The notes under the pieces were generated by a model, which worked only from the letters and a program-made list of their open reading frames with translations, searched no databases and was not told the DNA's origin. From contig VCJN01000280.1 of assembly GCA_006384855.1 (NCBI GenBank), positions 1 through 64,000 of the forward strand: 64,000 nt of DNA, written 5' to 3'. The stretch's first letter is position 1; the number at the start of each line of letters is the position of its first letter. Positions 1 to 64,000 of the stretch are shown piece after piece. This DNA is from Tetraselmis striata (lineage: Eukaryota; Chlorophyta; Chlorodendrophyceae; Chlorodendrales; Chlorodendraceae). The translations under genes and the position numbers were made by a program.

Positions 1-345
1 TCTTTGCTGTGATTAATGCCACAATGCTGGTACTCAAGCGCAGGCAGCGCACAGGCGCCCGGGACCCGCTCAGCTTGGCCCATACCTTATACCCAAGTTC
101 GCGCATGTAATGCATCGCAAATTATGTCAGCAGACCGTGCCATGTGGTTATGGCATGAAGATGAGCACAGCCGGGAAAGATACGGTAGAATGCATCCCCC
201 TGATGCCTTAAACGGAGGGCCGGCGGCTGGCCTCATGTCATGGCACGAGTAGTTATCTTCGGCGTTGATGCCGGGCCACACATGCGGGAGTCAGAACTTG
301 TGCATGGCCCTGGTGCTGACTCCCCTTTTCCCGTGCCTCCTGCAG
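1..345. other. Upstream or intronic sequence of the trithorax-like gene
   Basis: No coding segment can be supported here. The stretch ends in a pyrimidine-rich run and a CAG acceptor just before the first PHD exon, so it is probably intron and more exons may lie to the left of the window. Confidence 0.4.
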
Positions 346-2180
346 GAGCTGTGGCAGCGCAAGGTGGTGTGCCCGGTGTGCGAGGTGCAGTGGGGCGACG
401 AGAGCCTCAACATGGTGGGCTGCGACGGGTGCGACTTTTGGGTGCACATGGGCTGCGACCGCGCGGCGGCGGCGCTGGCGGCGGCGGGCGGCGAGGAGGC
501 GGAGTACTTCTGCCCAAACTGCCGCGCGCGCACGGGGCGCGCGGAGCCGGAGCGCGAGGGCGGGCGGGGGCGGGGGCGCGGGCGGGGGCGGGGCCGGGGC
601 CGGGGCCGCGGGCGCTCCTCCACCGGCCGCCCCATGGGGCGACCGCCCAAGAGCCGCCCGCCCGCGGGCCGCTTCACCGGGCTGCCGCCGCCGGCTGGGC
701 GCCCCCTGCCACCAATGCAGGCCGCCCCCCCGGGTGCGCTCCCCCCGCCCCCCCCCACCCCCCCCCCCCCCAACCCTCCTTCCCTGTTGCCACCGCACAG
801 CCACCCCCCTGCCCGCTCAGCTGCTCTGCCCTAGCCCCCCCCCCCTTTCATCCAGGCCAACCCTCCTCCAGCGTGCTGCCCCCAGCGGTACTGGCCGACT
901 TGTGAGCCCGCCAAGCAGGCGCAGCATACAAACATGCCGGCATGTGTTGTCATGCACGCGGGCGCCGGTGCGGTATTAAGAACACTGCGAATCGGAACCT
1001 GCCCTACCCAAGAGAGTTCAAACTCGGGCAACATTAAAGCGGAACCATAGCGACCGTTCCTATGGCTTGCATGCGACCCTAATTCGAGCGCCTGTTTTCA
1101 CCGGTTCCTATCGGTGCGAGTGGCATCTTTACATGCATGCTCCCTAGCTCGGCCCATGGCGGCAGTGGCTGTGGCAGTGGCAGCACAGCTGGTGACTGGC
1201 CACCTCATTTGACCCCCCCCCAACCTGACCCCGCCCTTTCCTCCCATTGCGCGCTCGCCTGCAGGAGTGCCGCCGATGCCGATGGGGCAGCCCGTGAGGA
1301 AGCCCATGGGGCGCCCGCCGCTGAACAAGCGCCCCCCAGGGCGCCCCCCCAAGGTCCCGCGCCCTGGCATCGACCCGCCGGGGCCGCCGCCGCCCAGGCT
1401 GACGCCAGCGCCGGCGCTCGCGCTGCTGCAGGCGCCTGCCCCTGCGCCCGCCCCCGCCCCCGCGGCCCCGCCCGCCAAGCCCGTGACCGGCTTCCAGGTG
1501 TTCTACGGGCAGTTTCGCCGCGAGCAGCGGCGCGCCGGGTCACAGGCGCCGCGGGAGGAGATCAAGGCGGCCGCCAAGGCCGCGTTCCGCGCGCTGCCGG
1601 ACGAGGAGAAGCGGGTGCGGCGCGCCGCCTGGCTTGCGCTTGGGGGCAGGCGTCTGGGGCGTCTGGGTCCATTGGCTTCCTGGAGTGCCACGCCGACTCC
1701 CCCTCTATCATATAAACTACAACACAACGGTTTTTGCATGTACCGCGCCGTTTGGCGCGCGGCGTGTGATCCTTCCCGGGCGCCTTGTCGCCTCGATATC
1801 TATCCATGAGCATGGGCAGTATGCAATGATGGGCTCAACGGGGGAGGGGGAGGGGATTATGCAGTTATGGGACAAGAAGCTGGCCCTCCGACGGCCATTG
1901 CCAAGTGGACCGCCGCCCGCACTAGTCCCCCTAGTGCGGGATGTAGGGATGTAGTAGGGATGGCGGCGCCCCTGGCTGCTGAGGCAGATGGATGCTGCCG
2001 GGTGGGGGGGGGGGGGGGGGGGGGGGGGGGTTATTGACGCTGATGGCGCACTTTCAACCCGGCAGGTGTTCGTGAAGCTGGCGGAGAAGCAGCAGCGCCG
2101 CGCAGAGGAGGAGGCCGCCCGGGGGGTGGGCGCGGCTGGGTGCAGACCTCCCCGCTGCTGCTCGACCTGCAGGTGGAAAT

Positions 2181-2211
<31 letters not shown>

Positions 2212-5200
2212 ACCTCCCCCCCCCCTCCCCTCTCCCGCTCTCCTCCGATCAAACACACAAATGGTGTTTTGAGATCCCGTATGCTTCTGCCTTCTGCCAT
2301 GTTGCTACCTCCACCACCCTGCCGCCCGGCCCTCTCGCCCTCTTGCTCCGCCCTCGCCCTCTGTCTCCCTTTCCCTCTCGCCCCCTCTTCCTCCCCCTCT
2401 CCCTCCTTCTCCTCTCTCTCTCTCCCCCCTCTCTTTCTATACATGCGGACATGCATGTCCGTGAACGGTTGTCGGCGCAGCAATGAGAACACTGCGAATA
2501 AGAATCTGCCCTGGTTGAGGCTCAGACAAAATAAAGACGAAGCTATTGCGGGACTATGGCGAGTGTCATTATAGGTTGCATGCAAGCCCAAGTTGGGTTT
2601 TGTATGTGTTTTTATAGGTGCACCGGCACACGTATATGTACAGGTATCTGTGTCAGTATGTGCATATGTATATGTTTAAGTGTATGTATGTGTATAAGTA
2701 TCTGTATTTGTATATGTTTCTAAAAGTATGTTTCTGTGTATGTGTACTTGTCTCTTTTCATGTCATTTTGTATCCATGTGCATATCTCCTGCGCATGTTC
2801 TTATGCGTATCTTGAATTGCACTCGTGCATCGATGCCTTTAAGTTTGTATCGATCCCATTTGCCATTTATCACATCATTGCTGCCGGGGCATACTGTATA
2901 CGGCGCCATTCCACTGGGTTGGCGACCCCCTAACAATGACGGCGTTCCTCCGCATGGCAGCCTCCCATGCCCGGGCGGGTATGCTGGTCCGGCATGGCCG
3001 TCCATGGGCTCACCCACCACCCCACCCGCAGCTCAATGGCACGCTGACATCCCCGCCCGGCGGCCACCCGCAGTCGCAGGCGCAGGGCGGCACCAGCGAG
3101 CCGTCGCGCCACGCGCCCAAGCGCCCCCCGCCCGGGCCCGCAGAGCAGGGGCAGCCCAAACTGCCGCGCAGCATGCCGCTCTCGCTCCCGCTGCCGCTCC
3201 CCGAGGGCGGCGCGGCCCCCGCCGTCACCGTTGCGTGCAACGCCATCACCGGCCTCTTCTACTACTCCGGCGACCTCCGCGTGCAGTGCATCTCCCCCTG
3301 CTGCGGGTGCGCCCCCTTCCCCCTCCCCCCCCCCCCCCCCGCCAAACCACCAATGCCCATGTTCACATGTCAAACGTCCCCGTTCGAGCCCCGTACTCAC
3401 GTATCCATAGTATCAATATGATAATCTACATAGCCAGCCCGTTATGCTACACTGCGCCATCTAATTTGGTTTGCGCAGGGTTCGGGCAGTTTGCCTGCTC
3501 TGCGCCGGTGATTTTGCCATTCCGCGGAGTATTTGTGGTGGGGTGTATTTACGGGTGCCGGCGTTTAGGGTGATTATACACACGCTGCGAATAAAAGCCA
3601 GACATATGTCCCCGGCAGAGATTAAACGTGTACGGAATCAAAGCGGATGCATTTCCAATGTTGCTCTGGGTTCAACCGCGGCACCGTTATGTGAAACTTT
3701 TACCACAGTGTGTTGCCATCGCGCCGGCACCCGTACTTTTCCGGATGGGTGCAACTCTACCTTCTTCGCATGGGGTGAAACACAACCCAATGTGCAAAGC
3801 TTCGCACCCAAAGCTTGGCTGCAATGTCCGCAGCAAATTATGATCCCGGGCTCCCTGTCACCCTGTCTGCCCCTGTTGCTTGAGAGGCATGTCCGGAGTG
3901 CATCGGAAAAGGTAGGCAGGCGGGCAGCCCCCTCGCCATCTGACCTCCCCTCCCCCCCCCCCCCCCCCTCTCGCCCTCCGCGCCTCGCAGCAACGCGGGA
4001 CAGGAGCTGCTGACGCCGACGCAGTTTGAGGCGCACGCGGGCTCGGGCAACGCCAAGAAGTGGAAGGCCAGCCTGCGTGTGGTGCCCGGCGGCGCGCCCG
4101 ACGTGCCGGCCTACGGCCCCGCAATGGCCATCGGCCGCTGGCTAGAGCTGCACGGCGTGGAGACGCGCACGCTGGCGCGCGCCTCCAAGGCCAACCCGCA
4201 CCCAGTGAGGGACAAGCCGCCGAGGGAGCTCAAGCTGGACAAGGCGGCGGAGCGCGCGGCGGAGCGCGCGGCGGAAAAGGCGGCGGAGAAGGCGGCCAAG
4301 GCGGCGGCTGCGGCGGCGGCCATCGCGGCCTGGCAGCCGTGGAACGACGTAAAGCGCGGCAACTACGCCCCCATCCGGGCAGCTTGGGCAGGCGACCGGT
4401 GCGCCCCGCCACTGCCGATGCCCCCCCCCCCCCCCCCCCCCCTCGCCTTCCCTTTCCTCCATAGGTTTGATTACATTCAATCTGCGCCGGCAGCCGTACG
4501 TACCCCAATATATACCAGACAACACTCATCACACACCTGCGCACTCGCACACACAGTATGTGTCCGACGACCAGCCGAGGGGTGTACCATGGCTGCCGGC
4601 AGGCTTTCTCGCTGATGCCATCTACCTTCCTTAGCAGCCCTGCTCTCATGAGTCCCTCGCGTGCCCTCCTTACCAGCATGCTGTTTCTCAGTCGGCGACC
4701 GCGTGCGGCCTTTCCTTCCTGTTTTCGGGTGATGTTCGCTGGTGTCCCTCTGCCTCTCCCCCCCCCCCCCCCCCCCCCCTTCTAGCCCCCACCATTCGGC
4801 AAGGAAGGCAAACCCGGCATTGAGCTGAGTCAAAGGGCGCTGCAGCTTTTGCCTTGTGGTTATTTCGTGTGAGTCTGTGCGCCCATCACGCGAGCCCTGG
4901 CTCTGCCCTCGGCGATGAGCGGCACCCTGGATTGGGCGCTGACATGCTCCTCGGCCGGGGGTGCCCCCCACCCCCCCCTGCCAGGTGCGGCGCCTGCAAC
5001 AGCGACATGGACCACGAGGCGGACCAGCTCGTGAGCTGCGACATGTGCGGTGCGACGGTGCACCAGTCGTGCTACGGCATCGCGGAGCTGCCGTCGGTGG
5101 ACGATGTCTGGCTGTGCCGCGCGTGCGAGCAGCGCGAGGCGGAGGGGGAGGAGGGGCCCGCGCCGCAGTGCGTGGTTTGCCCCGTCGCGGGCGGGCCGCT

Positions 5201-5514
5201 CAAGCCGACGGCGCCGCTGGCGGAGGGCGGCTGGTGCCACGTGGCCTGCATGATGTGGAATCCCGTGCTGCGCGCGGCGGACGAGGCGGCGATGGAGCCG
5301 GTGGAGGGGGTGCGCGAGATCGAGAAGGCGCGCTGGGAGCTGCGCTGCTGCATCTGCAAGCAGCACATGGGGGCCAAGGTGCAGTGCAGGTGCGCACTGT
5401 GACCCCCCTTTCCCGTTGCCAAACCAGCCTGCCCAAACTCAAAACCGACAGCTATGTGGAGCTACCGGCATGGTGGACACGCGCTTCACACTGTCATCAT
5501 CTGCATATGTGTGC

Positions 5515-5550
<36 letters not shown>

Positions 5551-8500
5551 GCACATATGCACATATACATATATATGTGTATGTAATATGTATATAAAAT
5601 ATATATGCGTATGTATATATATGCGTATATATGCACATGTGTACCTGTGTACGCACGTATATTAATGCCCCTTTTTTGCGCAGCGCCGCCAAGTGCTACC
5701 AGGCGTTCCATCCCACATGCGGCCGCATGGCGGGGCTGCACATGGAGATGGTGGAGAACCCCTTCGACGCAAGCAGCGTGGAGTACATGACCTTCTGCCC
5801 GCGGCACTGCGAGGCGCAGCCCGAGGTGAGCGGCATCAAGCCGCTGCGCGAGGGGCAGGCCAGGCCGCACGAGGCCGCGGCGCGCGAGGCGGCGCGCCAC
5901 AAGCACACCGCGCCCACTCTGTGGAACGCGCAGCCCTACCTGCAGCCGCCCGCGCTCCTGGTGCCGGACCCGGCCGGCGGCTGCGCGCGCGCCACCATGG
6001 TGAGCCTGTCCCACTGGCGTGCTCTGATGGTTAGATCAACAGTGTAAGGGACAGCGCGTAATGTTGTCTATCCAAACATAGATCTATTGATACGTATGTG
6101 ATTATGACATAGGTATATTTATATTTGCGTGTATGTGACCAGCTGCGACTTATTAGGCAGTAAACCATATACACTAACTATCCGCAATATACACATATGA
6201 ATTTGAATTATCGCAGCATGCCCCCCCCCAACAAAGTGCCCACATTCCGTACATCATTTCCTTTGATTTGTGTGACACCGGCACCACACCACAGCTGCGA
6301 CGGTCGTTCATTTCCGTGCTGCAAGTTGTCCGGTTATGCCTTGTGTGAAGTACTCTAGCAGTGCCACTCTAGCTTATTCGTGGGGAACCTTCACAAGCAA
6401 TACCCCCCCCTAGTGAATAGTAAGTGCATGACAGGTGGATAGGGCGCACTAGTAGGCTGAAGGAGCCCCCCCCCCCCCCCCCCCCCCCCCCCTCCCCGCT
6501 TGCCATCCTGTTGCGCAGGTTGGCACGCCGGACTGGAAGCGTCAGAACCACGGGACTGGCGCGGGCTGGACCACCCTCAAGGGGTTCTGGATCCCGGAGA
6601 AGACGACCGAGGCGTTGGAGAGGCTGGCGGCGGCGCGGCGGCCCCCGCCACGAGCGGCAGCCGCAGCCCCCAGCGGCACCGCTGCGGCTGCGGCGGCGGC
6701 GGCGGCGGCGGCTGTGGCCGGGCCGCCGGAGCCGACGGAGCTGATGGCGCTGCCACCAGACACGCCGGAGTCGGTCCCCATCGTGTGCGCGGGGCGCCAC
6801 GGCATCTTCTTCACGCGCAATCAGAACGTGGAATATAACGGCGAGGTGGTGACGTGCTCGCGCTTCGAGGTGCTGTGCGGCAGGGGCGACGCCAAGAAGT
6901 GGAAGACGAGCTTTTGGATCGTGGACGAGGAGGGCAACACCGCCGGCACGATGCAGGACTGGCTGGCGCCGCGCGGGCTGGACCGCAAGACGCTTCTTGC
7001 GTACGGTGCCAACCAGGCAGCGTACGAGGCGTGGGTGGCGTACAGCCAGGGTGGCGGGGAGTCCAAGGAGGAGGAGGCGAAGGTGGTCGAGGAGGGGCAG
7101 GGGGAGGGAGAGGAGGAGGAGGAGCAAGACAGGGCGGAGGCAAAGGTGGGGGAGGCAGAGGTAGAGGAGGACCTCGAGGAGGCGGAGACGGAGGACACCG
7201 AGGTGGCGGTCAAGGAGGCGGCGGAGGTGGAGATGAGGGGGGAGGGCGCGGCGGCGACGGAGCCGAAGGCAGAGGCGGCGGCGGGGGATTTGAAGGAGGT
7301 GCCGAATGTACCGGAGACGGCGGCGGAGGTGATGGAGGTGGATTTGGTGCCGCCCGTGCTGATGAGCCCAGATGAGGGGGTTGTGGTCAAAGAGGAGGGG
7401 CGGGGGTCGGTGGAGGGCGAGCGGCTGCCTGCGGTGCTGCCGGATCCGGCGGCGGAAGAGGCGTTGATGGAGGAGGCAGTGGAGGTGCCGCGGGACACGG
7501 AGCTGGCGGCAGAGGAGGAAATGCTGGTGCCAAAAGCGGAGCAGGCCGCCGAGGTGGAGGGTGTGCTGGGCATCCGGGAGGGCGAGGAGCCGCAGGATGT
7601 GCCGGCGGAGGCGGGACCCAGCGCCGGCAGGGGCTGCCTCCTGGACGTGCAGACGCTCAGTGCGTCGCTGCACAGCGAGCCGGCGGACGTTGTCGGCGCC
7701 TTTATGCGCCTCTATTGGCCTGACGACGATGAGTGGTATGACGGAGAGGTACGAGTACCAGGGCCGGATGAGCGATTTATTAGGAGCAGGCGTGTGGTTC
7801 CGAAACCAAAATTCCGATCAATAATAACCAGTAATAACCCGGATGCTGATGAGTCCAGCTGTTACATAACACGCCACAAAATTCATCGCCCCGGCGGAAA
7901 TTCAACGTTAGCCAACTGATCGCGTCGCTCGCGTCGCGCTATAGTGTCGTCTGGGTGCTGCCGTTGCTCTGTTGCTGCTGTCAGAACAGGCTCTGCCACT
8001 GCCGAGAGAGCGGACGCATCGCGCGGCCGCCTGCCAGACTCTCGCGATCTCGTCCCGAGGGGTGGTTTTATTCCAACCGGCGTCGAAAATAATTACGTGC
8101 ATTTGTCTCGCTGTGACGCCTCGCGCAGGTTCGCGACTTTGAGCCCGCGACTGGCCAGCACTGTGTGTTCTACCCGCTGGACGGCGCCTCGGAGTGGATC
8201 GACCTTCGGCTGGAGGCCCTGGGTGGGCGCGTGCAATGGGTCCCCGGCTGGGACTCTTCGCACTGGCCACCCCCGCCCCCTCCGCCGCCGGGGCAGAGTC
8301 GTTACGTGCCCGATGCGGCCCCGCCCGAGCCAGTGCCGCAAGCAGTGGCGGAGCTATCGGGCTGCGTGGTGCCGGAGGAGGGGAGCCAGCTGCCGATCTC
8401 TCCCGGTGGGTTGGGGCCCCCGCCAGGCGTCGCGGCTGGCCGGCCGGAGGAGGCTGTCGGCTGGCGTATCGGCGTCTGGTGGCCGCTCGACGAGTGCTTT

Positions 8501-11210
8501 TACTACGGCGTTATCGAAGCGTACGACCAGTCGCGGCGACAGTGGCGGATCTTCTACGACGACGGCGAGCGGCACTGGCTGGAGCTCGTGGGCGAGACGC
8601 TCGAGTGGGTAACGGCGGACGGCGAGGCGCCCTCGGCGGCAGCGCGCGAAAAGTTTTCCGCCGAGAATGCTGCGCCGCCGGCAGCAGGTGCGCCAGTATT
8701 GCCCGTTCGTGCCACGCTTGCTCTATCGTCGAAACCGGTGCTGATTATCCGTCCGAACAATCCTAGTATTGATTACGATACATGTATATAAGTATAACAG
8801 CAGACGGGGGGGTTGTGATTTCATGCAGCATCCCCATGTTTTTTACAAAATTTCTTCCAATAATACTGAGTGTTATGTTACGACTTGGGATGATAATTAT
8901 GTGTGATGATAATTAGCCGCTGCGCGAGCCTGCGTTTTATGTTCGCCGCTCTCGCTGACATGAGTGTGGACGCCATTCAGGGGGCGCATCCGATGCAGAG
9001 GGAGAGCGTGCTGGCAGCGTGGAGGTGATGTGCGGCGCGCTGCGCGGCGTCTTCGACCGCATGACCCAGATGGTGGCCATGGCGGGCGGGTCGACCGTGA
9101 CCCCGACCGAGTTCGAAAAGCTGGCCGGCAAGGCGGCCAGCAAGAAATGGAAGAGCAGTATCCGACTCGGCGACGACTCGCAATGCATCGGCGACTGGCT
9201 GGCGGGGATGCCTCCAGGGCGTGGACATGGTGCCGGCGGCGGCGGCGGCGTAGCCGGGATGCGTCGCCGCGCGATGGTGGCTGCGGCGGCTGCGAGGGCG
9301 GCCTCGGTCGGCGGCGCTGGTCGGCAGGCCAGCAGTAATCCTGGTGCGCCCCCCCCCCCCCCCCCCCCCCCCCCCCCCATTTCCGTTCTGGGATTCGCAA
9401 CTCTCCCCACACGTACAGAAAAGAAATAACACTCGTCGGAACGCGCGCATTGTGGTCGATATGTGAAGTATGAGCAGATGCAAATTGTCGACATTCCGAG
9501 AGGCATTGGCTTGGCTCCACCGACATACATGCGATCACACACCCCCCCCCCCCCCCCCCCCCACACACACGTACAAGCTGCCCCGCCGTGCGCTCCGCAG
9601 TACAATGTTGATGAATGTCGTAATACGTCTTCAGGGGTTTGGTTGCGAATTATAGTCAAATTACCTCGGCGGCTGTTCGATGTTGGCGCCTTGTTGTTCG
9701 GCAATCGAGCAGACACGCGCCTGCTAGAACGGTACCGTTCCTCGTTCGGAGACGATATAGTCGCTACCACGTGTCGGATTTATATTCAAGTACGGTACCC
9801 GTTCGATCGCAACGGTACACGAGCATTTTGGTGATGGTGGTGCCCTCGTAACCGACACGGGCGTCCTTTTGAGGGTATTCTCGCTTTTGCGGCGGGAAGG
9901 GGCATTCGGATCAGACTGCATCCTCATCGACTACTCCCCCTGTGCTCGTAGGCGGCAACGGGCGGCGCCACCACCGCGAGGGCTGCATGTGCGTACTGTG
10001 CAAGCAGATGCGGCGCAAATACGGCGACAGCGGCCCGCCCTCGACGTCGGTGGGCCCGCGGCTGGCTGACAATCGCGTGCGCGAGGGGAAAACCGCTTTC
10101 GTACGCGCGACGCCCATGCTGGTTGGCTGCGGGCCGGTGCGCCAACCGCCCACGGCGCTCCCGCACTCGCGCGCCTGGACCCCCGAGGAGTGGGCAGCTG
10201 AGGCCAAGGGCGGCCCCTCGTGCGGCGGCAGCGACGACGAGGCCGACGACGCGGATATGCCCCGGGTCGGGGACGTCGACGGCGGGCCAGCGGCGCCCTC
10301 TGTCGGCAACGGCCCGCTGGAGGGCGAAGCCTCGGGGGCGTCGTCAGAACCCCCCGCGGGCCCCACGACGGCTACGACCTCGATTGTCGGCAAGCGTAGC
10401 GGCATGAGCCAGGCGGAGCGGCTGCGGATGAGCCAGGTGAGCCCATCATCGTGCTCGGCCGGCTCCCTGGCGGGATTTAGGGTTTGGGGTTTTAGGGTTT
10501 AAATGCCCTGCGTCTGACAGGACAACAGCGAATTACCGTTGTTCTTCGACAAGGACAGCGTCGTCGCGATTGGTCGAGTCGGAAGACCGGGTAGTCGTTC
10601 GATTGCGGATTGTTGTTGGATGGGCCGAATGTTTCGCGAGATCCGAAAACGGGCCCAGTGACGGGTGACAGGGAATGCGTTGATTTAGCCGACTGCGGTG
10701 CTCGGCAGCACGTCGGGAAAAAGTCGCGGAGGGTGCTGCCGCCTGAGGCGATTCGGCCGACTGCCCCGCAGGTGATGGAACGCTCGGCGATCACGTTCGG
10801 CAAGAGCGGCATCCACGGATGGGGGCTATTTGCGCGGGCGGCCCTCCCGGCGGGGGCCATCGTGATCGAGTATCGCGGCGAGGCGATGCGCGCGGGCATG
10901 GCGGAGCGCCGCGAGCGCGCCTACAACGCGAACCGGCACCGACTGCTATCTGTTCACCGTGAACGAGGACCGCGTGATCGACGCCACGATGGCGGGCGCC
11001 ATCGGCCGCTTCACCAACCATTCGTGCTCGCCCTCCATGTACAGCCGCATCCTGGAGGTCGACAAGGTGCCGCGGCTGGTGTTCATGACGCGCAGCGCGG
11101 TGCAGGCAGGCCAGGAGCTCACGTACGACTACCGCTTCAAGGAGGAGGCGGGCGAGAGCAAGATGCACTGTCGATGCGGCGCGCCCAACTGCCGCGGCAG
11201 CCTCAACTAG
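346..11210 (+). CDS. Trithorax-like (ATX/TRX) histone-lysine methyltransferase, 5' end not seen
   Basis: A chromatin protein expected to methylate histone H3 lysine 4 in the nucleus. Exons inferred from splice sites with matching phase: 346-733, 1265-1614, 2066-about 2125 (plus perhaps a short piece to 2171), 3032-3306, 3991-4398, 4985-5389, 5684-5999, 6519-7748, 8129-8687, 8981-9343, 9952-10436, 10521-about 10590, and a last exon to 11210. Modules in order: PHD finger (about 367-525); AT-hook GRGR repeats and GRPMGRPP motifs; HMG-box (about 1485 into exon 3); SAND-like FEAHAG...KKWK (about 3992-4150); PHD plus extended PHD (4986-5820); second SAND-type (6780-7000); Glu-rich stretch; Tudor-like folds (7700-8600); third SAND-type (9085-9210); Cys-rich knuckle (9960-10020); SET with FTNHSC and YDYRF; post-SET CRCGAPNC. 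The 3' exons are firm. The gene start lies in or left of the first 345 bases. One frame shift interrupts the SET region near 10935. No PWWP or FYR domain is seen. Confidence 0.85.
961..1118 (+). mobile_element. MITE-like element, copy A
   Basis: Begins with GCGCCGGTGC, carries GAACACTGCGAAT and AACCTGCCCT, and ends near a reverse-oriented CCGGTTCCTATCGGTGCG. It lies in the first trithorax intron of the window and has no reading frame. Confidence 0.45.
2471..2629 (+). mobile_element. MITE-like element, copy B
   Basis: Begins GTCGGCGCAG, carries GAGAACACTGCGAATAA and GGTTGCATGCAAGCCCA, and ends TATAGGTGCACCGGCAC, the reverse complement of the family's start. It is intronic and non-coding. Confidence 0.5.
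2599..2760 (+). repeat. Degenerate TGTATA-type simple repeat
   Basis: Loose hexamer-like repeats of TGTATA/TGTGTA/AGTATC run through this trithorax intron. Low-complexity DNA with no gene. Confidence 0.6.
3550..3735. mobile_element. MITE-like element, best-preserved copy (H)
   Basis: About 185 bp with perfect terminal inverted repeats CGGGTGCCGGCG, each flanked by TA, inside a trithorax intron. It shares the internal motif CTGCGAATAA with other copies in this window. No coding capacity. The TA flanks are typical of Tc1/mariner-type insertion, but family assignment is inference. Confidence 0.55.
5516..5640 (+). repeat. TA/ATGTAT microsatellite
   Basis: A perfect TA run followed by degenerate TATATGCG and ACATAT units fills the intron that splits the extended PHD finger. 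Confidence 0.7.
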
Positions 11211-11285
11211 CCAGGGCGGGGCACAAGAAGCCCATCAACTGCTGCAATGCTGTGCGGTGGCTGCCGCGCACTGCTGCTCCCTGGC

Positions 11286-11296
11286 TGTAATTGTAA
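11286..11296 (+). terminator. TGTAA poly(A) signals of the trithorax-like gene
   Basis: Two TGTAA motifs (11286-11290 and 11292-11296) lie about 75 bases after the stop codon. TGTAA is the usual chlorophyte polyadenylation signal, so this is the probable transcript end. Confidence 0.6.
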
Positions 11297-13741
11297 TCCT
11301 ACATGTTGGCGGGGATGACGCGATAAGTCACTATACCCTGGGCTATTATTCTGCCGAGACGGGACTGATGACGCTAGCACGAATGGAGCGAACATTGTAT
11401 GCATGCACCTTGTATTGTGCACCTGCTGTTCAGCATATGATAAATGCAATGCAATAGCGTTGCAGGGTAATTGCCAGTCTCTACTCAGTCAAGGGTGTAG
11501 GCACTGCATGTGCGCACGAGTGGATGACGTGTCGTCTGATTTTACCGAGTGTGTCTACTGTCTACTGTGCATTGATGTACATCTGTGTGTGCAAACTGCC
11601 CAGATGGTGATGTACTCGGCGCCTTATTACAGTGCTAGTGATATAGTAATCAGAGCCAGTATTGTAGTAGTACTGGTAGGGCTAGAGCCAGGCACCCAGT
11701 TGGGGTCGGGTGAGGCCGATGGATCGAAGGACGTGTGTTATTAACTACCACTGGTACTGATATGGAGCGAAATTCTGTTTCTTATTGGCCAGCAGCCGGG
11801 GATTCATGATACGTTACTAATGGGCGAAATTGTATATCATCACAAATTGTTGCTCGGGGCTTCGCATGTATGTATCGATTTTTATTCAGTAAGGGATCGA
11901 AACTAGATGTATATAGCAACGCGGGCAGCGAATTATGACAGGGTGTTTGACTTAAGCAATAAAAAGACAGTGAATAAAAATGCAAATGCGACGGACGGTA
12001 GTTACACCGCCAGCATGTCGCCCGCCTTTTGCGTTTACCGTGGTTAGTGATTCTAAGCCTAGGCTTGTTTAGGGTTTTAGGGTTTAGGGTTTAAACCCTA
12101 AAAACCCTAAAACCCTAAAAACCCTATAAGCCTAGGCTTGTAGCTTGCCAAAAAAAGAATTGCAAGTGCGATAACCGGACGAAACGGCTGCCTCCTTGGC
12201 GCAGGGGGCTTGCATACACTGAAACGCAAGGCTCCATGGGAAACTTCAAACACGATTATTTGTGGCTAGATGCAAGTGAAAAATATGCGATACACATTTT
12301 TGCTTAATACCATATCATGTACACGACTGTGAATTTACGCGCGGCGCTCATCATCATCTCATCTCGCGGTACTGGTAGAAGTGACAAATTAAGCGATAGT
12401 TGTACTCGCACCACATGACTGGATCTTTTTGACCTGGGGGCGCTAGGCGCTGCACGATTTGCATAAATGATTTGGAGTGACTATTGACGGCTAGCCCCAG
12501 CACCATGTGCCCTGGACGATACCCTAGCAACTGACCGCATGGATGCGCCCACTGGGTTATCGGAGCTGCATGCCACCGCAACTGCGCCAGCTGAACCCCG
12601 GCCCTATCGAGCGTGCATGCTGGAATGCGGATAGAGCTTTTCGGGGCGGGTTTGTCTCACTGCAGTGCATGATTAGGCCGTAACTGTAGTATTGGCCGCT
12701 GTTCTGCGACAAGTGCTCGCCCGCATCCACGGCGTCGAGTGACCTGCGGAGCGCGCCTTTATGCATATGGACCGTGATAATACGCGACAAGTTGGGTTTG
12801 GGCGTGGTGCCGCACATGTCAGTAGTCCGAGATATTCCCTATGACAGCCACGACAAGGGGGCCGGGCCTATCGTGGATGTTATATGGAGGGATACGACCC
12901 CATGCTGATGCGCGGAACGGCGCGGAAACCGTATAATCGTATAGCGGAAACGCTATATTGTACAGCCCTCGTATACGACTGTACGCTTGTACGCACCGGG
13001 GCATGATAAGGATGGCCAATGGTCTGTAGAAAGAAAATGTAACAATGGCATGCGAGGACCACCACCATAAGTGGGTTCCCACAAACAGGGCATCATGTCC
13101 ACGAGCGTATCGTAGATGGGTCGGTGCAGATGTGATCGTATCGCAGGTCACATATACAACATATGCGGGATGCATGTCCGTGGGCGGTCCCCTAATCGAA
13201 AACCTCATATCTGGCTTCTGCCGCATATGCAGGGAGTATCGTCTCGCAAATTTGCCATTACTTCGAAAGTGTATTACTAGTAGCTGTCCACACGCCAACT
13301 CCACATGCAGCCTATTCAGGATATGGCGCATTGTATCTAGCCACTATTTCGGTACTCAACCAACATTTCGGGTTAACCTGTCTACACTCGTACTCCACAT
13401 GCTACACAGAATCTTCACTCAAAAAACGTGCACACTTTAGTGGAGGAATGTACTGCGGAGACCCCACTGCGGCGTATTCTTTTGTCTACGTGAGCGCGCA
13501 GCGTGGGCAAGAGTGGGAGCACCACAGCGTGGAACACTTGATATCATGCACGAGGAGGAGCTCTGTCGATTGGCCTTCGAGCGGCGACATGCAACGGACC
13601 CGGCTGACCTCTGCGGGCTCATGCAGTTGGGCCGCGAGACAGCCAGCCCGCGGTGCTGCACAACAACAACGGGTAGCGAAGTTCAATTTTCAGCTCCGAG
13701 CGTGGCCGACCCCCAGGTGTTGAGTCCCCCCGTCGGCTAGC
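11297..13741. other. Intergenic, no gene supported
   Basis: Moderate GC with only short unconserved frames. The only notable items are the inverted telomere-like palindrome at 12054-12141 and a TGGGTTATCGGAG motif near 12552 that recurs inverted near 19890. A 65-codon frame at 13546-13740 has an acidic start but no recognisable domain. The window lies between the 3' ends of two converging genes. Confidence 0.5.
12054..12141. repeat. Head-to-head interstitial telomere-like repeats in a palindrome
   Basis: Units of TTTAGGG/TTTTAGGG read toward a central GGTTTAAACC and continue as CCCTAAA/CCCTAAAA on the other side. Both flanks carry AAGCCTAGGCTT. The whole forms a near-perfect 88-base hairpin-capable palindrome. 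Confidence 0.85.
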
Positions 13742-16700
13742 TCAGAAGTCCAGCTCCCCGAGGAAGATTTCCTTGTCGGAGCCGGCCGAGGCGATGATGG
13801 GCTCCTTGGGGTGGAACACGGCCTCGTTCACGCTGCCGGTGTGCCCCGGCAGGCGGTACTCCAGGCGGCCCGAGTCCACGTCCCAGATGCACACCATCTT
13901 GTCGCCCGATCCCGCAGTCACCTGGCGAGTCGGACGGCGGGGAGGGGGGGTGAGCGGCCCAGCCGAACCAAGAAGGTCACGGGTCCTTCGCCCCGGCGCG
14001 GCGCGACTTGGCAACGCCTCTGCAGGTTTGCGGAACCTCGACTCCCTGGGATGCCGGGAGTGGGCACCGTTCGAGGGAGAGGGAGGAGGGGGCGACATGT
14101 GGGAAGGCGGGGGGGGGGGGGGGGGGGGGGGGGTTGCGCGCCTTCTTGCCGTCGGGGCTCCAGTCGCACTTGAGCAAATTCTTCTCAAAGGTGTGCTTGT
14201 GGCCGGTCAGCACCTGCATGCGGGAGGGGGGAGGGGGGGGGTTGAGGGCGGGTGCGGTGTCCCTACTATATCGGGGCACGGAGGATCCATGACTGCCTAT
14301 GGAAGGGCGCGCTTTAGGGTTTGTGATGGGCCCACAGATGGAGGCGTCGAAAGGCATACACGCATTGTTGACACCAGTGTTGCTGTCACTGCTGTACACC
14401 AGACAATGTAGCTAGGGTATGCGTATTAGTACTTTAGAACACATCTGAGTGGTACGAGCACCGCGCTACGCACGCGCCGCGGGCACCGCATCGCGCCAGC
14501 CATATAGGCGTTCCGCGCTCCGGGCCTGCTCACTTCTCTGTTAACCAGACACTCTCCCGGCTATGGGCTTTTGCCTCCCAACCCCGACGTGCAACATGGA
14601 CCAGCACGTTGGTTGCGGGGAGGTTGCGCATGACAGGCATGGCGGACATTCCCCAAAACCTCTGATAGCTTTTACGGCTTCGGAGTTCCGGAAGAGGTTC
14701 CCCGGGGGGGGGGGCACCTTGGTGCAGCGCTCCCCCGGCGCATAGGGCCGCATGTCCCACACCCGCAGCGTGTTGTCCATCGAATTGGACAGCAGGTGCG
14801 TGCCGTCCGGGCTGAGCCGCATGCCCGTCACCGTGTCGCTGTGCCCCTGCAGGCTCATCACCACCTCCTCCTTGCGCAGGTCCCACACCTTGGGGCGGGA
14901 GCGACAGGGCGCGGGGGGGACTCAACGCGAGCCGCGCTGGGGGCCGGGGCAGAGGGAAGGGGCGCCAGGGCGCACAGCGGGGCTGCACTCCTCTGGGTAG
15001 GGAAGCACCCCTCCACATCGCGGGATGCGGGGCTTGCCTGACTCTCAAGCAGGACACGGTTGGCACTGGGAGGGGCTTTATTAGTGACTTGCGTTTGCCA
15101 TGTATACGTTGCTCAACATGTCACCATGGCCGCCCACAAGGCGTATCCCTGGGAGTTTTAGGGTTTCAGGTTTTCAGGGTTTAAAGACAGGGTATAAAGA
15201 TAGGCCTAACTTCCGCCTTAGGTGCCGGTGACCTTCTCAACAAGAGCGGGTGGGGTGGAGTGCCTTGATGACGTTCTCGAGGCCGGCGGAGTAGATCTGG
15301 TCGCCGGCGTCGCTGAAGGCGACGCTCAGCACCTGGTAGCTCTCGTTGAAGGTGCGCACGGAGCGCTTCACGCGCAGGTCCCACAGCTGCGTGGCCGCCA
15401 CAGGGGGGGCATTCAGCAATGGTGGCACAGCCCCCCCACCTCCCCCCACCTCCCCTCTCGGCATGCGCACACAAGCGGCAAGCCCTTCGACTGCCCCCTT
15501 GGGCATGCGTGCGCTAGGCATGGGTCTCCCTGTGATGGGGGTTGGGGGTTGGGGGTGGGGGGGGGGGGGGGGGGGGGGGGGGGTCCTAGTGCTTTGGCTG
15601 CTTAAAGCATGACAACGGCATGATGGGTTGAACACCACGTCCGGTTCGCGACTGTTGAGGGATGCCGACGGTGGGGCTGCCCTCCGCACATGGCAGGTGT
15701 GACGTGGCCCGCGACCCTGCCCCAATGCTCGCCCTGCCCACCTGCGCCCCGTGATGTTACTATACAACATCGACCATTGAGCAGGTGCATCCTATGGCCG
15801 GCACATCTGACTGACGGTTCGACTCCCCTTCCTCTCCCCACACACCCACACATACACCCTCTCCTCTCTCCCGATGGGTGCCCACGCCCACCTTGGCGGT
15901 GCCGTCGTCCGAGCCGGAGACCAGCAGCGGCGGGCCGCGCTTGAGGGGGCAGCACGAGTTGACAAAGTTCTCATGCTCCGACATCTTCTTCACCTGGTAA
16001 AAGGGGGGGGGGGCGGACAGCGGCAGAGGCATGCGAGTCGGTCACGCCCGCCCCATCGCCCGCATCCGCCCTCGCACAGCTCCCGCGCCTGGATGCCCCA
16101 CCGGCGCCGCGCGGATGCCCCACCTGCAGCCCCGTCTGCGCATCCCACGCGCGCACAGACTTGTCCGGCGACGCCGTCAGCAGGCGCTCCCCGTCGGGCG
16201 TCCAGTGCAGCTCCAGGATGGCGTTCTTGTGCCCCTTGAGCACCATGAAGTTCTCGCACTCGCCGCGCACGTTCCACAGGTACACGAACTTGTCGAACGC
16301 GGCGCTCGCGATGACGTCCCCCGCGGGGTTGAACTTGAGGCTGAGCACCGCGCCGTCGTGGCCGCTCAGCTGCATGATGGGCGCGTCCAGGCTGGAGGTG
16401 CGCTTGGGGCCCTGCGGTGATGAGGGGGGGGGAGCGCGGCCGGTGAGCCCGGGAAGGTCCGCCGGAAGGATGGTGCGTTTTACTGGCACTCTATCATTTT
16501 TTAATAAGGAAAATATAGATTAATTTTCTGTCCGGCAGAGGCAGGGATTGCAGCCCGGCGGGGCGATCTGGTGGCCCGTGCGGCAGGCAGGGCGGCAGAT
16601 GGCGGCAGGAAGCCACCGCCCTCCTCACCTGGGGCACCGCGGGCCCCGGCAGCGCGAGCTCCGTGCGCGCCCGCTTGACGGCCACCATCGCGCCGCCGCC

Positions 16701-16751
16701 CTCCGCCCCCGTCCCGCCCTCCGGCGACGCGCCGCGCTTCCCGCCCTCCAT
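13742..16751 (-). CDS. SNRNP40: U5 snRNP 40 kDa WD40 protein
   Basis: A seven-bladed WD40 scaffold of the U5 snRNP that works with PRP8 in the spliceosome. Exons on the minus strand: 16751-16629, 16411-16124, 15993-15892, 15386-15264, 14888-14718, 14213-14142, 13921-13742. All phases close, giving 352 residues (human about 357). The N-terminus carries VAVKRARTEL like the human VPVKRQRHELL, then SLDAPIMQLSGHDG opens the first repeat. Later repeats show FVNSCCP, SGSDDGTAK, DLRVKRSVRTF, SVNEAVFHPKEPII and a C-terminal SDKEIFLGELDF. Introns 4 and 6 begin with GC rather than GT (AAG|GCACTC and AAG|GCGCGC) and phase demands those positions. Intron 1 starts after codon 41. The gene is divergent from BUD31. 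The identification is firm. The start is the first ATG giving a family-like N-terminus. Confidence 0.95.
15162..15184. repeat. Telomere-like motif in SNRNP40 intron
   Basis: TTTTAGGGTTTCAGG and a following TTTTCAGGGTTTA are degenerate telobox units inside the fourth SNRNP40 intron. Confidence 0.5.
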
Positions 16752-18338
16752 CGCGCCCCGCGTCCCGCCCTGCCCCCCCTGCCGGCGCCACGAGCCCCTT
16801 GAGACGCGCCGGGAATTGGGTGCGGGGTGGCTGCTCTCTTGATCCCAGCTGAGAGGGTGCGTGGGTGCGTGCTCCGCTGTAGTACTGAGCGATGTCGGTG
16901 TCAGCAGCAGCGGATCCCCGCGGATGGTTTGTGGCCAGCCGCCCGGCGCGCTGATGGCGGACGGGTGAGTGAGCTGGCGCGCGTCTGCGCGCGGCTGCTC
17001 GGTACAATGCGGCTGTGTCAGTCCAGTCCGCCCCATGAGCCTGATGGACGATGACGGCAACATTGTCGTCGTGCTGCTGATATTTATTCGTCAGACGAAG
17101 AAACAACGCGCATTTGCGACGAATAATACACAAACGGACACCGTCGATTCATTTGCATGTAGTATAGTCGGTACGTCACGTCGCGAACTTACTACTGGTA
17201 CTGGCGGCCGCCACTCGCCGTGCCGTGGCGCCCTGGCCTGCCCGGCCTCGCCTGCGTGGATGGCTGAAGACGCAACACACCACCAAGAATCCGGATGAGC
17301 AACATAGCAACAGCAGAGCAACAGAGCGACCTCCCCTTGCCGTGCTTCCACGCTAGCAGGTCAACCGAAGCATCTGTGCACGCCGAACCTTCCCGCCTGT
17401 CCACCAACCCCCTGTCCTCTTCTCGCGTCGGCCCCTGTCAGATCCCGAACATCCGCGGATCGGAACGACCTGCGCCGAGCGCCTCAGGTGGACCCCCCCC
17501 CGCGCCCCCCCCCCCCCCCTCCCCCCCCCCCACCACCACCCTCGCCTTCCCGCCACGCTGTCCGACTGCGGCGCTGCCCTGCGCACCGCTTCCCTCCCCG
17601 CCTGCCGGTGCGGAGACGCTGCCTCTGGGGGGCCGGGGGGTGGGGAGGATGGGGCTCATCAACCCGGGGGGGGGCCTGGAGGCCACTCCCCTTCCTCCTT
17701 CCCCCGGCAACCCCTTTTCTGTGACGCAAGTGCACCGTTAGCTCGGCAGAGGGTGGGATGGCGGTGAGCAGGCGCGGGATGCGGAGGCGGAGGCGGAGGC
17801 TGGAAGCGGCGGTCGGGAGCAGGGCTGCGTCGTGAGATGACAGGCAGGGGGATGAGTAGTGATGTTATCCTGGGAACCGCTTTCACGCACCCGGGGGACG
17901 TGTTGGCTGGCGGAAATGTGGGGCAAGCGCACACCCCGGCTCCGTCCTCGCCCACCCAAACGGGCGGTGGTCCCCATGCATGTGTGCACCTCGTCGGCAC
18001 GGCGTTGGGCGCGGTCGGGGCGGCGGCCGACGCATCGCGCGAGGTTGGACGCTGGCGCCGCCGCTGGTCGAGCGTCTCGCTGGTGGTGCGCACGGGGTTG
18101 CTGTGGAGGGGCGCTGCTCAGCCTTGTGATGGCAGAGCTAGCGATGGGTCCTGCCCTCATGCTCACGACTGAAACGCATTCGGGGTGCCGGCACGACGCA
18201 AGGATGCGCTCATGGTGCCGATGGTTCCGGGTGTGTAACGACAGCAACATCCCAGCGGGCGCCGCTATGCCCAGCCCTGACTCTGCGCCCCCCTCGCTCG
18301 CTTCGTTCTGGCCGCAGGGTCTGCGCGGCGGCGGCGCG
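16752..18338. promoter_or_regulatory. Shared divergent upstream region of SNRNP40 and BUD31
   Basis: No coding segment is supported. The two spliceosome genes start on opposite strands 1.6 kb apart, so both promoters should lie here. A CAG acceptor-like site at 18315-18318, just before the BUD31 start, suggests a 5' UTR intron. A C-run near 17505 (about 35 bases, interrupted) also fits a + strand intron. No clear TATA box was found. Confidence 0.5.
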
Positions 18339-19261
18339 ATGGCGTTCCGGAGGCGCCTGAAGGGGAAGAAGCCGCCGGAGGGGTGGGAGCTGATCGAGGA
18401 GGTGGTGGAGGACTTTGAGCAGCAGATGAACGACGCGGTGTCGGAGGACCACGAGGGCAAGCGGCGCGCGGAGCTCAACTGGAAGATCCACCGCATCCAC
18501 TGGGAGAAGAACCGCTTCCTCTTCGACCTCATGTACAAGCGCAAGGTGATGTCGCGCGCGCTGTTCGACTGGCTGGTGCGCGAGAAGGTGGCGGACGGCG
18601 CGCTGATCGCCAAGTGGCGCAAGCCGGGCTACGAGAACCTGTGCTCCATGCTCGCCATCCAGAAGGGCAACCACAACTTCGGCACCACCTCCCACTGCCG
18701 CGTGCCCATGAAGAAGCGCGCCGCGCAGCAGCGCGTGACGCCCGACGTGCAGACCGGCTGCATCTCGTGCTGCTCCGGCGACGGCAAGTTCGGCGGCCCC
18801 ATCTGGTGGAACACTCCCATGGACGAGGACGGCAACGAGGCGGAGCCGGAGGAGGCCAACCGCGCCACGTGGGCGGCCGGCGGCGAGGCCTCGCGCAAGC
18901 GCCCCGCGGAGGAGGACGAAGAGATCGACGACGAGGCATGCCCCCCCCCCCCCCCCCTCGGCCCCGTCCCTGATTCCCCTTCTGCGAATCGCTCATATTG
19001 CATACATGTCTGAATTATTGTGTTTCCTCAAGTATGTATGTAGTCGCTGTGCATCCACGCACCCACTTTAGTTTAGCTTTCGTTTCCGCCAGATTTGACC
19101 TCTGACCGGCGGGCGGGGCCTTATTCGCAGTGTTCGTGTTGCCGCGTCGCCACCCGTAGCTCCCCTCTGCTGCCCGGCGCCCCTTTGCCCCCCACGCACT
19201 CACTCGGCCGCACCCCGCCGCGCCGCAGGTCAAGAAGAGGCTGGCGGCGCTGAAGGGCTAG
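18339..19261 (+). CDS. BUD31: BUD31/G10 spliceosome protein, divergent C-terminus
   Basis: A small spliceosome component of the PRP19-related group. Two exons, 18339-18935 and 19229-19261, give 209 residues against about 144 in animals and plants. The family core is plain: KPPEGWELIE, HEGKRR, IHRIHWEKNRFLFDLMYKRK, LIAKW, GYENLC, NFGTTSHCRVP. The cysteine-rich end is altered: the usual three cysteines after YENL are reduced to one, NCICRVP becomes TSHCRVP, and the final cluster reads TGCISCCSGDG. A 60-residue acidic tail rich in E/D and KRP follows, ending VKKRLAALKG. The intron donor is GC (GAG|GCATGC), fixed by phase. Reading straight through the donor would also stay open into a C-run, so the last exon is inferred from the acceptor and phase. 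Confidence 0.9.
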
Positions 19262-20259
19262 GGCGCCGGCCACCTGGCGGCCCGCTCCTCGGCCGAGTGT
19301 CCGCACAGCACGGTGCACCCAAGGACTTAAACTGACCGCCCCCGCGCCCCCGTTGGCGCCCTGCTGCCGCAGCCCGGCATGGCCTCCCCGGGCCTTAGCT
19401 TCAGTGTGCGCCTGCACTGTGATGCGCCATAAGCGAGTGTAACGCCCCCCCCCCCCCCCCCCCCCCTTCTCCCCCCCCCCCCCCCCTTCCCGGACGATTC
19501 AACTTCATTTTGTGGAATGCGCGTCCCCCGGAGCAAGCAAAACTCCGCCGAGTGAGCCTTAGAGCCCGCGGATCCCTGGTAAACGAGCTGTGTTCTGCTG
19601 AGCAGTGAACCGGATGGGTGATGACCCATTGGGGCGTGATGCTGAGGGAGTAGCTGCAACAATCGAGGCGACAGTCATCTTAAAAGCATAACGCTCGCCA
19701 CACGGCGGCGTGATATGGGATACTATGTACTCGTCGTGACCTCAGGAAGACATCGTCCATGTACTCGGAAGTGTATGTAGATATCGCAATTGTCACATTA
19801 CGCCCCCCCCCCCCCCCTTAAGATGTGAAGTCTCGATTTCAGTGGGGATCGAAACTGTGACCTCTTGGTCGCCGGATTGGGAACTCATGCTCCGATAACC
19901 CAGTGGTGTCAATCGAGGCGACATCTGCGCCTGCCTCACAAGCACGACGCTCGCCACACGGCACCGTGATACCTTAGTATACATACTCGCCGTCGCAACC
20001 TCAGGTATTACACATCGCACACGTTCTCAGTAGCGTCTATAGACATCACGATTGTCACAGTATGACGATTCTGCTACTACGCTTGGCTGGCCTCCCCAGG
20101 ATCATCATTTAACGTACACGGTGTGGGGGGCTGCTTAGCTAGTACTATCTCTACGGCGATCTACGAGCAGATGAAGACAGTTCGTAGGTGCAGGTGTCCA
20201 TCGTGCGGCCGGTTCAATGGCGAATGCGGATTTATAATTAAACAGTGCTGGCTGCTTGA
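19262..20259. other. Intergenic, contains a diverged repeat pair
   Basis: No gene is supported. It holds two C-runs near 19445 and 19475, another near 19803, and the repeat pair at 19665-20066. It lies between converging BUD31 and the tyrosine-rich gene. Confidence 0.5.
19665..20066. repeat. Two diverged tandem copies of a ~150-base unit, spaced ~250 bases
   Basis: Copies at about 19665-19799 and 19913-20063 share CAATCGAGGCGACA, CGCTCGCCACACGGC, ACTCG-CGT-G-AACCTCAGG and a final ATTGTCACA. Between them the minus strand reads CACTGGGTTATCGGAG and GTTTCGATCCCC, resembling tRNA A and B boxes, so a tRNA-derived SINE is possible. Confidence 0.55.
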
Positions 20260-21165
20260 TCACGCGCACCTCTGTGCCCCGGTGATATCGCGGAGCCGGG
20301 TGCAGAAGTTGTTGGTGGAGCAGTAGCACTGCACCGTCTCGTACAGCACGCCCCATGCGCCCCCCAGGGTGGTCCGCCCGTTGGTCGCCGCGCCGCTGAA
20401 GGCGCCGTAGAGGGCCTCCGCCTGCTCGTAGTCCTCGCGCGCCTGGCGGTAGTCGTACCCGGACCAGGAGCCGTACCCGCTGCCGGAGTATGAGCTGTAG
20501 CCGGTGTCGTAGGAGCTGTAGCCGCCGCTGTAGTGGTCGTCGTAGTCATTGTACCCATAGTAGTAGTGCTGCTGGAGACGGCGGCCATGGTGTGTGGCGG
20601 TGGCCTCACCCGGAGCGCCCATGGTCTCCGGCACCGCGTCGGACGACGAGCTGTTGGCACGAAGGCGGCGCGCGTGTTCCATGACGAGCGGCTGTAGCTC
20701 TATGAGCTGCTTTTTGTCGCCGTACCACACGAACGACTTGTCCTGTAATGCTGTGTGGATGAGGACGATGTCGTCCTCAGGAAGCGCCTCCACGCCCTCC
20801 ACAAAGTACTTGCCGACGAAGTTGTCGCGCCCGGTGATGTAGATGTAGCGTAGCCCTAACCACTGGATGTCGTTCGCGTGCTCCGGCTGAAAGGGGCTCA
20901 GGGTCTCGGCGGCCCCGGAGCCCGCGACAGGCACTACACGATTATCCTCGGAATCGGTGACGGCAGCAGGTGTCTGTGCCTCACAAGCTGGATAAGGGGC
21001 CTGGCGATTCACCAGCAGCAGCGCGAGGATGCCCAGCAGAAGGACGGTGTTGAGCAGCGACACCATGGCGGATGTGCTGGCCGCGCGGGCTTCACGGCGC
21101 AGTGCGCGATCGTCGCCGCAGCGCGCCATGTCGGCCTTCTCGGTGTCGCAACTCGCAGCCATCAT
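20260..21165 (-). CDS. Intronless tyrosine-rich single-pass membrane protein, unknown function
   Basis: A 301-residue uninterrupted frame, not recognised as any known family. A basic-flanked hydrophobic segment at about residues 34-53 (SLLNTVLLLGILALLLV) is a signal anchor, so the protein is probably type II with its C-terminus outside the cytosol. Residues about 90-170 look globular (IQWLGLRYIYITG, FVWYGDKKQLIEL). Residues 200-240 are dominated by tyrosine, glycine and serine (HYYYGYNDYDD, YSSYSGSGYGSW), and a C-terminal cysteine group follows (CYCSTNNFC). The Tyr-rich block could be a cross-linking or assembly segment as in wall or matrix proteins. That is inference only. Two ATG codons stand at the start, and the first is used here. 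It is unusual here in having no introns or homopolymer runs. Confidence 0.75.
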   Translation of the reverse strand: MMAASCDTEKADMARCGDDRALRREARAASTSAMVSLLNTVLLLGILALLLVNRQAPYPACEAQTPAAVTDSEDNRVVPVAGSGAAETLSPFQPEHANDIQWLGLRYIYITGRDNFVGKYFVEGVEALPEDDIVLIHTALQDKSFVWYGDKKQLIELQPLVMEHARRLRANSSSSDAVPETMGAPGEATATHHGRRLQQHYYYGYNDYDDHYSGGYSSYDTGYSSYSGSGYGSWSGYDYRQAREDYEQAEALYGAFSGAATNGRTTLGGAWGVLYETVQCYCSTNNFCTRLRDITGAQRCA

Positions 21166-22574
21166 TCTTGAACGTGATTTTCTGTATTCGAACGTTGCAT
21201 AGACGGCACACAGTATCAGAGCGAAGTAGGGTCTATCTCATATCCTCAGTGGCAGTCTAGCACAGCGGAAGCAAGCCAGCTGCTGGGCACAATTACCAAC
21301 AGTAATACAGTGTTGGGAGTGTTGCATTTCTTTTGATGACAAAAGGCAAATGAAGGGAGTGGCGAGCCGGGAGCAAGAGTGACTCCCCGCATATAAAGAG
21401 CGTCCAGCTGTAGCTAGGTGTAGTCGGCTGGATCGGTAGCGAATGTCCGGGGCAGAAACTGGCGGCTGGGGCAATTAGGACACGTGCTGAGCATAACACG
21501 CCGGGCAAAACAGCATTGATACGCGGCGCGGGAGCGTGGCAGCTCGAAGGCAGCACAGAGTGTGTCGCGCGCGCGGGTGATGTCAAATAACGGGACGGTT
21601 GCGCATTGCGCGTGTCTGTGGCGCATCGCTTTCTCACCGTGCAATGCGTAGATTCCGGGGCGCTCTCCCTTGCAGAGGTTATCACACACGCAGTGAGGCG
21701 GGAATGGCTACTGCTGCGGTACCTGCTGCGCGTTAGCGGCAGGGTCACTGGGCGGTTCGTGTCGAACTGCTGCCGTTTCGTATCGATTCTGATGGTGTAG
21801 CAAAATCACACATTTATATCTCTATTTCAGCATCCCCTTCATACGATTGTTCGCGCTATGCGCTGAGCATATACAACACTCGTATAAATACATTGCGTCC
21901 GCCAGCTGGCATCACAATCAGCTCGGCACGCAAATGACCGGCGGCGGCGGGCGACCAGTCGTCGCGTCGATGCTGAATTGCCGATGATCATGACGCATGC
22001 GTACGCGCGCCGGTTGGCAGCGCGAGTCGCGACTAGCGTCGTCGCGTGCTAGGTCGCTATTTGTGAGCGCGGGTATATCCCAGCAGTGATAAAAAGCAGC
22101 CGAAATTAGCGGAGCAGAAGCAACATAAAATACTATTTATACCCAGGGCCGGGTCAGTGTTTTTTTACATCTGCGTGAGGAGGTTATATCTGCGTCAGGA
22201 GGCCAGGAGGGTACAGAAATGTAGCGACGCTTTATATCTGGGCGGACGTGAAGTTAAGAAATGATCGACCCTGCTGGGGGATGATGATCCGATTACCCCG
22301 GCCAAAGAAAACCCGGTGCACCCAACACCCAACACCCGTCAGGGCGATGAGAGTCTGCGCGCGATCCACCCCCTTCCCAAGATCCGAATACTGGGCCATA
22401 TGCTTCCGTCGCGACGGCCTAGGAGGGCCTCGGGACGAAGTGTGCGGGCCCACACGAGTGCGCGCGCGTTGCCTGATCTCAAATTCGCCAGCGCCACGAC
22501 CTTAACTCGTAGTCGTCGTATTGTTTAATTTAATCGCAAATTGAACAACGCGACTTCCTGGCTGTTTTTCAGAG

Positions 22575-22606
<32 letters not shown>

Positions 22607-23382
22607 CTCACACACACACACACACCAAGGATCACCTAACCCAGGATTCCCGATCCTAAGGGAAATTTTTGATGATTTTGCTCGGAACTGCTGTTCCGAG
22701 TTGTGTCCGATTTTTCTATGCCTCAGAGAGAAATGCCTTTCTGGGACCCTTGATACCGACACGTCCACTGAGCGTCGGCCTGTAGTGCAGAAACCCCACC
22801 CTCCTGTCCGCGCGCGCCCCTTTTGAATGCAGTATAAAATAAAATTTCGCGAAATACTTCGGTGACGGAAGTAATTATTTAGACCTACGTACCATATTAA
22901 AGTAACATTTCGGAATATATTCACCACTAACGAGTCACTTTTGTGAACATATTTGCTCGTCACCCCGCCCGCGCATCGGCCACATGTGAGTGTGATGTAT
23001 ATTATGAAAGTACTGCCCATGCATGCCGTCACCCGGGCAGGCAGATATGTACCGGAAAATATTGTTTTTTCCGTATCCCATTTATTGTTAAATACTAACA
23101 TCCATCATTTGCATTACGGATGGGGTCATCCATGGCATATCGTAGCATTCATTGTACGCAGAGATGTACAGCCAAAGCACGACCAAATGCTGATCGGCTA
23201 CTGATGCCGCTGTTCTTGACAATCATGACGGCGGCCACATATTCACCACCATGGCAGAAGCCATCAACGCGGCGCACGTCACACAGTGAGTGGTGGGATG
23301 CTGCCGCAATCATTACACGCCCCTTTATTCAGCCGGCCGGGAGTCTGCCAGGTACCGTCTCGCAGCGTCTCGTCCGGCGTCG
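21166..23382. other. Intergenic, no gene supported
   Basis: This stretch contains the upstream region of the tyrosine-rich gene on the left and the 3' flank of CPSF2 on the right. A C-run of about 29 bases near 22577 is followed by a CA repeat. Only short unconserved frames are present. Confidence 0.5.
23313..23317 (-). terminator. TGTAA poly(A) signal of CPSF2
   Basis: TGTAA on the minus strand about 70 bases after the CPSF2 stop codon, matching chlorophyte polyadenylation signals. Confidence 0.55.
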
Positions 23383-25524
23383 TCAGCAGAGGTGGTACTG
23401 CCCGTAAACCGCCTCCCGCACCTTGTAGTACTCCTCCGACAGGCAGCCTTCCACCACCAGGTGCCCCTCCTCGCCGCCGCGGCTGACGGTCACGTTGCCG
23501 CTGCAGATGAGCACTCCGCCGTTGAACTCCGCGGAGACGCCCAGCTCCGCCAGCGCCTGCAACGCACAGAGCCGCGGGGCAGCTTGATGACACAGCATTC
23601 GACACTTGCCCCCAATGCATCCCGGTGGACACCACTGAGGTTCATTGGGGAGACACAATAATACTGTACACGGAACCATCCGGGATAGACACCAAGACAT
23701 AAAGCGGGAATCTCAGTGCATCGTGGGTATTTGACAACATGCGATGGAAGAAGGCAGTGAAGAAAAGCCCAAAGCCGCACTGAGGGATCCAAAGATTTGG
23801 CACAAGGATGTACGCCGGGCGGCATTGATATGTCCTACCCGAATACTATATCAATTGGCTTATGGGGAGACACTACTGATGTTCAAGGGCGATACCGAGC
23901 AGCTCGATAGAAAGGAACAGAAAAGGGATGTGTGGTTTCGGAGCGCCTAAGTTTATTGGTGCAGTGTATTGATTTGAACGGACGGCGGGCGGTATTTACC
24001 AACAGCAACTAGCGCAAAGGTGACAAAGACTTTTAAGTGGCCGTGCTTTGCCACCCTTATAGCGACACTAGTAGTCGCTGCGGGCTACCGGTAAGGATTT
24101 CTATCTGATCCGATACGATCCGATAAGGATTATCTGTCATAACGAGTAATCGTAATAGTGCACGTAATTCCTATCGTTGTGCATCATTATGCATTCCCGT
24201 AATGTTATCTAATTTCAAACAATGCACGTGTACTTCTCCTTCATAAATGGGCAATACAGACTCAAACCATGCTGTACTTAGTGCTTCTGAACATCGATTC
24301 GCGATACGACTATTAGTACGATGTATCCGTCAGTTTACTTTCAAAATAGTCCAAAAAAAAACTTTCAACAAAAATTCTAATCTATTCTACTATATTTCGA
24401 ATTGCCAAACTTGCACCCTAATGGACTGTTGAGTCTAGCGCATGCAGCAGCAGCGCGGCGGGGGGTCGCACCTGCTTCACCGCCGACAGCCGCACGTCGC
24501 CGATGAAAATAGTGTCGTCGCTGCCCGTGGCCAGGTCGGCGCTGTTCGCCATCAGCAGCGGCAGCTCCCCCTGCACCGCAGCGGCGCGCCCTCTCAGCAC
24601 CCCAACAGAACGCCGGCCTGCATCACCCGCGCAGACGAGCAGCCCCGCCGCATCTGCCGCCAGTCGCTGCCGACTACCTCGCCTTCGCATCATCATCCCT
24701 CCGCGGTAAAACCTACTCTAGTTCAATTTATGGTGGAGGTTGCCGGCGCACCTCGCCCTCTTGCTGAGAAAGCACGCCGTTGGTCCAGCAGAAGCGGCTG
24801 CCGGCGGTTTCGCGGAAGTGCAGGGTCGGGTAGAACTTGTTGGATATCTCCACCTGCATGCGTTGCGGGCCGCGGCGTCAAGGGCTGGAGCACAGATGTG
24901 TGTGTGGTGTGTGGGTGTGAGGATGTGTGTGTGTGTGGGGGGGGGGGGGGGGGGGGGGAGGGGAAGGGACCTGAAAGGACGGGAACGAGGGCGAGACATC
25001 CACCGTCTCGCCGGTGCCGGGCGTCTTGCACACCATCTTCCAGGCCTTCAGCTCCGAGGAGCAGTACTGTGCCAGCTTGTCCGTGGCCTGCCGGGCCGGG
25101 TGGGCGGACAATACGTCCGGATGGGCGCAGCAGCATCAGAATCAGCTGCCGGAGCAATATCATGTCCGGGAAGTCGCCGACCCCGATGGCGCCGGGTAGA
25201 TTGCCGTGGCGGTCCTTGAGGTTCGAGCGCGGTTTGGCGAGCGCTGGGAGCATTGCGGCACGTCGTTGATGGCACTGTTCGTATTGTTTCATATGTATGA
25301 TGTTGCGGTATATGCCCCATTTTATATAAATCGGATCAACGGTATGCATCGCAGTTTCGATCAAACCCAAAAAGTCGGGCGACGATTATCTCGCGTGACG
25401 GCCACGGTTCGGTCGCGGCGTGTGCATGGCGGGGGTCGACGTGAGTGTATAACGTCGACACGACGAGAGGTCGAAGGCTATATGCGGCACTCCCGCTGTC
25501 GGCCGCGATGGGGATCGATTCCTT

Positions 25525-25558
<34 letters not shown>

Positions 25559-28336
25559 CGGGAAGCGATAGGGGTGGGCTCTCACCTCCGGCGAGCCGTT
25601 CACGACGACCAGCTGCCGCGGCGCCACGTGGCTCACGATGGTGCGCATGCTGCGGCCGTCGGTGCGGCCCTCGTAGTCGAAGGTGGACACGGCGCACTTG
25701 ACCTCGACGCTCGCGGTGGTGGTGACCACCTTGGTGGGGTGCCGCTCCTCGTCGTCCTGGTCGGCACGCACGAGGGGCAGGGGTTGCCGAAAGCCGTCAG
25801 TTCTTTTCACGTAGAGGGCAGTATAGAAGACGCTATCATGATTGACCCCCGCACTGTTAGAGTGGAGCCGAGGGCAATCGGGCGGTCCGAGCACGGTGGG
25901 CCAGAGGGAGGGGGGGGGGGGGGTACACCTGCTGGTCCGCCATGACGACGTCCATGTCGCCCATCGCGCGCGCCGCTTCGCGCAGCGCTACGATGTGCGC
26001 GTCCAGCTGGCAGCCGTACTCGTCCCACTCCATGCTGGGCGGGTCCTCGTCGGGGAACATGGGCGCCACCGAGTCCTGCGCGCCACCGAAGGCAACAAGC
26101 AGCTCGTTACTACTTTCTAAAAAGGAAAGAATTACTGGAGGAAAATAACACCGAGAATATTAGAAAAGGACAAAAACAGTTAAATGAATATAAGACCTAT
26201 CTATTGCCTCGGAGCATTAGTTTCAGAGAAATGGGAGAATAAAGCAGTGAGAAGAGAGAACATTTAGAAAAAGAATACAAAAGAGATAAAAACTAAAAAA
26301 GTATTAAAACAAGAGTACTCGAGCCTTGCGCGACGGACAGTGCCGCACCTTGGGCGCCTCCCCCTGCCGGAAGTCGATGAGCACCTCCTCGCCCGCGTCG
26401 CCGTCCTCCAGTCGCAGCACCAGCTCCATCGACAGCGATGGCTGGTTCTTCAGGCTCGCCGCCATCAGCATCGCCTGGGTCACCACGCTCGAGCTCCTGC
26501 GAGGCCACGCGCCCAGGGCGCAATCATTTCCACCCCCTCACTTGTTACGGCGGGGCTACGGCGGGAAGAGCTGCGCTCGCCCCGTACACATGCCGAACAC
26601 ACACAGACGGTCTGCGGATAACCCCCTCCCCCCCCTGGCGACGCGAAGAGAAACAAACTATTAGACAGGTCGAGTTGACGTATAATATGCTTGTTTCGCG
26701 TCCACTCAGTGTTTTCGCGTCGGCACAAACATTTCGTCGACGCAAAGGCGCAGAACAACTCATTGTTTGTTGCCCCGAAGGACTGTATATATTAATTGCC
26801 CCAAAGGGCTGTACGGTTGTCGGGGGTACAGCCATGCTCGTTCCGGACAAGTTAAATACACGGGGAGAAGGACATCAAGAGGTCCTGAGCTGGGTGGCAT
26901 TACAGTCGATGAACTGACGGAGGCAGGAGCAAGGCGGTGGAGGTCCGCACGAGCGGAGCTGCGGTTGCCGACGAGCTGAGAACACTGCGAATAAAACCCT
27001 GACCTGCCCCTGCATGAGGTCCGATGTCGACGAAACCATAGCTGAGATATAGCAGATGTGCTTATAGGCCGCATGTAGGCTTACAATGAGGGTTCTATAA
27101 GGGCCTCCGCACCCGTACACATAGCATGGCAAACTCCCCCCCCCCCCCCCCCCCCCTCTCCTTACCGTCGAGTCGTCTCCTGCTCCATGTCCACCTCCTG
27201 CTGTGCCTCCGCCACGCGCTCCTCCTCCTTCTGCCGCTCCTTCTCAGCCTATTGGGGGGAGGCAGGCGGAATGATGGGCAGAGTATCAGCGTGGCGCACT
27301 TGTCGGCATGCGCGAAGGCAACCATAGCCAGCTGGGGGGGGGGGGGGGGGGGGGGATTACCTCGTGCGCGGCCAGCTCCTCGCCCTCCAGCGGCACCGTC
27401 TTGGACAGGCTCAGCTCCAGCTGCAGCGGGCTGTTGTCGGCGTGCTTCTGCACGCGGCTCGCCACCGTCCCGGGCTGCACGAGCGACACACGTCAGGAGG
27501 GGCGCACGCGCGGTGGCACATCAGGAGCGCCCTCGTGCGGTGACGGTCTCGTATTTCAGCGCTTATATAACAATAAGCGGCGCCAATGATGAATTAACTA
27601 AACAAAGCCGGAAACGCAACGATCCGGCGGGAGGGGGCAGTGCGCCCCGCAAGGGAGCACCCACTAGCTTGGGAGGGCGGTGGTAAGCGGAGGTGGTCTC
27701 TGCTACAAGAGGGGGACTCTTCCGGTTGGTGGTTATTACTAGACATTTCGTCGTCTGCAGTGCATGGCAGCGGCAGGGTGCGTCGTTGATACCATTGTCC
27801 AACTACGGTCGCACTGCATGGAATAGCATGGCATAGCATAGCATAGCATGGCATAGCATAGCATAGCATAGCATAGCATAGCATAGCATAGCATAGCATA
27901 GCATGGTGCGCTACAGTGGTGTAGGAAGAGGGTGTGGGGGCCAAACGGTGCGCCGCCTCACCTGCGCCGTCTCCGTGAAGATGACGGTGTTCTTCGCCTC
28001 GGACGCCCACTGCGCAAAGAGCTCCCGGCTGAGCCCCGTCTCGAGGCCCGGCCCCGTCGCCAGCACGACGGCGGGCACGGAGGGCGGCAGCGCCTCCAGC
28101 TCCGCGACGCTGTGCATCAGCTTGAGGAACCTGCGGGCCAACACACGTGGAGCGCGCCAGGCGAGCATCAGATTCTACGCCCGCCCCTACAATCACGATA
28201 CAACCATTTGATTTGGTTCGCGTATCGCGAACAAAAGGAATGGTTTGGCACCATCGAGTCGGAGATTCAATGGTGCATGTGTGGCCTATTCAGATATACT
28301 TCCGGATGAGTACAGTTTTCCTTCTTTGCCGGGGGA

Positions 28337-28367
<31 letters not shown>

Positions 28368-29127
28368 TGGAAGAGGGGGAGGTTAATAACAGAATATATA
28401 ATATGATAAAAAATAGAAATATGTAAAGAAAATATGTACTATATATAACATGTTTATCATATTGTATATATCACTAGATCTATGATATATATAGATCCTA
28501 TATATCTATTAAAATGTTAACGGGCTGTCGGTTTATCAAGATAAGAAGACAACAAAATATTGACGTCGACGCCCCTGGTTGCGTTCGTATGAAGGTCGTA
28601 TTTGGATATGGTATTAATGTGCTTAATACATTACATATATTTATATGTGTACCCGTAATCTATTATATGGATTATAAGATATTACGTTTCCTGGTGTATT
28701 ATAATATGTACGGTACACATAGAGTAAAATCAGGGAACCCTTCGGGGTAAGCGGGGTTGTGGTAGTAAGGCAAGCGCGGGAAGGCCGGATGGGCTCTATC
28801 ACAGGCACTCAGGCATGGAAGGGACTCCTGACACCAAGAGGACGGGGGCAGGGAGCCCCCAAATGACGGCGTGATGCCCTGTGGCATGGTGCGGCAGCAG
28901 TCTCCCGGGCCGGCACCTGGTCTCAAAGGGGTTGGGGTGGTCGCGCGAGCGCTCGAACTTGCGCGTCAGCGTGTCGCTCATCCACTCCAGCTGGCTCTTG
29001 GCAAACTCCATGATGTTGTAGGCCTGAGTGCGCGCGCATTTCCACAAGCTGCGGTCAGAAGCGGGCACACATACGGGGCAGGTGAGGCAGCCGTGATGCC
29101 TGTGGTGGTAGTGGTGGTGGTCGTGTG

Positions 29128-29179
<52 letters not shown>

Positions 29180-32100
29180 CGAGAGAGAGAGGGAGAGAGA
29201 GGGTGGGAGGGAGGGAGGGAAAGGGACGCATCAAGGGTCACGACCTACTGACGATCAAGAATCATTTGTTTAAGTAAAAGCATTTTAATTATAAGTATAA
29301 GCAGTAGTAGAAGCATGAATATTAGGCAGTCTAAACTCGGAAAGCTCCGGATGGAATGTGATCGGATCTGCTCTGATCTTTGATTTGGGTTGGACTGGTT
29401 TGAACTGGGTCAAACAAGCGGCTAAACAATCCGGTAGATTGGCCTGACACACCGATGTAGCACGGCTAGAAGCCCGGCGACTCGGGTAAATCAAGGCTCC
29501 TGTTTCACTCACCATCTAATTGTCAATAAATATGATAAATCGGCACCTAAACGATGAAATTTGTTGTTTGGTTTTGAAATGCCTGATGCCTCAGATCATC
29601 TTGATCTCTGTTGGGGTCAGTGGTGCGGACACTCACTCGCGCGTTTGGTGGCGATGCAGCGGGAAGAAGGCCAAGGCGGGGAGAGGGTTGCAAGGGGGGA
29701 GGGGAGAAGGGGGGGGGGGGGGGGGGGGGGGTTGTGAGGCAGCTCTTAGAGACCTGGCTGCTGAGGAAGACGAGCGGGTACACCATGCGCTTCTCCGTCC
29801 AGTACTGGTCCAGGAAGAGCAGCAGCTCCAGCGCGCGCCCCGCGCTGTCCACCGGCAGCAGCACGTTCCCGTCCGCGCGCAGCGCCGCCAGGATAGTGTC
29901 TGGGGGGCGGCCGGGCCCGGGCCCAGGGACAGGGGGGGGGGGGGGGGGGGTTCAAGTCCGCCCCGAGGGCCACGGCATGAGGTTCACAGCAAGCAGAGTT
30001 CCGTCTTGAGTGCGACTTCCCATGTGCAAAGGGGCGGTGTGACTCGTCTCACCCGCGAGCTTGTTGTCGCGCTGGCGGCGGTCCAGCGGGTTGGCCAGCA
30101 TGTTGTAGGCGTCCGTGATGAGCACCGCCGGACGGGTGAAGGCCGTCTCCAGCGGCGTGCCGTTGAGGTGCCTACGGGCAAGGGCAGTCGGAAAGAGGGC
30201 AGGGACGAGGCACGGGGGACGAGGCACGGGGGGGGGGGGGGGGGCTACTTAGCTCACGCATAGCCGGCTGGTCGGGGCATCGGGGGCCTCTTGAGGTGTA
30301 TCCGGCCGTAACCCACGTGAAACATACCCCATTGAAGACATGTGCGTTTCCAGGGAGAGGGCTCAGCTGTCTACCCCTTTCGGGAATGCGGTGATCCCCT
30401 TTCTCCACCTACAGCTTCATGTAGGGCTACAGGTCTCTCTCTCTCCTTCTCTCTCTCTCTCTCTCTTTCGAGGGACTGGCACCTGGTGTGGAGCTGGCTT
30501 ACCCCGTACGAATTCCGCCCTACGAGGGGCTCTGCAGCAGCTCAGATGCCGCAGTTTCTAAATGCGCTGCATTGGTGACAGACGAGCCCTGGCGCCCTGA
30601 GGGGCCAGGACAGCCAGCCCGCGCACTTGATGGGCACAACTCTGTAGGCTGGCAGAGCTCACCGAGATCATAATCTCCATGTAACGCCGTACCCGGTCAC
30701 ACCCCAGTGTACCACAGGTGCCAAACCGAATGCCCCAAAACCCCACCCCATCCACCGAGGATCTCCCAGAGCACCCATCCCGCTGCTGAAACATAACATT
30801 CCGCTCAAAATCCGAGTGAAGTGACCCGACAAGTCACGCCGCCCCTCGAGCTCGGGCTCTTGCCCCTGCCCCCCCGGCAACTCCCTGGGGTGGTCCAAGG
30901 GGGCCGCCCCCACGCACCGCTCGCGCCGGTGGTTGTAGTCCACCGCGTACACCAGCTCCTCGCCGCCCACCTGGATGCTCCACACCGCGCCGCCCAGCGT
31001 GTGCCCCGCGCAGAAGGGCGTCACCGTCACGCCCGCGCACCGGCCCGCCAGCCGCTTGCGCTGCTGGAAGCGCAGCGGCTGGATCTTGGTGAACGCGGCG
31101 TCGATGTCGTCCAGGTCCAGCAGCTGCGAGCCCTCGTTCGAGCGGCTGATGGACTGGTGTGTGTGCGGGAGGGGATTGGGACGGGGACAGGGGGCAAGGG
31201 TGGGGATGCGGGTGGCACGTGCGTAGCCCTCAGTCACGCTGTTCAACTCAGAATTGATCAGGTGAAACTGAGAATTCACAGACGCTTAGGGGACCCCGTG
31301 CGCATCCCAAGCTGCGCCAACTTCAGCCTACGCTCTCCCCTTCAGCACGCAGGCTCGGGCGCGAGTTCTTAGGGATTGGCAACCGGGCCAAGGCTGCCAC
31401 GTATAGATGCTATTACGGCCGGGGCACTTGGGGAGAGCATACCAAGCGCGTGACAGGGTGGCGGGAGCTGGGTCCCTTCTACGTGAGCCCGCCGCATCAG
31501 GGCACGCCATCATCGCACTGCAAGTGTGAACTGTAACTGTACCGCCGCGCCATTGTCAAGCGGAGCGTCACTTGAGTCGGTGTATCACGTTAAGTCAAGT
31601 TACGCCGGGCCAAGGTGAGGTCACGCCCCACCCAGGCAGGGACGGGGCACAGCCGCTCCGAATCGAGGGCATGAGGGTGCGGGTAAGGACAGCAAACGCA
31701 CACGCAGCCGGGACCCGGTGTGTGTGTGTGTGGGGGGGGGGCACCTGGTCATACATGAGCAGGAAGCCCATCTTCTGCACGGGCAGCGTGGCGTAGATGG
31801 GCGCGCAGAGGCCGAGCTTCCCCACGGCGTAGGGCAGCGCGCCCAGGTGCTCCATGTCGCAGTGGCTCAGCAGCACCGCGTCGATCTTGGGCGCCCACCT
31901 GCGCCGTGGCAATGGGAACACCGCGAAATAAGAGCCTCCCCGGCCTGCCAGAGGTCAGAACTACAGACGAAACCATGGCGCCTGCTCCGGTACTCGTGCC
32001 GACGCACCACCGGGAACTGGGCTTGCATGCAGCCTACCCAAACATTCGCTATGCTCTGGCCACAGTTTTGCGCCCATTGGACCTCTGGCATACGGCAGGG

Positions 32101-32608
32101 CAGGCTCTCATGCGCAGCATCCACATTACCGCACCAGCACCCGTGGACAAACCTATAGCAGAGCTGTAGCGAATGCTCGTACAGGCTGCGGGGAGACGTT
32201 CGTGACAGGTTCACATGTGTGCGCCGAGGCAGGTCCGCCTCGGCGGCAGGGTGGGGACGTGACAGGGTGAATGGCCGGTGGGGGAAAGAGGAGAGAGCGG
32301 GGGGGGAGGGGGGGGGGGGGGGGGGAACGAACTCCTTGAGCGGCTGGATGAGCTCCTCCGACAGGCACCCGTCCCAGCCGCAGTCCAGCAGCAGGTGCAG
32401 CTCCCCCACCTGCAGCACGCCGCCGGGCGCACAGGGATCAGCGGGGCATGGCGGCGCTCTGTCCCACCCCTCCCAGGCAACTGCCCCCGGGTGCCCCGGC
32501 TCCCTGGGTGCCCGGCGGGGGAGGGCGCACCTGCAGCACGTAGCAGAGCGGGCTGCGCCCCATCACGCCGTACAGCGGCGTGAACTTGAAGGACTGCGGC
32601 GACGCCAT
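23383..32608 (-). CDS. CPSF2: Cleavage and polyadenylation specificity factor 100 kDa subunit
   Basis: The non-catalytic metallo-beta-lactamase/beta-CASP partner of CPSF73 in mRNA 3'-end processing. Seventeen exons: 32608-32531, 32409-32329, 31885-31745, 31153-30918, 30171-30053, 29899-29754, 29023-28917, 28130-27962, 27474-27361, 27248-27166, 26496-26349, 26075-25929, 25756-25586, 25087-24971, 24853-24752, 24570-24472, 23556-23383. They give 743 residues (human 782). Landmarks: [115 protein letters not shown] and the C-terminal [29 protein letters not shown] lacks the full HxHxDH zinc motif, as expected for CPSF100. Exon 3 uses an AAG acceptor to keep phase, and a CAG thirteen bases upstream would not fit. 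The gene shares its upstream region with a phosphatase gene. Confidence 0.95.
26100..26315. other. AT- and purine-rich block in a CPSF2 intron
   Basis: About 200 bases dominated by A and G on the + strand (AAAAAGGAAAGAAT, GAAAAAGAATACAAAAGAG), standing out sharply from the GC-rich surroundings. No gene is seen. It could be an inserted AT-rich sequence. Confidence 0.5.
26965..27115 (+). mobile_element. MITE-like element, copy C
   Basis: Carries GAGAACACTGCGAATAAAA, GAAACCATAGC and TATAGGCCGCATGTAGGC in the family's order and ends GCACCCGTA. It lies in a CPSF2 intron. Confidence 0.45.
27824..27904 (+). repeat. GCATA pentanucleotide microsatellite
   Basis: About fifteen units of GCATA with a few GCATG variants, inside the CPSF2 intron between exons 8 and 9. 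Likely length-polymorphic. Confidence 0.9.
28380..28740. other. Strongly AT-rich island in a CPSF2 intron
   Basis: About 360 bases of very low GC with ATATATAGATC-type repeats, next to a G-run at 28341-28367. A 78-codon frame at 28514-28750 is hydrophobic and unrecognised. The composition resembles organellar or transposon DNA rather than this genome's introns, and its origin cannot be told by eye. Confidence 0.5.
29127..29190 (+). repeat. GT/GA dinucleotide microsatellite
   Basis: About twenty GT units followed by GA units in the CPSF2 intron between exons 6 and 7. Confidence 0.85.
31997..32142 (-). mobile_element. MITE-like element, copy F
   Basis: On the minus strand it starts GGGTGCTGGTGCGGTAAT, carries GCATGCAAGCCCAGTT like copy B, and ends GGTGCGTCGGCAC. 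It lies in the second CPSF2 intron. Confidence 0.5.
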
Positions 32609-33080
32609 GGCTCCGTCGGCTGAGACACCGATGCCTGGAGGGGGAGGGGGGCAGCCCGACAGTCAGGGAACACGGTCACGGGGCGGGCGCGGCGGGCGCT
32701 GCAGCTTGACTGAATGGAGCGAGCAGCCACCGCCACCCCCACCCACCCCGGCCCCCATCCACCCCCACCCCCGATCCCCTGCTGCTCAGCCTTCTAGATG
32801 CTGAGCTTGGGTATAAACAGGCAGACGGGGCGCAAGCAGCAGCAGCGGCAGCAGCAGGGGCAGCAACGGCGGCAGCCTTGTCCTCCCACCTGCTCTCCTC
32901 TTGCCGCAGTGCCTGGACTCCCACTCCCACGCCAACTCACCCACAGTGAGGCCGCCGGCAGCGGGCGGGTGGGAGCAGCTGTGAGCGTGATGCTGGCAGG
33001 GGGGGGGCACGAGAGTTTGGTCCGATGGGTGTGTGTTTGTCGGGGGCTGCGCGCGCAGACGTGTGTGTGTGTGTGGGGGG

Positions 33081-33111
<31 letters not shown>

Positions 33112-33846
33112 AGGGGGGTCCTCCTAGCCAGCTGGTGACGGCTAGCGACTATTGTAGATCAGTGACTTTCTTTGCGGCTCAGTGGCGCTCCCTTCCCCGC
33201 TGCCCCTCGCACGTTTGAAGACCGGGGCGGGCGATCAGAGATGCGCGGCTCGCGGGCAGCTGGTGCGTACCCCGTGGCAGTCCGGTGCTGCGGTATGCGC
33301 GCTTACTGCGGTTTCATGCTCCCCTGTCGCGACAGGTGTTGCGCGCGCGCAAGTGACGACGACGGCGAAGCGAGAGCGGCGGCGTCACCTCCCTGCTGGT
33401 AGCGTCACCTCGCTGCTGATGGGCGAATTAGTCGTTTCACCCTCATCGGGCGGTGCCCTCTTCCGGGGAGGTTAGGGTTATAGAAATGTGTAGCCCTATC
33501 TAGAGGTTCTGTGCTGAACTAGGGCTTCATCGCAAACCATAGACAACCCCGCCGCGCCGAGCAGCCCCCGCCAACCCCCAGCACCCGGCAGCCCGCCGGC
33601 GGCTGGCGAAAGCGGTCGTCCTACCGATGATGGAATCGACGGTGGATATGAGAGCAAGCTGCCCAAAGCGAAACGCTGTCATCCCACCGTGCCGCACTGT
33701 CTCGGTCTCATCCAGGTAACAGCAACGCCGATATACAGGTTTCTGCGGCTGCGTGGGTGTCCGGCCCGGCACCGCCCGGCGTCGAGAGACCCGTGCTGCT
33801 GCAGCCTAAAACAAAATCGCTCGTCGGCGGGCGGCGCGAGCGCGCC
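32609..33846. promoter_or_regulatory. Divergent upstream region of CPSF2 and the phosphatase gene
   Basis: No coding segment is supported. Two genes start on opposite strands from it. It contains a GCAGCAGCGGCAGCAG stretch near 32836, a GT run then about 40 mostly G bases at 33061-33117, and no evident TATA box. Confidence 0.45.
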
Positions 33847-35008
33847 ATGGCCAAGCTCAGCCTCATTGTGGCGGGCACGGCGTCGCTGTTCGGCCTGAAG
33901 GCCTTCCTGCTCCGGCGCTACCTGCCGCTTCCGTTGCTGCTGGCGCTGGGGCAGACGACAGCGGTGGGGTACATAGTGGCCGCGGCCGCGAGCAACCGGT
34001 TCGCGGGGCACACCACGGGGCTGCTCGGGAAGACGCCTCGCGGCGGCTTCCGCTGGTGGAGCTACCCCGTATGGTGGCCGTACCACCTGGGGCTTACGCT
34101 CAAGCTGGCGGTGCAGCAAAGCGTGCAGAGCGAGGATATCTACAACCCCGTGGGAAAGGGATGGTGAGCTGACGCTGCTCCGGCAGGACTGGACTGATAA
34201 ATGCTCGCAGCATGCTACATTTACACTACTCTTTCAGTGGGTTGATAGTAGCATGTATAGAAGCGTATTCAATATAGCAAGATTACTGCAGATTTTCTTG
34301 TGTGTACTCCCTCTGGGGCCACTTTGTCCCCTGATGCCTCGTCTCGGCCGAATGCTGCGCAGGTACATCGGCAGCTGGCCCCGGCTACCGGAGCATTTGC
34401 CGCCAGGGGAGGTCGCCGTGCTGGACTGCACCTGCGAGCTTGCGAAGAAGCATGACAAGCCGTACCTGTGCCTGCCAACATGGGACTGCCAAGGTAACGC
34501 ACCACCATGGGTTTTCAACCGCGTATGCCGCCCCTTTATGAGGCTAGCCGGCTCAATTTCTGGGCTGCAAATGAAGGATGGAGTCGTGTGCAATGAGGGC
34601 AATGGTGGACCTGCAGCCTGATGCACTGTATCTACTTCTCCTTGCAGGGCCGTCCTCGGAGCTGATTTCCCTTGGGATGGCATGGGCGGCGGATCAGCAG
34701 CGCCGCGGGCGCGAGGTCCTGGTGCATTGCGCGCACGGTGGGTCCGCCTGCGCCTACGTGAGCACAGCATGCCTGCCCCCCAGCCAGCCAGGGGCGTAGC
34801 TCACTCGCCGCACCGGTTGCCAATTCGCCCTGATTGTTCAACAGGCCACGGCCGCAGCTGCACCGTGCTGTGCGCTGCGCTGATCAACGAGGGCGTGGTG
34901 TCAAACATCGACGAGGCACTGGCGTACGTGCAGCGCACGAGGCCCAAGGCCAAGCTGAACCCCTCCCAGCGGCGGGCGCTGGAGCAGTGGCTGCAGTCCT
35001 GGACTTGA
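33847..35008 (+). CDS. Membrane-anchored dual-specificity protein phosphatase
   Basis: A cysteine-based phosphatase expected to dephosphorylate Ser/Thr/Tyr residues or a lipid or nucleotide phosphate. Exons 33847-34163, 34363-34493, 34648-34737 and 34845-35008 join in phase to 233 residues. The catalytic loop is HCAHGHGRS, with Cys177 and Arg183 at the C-x5-R spacing. Exons 3 and 4 are split exactly inside this loop. Asp147 in PTWDCQ is a candidate general acid. The N-terminal 50 residues hold two hydrophobic segments (FLLRRYLPLPLLLALG and AVGYIVAAAA), so the enzyme is probably anchored in a membrane with the catalytic domain attached. The domain is short (about 125 residues), as in atypical DSPs. 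The substrate cannot be told from sequence. The start is the first ATG in frame, in a GCGCCATGG context. Confidence 0.88.
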
Positions 35009-35693
35009 TGGCACTGTCAATTGGACCGTAAGCGCACACAACGGGGAGGGGGGGCACGCCTGATTAAGTTCAACCATTATACCCTGTCGCCAAACCGACA
35101 TGCAAAGGCCAACATGGGCTGCATGCATACAATGCAACTGTCGCCTGGCTGCGGCGAGTGCAATTTGCAGCGATCCTGATCCCCCCACCCTGAATCGCAA
35201 ATACCCTAGACAGCGACGGCATGCGATGCTCATGTTATGGAGCGACACTGTGCTGAGGAATCAGCCATTGCAAAGGAATAGCTATCAATGGATGAGTCGT
35301 TGCTGTGAATGTACCTCTTCAGCAGCGGGAATATGTACGAAATGCCAATAAGGCGAGAATCGGTATGTTTACAGGATCGTGGCATGCGCACATGCCGTGC
35401 AGCCGGGATATAAGCTATGGTAGTTCTGCCGGCCAGACGGGTGTTACAGGTGTAGTGGTACATGCTGGCGGGCTAATGGTACAGATACTGGGGATTGGCT
35501 GACGTGGGGACAGCTACATGCCCGCCATGGTACAGTATTGATACTGGTTCTACAACGATGGGGCGTTATGTACTACGTGAGAGAGCTGCCCGATGGCACA
35601 GCCGCACACGCTGACAGCCCCAAGCCTCGGCAATGTGGTCACAGGGCACAATGTCCCGTGTGCAAGGGGACAAGCAGCAGCTTGTTGCGCAGT
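35009..35693. other. Intergenic, no gene supported
   Basis: A short gap between converging genes holding only unconserved short frames. Confidence 0.5.
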
Positions 35694-36795
35694 TTAGTAC
35701 GCGTACTTGATCTCGGCTTCCTTGAGCACGTTCCTGCCATCCAAAGAGCCACCAAAACATATCGAGTAAGATTGTATTTCATACATTGTACGCAGCAGCT
35801 CTACTCGCTGTTTTATTTCAAGCACAATAAATTCGTAATCTGACTGCGCATCTGGCCACACAGCAAAGCGGGAGTGGCGCGAGGAGAGGGCGCACTGGAT
35901 GGCGCGCTTCGCGGACATTCGATAGGCGGTGGCGGAGTTCGGGTCGACTTTCATGGAGCGGTGGTACTTTGGACGCAGCTGCGCCAGCTCCTCCTTCCTG
36001 CCAGTCACCGCGGCTCGAAATGTCAGTAGCCTGCCGACAAAGTACACGAGGGCGGCGGGCGGGCAAGGGCGTCTGTGTTGTTTACCTCATGGCTCGCTCC
36101 GTCTTGCGAACTGCCTTCTGCAGGCGGCGAATCTCGCTCGGCTCCAGGTCGTCCGTGTCAAACTCGAACGCGTGGGTCGCCTGCGGGCAGGGCAATGTGT
36201 CAGTCACAGACCCGCAGCGGCTGAGCAAACACGGCTGATCGTAGCACAAAGGACGCGAGACTTCTACTGAGACAACTTGTAGCACCTGAGCTCAAGGTGC
36301 TTGCGGGCAATCCCGGGGCGAGTTTCGGAGGCGGAGATGACGAGAGGGGTGCAGTTAAAAAAGCTCGCCCCTATTGAGATTGGTCGTCGCGCATTGATTA
36401 CAAACGAAGCCCCACTACGCACGCGACCTGCCCAAAAAACGACGGACCGTGCCGGCGGGCAGAGGGTGGCACGCAGAGCTATGTCGGCACCATAAGCGGG
36501 TTGAGCACCGCAGAAAGCCCTTCGTCTCACGAATGTGTCACTGGACGTGGTGGGATGCCGCTGAGACTAAGAAGGGGGGGGGGGGGGGGGGGGGGGGGCT
36601 ATCAACTGCGACTGGTACACAAGGTTCATCTCGCGGCGAGGCAATTAATGTAAAATTGGAAGTGGAGGGGGAGGGGGCGGTGCACACCGACACTGAGCCC
36701 AGCGCGGGACTTAGCGAGCTTTTAGAAAGCTGCTTGCTCAGGTAGCGGCCTGCGGCTCGGACGAGGCTAGTGGAGCCTGCTGCGGCACTGGCCAT
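35694..36795 (-). CDS. Small unknown protein with a possible mitochondrial presequence
   Basis: Not recognised. The best model has three exons: a first from ATG at 36795 to about 36610 (donor next to the G-run at 36577-36598), a second 36180-36086, and a third 35997-35694. Phases of exons two and three close. The N-terminus MASAAAGSTSLVRAAGRYLS is rich in A, S and R without acids, as in mitochondrial targeting peptides. The middle reads FEFDTDDLEPSEIRRLQK and KTERAMRKEELAQLRPKYH, charged and probably helical, followed by SAKRAIQCALSSRHSRFAVW. It may be an organelle accessory subunit, which is inference. The last 40 codons could contain an unspliced in-frame intron. Confidence in the exact model is modest. 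Confidence 0.5.
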
Positions 36796-38399
36796 GACGC
36801 TGTTGAGGGTTGATTGGGGCAGCAGTGGGGGTACTCGGACTCGCAGGTAGCAGCTGCCCTGTCGTCGGGGATGTGCCTGGCAGCACGTGGGCCTTGGGAC
36901 TTCGGGGCGCGTGCTTGCTGCTCACAAAGAGAAACGCCGCAGCCTCAAATGACTCGTCGGAGGGATATGGTGTTGTTTCGTTGAGAGAGCTTAGGGGAAG
37001 GTCGGGTGTGTGAGGTTGGGCATGGAAAGTGGGCACCAAGTGCGCGGCGGTTCGGCGCGACAACTCATTGGCGTTTGTGAAGGGAACGCGCCTGGCGGGC
37101 GCTACTCCGGTCCGCACGCGCTACTTGTGAGAACTTCACTCGGCCAATATTAAGATGAAATGTCTGGATTTCGGATATATACTACAATACATGCGCCTAT
37201 AATCCGTAGTAATTTGGTGCCATCCGATAGTAACGGCAGCTTCCGATTGGCTTTGCTACCGCTATTGTCCGCGTCAGCGTGATGTTGCTGCGTGGCTGTC
37301 GAGCTGTCTTCCACTCGTAGTATGTTTAGGCCATAACTTGCGTCCGACGTGGCGCCACGGAGAGTTTTTCGTAAAGCTGTGTTACCTGTGTATGGATGTA
37401 CGACTATTGACCGATAATCTGAGTTCTCGAGGTTCATTATCGATTTCCATGATGTACGCGCGCGACTGACTGTGGTCACCCATATAAACCCTCTAGGACA
37501 CAGCAGTGACTAGTCCTGATTTATTCATGTTGCTCATATATCAGCACGCATAATAATTGTATTGTGTCAGTGGCAGGACTGGCAGGTAGATGGGTACCAC
37601 GATGTACCCTTTCAAGGAACTTGTGTATAGGGACACATTGGTCGCTAGATAAATAGTAATGATCGTTGGTTGACAGCACCGGTCAGCATAAGCATCAATA
37701 TTGTCGCTAAAAATAATAATCCTGTGATCATGGCATGTCTCGCCGGGGAATTAGGGAGGCGGGGAAGGGGGGGGGGAGCGTGTGGTGACAATTACGATAT
37801 ATTCGCCATGTCGATTGTTACACGGGGACCGAGAGGTTACCGTTTCGATCCGTACTGAAACCGATAATTGATGTCTTTGGGGGGGTGAAGGCGGGGGAGT
37901 AGTGTGACTCTTTTCGTACTTGCATCACCACTGCACGTCGATTTGCCTTAGTGTCTCCCTAGGTGGACACTATCTCACCGTACATGACTGCCGATATCAT
38001 TCATGGATGGATTTGCATGCCTATAAGGAAACGCAAGGTTACCAGTGCCTGTAAAGCGCATTATAGCCAAGTGCGGTCTCTGTGTTAGTGAAGGGGGCCG
38101 ACTGTTGTGAAGGGCTGTCAGCCGGCAGTCTCGGGATGGTGCGGTCACATGGTGCAGACCGTACCAGGCCCTCAGCTTGAGCGTAGTGTAAGAGCAGAAC
38201 GTCGCCGTGATACTGCTGTGCTCAGGGCGCGCGCATATGCTGCAACTGAATTGGTTCATTCTCAATCTGCTTGTCCAGTTTGTCATTCCATGTTCTGTTG
38301 CCCCCTTCACTGCGCCGCCCTCAGGGCGTCTGGCCAAACTCAAACAATTCCCTGCACCCCCTGAGCTCGTGCCCGCTTTGACAAGGCCAGATGCCCGCC
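36796..38399. other. Intergenic, no gene supported
   Basis: The upstream region of the small unknown gene, then mixed-composition DNA without conserved frames. Weak ankyrin-repeat-like relics may extend into its right end on the minus strand. Confidence 0.4.
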
Positions 38400-39050
38400 C
38401 ACAGCTGCATCCATGCAAGTTCGTGCCCCCTGACCCACCACTAAGACTCCAGGTGCCCTCCGAATGCTGCCTCCGAAACATTCTCTCATCCAAGGAGGCA
38501 GCAGCCACGTGCTCTCGCCCGCTGCCCCACGTCCAGGTGCCCTTCAGTGGCTGCACATGCGCAGTTAGCTGCATCCAAGGGGCATCCATCTTCCCTCACC
38601 CACTGCAGCTCCTCATCTGAAGGCGGTGCCCTCCGCTGGCTCCTGCAGCGCACGTGCAGTCATCCCGAGGGCAGCCCCGCTCCATGGCCCACTGAAACAT
38701 CGCCAGGTGCCCTCCGCGTGATGCATGAGCGCACGTGCTGCCATCCCAGGGGCAGCCATGCGCACTTGCCCACTGCGGCATCGCCAGGTGCTCTCCCCGG
38801 CTGCCGCAGAGCAAATGCGGCCTTCCGTGCAGCTGCACCCGTGATCCCTTGCCCCCTGCAGCAACGCAAGGTGCCCTCCATGAGGCGCGACAGTATCCGT
38901 CCATTCATCCCGGGGGCAGCCCTGCTCCCTCGCCAAGTCCCCGCCCTCAGCCGCTTGATGGCAGGTGTCCTTGCCCCAGGAGCAGCCCTGCTCCCTCGCC
39001 CATTGCAGCGCGCCCACGTGTAATCCTCAGGTACCGTAGATAGCGCGCCC
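38400..39050 (-). pseudogene. Decayed ankyrin-type repeat gene fragment
   Basis: The minus strand shows about six units of roughly 99 bases encoding motifs of the type GGHLAMFQWAMERGCPRDD, HLAMPQWASAHGCPWDGSTC and LQWAREQGCSWGKDTC. These are the 33-residue ankyrin-like repeats common in algal genomes. The units fall in at least two different reading frames and no start or conserved end is seen, so the gene is broken or a relic. Neighbouring HCF101 is unrelated. Confidence 0.6.
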
Positions 39051-39534
39051 CATGTCCCCCACGATGGTTTGTTCACAACGGCTGTTGATCCGCAGCGAGT
39101 ACCGCAATTTGCATACAAGTCAGGGAAAACACATGAAAGTGCAAAACTTGATCACTAGGAGAAATGGCTGGTGTACGTATAGCGTGGTGGCCTCTCGGCG
39201 AGTTTGCACAGCTATCCGATGTTCCCATGAGGGGGCGGGTGAGTATGCCCAATCAATGCTCGATGCTCAGACACAGTAGCCAGCAATCCAGCGTCATGCA
39301 GCCACGGCGGCAAGACTGCTTTCATTCCCGCATTGCTCCCAGTCAGTTGCACTGTGCCGCATCCGGGAAGAGCGTGGCTGATTGAAACTGATTACAACCT
39401 GCTAGGCTGCTGCATCCACTCGCTCATACCGAGTTGCTATTAGGACTGGCTGCCTCTAACTGCTATGGGAAACACAAAGTGTGATCACAGCTCACTCTGC
39501 CGGCCATCCTCCTGTGTGTCCAAGCCAGGCACGG
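39051..39534. other. Intergenic, includes the 3' flank of HCF101
   Basis: No gene is supported. A TGTAA on the minus strand at 39392-39396 lies about 140 bases after the HCF101 stop and is the likely poly(A) signal. Confidence 0.5.
39392..39396 (-). terminator. TGTAA poly(A) signal of HCF101
   Basis: Minus-strand TGTAA at the spacing expected for chlorophyte 3' UTRs. Confidence 0.45.
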
Positions 39535-42500
39535 CTACTCGCTGCCAGCCGACGCCGTGGCGGCAGACAGAATCTCCTGCGCGGCGGAGCCGCCGCCACT
39601 GCTGGGCCCGGTGTAGCCCTCCGGCAGCGCCATGCGCTCCAGCCCCGCCAGCAGGTCAAACGACGCCACCTGGTTGAAGCCGTCCTCCCACGTGATCTGC
39701 ACCGCGTAGTTCCCCAGCGGCGAGATGGTCTCCGGGCGCACGCCCTCCGGAACGGCCGCGTCGTCCAGCATTTTCTCCCCCGTCCACTCGTTGATGGAGG
39801 CGGCCGACGTGTCGTTGCGGCGCACGAGCGCCGGGCTGAGGAGAAACTCCTCCTCCGCCTCGCCCGGCAGCTTCACCACCAGCGCGCCGATCTCTTTGTC
39901 AAAGCGGACCGAGTTCCTCCGCATGAGCTTGAGTTTGGCCACCTCTCGCACCACCGTGGCGCCCAGTTCTCCGTACACCTTTGAAACCTGCGGGTGGGAA
40001 GCAGTCAAGGATGGTTGGCACCGTGACCCGGTAAGCGCTGCCCACCCTCGCAGGGGGGAAGGGGGTGAACCGTGATGAGGGCGCACGCACCTCCCCGGTC
40101 GGATCAGACACCACCAGCGGCTTCCCGCCATCGCCGGCGGCGGACAGCTCCGCCACAATGGGGAACTTGATGAGGTTCTCCATCCCGTAGTCGCGCTGGA
40201 TGCGCTCCCCGGAGCCGGACCCAAAGGGATAGTACCGCTTCCCGTCGTCGCCGTCAAAGTAGGACATGTTCTCCGCCACCGCAACACAAGGCACCTGCGG
40301 TGATGGGCGCGGCTCATGGCTCAGTTGGGCAGCACCCACCGAAGCCACACCTCGGTTTCACACTCGGCCGTCTATTAGGGTGCGCGCTCGGCAATAGCAA
40401 ATAGACTAGAAAAATAAAATGTGTTGATAGTTTGGAGTTTTTGGAAAGAAAGCTCACAGCCACCTCTTAGTCATATTGCGAATCGATATCGGAAAGCACC
40501 GAGTGAAGTTGCATCTGTGAAGCTTGTATTGCTCATTCATTAACGAATAGTTCACGCGCATCGTTTGAAGTCAGATAGCGATACAAGAATGCGGACGGGT
40601 GCGCAACGATAAGATGACGTTGCTTATACTACTCAAGTCGGAACTCGATAACGCGTATTAGCAGGACTACTCCTGCATTTGTGAGTAAAGGTGGTATTGA
40701 TCAATCAGGTAGTATATCGGTACCGGGTACGTTTACCTCATGTGTTTTTTAAAGGTTAACGGTTGGGTGTATTGCAGCAATACTGCAGACATTAAGGATT
40801 ACATCATCCTGTCTGGCGCGTCCAAACAGTCTATGACGATGGAAATGGTAATAGGAAGATGAGAGTAGACTAACACATACCAGAATAGAATAGAAACAGG
40901 GGGGGGACGCTAGAAGGGGGCACAATATGGCCAGGGATGCCGGGGAGGGGGGGGGGGGGGGGGGGGGGGGGGGCTGCCACACCATGAGCTTTGCAAACAT
41001 TCGGATGCCCTTGGCGACATCGATGAAGGCCAGTTTCTGGGGCGTGGTCACGATGACGGACGCCGTGATGGCCACGCTCTGGCACAGGGTCAGCTGGATG
41101 TCGCCGGTGCCGGGCGGGAAGTCGATCAGGAGGTAGTCCAGCTTGCCCCAGTCGGTGGTTTGCAGCAGCTGCTGGATCACGCCTGCGGGGCCAACAAAGG
41201 GTCACCGACCGCCCCGCCACATGCCTGTGTGTGTGTGTGCGATCCTGCATGGGCTTGCATGGCAGGCATTCGAAGCTATCATGCTGTACACATGTGCGTC
41301 CGCGCAGTCAGGCGCGGAGTGTCGCTCGCGAGCACAGCAGCACGCACCCGACACCATCGGCCCGCGCATGATGGCCGCGCCCTGGCCCGCAAACCCGAAA
41401 GAGACGACCTTGACGCCTTCGTAGTCCACAGGCGTGATCGCCTGCCGGCCACGCACGCGCAGGCAGTGTCAGCTGATGGGCGAACGGTGCTCAAGGGAAC
41501 AGAAACGTACAGAGATGGCCACATGCGGAGGAATGCAGAGAAGCACCGGCACCACAGGAAGACATGGCCACATGCGAGGGAAAGGGGGGGCACCTTGGTC
41601 TCTTGGTTCATCTGGAGCACTCGGAGCTCAGGACTGACCATGGTCGGGAGGCTGGGCCCATACACGTCCGCATCAAAGATACCAACCTTGGCACCCATCT
41701 GCGCCAGGGTGTACGCCAGGTTCACCGTCGTGGTGGACTTGCCGACGCCTCCCTGCAGCATTACCTGGAGCGTGTCAGTCATCGCGCGCGGATGCCTGGG
41801 GGTGCATGCCGATGGCCCCTCCCTGGGCGCACACCGCTTCGCGGGGAGCAGGACGGGGGTGTGGAGGCTGATGCCTGCTCTGACCTTGCAGCTGGACACA
41901 GCAATCACGTGCGCTACATCCTTCAGGCCGCCGGGCCGCCCATCGCCCTCCATCATGTGCGTCTGCGTCTGCGCGTCCATGGTCAGGGCGACCTCCTTCA
42001 CCCAATCCAGCTCCCCCACGTACTCCTTCGCCTGAGGGCACAGCACGGTGAGATCAGATGGCCGAGCCGCGGCCATGCTGCGCACAAGCGCACCCTGCAG
42101 CCATCTGCATGCCGGCCCGGCGGCAATGCGTGCGGGCCAATCCGGTCGCAGCATCAATACCTGAGACTCAAACACATGCTTCACCGGGCAGGCGGGGGTT
42201 GTCAGCTCCATGCGGAAGGAGACCTTGCCAGCTGCGGAATCCACCTGGGAACCAGCGAGGGCGACAAACCAGCGCACTCGACCTCCGTTCTGCCCTGTCT
42301 CTGCCGGAAGGGAAGGGGGGGGGGGGGGGGGGGCTTCCCAGGTGGACGCACACACCTCCAAGTCCTTGATGAACCCGCAAGCCACGACGTCCATCCCAAA
42401 GTCGGGGTCGATGATGCGCTCAAGCTGTTTGAGCACCTGCCCCTCATAAGACACCGCCGCTGCCGATGCCTGCAGGCGCCACATGGCGGCATTAGTACGC

Positions 42501-42720
42501 CTGGAATCCCCCCCCCCCCCCCTCCCCTCCCCTTCCCTCGCTGCGATCCTGCAAAGAGGGGCTACCCACCAGAGCAGGGATGGCACGCCCCCGCCTCGCA
42601 ACGCATGCACGCGACCGTCTCTGCGGGGCCGAGGCAGACTGCAAGCCTGCAAAGCATGCTGTTCGGAAGTTAAGCTACGCATGCCCAGCCCAACCTGCAA
42701 CACCGCTTGAATTGCAAGAA

Positions 42721-42763
<43 letters not shown>

Positions 42764-42987
42764 CCCCCCCCCCCCCCCCCACACACACACTTCCTGACGA
42801 CCGTCCCCAGCATTCCAGCCAAATGAAAGGCGGTCCCAGGCGGTGAGCTACCTAGGGGAGAGCGGCGGCTGCCTTGAGCCCGAAGCAGCGCGGCCAGAGA
42901 ATCTTGCCGCGTTGTCCTTGAGCGACGGGCATTTGCAGGCACTGCGACCGTAGCGCGATGCGCAGCCAAGGCGGCGGGAGCGAACAT
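39535..42987 (-). CDS. HCF101: Plastid iron-sulfur cluster carrier HCF101
   Basis: A P-loop scaffold that carries [4Fe-4S] clusters to photosystem I and other plastid proteins. Nine exons: 42987-42852, 42459-42356, 42244-42161, 42031-41885, 41752-41594, 41441-41348, 41182-40983, 40294-40091, 39987-39535. All phases close, giving 526 residues (Arabidopsis 532). Residues 1-45 are a transit peptide ([20 protein letters not shown], rich in A, R and S). A MIP18-type domain follows ([29 protein letters not shown]). Then comes the Mrp/NBP35 ATPase with KGGVGKST at 157-164, [43 protein letters not shown] and [13 protein letters not shown]. The C-terminal DUF971 ends in [17 protein letters not shown]. 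Domain order is diagnostic of HCF101 rather than cytosolic NBP35. The acceptor of exon 2 was chosen to keep phase and restore the domain start. Confidence 0.95.
42726..42780. repeat. Very long C-run with CA repeat in HCF101 intron 1
   Basis: About 55 bases of C broken by a single G, followed by CACACACAC. On the sense (minus) strand this is a G-run, contrary to the usual C-run on the sense strand in this window. It is able to form G-quadruplex or i-motif DNA and is prone to sequencing error. Confidence 0.8.
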
Positions 42988-43482
42988 CTCGGCGCTCTGG
43001 GAGCGCCTCGGTCGGACCCCCCTTTCGCGGTGCCGGCCCCGACAGGTGCAACAGCGGGCTGCTATTGTCGGCCCTCAACGCGATTATCGACCACCAGCGG
43101 CAGGTCTGCGTGGAAGGGGCGGGTGTGTGCTCGTAGACTGCAGGCGTGAGTGAGTGTTGGTCGCTGAGAAGTCGGTGGCGGGCGGTAGCTGGCGTGGAAT
43201 CGAGTTGCGGCTCGAAGCCGCGCGAAATAATAAAGGCTCGGACAACCTGGCGGGCTAACACTGAGCTAAAAGTACTGTCACGATGATATTGCAGTACGGA
43301 GGGCGATCCCATCAAATCTTCCAGCGCGTACAACAGATATGGTAGCGATGTCTTTCTGGAGGGGCGCGGCTGGGCCACTCGCATTTTGTATGTAAATCAC
43401 AGTACCTCGTACCAGTATGGAGATACATTTATGTACCAGCAGGTTGTGTTTGCTCGAAGTGACCCCAGCCGCATAGTAGTAT
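42988..43482. other. Upstream region of HCF101
   Basis: No gene is supported. It is a GC-rich start region that then grades into mobile-element DNA. Confidence 0.4.
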
Positions 43483-43602
43483 AAAAGTCAAGTAAAGTTC
43501 GCCCCGGGACATTGGCCGGAGCCGCCCCGGCACTACTAAACGACCTCTTGCGCGGACTACTGCAGTCGTAGGTCTGGCATAGCGCCCCCATTCGAAGAAA
43601 TT
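43483..43602 (-). repeat. Inverted repeat arm, left
   Basis: The minus strand shares GCTATGCCAGACCT, GACTGCAGT, CGCAAGAGGTC and AATGTCCCGGGGCGAA-type sequence with the right arm, in opposite orientation. Confidence 0.65.
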
Positions 43603-46569
43603 ATTCAAACGCCGACTGCTGAGCGGAGAGCACGCGTTGCGCGCGACCGCGCCGCCCCTTCGTCCAAAAAACATCATTTCGCCGCCACTGCCACCAAAGC
43701 TCCGAAAGTCAGCAAAATAGACCCACAGCAGGCAGCTAATCATTGGCGGGCCGCACGGCGCTGCTGCGCTGTGTCGTACACCCGGGTAGTAGCGACAGCG
43801 TGTATATGAAGCCTACCGACAACGTTGGGCGGCATCGTTGTGGACTCGCTGGTGCACGAGTCCCACGAGCCGCACCTCGGAGCTTTCTTCGCCGTGACCG
43901 GACCGCTTGCTGACCGCTTGCGCAAGATGCCCGGGTTCCTAGCACCCAGGCTTCTCGAGCAGCTCGCCGGCTCCAGTAACTCCTTCCGCGCGCCGCCGCA
44001 CTACGCGTGGCAGCTCATCCAGGACATGTAACACTCCTTCTAACCATATATAGGAGACATACATGGCCTCCACTGTCGCATTATATAGTCGGCAACCCTG
44101 CCAACAAGGCCGGCAAGATCTATATATGTACGCTCGACCTACCCCCAAGACTCATACTCGGTGAGATGTTGCCCTCCCTGAGCTCCGCCATCAACGAGCC
44201 GAAGGGCATGCTTTAGGTCGCCGCGGTTCTCTCGCACGCGCGCAAGCGGCTCGCCTTTTTCGACTTGTACAAGGTTGCCGCCCCGTCCAAACGGTCGCAT
44301 ACTCCTACCTTTCCAGTTTAGCCACGGGAGCGTCCCATGCCTAACCTCGTCCAGCACTCATCCCGCAGCTTACGCTGCGAAACTCGAACCGCACCGCCAC
44401 GCGCTGCGCAACTCTTGCGGCGTCGCCGCCCCTCACCGACAACCCGTTGGGATCCGAGGAGTCGTGCCCGCATTTCGACATGTCCCCTTGCGCCACCGAC
44501 GAAGCGCTCAAGCGGCACATCGTAGGTGCGATGCGCACACGGGCGCGTTGACGCGTGGCACAAGTTGCATGCGCGCATTGCAAGTGCGCTTACTAATGTC
44601 CATCATGCATGAGGCATGCACCCCACGCGAGTGATTTTGTTCTAACGGGAGCGTGCGGCCGTGTTGAGGTCCGCAAACGTTACTCAATCAACCGAGACGT
44701 GGACCATCTCGACTACATGGGCATAGGGGCGGTGCACCTTGCTGTGTTAGATGTTGCCGTCATTGCATGTGTCTTCCTGAATTATTTTGCGACGCAAGTC
44801 GCGCTCCAGCCATGGTTCGCGGCGCGCCCGCAGGGATATACCAAGCTCAAGGTTTACGCAAGCCCTTCTCAGCCTGGGTGCCGCGCGGCGGCACCGTTTT
44901 CGTGCCATGCGTTGTCTAGAACGGCGGGCGACTGGGTTTTGAGCACGTGCTTGCCTTGCTCAAGGAGTAGACCGAGCGTGGCGTCGCCAGCGGCCGGATG
45001 AAGTAGCCCGGGTTGTGGCGTTAACTCCGGTCGGCCACTCCGGTCTCTCCGTGGATACGGAGGTGGACTGAAAAGACACATGTCGCGTTGCACATTTTCT
45101 CAATGTTGAGTAAATTAGGCTAGTCTAACAGACCGAGTATCGCGGGCACTTCAATTCGTAGAGCTACTCCTAAAACGTTTTTCCCGGTTGTCGTTGCTAC
45201 TTAATAACATGACGCGCCGGATTCTTTGGGGTTTCGAAGTTTATAAAGTTGCGGCGGCTTGCATCTATGCTAGCCGATCGTCAACACCTCCCGACCTCTG
45301 TCACCAATCTAGAACTTTCGATCACTACTCAAGGGGTGCTAGAGTTGCCACTTCGCTCATCCCTTATTTTGCTGTAGCGCTTTTCGCATTGTAGCAATCG
45401 CATTGCGCACTGCGCTGAGTGATTGAGAGCGTCTATCGACTTGACTTCTTGCCCGCATCAGCACGACACTGCCCGCGCGACATTCGCTCGGCTCAGAATG
45501 CCCGGCAACGACGACAGAAAAGCGAGCCTGAGGCGAGCGCCGTCTCGTCTACGTCTCTCTTACCCGCTTCGCCGAGATAGAGGCCTCGGTGGCAGTTCTA
45601 GCGGTTCGGCTGCGCAAATCGCTCGCCCGTTCCCCCCAGCGGCCTAGCAGCCCCGCCCGTTCGGAGCCACGCGAGCCCTCCCGCCTAGCCGCCGTTGCGA
45701 AGCGCTCTCCGCTTGACGACCGCCCCCCCCCCCCCCCCCCCCCCTATGTGCCGGTGTCGTACTCGGTACCCATGTAGTATATCCGGATTTCCGCGGCCGT
45801 CACTGATGCGCTTGCTCCGCCGTCTGCGCCGCCGCGCGTACTCGTATCGACTGCGTCCTCGTACCGGTACAAGTCGGAACGTCGCGACCGTACGGGCAGA
45901 CTGCGCCGCCGCCTGAGATTCGGCCGGCGCCGCCTTCTTCAACCGTGGGTCACCCAGCCGCCGCAATGACGCGATAAGCCGTTCGAAACCTTTGCCCCCT
46001 TATCGGGCGGTGGTGACGCCAACGCCCGAGCCCAGGGCTTACCCCTCGGTCGTCATCTCGCTCTGTGGCCACCCGTCTCGCATGCTGCCGTGTAAGCCAA
46101 CCGCTTTTGCATCCGCGATCTTGGGGTTGATGCCGCCAGCCGTGACGCCATGCGAGGGCTCGCCCCTAGATGCCGTGCCTCCTCGCGGTCCGCAACACCA
46201 GCATATCGGCCGCCGGGGCTGCCGGGTCGATTGCATTGGACTAGCCCACGACCTGGCACTGACCGACGAATGATTTTGTCTCGGTTTAAAAATCGGCCTC
46301 AGTATAAGTAAGTGTTTTTGGGTCGGTAATTTGGGTATCTTTGACGCGGGTTAGGGCTTTCGGCCGACGAGTGCACCTAACTCGGTGGACACGGCCCTTG
46401 GCATAAGTTGCACACACCGTGCGTGTAGGCCTATGGAAATTGCGGCACTCGTCGCACCAAACTCGGTGGATACGGTGCATGCGCATCGTCATGCTTCCTT
46501 TCTGCTCGCGTCGCGCCTCCGCTGTTGACTTGGTCGCCTAATCGGTTGTCTGATCGGTCGTTCTTGTGG

Positions 46570-46975
46570 GTTGTCCTCGTATCTGCGCTTCCACGATGCG
46601 GCGATGCAGCGCTGCGGGCAGGCAGTTGGCCAGTTGGGCGGTGGTCGGACGTGTCTAGGATCGCTTTATAGTCGCTTGTACTCGGCGATGAGCGCGGGCG
46701 CCGGTGCGCCCCTCCTGCGCCCGCGCGCCGCGCGCCCGCGGCTCACTCGGTCGTATTCATCGTGATTTTTGGTGGCTTTCTCTGTATATGCGCATTCGCG
46801 CTGCGGCGGGGCAGCGGCGGCCCGCAAGTGGCCAATTGGCGGTCGTCGGACGCGCCTAGGATCTTTTTGTAGTCGCTTGTTTTTGACGCCAACGAGCGCA
46901 TGCGCCGTTGCTCCCCTACGCGCGCCACGCCTCTTCGGCCGACTCGTCTCGGTCTCTTTCGTGGTTGGCTTATGT
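46570..46975 (+). repeat. Diverged tandem duplication, unit about 205 bases
   Basis: Copies at about 46575-46760 and 46785-46975 share ATGCGCATTC/CTGCGCTTCC, GGCGGTGGTCGGACG, CTAGGATC, TTATAGTCGCTTGT/TTGTAGTCGCTTGT and GACGCCAACGAGCGC-like segments. It lies within the mobile-element island and is non-coding. Confidence 0.6.
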
Positions 46976-48689
46976 TCTCTCGCTGCCCGGGCATCGTTGG
47001 GCGGCAGGTACCCATGGAGGTATTGGTCGGCGCCTTCAAGGGCCGCACAGGAAGGGCGCACCAACGCGCTTTTACCGATTGCAATACGTTGACAGTACTT
47101 CCGCCGATATTTTGCGGATGTGACGAGGTGCAAACTCTCTCCGTGTCACTTATAGGGAACGGATCTTGTCCGGCCACCTCGATGCGGCGTCTGGCACGTG
47201 GACGGTGACCATCCCACCGTGAGGACGGTCATGATTCCGCAAGAGCGGCAAGATGTCCGTCGCGCCGCCCGGTACTTTTTGCTTGGCCCGTGCATAGCCC
47301 AAGTGGTTGGGAGCCATATAAAAAATATGACCTCGACTGAGAACAACCCCGCCACTACCGACCTCTATGGTGAGCGACGCACTCATGAACTTCCCTCCCG
47401 GTACCTGGCGACGCTCATTGGGGTGTGCAACACGATGTTATCGCAGATTCGAGCGTTTTGCGATAGCAGCGTTCACAATCTGGGCAATGATTCATGTATA
47501 TACGCCGAGAGGTGGGCGACTTGTTCCATATCATGCAACATTGTACCTAGGGATGAACTCAAGGAACTGATGCCCTACGCAAAGCTCGCCCTCCGCGACT
47601 CTCATGTCGTTCAACATCGTGACAACGAGCTATAGTTTTCGGAGCTTGAAGGCCGCGATGCTGGGTTATTTTCAAGACCATCCGGTACGGAGTCCACAGC
47701 CGTGCATCGGCCGGGCCGTGGCGGTGGATTGGATTGAACACACCTTGTTGGGCGACTTATTGCACCGGGTGCGAGCCATTATTGAGGTGAGGAGAGGTGA
47801 GCAATGGAGGGATGTGAGTGTAAATACATCCATGCAGCATTCGGATATCTATTGTAAAGAAATTTTGACATGCTGCCCTGTTGAAGCAACATGCACATCT
47901 AAATTTCGTTGTATTGTCTTTTACAACCGGAGTTCGCGTTATTTCAGTTTTCTTATTTATTGTCAAAAGCCCATGTTATCTTGTGGGCATTTCGGAATGG
48001 TCGACGTTGTAACCTTAAGAAAAGAAGGCATATCGCTCGTTTCCGTGCGGTATGATCAACGAGGCGGACCGATATTTCTTCATTGTGGACTATCGCGGGA
48101 CATTCTGTCGGCTTTGCGGGCCTGCCCATGGGATGACGCTGCAGCAACCATTGTATTTCTGCAAGCTCATAGAGGTCAGACACCCACGCGCGGCGGAGCC
48201 GCCGGCGCCGTCCGACCCCGCTAGCCCCTTACAGGCGCGCCATGCTCAAGCGGCCAACATGCCGCTACCTTCGCAACACGCGCTAGACGGGGGCTCGACA
48301 GCTGCCTTACATGAAACGACTTTCTAATTTTCGCGTAGACGGAGCGAGCGGAGCTCCCGCTAGTTCGCGACCGTCGTGTGATGGCAGCGGTTGCTCGACA
48401 AATGGGACTCAGCCGGAACCCGGACAAGGGCAGCTGGCAGCCGGTCCATGTGTGCGAACACCTAGGCCTCTCGATCGACACGGTCCGCGGCGAATTCCGT
48501 GCACCAGAGGCAAAGTTGGCGACGCTCTCCAGACTGGCATCGGAGCATGTTGAAGCGATCGAGCCGCGGCCGACCGCCGATGACTGCCACTCTGGCTTGC
48601 AAGGCGCAACACCTCACGTCGCGAGCATGCTGCCCGGCTCTACCTACGCGAGCTGCACTCCGTGCTGGCTACCCGGGAGGGCTGGGGCG

Positions 48690-49130
48690 GGTGGGTAAAT
48701 CGGATCGGGCGTCGGATTCTCCTTCATATATTGCCTTTTTTGTTGCGCGCACATGTAGCGCTATCGCACTCCCACCGGGGAAAATGCTTTGCTACGAGCG
48801 CGGGATATGGGGCTTGCCCCAATTCGCATTATTACATCCAATGGCCCGGCGGAGCTCAAACATGTAAGACAGATCTTTCGTGGTCAGTGCCGGGTATTTT
48901 GCTGATAATGTTTTAGACGGTGATCCAACAGCGTTGAAAATTCGATCACTGGCCATCAATTAGTCTTGCGGAATACCTCGGCAACTGGCTTGATGACTAT
49001 CCAATTGTCGGAGCGTCGCCTACACATGGCATTCCGTAACTGGATCGCTGCCTAAATGCGGTCGGAGAGACGCTGCAAAGGTTTCAATGTTGCTAGGAAT
49101 GCTAGCCTTGTCCTAGGGCCGGGAAAAACG
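48690..49130 (+). mobile_element. LINE 3'-end fragment, old copy
   Basis: Matches the last part of the LINE at 50383-52021: ATTGCCTTTTTTGTTGC, GCTTGCCCCAA, TTTCGTGGTCAGTGCCGGG and the 3' UTR with TTTTAGACGGTGATCCAAC and CTGGATCGCTGCCTAAA. It has many substitutions and lacks a clear A-tail, so it is older than the intact-tailed copy. It abuts the DIRS-like relic. Confidence 0.8.
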
Positions 49131-49900
49131 GGTGCCGACCCGAATATAGCAAGAACCCATTTTTATGTGCTCTCATCAAGTCTTGGGTTGGCTTAAATAT
49201 TAATTAATGGTTATTTGATTTATTTAATATTGGATGATATAAATATATTAAATATATATCGGCTCATACATAGGCTTAAATCTGCTCTCAGAAATGGGTT
49301 ATAAGTGTTGCGATTATGTATTAGGCAGGTCCGATTTAATGTTAAGTTTCAGTACTCTACTTTCCGGAGAAACAGAGGGGGGGGGGTCACTTTGTAAGTG
49401 GCCTCAACTTTATGTTCACGTACTTAAGCAGTACTTGGCGGCTGGGAACGGTGCATGAGCGGCTGGGGGCTCAACCCCGCACCGCCGCCGTGAATATACT
49501 GTGTTTGTTACGTGGATAGGCAGCGTCTAGAGAACGCACGGAATGTCTTTAATATCCAGGCCAGGCATACAACAGCTTAGCAACATCATAGCACTACTAC
49601 ATAGAGGGGGGATAGGCCGCCGTACGGTTGGTTTGTCATGATGCTGACTGTAATATGGTGATGGTTCCGAAAAGTGCCCCACCCCCTCTCCATTTTATGC
49701 TTGCATATGGCAGGGAACACCCTTCTGCACACAGCCATGCACTGAAACCATTAAAAAAGTCATGCCAGTGGTAGTTATTATGCAACTCTGGGCATGTTCT
49801 ACTAAGTACGGTGAGATCAACATAAATAAAGTAGGGGGGGGGGGTGGAAACAGAGAAGGGGTTCTAAGATAATATAAAATCAAATCGGACCTGCCCTACA
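49131..49900. other. Gene-free stretch in the mobile-element island
   Basis: AT-rich near 49190-49260 and otherwise mixed. No coding segment or recognisable element part is seen. Confidence 0.4.
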
Positions 49901-50106
49901 TGAATGTATTCGTCTAAAACTGGAGAAAGGACATAGCGCGCGTTACGATGAACCAGGTACATCCCTTGTGCGCTCGGGTGAGCGGTCGTCTCGTAGGCGA
50001 GAGGTCCGGGTATATATATCGAATCCTAGCCGGTGCATTATCGGCAATTTCGTCCCGGCGTGTCCTGATGGGTTTCCCCGGTTGATGCATTACCCATTCG
50101 GGGTTC

Positions 50107-50220
50107 GAATGAGGCAATGGTCTACGGGCTATGCCAGACCTGCGACTGCAGTTGGCGCAAGAGGTCAAGTGCTGGGGCGGCTTCGGCCGATGTCCCGGGG
50201 CGAATCTTTACTCTACTTTT
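50107..50220 (+). repeat. Inverted repeat arm, right
   Basis: The + strand counterpart of the left arm, ending in TTTACTCTACTTTTAG. Similarity starts at TTCGAATG and runs about 115 bases. Confidence 0.65.
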
Positions 50221-50367
50221 AGCGCGCGTTTTATGAGTGTGTTTTATTATTTATTCTTTTGGCTCGACCGATAGCGACGATATGCCGCCCCTACGGATAC
50301 CCGCGGTAGTAGGGTCGGCATCGCCCGTACACAGCAAGCAGCCATCGTATGTTTATATATGGCGAGT

Positions 50368-50382
50368 ACCATGATAGCACGA
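50368..50382. repeat. LINE target-site duplication, left
   Basis: ACCATGATAGCACGA, identical to 52022-52036. Confidence 0.92.
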
Positions 50383-52021
50383 CGCGGACGACGCTGTTGG
50401 TATCACAGGCTCGTTCGATAACCTGCATGCCATGTTCGCCCACTTCTCGCAGTGGGCGGAGGATCATTTTATGGGGTTTGGGGTACTTAAGTGTGGGGTG
50501 ATGGCATTAGGCCGATATTCCGACGAGACCGCGTTACGCGAACAAGCTGCCCGATGGCAGCTTGGGGGGGAACGGGTACCGGTTGTAAATGAATATAGGT
50601 ACTTGGGTACGGTCATTAAGTCGGATTTAGGTATGCAACACATAGTAGACGACCGGGTTAAGAAGGGTAAACGCGCTATTGAGGCGCTCGATTCGGTATT
50701 AGTCGGTGGACGGGACATAATCCCTATTAATGTGCGTGTGTCGGTTTTTAAAACCTGTGTACTGCCGGTTTTAACTTATGGGTGTGAAGTATGGGGCATG
50801 GATAGAACTAGCGGCGCAAATAAATTACAAACTGTACTCAATCAGTGCTTGCGTTGCCTCATTGGGGTAGGTAAAAACTCCCCTGGGGTAGCCACTGCAC
50901 CGATGATGCGGGAATTGAATATTGCGCCCATAGAGGCTACGGCCGCTGCGGCACGGGCTCGGGCGTTCCTTAAAGCATCCGACTTGAATACATGTATAAC
51001 CCATTTAGTAGATCAGCCAAGTCGGGCGCGCCCTAACACGTGGACGTCGGGGACTGTGCGGTGGTTAGATCGACTAGCTAGGGCGAACGTAGGGCTAGCT
51101 GAGGGGGCGCACCTTCCACTTGAGTGGAGGTCACTAGCCGCGCGCGATGCCGCTAAACTAGTAAAGGCATCGGTGTGGGCGCGTTACGAATCGTCGGTAT
51201 CGTTAGCACGCAATAACACCTGGGGTATATATGTCCAGGCGTCCTATGCGTCAAACCCGTTGCCACAGTACGGTGTGGGTGTCCCCGCGGGGGTTGTGGC
51301 CGGGTTGCACATTATGATACAATTACGCACCCGAGTATTTCCCACTGCCCGCCGATTGGCCCGGATTCATGCCATGCCTGAGCGGTTCCTTGAACACTGC
51401 CCTGCATGTGGCGGAGGTGAATCTGAGACTATCGAACATATGTTGGTGGAGTGCCCGCGGTGGGGGTATCACCGTCATAATTTTGGGTTGTTAGTTCCGG
51501 AGTTCAGGGATTTTATTAGTAGTCAGGTTAGTGCGTCAACGCCTGAGGACTTAACTGCCTTTATTTTGGGCGGGGTCCCCCCCTCCCTTCACGGCGCCCT
51601 GGATTTTACTGGGAATGGGAAATTTTTCCAGCTATGGCGTCGGGCCCTCCCTCACATTGCCTTTTTTGTTGCACATGTATCGCACTCCCGAAATGCTTTG
51701 CTCCGCGGGTTGGGGCTTGCCCCAACTCGCATTACTCGAATGGGCCGACGCCCAAACGGGTAGGGCGGACCTTTCGTGGTCAGTGCCGGGTATTTTGATG
51801 GCAGTGTTTTAGACGGTGATCCAACAGTGTTGGAAATTCCGTCACTGGCCTCCAATTAGTCTTGCGAAATGCTTCGGCAATTTGCTTGATGACTATAACG
51901 GAGCGTCGCCTACCCAGGGCTTTCCGTAACTGGATTGCTGCCTAAACGGCCGTCGTAGAGACGCTGCAAGGGTTTCACTGGTGCCAGTCCTGTCCCGGGG
52001 GCGAAAAAAGAAAAAAAAAAA
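50383..52021 (+). mobile_element. 5'-truncated LINE (non-LTR retrotransposon)
   Basis: The insert begins within the reverse transcriptase at the ADD of the catalytic YADD motif, runs to the end of the ORF at 51763, continues through a 3' UTR of about 230 bases and ends in an A-rich tail (51998-52021). It is bounded by a perfect 15-base target-site duplication ACCATGATAGCACGA at 50368-50382 and 52022-52036. Truncation at the 5' end is the usual result of incomplete target-primed reverse transcription. The open frame and perfect duplication indicate a recent insertion. Confidence 0.93.
50384..51763 (+). CDS. LINE ORF2 C-terminal half (reverse transcriptase part and zinc knuckle)
   Basis: An open frame of about 460 codons with no start of its own. 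An internal ATG lies at 50432, but the frame is open from 50384. Early residues ADDAVGITGS complete RT motif C. YRYLGTVI and the following thumb region (VLTYGCEVWGMDR, NQCLRCLIG) are typical of LINE RTs. A C-terminal C-x2-C-x9-H-x4-C knuckle (CPACGGGE...IEHMLVEC) lies about 115 codons before the end. The fingers, most of the palm and the endonuclease are missing, so it cannot act alone. No host role is suggested. Confidence 0.88.
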   Translation, partial: ADDAVGITGSFDNLHAMFAHFSQWAEDHFMGFGVLKCGVMALGRYSDETALREQAARWQLGGERVPVVNEYRYLGTVIKSDLGMQHIVDDRVKKGKRAIEALDSVLVGGRDIIPINVRVSVFKTCVLPVLTYGCEVWGMDRTSGANKLQTVLNQCLRCLIGVGKNSPGVATAPMMRELNIAPIEATAAAARARAFLKASDLNTCITHLVDQPSRARPNTWTSGTVRWLDRLARANVGLAEGAHLPLEWRSLAARDAAKLVKASVWARYESSVSLARNNTWGIYVQASYASNPLPQYGVGVPAGVVAGLHIMIQLRTRVFPTARRLARIHAMPERFLEHCPACGGGESETIEHMLVECPRWGYHRHNFGLLVPEFRDFISSQVSASTPEDLTAFILGGVPPSLHGALDFTGNGKFFQLWRRALPHIAFFVAHVSHSRNALLRGLGLAPTRITRMGRRPNG

Positions 52022-52036
52022 ACCATGATAGCACGA
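52022..52036. repeat. LINE target-site duplication, right
   Basis: ACCATGATAGCACGA directly after the A-rich tail, identical to 50368-50382. Confidence 0.92.
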
Positions 52037-52731
52037 GCGACGAGTAGTAGATGGCAGCAGTATGTCATATGTCTACTGTTTGTTTATATTATTTATTTTT
52101 AAAACTCGGGAGCAGTACAGCAGTACATCGAGGATTGTCCATCGGGTAGCGGCGCGACGTGTACGGGCGTCACATGCGCAGCACGCAGGGCAACAGGCGC
52201 CCGGCCGCCACCGCCCGGCGCATTCACTGCGACAGCAGTAACATGTAACATATACGGGTAACTACTGCTGTAACTACTGAACTAAATGTGTTACATGTAG
52301 TACAGTTGATGTGGAAGCTGAAACAGCCGCGCGCCGGCGGCTCGCCGAGGGATGATCGCGGAAGATCTTTTAGGCCGGCCGGCCGACAATTACCTGCCGC
52401 ATCGCCGGGCCCCGCGGCCCGGCGCTAAGAGGGTTCTGCTTAAATGTAGGCTCTTTCCTCCCCCAGTACTTTGCGTGCATTCTCTGGACGCTCTCCCTGT
52501 AACCAAAAAGTTTATACCTGTAGATGATCGCGGAACCTGCGGGTCCGGATGATGGCGTCACCGCTGCTGCTGTGCTGTAACACCCGCCGCGGCATGGCGC
52601 CATCCCACTGTTAGGCCCAGCGCTAAAAGGCCGATTAGATCAACACCGGATGTGCCAAATCAGCAGGCGGGCTCAGTATCGGCTAGTAAGTTGTCTTTAT
52701 ATATCTACAGGCACCGATAGAGCTCATCCTT
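52037..52731. promoter_or_regulatory. Upstream region of the SBP-box gene
   Basis: No gene is supported. A TTTATATATC TATA-like box at about 52695 lies some 37 bases before the ATG, which is close for a TATA unless the leader is very short. Two GC-rich palindromes (GGCCGGCCGGCC near 52373 and GCCGGGCCCCGCGGCCCGGC near 52404) are present. Confidence 0.45.
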
Positions 52732-53679
52732 ATGGACACCAAATGCTCACGCTCGGGCGGGGAGCTGGTTGCAGCCCACCTCGCCTTCGAGACGCGCCAC
52801 ACCGCCCCTCCGGTGGGCAAGCACCGGGGGGAATCCAGGCGCGTCCCGCACTGCCGTGTCCCGGGATGCACCGCCGACGTGGCTGCTCTGAAGGAGTACA
52901 ACCGGAGATACAGGATATGCCAGGAACATCACAATGCCGAGGCTGTCAAGGTCGGCAATGGGCGCGTCGGCCGGTTCTGCAACAAGTGCGGCAAGTTTCA
53001 CGACCTGTGCGCCTTCGACGGCACCCGGCACACCTGCCGCGACCGTCTCAACCGACACAACGAGCGGCGAAGGAAGATACCCGCCACCGCACATGCTAGA
53101 GGTGCCGCTGGCGCTACAGAGTTCCATACTCGGGATCCGTCGCTGAGGGAGCTGGGACGGATCCTTTGCTCGGACGACAACTATTGCCCGATCGAGAGGT
53201 CTGGCAGCAGCACCTGCCAAGCGCAGAGCGAACAGGCGACTCTCGAATCATACGGCTCGCTTCGCAGCGAGAATTCAGTCATCTCTGGCTATTGTCCGCC
53301 CCAGCTCAAGCTTACTCACACATCAACGATTCAGTCATCCGTCCTGGAGGGGAGCTTGCTGATTAGCTTGCACGGCGCCCAACGCGACCGTACAAGCGAT
53401 GACGCCACCTCGACGCACCCTAGCTGCAGCAGGGCGGCACCTGCAGCCGACACAGTGCGGTCGATCGGCGCCGACACACCCCCAGCAGGCAACGACTTGC
53501 CACTGTACACAGTCACCAGTGGAGCGCCACCCGTGATGAGCACAATCACAGAAGCCTGGTCTGCCCTCACTTCCCGCCACTCTCGCGCGTTCAACCAGCG
53601 CGGCGCCAGGATTTTCAGGCAGCGCGGCGCCCCTGGGATCGGACGTATTATCCCTTACGGGTCGACACCGCATTTGTAA
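52732..53679 (+). CDS. SBP-box transcription factor
   Basis: A green-lineage DNA-binding protein of the SQUAMOSA-promoter-binding family that recognises GTAC-core sites. It is intronless, with 315 codons. The SBP domain spans residues 41-115: first zinc site C41, C46, C63 and H66 (CRVPGC, YRICQEHH); second C83, C86, H90 and C102 (RFCNKCGKFH, HTCRDR). A bipartite nuclear signal RDRLNRHNERRRK overlaps the second site as in all family members. The rest is low-complexity, rich in S, T and R, with no ankyrin or other domain. A Chlamydomonas family member, CRR1, regulates copper and hypoxia responses, but this protein lacks CRR1's large size, so its target genes are unknown. The lack of introns contrasts with most neighbours. 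The start is the first ATG upstream of the domain. Confidence 0.92.
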   Translation: MDTKCSRSGGELVAAHLAFETRHTAPPVGKHRGESRRVPHCRVPGCTADVAALKEYNRRYRICQEHHNAEAVKVGNGRVGRFCNKCGKFHDLCAFDGTRHTCRDRLNRHNERRRKIPATAHARGAAGATEFHTRDPSLRELGRILCSDDNYCPIERSGSSTCQAQSEQATLESYGSLRSENSVISGYCPPQLKLTHTSTIQSSVLEGSLLISLHGAQRDRTSDDATSTHPSCSRAAPAADTVRSIGADTPPAGNDLPLYTVTSGAPPVMSTITEAWSALTSRHSRAFNQRGARIFRQRGAPGIGRIIPYGSTPHL

Positions 53680-56600
53680 CTTATCATGCAACGCTCACAA
53701 GAATGCCAGCTCGACAACTGTAGATATACGCAGACACAAGTGTATCACTGCCCGTTTGCCCAGGGGGCGGCTGTTGCCAGAACGCGGCACAAGTATATAT
53801 AGATAGCCACGGAGATTGATAGACAGTACAGACACATGTCAAGTCGAGTCATCTTAAGTATGCATTCAGCTACTACAGTATGCTGAATCCACCTCCATGA
53901 CACGTGTAACACCTACAGTTCTTACCCATTCCCTGCTGAATCACAGTTCGCCATGTACATGGTTTTCCCACAAGAAGTGCACACAAGGGCTGCAACACAC
54001 ACACATCATGTGTAACCCTAAATGTTGAATGATCCGTTTTTAGTAGATGTGCGTACATGTACGGGGCTGAGAGCACTGCGATGTTCCCAAGATTTCCCTA
54101 CCGAGTCTTCTCTCAGCCAGAGAGAAACTTATCCACGCAAATCCGCGACTGCTGCTGAACAGCTGATCGATGTGTGTTTCTTCCCCGCAGTTAGCAGCCG
54201 GGCCACAACTGGTGGGAATTATGGCATATACTTTCAATCACAGCTGACTACCCCTTGGCTGCACACTAGCCGTGTGCAGCTCGCCCATGCATATGACTAC
54301 TTGTAAAGGCTGAGTGTTCGCTTCCATATATGTAGATAGCTCAATTACATGACAAAGCCAGTATATTTACATTCTGGATCTCTGAAGAACTTCCCCTCGT
54401 GCGAGCTCCTCGTTCTGTGACCCGCACACTCGGCAACCCAGGTGCACTTTCGCCACGCCCGGCCTTTTGTCTCTGCTTGCCAAAGGAAAGCTGCAGATGT
54501 GGCGCTTCTTGTTTCCCGCCTGGATGGGCCGGGTGGGCTCTACACGCGGTGGCAGCGGAGCACAAATAAGTGTGTCGCGACTGCAATGCCCGGGTCCCTG
54601 CCTGCGGGTGATGGGTGCACAGTGTGAATCAGGCATGGCGGTGTCCCTGGGAGGCATCGTGTATGTAGACCATATCTGCTGTGAGCACGGGAAGTTTGGC
54701 AACAGCTTTACGAGTATATAAATAAGGGAGAAGATGTCTTTCACATGTGGGCGGCTCAGCCCGGAGGGCGACTACCACAGCAGCACAGGCTGGTGGATGT
54801 CACTACCTTGGCTCCGTACTCTGATGTCCTCGGTGTCCGTCCCGCAACACCTGGACAACCAGGCAGCAACATGGCCTGGAGAGTGCTCTCGGGCAGTATA
54901 ATTTCTAGGCGAGGGGGCCTATTCTATCCACGCATTTACTCCGCCACTCCCAGCCCAGCAAGAAACTCGAGAGACTGCATGCAGCATTAAGATAATTACG
55001 GATATCACAACTCCCACGGCCGGAGTCATCACTTCATCAGTGCCATCGATCGCCCAATCATCCATCCTGTGCGCACGAGATGGGCGATGTCTACTACACC
55101 CCTATATCATGGCATTGATACTGTCATGTCGGATCCTGGGGTACGCGTTCAGTGAATATTTAGCTGCTGCACGGACACCTTGTCACACAGTGCTGTCACG
55201 CTGGCGTACTAGCCTCCAAGGCCATTCTCAATCCGCCTGAATTGTGTGCTGCAGCATATGATATATACATCATGCGTCATGAACAATGCCACCGTATGTC
55301 CAGTAGCAGCTGCGGGTATTCGTACCCGCCATGGCGGCCGCCGCCTGCCCATCGTCGCGCCTTCACACCGCCTTGCCTGGCCTGTATTTACTTAGTGGCT
55401 GCTTTGACAATACATTCAGCAATAGTATATTTGAACCGTGCAAGACGCGCGCTTATGAAGGTTCTGTGGCATAGTATATTGGAAATATAATGTCGGATGC
55501 TACCCTGCAGGCATCATGCTGAAGAACGTGTAATAACACACGTTTTAAATAGTAAATAGTAAATATAATTTTACATAATGATATATATGATAGTATAATT
55601 GTAGGGAATGATCTATATATCTATATGTAATATATTGCTTAATACATATCGCCGATGATACATCATTATTTCCCGGGCACTGGAGACACCGGCGGGTGTG
55701 CCGTGGCTCTTATTAACCGTATATATGCACAATATTGACCAACAACCAATCCACGCTGAAATCACTCTATTGGATTGCTCTATCCCCCCCCCCCCCCCCC
55801 CCCCCACCCCCCCGCGTGGACTACTTAAAAAAGTGAAATATGTGCATAAATATTCAGACTACCTGAATACTGCAACATGAAATTCATCGCTGCGGTATTT
55901 TTGGAACAGCAAGCCCAACATAATATTTGGCGCGTATGGAAGGAATAGGATGCCATTTGATAATATGCGGCGAATTTCATCAGCATCAGCATAATGTTTC
56001 ACAGCCTTGCCAACTCTCTCTAATCACTCGAGTTTTTAATCACGGTTGCGTAGTTATCCGCTTGCTGCCGTCGCCGTCGGCCCATCACCACCGTCCCACA
56101 CGCCGGGTGACAAGTTGACAACGCGGACCGCCCGGACTGCCGGATAGCAGGAAATCCGTCGTCGTACCAAGAAAAATGCATGACAGTAGTATATGCACTG
56201 TAATGCGGCAAGGATTAGTGCTTTTTCCATGTGCAAGCCCGGTGGTGAAGTCCGTCGCTTGGCGCGTGGCGGCGCGGCGCAGAGTCGGAGACAGCACCGA
56301 GCTGCAGACATCTAGGCAGGTGAGTGCGCAGCTCCTGGGGCAATGCTAATACCAACACCACCTGCGTCGTCGCAGCTATTTCAGCGCCGGCGAGATACAC
56401 TCATACGCGCCAGCACGCTAGACGGCGGCTTTTGTGGAGCGGCCTTGTCCTACATATCATGTAACGCGATACAACAAACCAGCCACCAACGAAACTGCCA
56501 TTGACCCCTAATGCCCCGTCTCCTTTTTACACTGCTGGCGATGAAATATAGTTGTATAACAGCAGCCGTATTCTTTTGGTTGTGCTATTATTACCATTAT

Positions 56601-57175
56601 TATGATGTTATAATATATAATAACAACAGTATTATAAAATCATAACATAATTACAGGTCGTTATAAGAATGTTACAGTTCATTATAAAATTATAGTTCAT
56701 TGTTATCATCGTGCTTCATGCATGAAATACCGACTACTTTGCAGGATTGCCACGCCAAAGAACATTCCGCCCACCGCAACAGTCAAGCGGCTAGTGCTGC
56801 ACCAAAATGTAAGAATAATACATACGTTATCACACTGCCGTGTGGCAAACGCTGTGCTTTTCAGGCGGATGTCGCCTCGATTGCTACACCGCAATGTGCA
56901 TCCCGCCCACACGCTGGTCCTGCACGTGCATGGGGAGGAACGCAATGTTGTTACTTTGCTTGCAGGCGCATACTAGGATTTTAGGGTTTAGGGCTCTGTT
57001 TGCGTGATGGAGACAGTAGGTATCCTTGCACTCACTTTCCGACCCTCGGAACAACTTACGCTACCCGCTGCTCCATGTCCCCCGGAGCTACTAGAATCCC
57101 CCAGCCAGCGGAAGTTCCGCCGCGCCTATCGATGGGCTGGGGACTCTCCTTATTCCTGCCGCAGCCACCCGGCAG
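53680..57175. other. Long intergenic region, no gene supported
   Basis: Only short unconserved frames. It holds AT-rich blocks at 55540-55660 and 56560-56710, a C-run near 55785, and a telomere-like TTTTAGGGTTTAGGG at 56978-56992 just beyond the 3' end of the receptor kinase. Confidence 0.5.
56978..56992 (+). repeat. Telomere-like motif
   Basis: TTTTAGGGTTTAGGG, two telomeric units of slightly different length, about 190 bases after the receptor-kinase stop codon. Confidence 0.6.
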
Positions 57176-60100
57176 CTACTGCTCGGGCTCCGTCGCCGCC
57201 GGTGGCTCTGACGGGGCTTCCTGCGCCGGCGGCGGGGCGTCCGCGTCGGGGCGCAGAGGGCTGCCCGATCTGTCCGTCGACCCGCCGGCCGCCACCTGCT
57301 GCTGGATGGCGCGCTTCGGGGACGGCACGCGCTGCGGCCCCGAGTTGAGCTTCTTCATCTCCGCCAGGATGATGCACCACAGCCGGTTCTTCACGTCCAG
57401 TGCTGACGGGCGGCTCTTGGGCTCCGTGTGCCAGCAGTCGCCGATGATGGCCGCGAGCGCCGAGGGGCAGTTGTCCGGGATCTCCGGCCGCTCGTTCTCG
57501 TGGATCAGCCGGTACATCACCTGCCAGATCTCCATGTCGTCCCCGGTGTTGCCCCACGGCCGCTTGGAGCACCAGCACTCCCACAGGATCATGCCCAGGC
57601 TGTACACGTCGCTCGACTCGTTCAGCCGCCCGTTGAACTGCTCCGGCGCCTGCAGCGGCGGCAAGCGCACAGCCGTGTCAGCATCGCTTCATGATGCCCC
57701 GCCGGGGACGCGGTAGGCTTAGCACACCACAGCATGGCAGGCAATCAACACCCACTGATCGTGTAACAAGGGGAAACGGCGGCAAAACGGGAGGCGTATG
57801 TGACCGGTTGTATTATAATGTACACCCGAGGCGATTGTATACGGGTGCCGCCGACGCGACTACAACAACCCGGATATTTGCTTCCAGTAAGGTGGTGCCG
57901 GCAATTTGTTCCTAGCTCCATTATCAGGGCGAGTTCCTACACATGAGAATTGCTCTTGTAGTCGCGTTGGCACACGTAGCATAACGGCCACACTGTGGGC
58001 TCGCTATGCATTCACGTCTTTGATCCCCCGAAAAAGGGAGAAAGGGCAGAGCGGACCTTTCGTGGCAAGTGCCGGGTATTCTGACGGCAGTAGTGTTTTA
58101 GACGATGAATCAACAGTGTTGGAAATTCCGTCACTGCGGAATGCTTCGGCCCTATGTTGATGACAATACCGGTGCGGCGCGCCTACCCAGGGCGCCTACC
58201 CGTGCCTGGATCGCTGCCTAAACAGCCGGCGTGGTCGCTGGAAGGGTCTCACTGTTGCCAGTCCTGATGACCCGGGGCGAGGGGGAAAAAAGGAAGGAAA
58301 ACTGTATGCATTTATCTGAAGATCCATAAAGATCCGTTTACGACGAATGAGCGTGGAATCTCAGATTCCATGGCGCCAAACCGATGTGTTATGCGACGCC
58401 ATACGAAGAGGACAAAGGGTAATGTGGCCTGTCATAATGACTCTGCCTCTGGAAGCAACAGGGGCAAAGTCATAACAGAAAGAAACATTAGGGTTAGAAA
58501 GAAGCATAGGCTATAGGACGATGTTGGTGGACGTTTTATCTTTTGACGCGGAGTGCAGATAGGGCGCGCCCCTCGACTCTGAAAAAGCGGATTTCAGGAA
58601 TGCGCAGCGCTTGATCGCGCTGGGTAGGTGAGGACACCGGCGGCGCACCATGTAGATCCACGTGCCGATGTTTTGCGTGGTGATGGAGGAGGCGTCCGGG
58701 TTCTGCACGGGGCACAACAACGGTTCTTGGTGTTAGCATGCGTGTGTGTGCATGCGCGTGGATGGCCGCAACAGGTGGGGGAACAATTGGGAGGGGTGGA
58801 GGGGGGTGGAGGGGGGGGGGACCATTTTCCGCGATATGCCGAAGTCCGTCAGGCGCGGCCGCATATGCGTATCCAGCAGTATGTTGTCGGGCTTGAGGTC
58901 GCGGTGGATGATGCCCTTGGTGTGCAGCCCGACGAGGCCCTCCGAGATGCCGTAGCCCATCTGCAGCACCTCCAGGTAGTTGAGCTTCCGCCGGGCCTTG
59001 TGGATCAGCCGGCCGAGCGTGTCGTTCTCCAGAAACTCGTAGAAGATGATGGCGCGCGGGTAGTCGAGCACGTACTCGTACATCGTGACGATGCAGTCGT
59101 TGCCCTGCACCAGCGACAGCGTCTCCACCTCGTCCACAAAGCTCTTGTACTTGCTGCTGTGCAGCTCGTCCTGGTCGCTGTTGGAGATCACCTGGCGGGC
59201 GGGCAGCGCGGGAGGAGTGGGGGGCAGCGCGGGAAGAATGGGTCCCAGGGGTGGCAGTCGGCATTAGTTGGCGCTACCAGATGTGGCAGAAAGGCGCACT
59301 GTGCGAGTCTTGGTAGCTGTGCACTAAGACAAGGACACTTTGTACAAGGACACGCCCTTCAATTTCCACACACTCTTTGATGTCGTCATTTCACCCTCCG
59401 GAATCGTGCGACCAGTATCACTGGTGCCCCCCCCCCCCCCCTATTCTGCAATTCACGGAGGCTTGCTACCCCAGAAGGCGACCATAGGGTGGCAAGGAAC
59501 GAGGGAGAGAGGCGGAAGGGGGGGGAGGGGGGGGGGGGGGGGGGGCACCTTGACGGCGACGTCCAGCACCTTTGTGCCCCTCAGCAGCGTTCCGCGGTAC
59601 ACGACCCCATAGCCGCCGCCACCCTGCGCCGCAACAACATGGAGGTCCTCAGCCGGTGGACAGCGTGGGTCGCCATTTGAGTGGGTCGCCAAATAATAAT
59701 CACCTGGTGTTGCGCACCACTGCGTCGTAGATTCCGGGGTGAACATGTGGGGTATTCCGGCAGATTATCATACGCACAGTTTTCTCAACGGATGCTGATG
59801 CACGTATAATAGGAACCCTTAGTATAGAGCCTGACCTGGTCCTGCGTGCACCCTATCGTGAGAACAATTGCTTTAGCTCTTAGACGCTGGTTTGATAGTC
59901 TACTCCATCTGGACGCTGACGGGCAGGGCAGAATCTTATGCGCAGCGGTGCTATTATTACCGCGCCGGCACCGGTAAGTCGCGAGAAGGCTCAGAAATAA
60001 TGACACGCAGCGAGCCCAGACGTGGTCACGGTACACCTGTGGATGCCAGATGCCAGATGGTGGTGGCGGTGTTTGACGGGGCGGGGCGGGGGGGTACCAG

Positions 60101-63100
60101 CAGCTGGTTTTTGAACACCACCGCCCCGGGGACGTCCTGCACACCCGAAAAGTCCAGCGGGTGCATCCCGGACGGGCAGTGGATCAGCCCGCCCGTCGAG
60201 TCCGAGACCGAGCCGACGGGGGACTTGGTGCTGTCGCTGGTGCAGCGCATCGCGGCGGCCACGACCGCGCGGTGCCCGTCGCCCGGCTGGCTGCCGGCCT
60301 CCTTGGCGTCGCTCCTCAGGGACGTGGGTGACGTCGAGTACGGCGAGTCCACAAAGGGCGAGTGCACCTGCAACCGGCTCACGCCCTTGGGATTGCTGAG
60401 GGCGGTGTCGTCCAGTCCGCCCATCTCGATCTTCAGCTCGGCGCTGCCCTTCCCGCCGCTCTTCAGGGACTCCGCCCCCGCGTCCGCCTCCTCGCGGCTG
60501 GTCGAGGAGGTCGGGCCCGGGTCCGGCCGCGGATCGTCCCGTGTCATCCGCGACGCCGACTTGAGCACGCCCGACAGCCTGGTGCTGTGGTGGTACTTGT
60601 AGCCCCAGACCAGGAAACCGATCAGCGTGATGCACAGCACGATCACCGGCACCAGCACCGACACCAGGATGACCACCCCGCTGCCGGCGCCCGGGTCGCC
60701 GCCGTCGGTGTCTTCATCACCGCCCACGGTCGGCGGCGGCTCCGGGTTGGCAGCCCCGCAGAGGTCCGTGGCGACGGTGACGTTGGCGGTTGACTTGGAG
60801 CATGCCCGACGGATCGCACAGGCCGGCATTCCCCGACAGAATTCTGCGAGGCAGGTGGGCATGCGGGGGTCAGCGCTGGCACCTAGCTGCTTGTATGTTT
60901 GACACCCCGACATCGATACGCGTTGACACAAAAGGAGCCGGCGTCCATGAAGGGGACGAGGGGGGGGGGGGGGGGGGGGGGGGGGGGCTCCCGCCTGCGC
61001 ATCCATGTATACAGAAAACACACAAGGATGAACGGCCGGTTCGATAAAAAACCAGTCCCCGCCGAGCCATTCACTTGGGCTCCCTGGGCCGCAAAATAAT
61101 CATGTGTTTCCGCCACATCGCGTCAAACCTTCCGTGGAGCATCGTCTTGAATTTTGATAACAGCTGACTAATTCACCGCGCTTCCCTCTTTGCGCGGGAC
61201 GCGGGGTAAAAAACGCATGGGCGGACACAGGGTGTGCCTGCGTGCCTGTGTGGTGGTTGTGTGTGCGGGTGTGTTGTGTGTGTGTGTTGGGGGGGGGGGG
61301 GAAAGGGGGGAGGGAGGGGGGGGGGGGGGGGGGGGGGCTCCGCACATGTCGTTTATGCCAGTAAGAGCCTTCCATTCGAGAGGCACAGTGCCTGTGAGGT
61401 TGTTGCTAGAGAGGTTGAGCCGCTGCAGCTGAATCAGCGCCGACCACTCCGTTGGCACCGTGCCGGTGAGCTCGTTGCTGCTCAAGTCCCTGCAGAGGAG
61501 GGGGGGGAGAGGGGGGGGGGACGGTTTGGACAACGGATCAAGCGCCCCCCAGACCCCCCCAACTTGAAGGGGCAGCCGGGCGACTCACAGTTTCTGCAGC
61601 TGTAGCATGGCGGCGAAGCTCTTTGGCAGGCGGCCGTTGACCCGGTTGTTTGTCAGGTTCCTACAGGAGAGGCACAGCGCACGAGATCAGCGCTGTGCCA
61701 CCTGATAACAGAGAGGCTTGGAGGGAGGGAGGGGGGGGGGGGGGGGGGGGGGCTCACATTTCGCGGATGTCCAACAGCCGGCTCCATCGCGTGGGCATGG
61801 CGCCATACAGATTGTGGTGAGGCAGTTTCCTGCAGGGAGGCGCCGACAGGGCAGCGGTGCGAGCGTCAGCATCGACTTTCTGGAGTCTCCACACTTTACC
61901 CACTGCCAGCGTGGAGGCGATGACCGCCACGTGTGGCATACTGCCTTGCAAACCAGGAGGCCTTGCCATCATGACTACATTGTGGTGAACGGGGTCAAAC
62001 GTAACAATGAAATTACTGCCAGGAAGGATATATAGAGCTCAAATATATATGAAACTATAGCAGACCTGTTTGTGAATGTTCCTATAGCTTCCAACCACGA
62101 CGCGAGGCGGGTGTTACCAGTTTTTATAGGTGCGCCGGCACCTCAGGTCATTGTGACGGGGAGGGGAGGGGGGCAGGGAGGGGGCATACATGACTTTGAG
62201 ATAGCTCAGTGTGCCGAAGTCCGGCGGAAGCGGGCCGGCCAGCTTCACCGCCCCCCTTTGCGAAGGCGGGGGCGGGACGGGCGACAGCGTGCCGTTGGCG
62301 CTGCTGTTCTGCGCCGCCAAGCTCGACACGGACGGCGCCAGGCCGGCTCTCACCTCCTGCAGGTTTTGGCTGTCCAGAAGCCTGCGGGGCGGCGGCGGCA
62401 CAGGCAGCGAGGTGCTCTGTCTGAGGGCGGCAGGCACAGCTCATCGTGGCGGAGCGTTGCACTGGGAATACACTTTGGGGTCCTGCAAAATCACTGCCTT
62501 CCACCTCCTCGAGTGGAATGTGAGGTGTGTTGATGAATGTGATCGTGTCAATGTAGTACACAGCATGCTAACAGCCCCGTCAGTGATTCATGTTGTCGTT
62601 CTCTTGGGGCGGCGACTCACAGCTGGACCACGTGCCCCTGCGGGTCGCAGCGGATGCCCACAAACTCGTCGCACATGTCCTTCTCCTGCTGCCAGGATTC
62701 CAGCAGCTCCGCGCCCGAGTCCAGGCTGTCCTTAAACGCCAGCAGCGCCTCTTTCTCTGCGGCACGATCACCAAGGGGGGTGGGGGGCGTCAGCGTGTGC
62801 AGACTGGGGGCACTGGGGTGGGAGGGGAGGGGGTGCGGTGAGACGGTGTAGGTGCGTGTGTGTGTGTGTGTAAGCGGGGGGGGGAGGGGGGGTACCCGCG
62901 TCGTGGCAGTTGGAGGCAAAGACGATGGGCGCGCAGGAGATGAGCTTCGGCTGCCCCTCCGGGCTGATAGAGTACACGAGCAGCGAGCGGCCGATGATGT
63001 TGTTGAAGATGGCGAGGTTCTGGTCAAAGAAGGGATCGAGCACGCCCCACTTGCGGCTGAGCCCGCCGACGGGGCAGCTCTCCAGCTTGCCGCCCTCCCC

Positions 63101-63655
63101 AAAGGTGGCACTCTTGGTGGAGCTGCAGATGTCCTCCTCCTCGTCCAGCGGCGGCCAGCCGTAGCCGCCCGAGCCGGTGGGGTCGAAGATTTCCAGCGGG
63201 TCGCCGCACGCTTCGAGGTCGCCCGAGGGGCTGCCCTCCGCGCCCAGCGCCACGCTGCCATCGTTGATCTGGTACAGGCAGCGCTCCAGCAGCGGGTTGT
63301 CCAGGCAGCTGTACCCTGTCACCGAGTCCTCCAGCGCGACCTGCACAAACACCTGAGAAACAGGCGCACCCCTGGATAAGAGGCAGGCAACCAAAGGCTG
63401 GAGGTAACAGCTGTAATGACTGAAACAGTGGTGGGAGATAACGACCGTAGTAGGAAGCATTCTAAGGAAGGAGGAGGTTGTGGGTACCCCGGATGTGTCA
63501 CATAGCGAGAACTCCAAGCGCCCGTTGAGCTGCCCCGGAGTAGATTCGTCAAAGACAGCCACGGCGCGCTTCCCAGTGAGTCGCCCGTACGTGTCGGTGC
63601 CCTGCCCTGATGCCGCGCCAGGGCTGAGGCACAGCAGTAGAAGGCAGAGCCACAT
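57176..63655 (-). CDS. Leucine-rich-repeat receptor-like protein kinase
   Basis: A plasma-membrane receptor kinase. Exons include 63655-63488 (signal peptide [17 protein letters not shown]), 63352-62896 (Cys-containing ectodomain of unknown fold), 62756-62621 (LRR N-cap, [18 protein letters not shown] and CDEFVGIRC), 62381-62354, several LRR exons between about 62240 and 61340 ([35 protein letters not shown]), 60843-60037 (transmembrane [20 protein letters not shown] and a long Ser/Pro juxtamembrane segment), 59623-59549 (P-loop [11 protein letters not shown] and VAVK), 59191-58823 ([11 protein letters not shown]), 58702-58649 (GTWIYM) and 57649-57176 ([18 protein letters not shown]). All catalytic motifs are present, so an active kinase is expected. 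Phases close for most exons. The joins at 60843 and 60037 are uncertain. The ligand is unknown. Confidence 0.88.
58045..58301 (+). mobile_element. LINE 3'-end fragment in a receptor-kinase intron
   Basis: Matches the 3' UTR of the LINE at 50383-52021 (GCGGACCTTTCGTGG, GTGCCGGGTATT, GTGTTGGAAATTCCGTCACT, GGATCGCTGCCTAAAC) and ends in GGGGGAAAAAAGGAAGGAAAA. It is antisense to the host gene and moderately diverged. Confidence 0.85.
59843..59972 (-). mobile_element. MITE-like element, copy E
   Basis: The minus strand starts GGTGCCGGCGCGGTAATAAT, continues with CTGCGCATAAGATTCTGCCCT like copy A, and ends ATAGGGTGCAC. It lies in a receptor-kinase intron. Confidence 0.5.
62045..62142 (+). mobile_element. 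MITE-like element, partial copy D
   Basis: Carries GAAACTATAGCAGACCTG and the family end TTTTTATAGGTGCGCCGGCAC. The 5' half is not recognisable. It lies in a receptor-kinase intron. Confidence 0.4.
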
Positions 63656-64000
63656 GGCCGCGGTTTCCCTCCGTTGAGCCCTCTGCAGCGCCGCACCAGC
63701 TATGACACAGATGCGCATGCCGTCCGGCCGGGGACTCCGCGGTCCGGGGACCCCTGCCTGGCGCGTGTGGCGCGGCCGCGGGCCCGCGAGCTCTCCGCGG
63801 GCATAGGCGGCGAGCGCCGCCCGGGTCGCCCCGGGGCCCGCCAGCTGGCCGCGCCGCGCACCGGCCGGAAGCGCCTCCACGATCACGCACGTGGCCGGGC
63901 AGGTCGCCGGGCTCGCGGAGGGTTCCTGATGGTGCGCGGCGAGACCCGCCGACGAGACGCGGGGCTGCGCGGACGGAAACCGCTCGACGGGGACAAAACG
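63656..64000. promoter_or_regulatory. Upstream region of the receptor kinase
   Basis: Very GC-rich with no introns or TATA box seen. The frame upstream of the signal peptide stays open, so an earlier start is possible, but the hydrophobic segment directly after ATG at 63655 argues for that codon. Confidence 0.4.

Follow-up and report, generated by a model that had tools for sequence, protein, structure and literature searches.

A gene read on the plus strand of a Tetraselmis striata contig, at positions 346–11,210 of the window (the whole stretch of 64,000 nucleotides that was analysed), probably encodes a Trithorax protein of the ATX3/4/5 type. It would be an expanded variant of this known family, with its activity predicted, and a probability of roughly 0.73 is assigned to this reading. 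The encoded chain carries, in this order, a PHD finger, AT-hook-like cores, an HMG box, a SAND module, a second PHD finger with an extended PHD, a second SAND module, two Tudor modules, a third SAND module and a C-terminal SET domain with post-SET. The aromatic cage is conserved in both Tudors, and the SET domain is kin to enzymes specific for histone H3 lysine-4 (H3K4). The most likely role of such a protein would be that of a chromatin writer.

Gene Structure and Locus

The splice and phase reading gave 12 exons and 11 introns, all of them GT-AG. The locus had been described from sequence alone as one phase-consistent gene, which holds for exons 1–11, with GT-AG introns, consistent phase and no in-frame stop, but not for the SET exon, inside which the frame changes. 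A single mRNA would be expected to run across 346–11,210. The first base of the window is also the first base of the contig (C216) and the 5' end of the gene is missing; exon 1 opens at a splice acceptor and the gene runs on upstream, off the contig. As far as searched, the gene was present once in the 224-Mb assembly, with no second copy found in assembly searches using the SAND-1 exon, the PHD2-extended PHD protein and the HMG protein. A second haplotype copy with the missing 5' end was not found with the DNA queries 3991–4400 and 1–1650, which returned short partial matches only (40 of the 185 candidates elsewhere in the assembly were scored in one search).

PHD Fingers, HMG Box and AT-Hook-Like Cores

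The exon at 346–733 contains PHD1 (about 370–522; Pfam, 1e-8), a GRG repeat and an AT-hook-like core (631–651), and that at 1265–1614 contains two AT-hook-like GRPP cores (about 1303–1353) and the start of the HMG box (from about 1477), which ends in the exon at 2066–2125. The spliced HMG box (PF00505) was matched at 1.1e-7, with 26.7 bits in a long piece and 32.6 bits alone, both exceeding the cut-off of 25.4. PHD2 and the start of the extended PHD lie in the exon at 4985–5389, and the remainder of the extended PHD in that at 5684–5999. The PHD family was matched at 2.5e-14, with PHD2 as the best stretch, and the extended PHD (zf-HC5HC2H_2) at 4.7e-27. Both stand upstream of SET, PHD preceding extended PHD, as in proteins of the ATX3/4/5 type, and the PDB relatives of this pair were JADE1 and BRPF1. 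The PHD, HMG box and PHD/extended PHD proposed in the sequence-only reading were thereby borne out by Pfam profiles, and its AT-hooks fared less evenly: three GRPP[KRL] cores were observed against 0.08 expected on shuffling, but no AT-hook is listed by Pfam in the protein of this gene.

SAND Modules

SAND module 1 starts in the exon at 3032–3306 (from about 3215) and continues in that at 3991–4398 (to about 4174, with the KKWK motif; six-frame match at 4001–4081), where an Ala/Lys/Glu-rich stretch is also found. Module 2 (about 6768–6995) lies in the exon at 6519–7748 and module 3 (about 9013–9225) in that at 8981–9343, for which an alternative acceptor at 8999 would be just as consistent in phase. 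Against SAND (PF01342), modules 1 and 3 scored 32.0 bits (1e-7) and 32.8 bits (5.5e-8), respectively, both above the Pfam cut-off of 22, and module 3 was the best-scoring SAND match among those listed for the assembly. Module 2 remained under this cut-off, with 20.9 bits as a 100-residue piece, 16.9 bits as the whole exon and 19.1 bits in the six-frame search. When compared with a profile built from five further SANDs in the genome, it was nevertheless aligned over 75 columns with an hhalign probability of 98.3 and an E-value of 2.5e-14, and none of 1000 shuffles scored as high as it did against module 1 or module 3, which supports its predicted homology to the other SAND modules. Of the three SAND-type modules proposed earlier, two are thus recognised by Pfam directly and one through profile comparison. 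This gene accounts for three of the nine SAND matches listed assembly-wide, and the PDB relatives of the module profile were the SANDs of SP140, SP100 and GMEB1.

Tudor Pair

An acidic linker follows module 2, and Tudor 1 starts at the end of the same exon (from about 7677) and is completed in the exon at 8129–8687, which also holds Tudor 2 (about 8447–8623). Scores for Pfam Tudor families on the protein of this gene were below the cut-offs, Tudor 1 having no Pfam match. Against the solved Tudor of Arabidopsis RDM15, an H3K4me1 reader (PDB 7DE9; accessible text of PMC8184781), Tudor 2 was matched at 8.1e-13, with 49 positions aligned without a gap, and Tudor 1 at 2.1e-4; the two matched each other at 1e-6. 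The folds earlier called Tudor-like can accordingly be named more precisely, and the RDM15-type match in this gene is new here. The equivalents of RDM15 W616, Y623, Y641 and D643 are kept in both Tudors, preserving the W-Y-Y cage, but D645 is replaced by E in Tudor 2 and by A in Tudor 1, and E647 by H in Tudor 2. Since these two specificity residues differ, mono-methyl specificity of the predicted readers may not hold. The pair looks able to read the mark that the enzyme should write. As described in the part of PMC8184781 available, RDM15 is a factor of the DNA-methylation pathway and not a methyltransferase, as the algal SET protein is predicted to be.

SET Domain

The exon at 9952–10,436, which carries a C-x-C-x-x-C motif (about 9984–10,001) and a linker, had no Pfam match. 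SET and post-SET occupy the last exon (10,772–11,210), which ends with the stop codon. The closest solved relatives of the SET half were KMT2A/MLL1 chains (6.2e-24), followed by H3 lysine-4 specific chains, among the best 60 of 110, in agreement with the Trithorax-type methyltransferase proposed earlier. A C-terminal SET and post-SET of the H3K4 class is therefore present, though in an exon with a frame break. The KMT2A stretch NHSCEPNC reads NHSCSPSM in the algal protein (PNC of MLL1 becoming PSM), so that one cysteine of KMT2A is missing. The SET/post-SET end of the sequence-only reading is upheld by the Pfam and KMT2A matches and weakened by the lost cysteine and by the break that splits SET.

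Alternative Readings

The frame changes between about 10,931 and 10,938, and SET was found by Pfam as two pieces, the N-terminal one at 0.0032, its 18.3 bits falling short of the 22.4 cut-off, and the other at 1.8e-12. A GT-AG intron was rejected as the cause: ten GT-AG pairs would restore the frame by count, but eight remove a Y-R-G-E stretch, one (76 bases) removes a G-W-G-L-F-A stretch and one is only 16 bases long, compared with 293–906 bases for the other introns of the gene. The break, the missing cysteine and the failure of the assembly searches to find an intact second copy would suit a decaying or catalytically dead copy, in which SET is broken and the modules for reading and DNA binding may remain functional. 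This reading appears unlikely, given that exons 1–11 are open and consistent in phase, that the second half of SET can be aligned gaplessly with KMT2A down to the last residue, and that the two pieces match adjoining positions of the SET profile (1–33 and 38–104); because of these last two features, the break may reflect one indel in the assembly. Still less probable is the wrong joining of two neighbouring genes, e.g., one for a reader protein (PHD-HMG-SAND-PHD-extended PHD) and, after it, one for a SET protein. Seven of the 11 exon junctions (1/2, 3/4, 5/6, 7/8, 9/10, 10/11 and 11/12) are backed by phase and splice signals only, as such a reading would allow, but each of the other four interrupts a recognised module (HMG, SAND 1, extended PHD or Tudor 1), no in-frame stop interrupts exons 1–11, and SAND, PHD and SET together form the combination published for ATX3 (accessible part of PMC7947857). 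One ATX3/4/5-type gene is thus the preferred reading of the locus.

As regards the origin of the three SAND modules, their common motif had been taken to suggest internal duplication. The KKWK shared by all three and the weak grouping of modules 2 and 3 (bootstrap 57) would fit one tandem duplication within the gene, an origin that now seems improbable. KKWK also occurs in SAND exons elsewhere in the assembly, on contig C1064 and on the contig pair C2891/C2750, and module 1 is nearest to the SAND of C1064, with an alignment score of 154 compared with 75 with module 2 and 97 with module 3; the split joining module 1 with this SAND had 89% support in a tree of six short sequences only. Simple internal triplication is therefore not supported and was rejected as the plain origin of the modules.

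Proposed Mode of Action

In the proposed working of the ATX3/4/5-type protein, the SAND modules, HMG box and AT-hook-like segments would bind DNA, the histone H3 tail would be held by the PHD fingers and extended PHD, and the two Tudor modules would dock on a methylated lysine, by likeness H3K4me1. The SET domain would methylate H3K4, and the reader modules could steer the enzyme to chromatin already bearing the mark. A more ambitious proposal, rather doubtful as a whole, is that one polypeptide writes H3K4 methylation, reads its own intermediate through tandem RDM15-type Tudors and is held on DNA by three SANDs, an HMG box and AT-hook-like cores, i.e., a self-reinforcing, DNA-targeted Trithorax, of which no description was found in the land-plant or animal literature searched. 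Whether an H3K4 methyltransferase recognises the mark it makes could be tested directly on the Tudor pair.

Relation to Known Trithorax Proteins

The choice of ATX3/4/5 over another Trithorax branch is based on domain content. ATX3/4/5 is preferred to ATX1/2 because FYRN had no match on the contig, the four FYRN matches listed for the assembly being all on other contigs; FYRN and FYRC also had no Pfam match in pieces spanning nearly the whole gene model, whose 5' part is missing. A FYRN gene on C1332 was considered as the other half of an ATX1-like gene on C66 and dropped, as the reading frames give no support. PWWP, part of the ATX3 cassette, is not visible because the 5' end is cut off, and none of the eight PWWP matches listed for the assembly is on this contig or could be linked to the gene. 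Plant ATX chains were absent from the PDB relative lists for the SET half (best 60 of 110) and for PHD2-extended PHD.

SAND, expected of the ATX3/4/5 type, is present in the algal gene, and the literature is divided on the plant versions. In the sequence-only reading, plant ATX proteins were taken to be without a repeated SAND set with an HMG box; for SAND, two reviews state the contrary, one placing it in ULT and in ATX3 with its paralogs (accessible part of PMC7947857) and the other linking it, in land plants, to ATX and ULT (PMC10137558). In contrast, HMG, SAND and zf-CW are given as absent from plant ATX3/4/5 versions in the available text of a 2012 paper (PMC3457860). Arabidopsis ATX3, ATX4 and ATX5 share with the algal gene the PHD, extended PHD and SET and the lack of FYRN/FYRC (PMC3457860, same text), and neither extra SANDs nor a Tudor pair is mentioned for them in the accessible portions of these two sources. 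The novelty first seen in a SAND set with an HMG box is likewise reduced, since both occur in an ATX3/4/5-type protein of another unicellular green alga, Ostreococcus tauri (XP_003078017), also with PHD, extended PHD and SET. That protein has PWWP and zf-CW, neither of which was found in the Tetraselmis gene (5' end missing), and "the SAND" is named for it with no mention of three SANDs or a Tudor pair (PMC3457860, as far as accessible). Three SANDs in one ATX-like protein were not mentioned in the accessible parts of the literature searched. A heavily built-out member is thereby added to the ATX3/4/5 branch, which suggests that an algal Trithorax can carry the SAND function in one chain; land plants also use the separate partner ULT1.

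SAND genes have been reported only in green plants and algae and in animals (PMC10137558), and no SAND-domain protein is given for animal or yeast TrxG complexes in the available part of PMC7947857. The AAACCCTAA repeats, SAND genes and plant-type Tudors point to a green alga.

Domain Content and Gene Model

The gene at 346-11210 on the forward strand is real, domain-rich and found once in the assembly, and it is an expanded form of a known type. By domain content, it was read as an ATX3/4/5-type Trithorax writer with reader modules (probability of roughly three in four), a confidence lowered slightly to this level because of that basis and because the papers are split on plant SAND domains. 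From the N- to the C-terminus, the protein contains PHD1 (Pfam, 1e-8), a GRG repeat and AT-hook-like cores, an HMG box (1.1e-7), SAND 1 (1e-7), PHD2 (2.5e-14), an extended PHD (4.7e-27), SAND 2, Tudor 1, Tudor 2, SAND 3 (5.5e-8), a C-x-C-x-x-C motif with no Pfam match and a SET domain split over two frames (0.0032 and 1.8e-12). Further families at or above cut-off (zf-HC5HC2H, PHD_2 and SAND_ULT1) overlap these domains, SAND_ULT1 reaching 25 bits against a cut-off of 25 on the SAND 1 piece alone. Three GRPP[KRL] cores, a motif that we take to be AT-hook-like, were counted against 0.08 expected in the shuffled segment; no AT-hook was among the Pfam matches listed in the gene.

The 12 exons are separated by 11 GT-AG introns of 293-906 bases with matching phases. 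Exon 1 has a splice acceptor at its 5' border, which places the gene start beyond contig C216 (123,809 bases of the 224-Mb assembly, the window being its first 64,000), and the last exon carries a post-SET motif followed by a stop codon. The single phase-consistent gene of the sequence-only reading was upheld for exon borders and phases, but not within the SET exon, where the frame breaks near 10931-10938 and no acceptable GT-AG intron accounts for the change.

SAND Modules

Profile search of the spliced protein recovered the PHD, HMG, extended PHD and SET domains and SANDs 1 and 3 proposed earlier, but SAND 2 stayed under the Pfam cut-off in every context scanned. Against a profile of five other SANDs, SAND 2 aligned over 75 columns (hhalign probability 98.3%). 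A six-frame Pfam search of the assembly gave at least nine SAND matches at E up to 1, and the gene holds three of the nine listed, the best-scoring included. Four of the remaining six form two contig pairs with near-identical translations (C2891/C2750 and C951/C1334), which look like alleles. With the weak match on C532 and the allele copies set aside, six SANDs were compared, and each of the 15 pairs outscored all 1000 shuffles. The six-SAND profile retrieved the SAND structures SP140, SP100, GMEB1 and 1ufn from the PDB with E values no higher than 3.2e-4, along with three more chains whose E values of 0.62-0.99 suggest chance matches.

The KKWK motif of all three modules had been taken as a sign of internal duplication. 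Among the six SANDs, however, SAND 1 was nearest to the SAND on contig C1064 rather than to SAND 2 or 3, and KKWK is therefore a local form of the SAND family motif and no mark of duplication within the gene. At C1064:198724-201620 (minus strand), the SAND exon (3.2e-7) lies near an extended-PHD exon (7.1e-12), with no SET among the matches listed. At C951:47789-50923 (minus strand), a frame encoding a SAND is followed about 1.4 kb downstream by a GATA zinc finger frame (1e-8), and the two may form one gene.

Tudor Pair and SET Domain

Tudors 1 and 2 share 31% identity over 52 positions (1e-6). The top PDB match of both was 7de9_A (2.1e-4 for Tudor 1 and 8.1e-13 for Tudor 2), described in PMC8184781 as the Arabidopsis RDM15 Tudor in complex with an H3K4me1 peptide; the Pfam Tudor families were below cut-offs for Tudor 2 and gave no match for Tudor 1. 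Both Tudors have equivalents of W616, Y623 and Y641, which PMC8184781 gives as the RDM15 cage, and of the acidic D643. D645 is replaced in each (by A in Tudor 1, by E in Tudor 2), and E647 is H in Tudor 2 and remains E in Tudor 1 (residue numbers were assigned by spacing, which a single position fits). The structural match and the kept cage residues make it likely that the pair reads methyl-lysine, though not necessarily with H3K4me1 specificity.

The C-terminal SET half matched KMT2A over residues 2-89 of 89 (6.2e-24). After NHSC, the algal protein has PSM in place of the PNC of KMT2A (MLL1), in which this cysteine helps bind the post-SET zinc. The frame break and this substitution speak against taking SET activity for granted.

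Proposed Mechanism and Relatives

Every activity of the protein we infer by analogy. The SANDs, HMG box and AT-hooks would anchor DNA, PHD1, PHD2-extended PHD and the Tudors would hold the H3 tail, and SET would methylate H3K4, probably within a COMPASS-like complex, since WDR5a is reported to interact with ATX3 and ATX4 (PMC9824250). The SANDs may also serve in protein contact; for the SAND of rice OsULT1, both GAGAG binding and interaction with a SET domain are reported (PMC7947857). Read as a writer with reader modules, the gene yields a testable idea of both functions in one protein.

The idea that a SAND or HMG domain in such a protein was unprecedented is contradicted by PMC3457860, PMC7947857 and PMC10137558 together. 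PMC3457860 describes an Ostreococcus tauri ATX3-type protein (XP_003078017) that carries HMG and SAND. The sources are at odds on plant SAND: PMC3457860 denies it to the plant ATX3/4/5 versions, while the other two place it in ULT and in ATX3 with its paralogs in land plants (PMC7947857, citing Nedelcu 2019), or tie it to ATX and ULT there and report abundant and varied SAND architectures among green algae (PMC10137558). The text passages searched mention no three SANDs with SET and no ATX3-type protein with paired Tudors, which is weak evidence of absence, since that search covered text and not figures.

An FYRN match (8.3e-20) was found at C1332:7106-7838 (minus strand) and on C1583, with no SET among the matches listed for either contig. 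A stretch beside it resembles FYRC. A second Trithorax-like gene at C66:8699-14548 (minus strand) comprises PHD (PHD_2, 2.3e-13), extended-PHD and SET (7.1e-18) pieces, the SET resembling the ATX1/2-MLL kind. If it is of that kind, both ATX types would occur in this alga; in PMC3457860, they are first seen together in moss.

Surrounding Sequence

Part of a short dispersed repeat lies in the first intron (950-1089); of the 44 matches listed in a DNA search with 1-1650, the window's own among them, 34 fall on this stretch, at 71-90% identity. Short telomere-like arrays of TTTAGGG/AAACCCTAA occur at 10472-10500, in the last intron, and at 12093-12134, downstream of the gene. The introns also contain 30-50-base tracts made up almost entirely of C or of G (2000-2030, 2181-2230, 6466-6497 and 9349-9378), and comparable tracts occur elsewhere in the window. 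The neighbouring gene is probably convergent with the SET gene, as a minus-strand frame at 13742-14206 carries a WD40 repeat (4.1e-8); we take it to resemble the U5 snRNP 40K protein.
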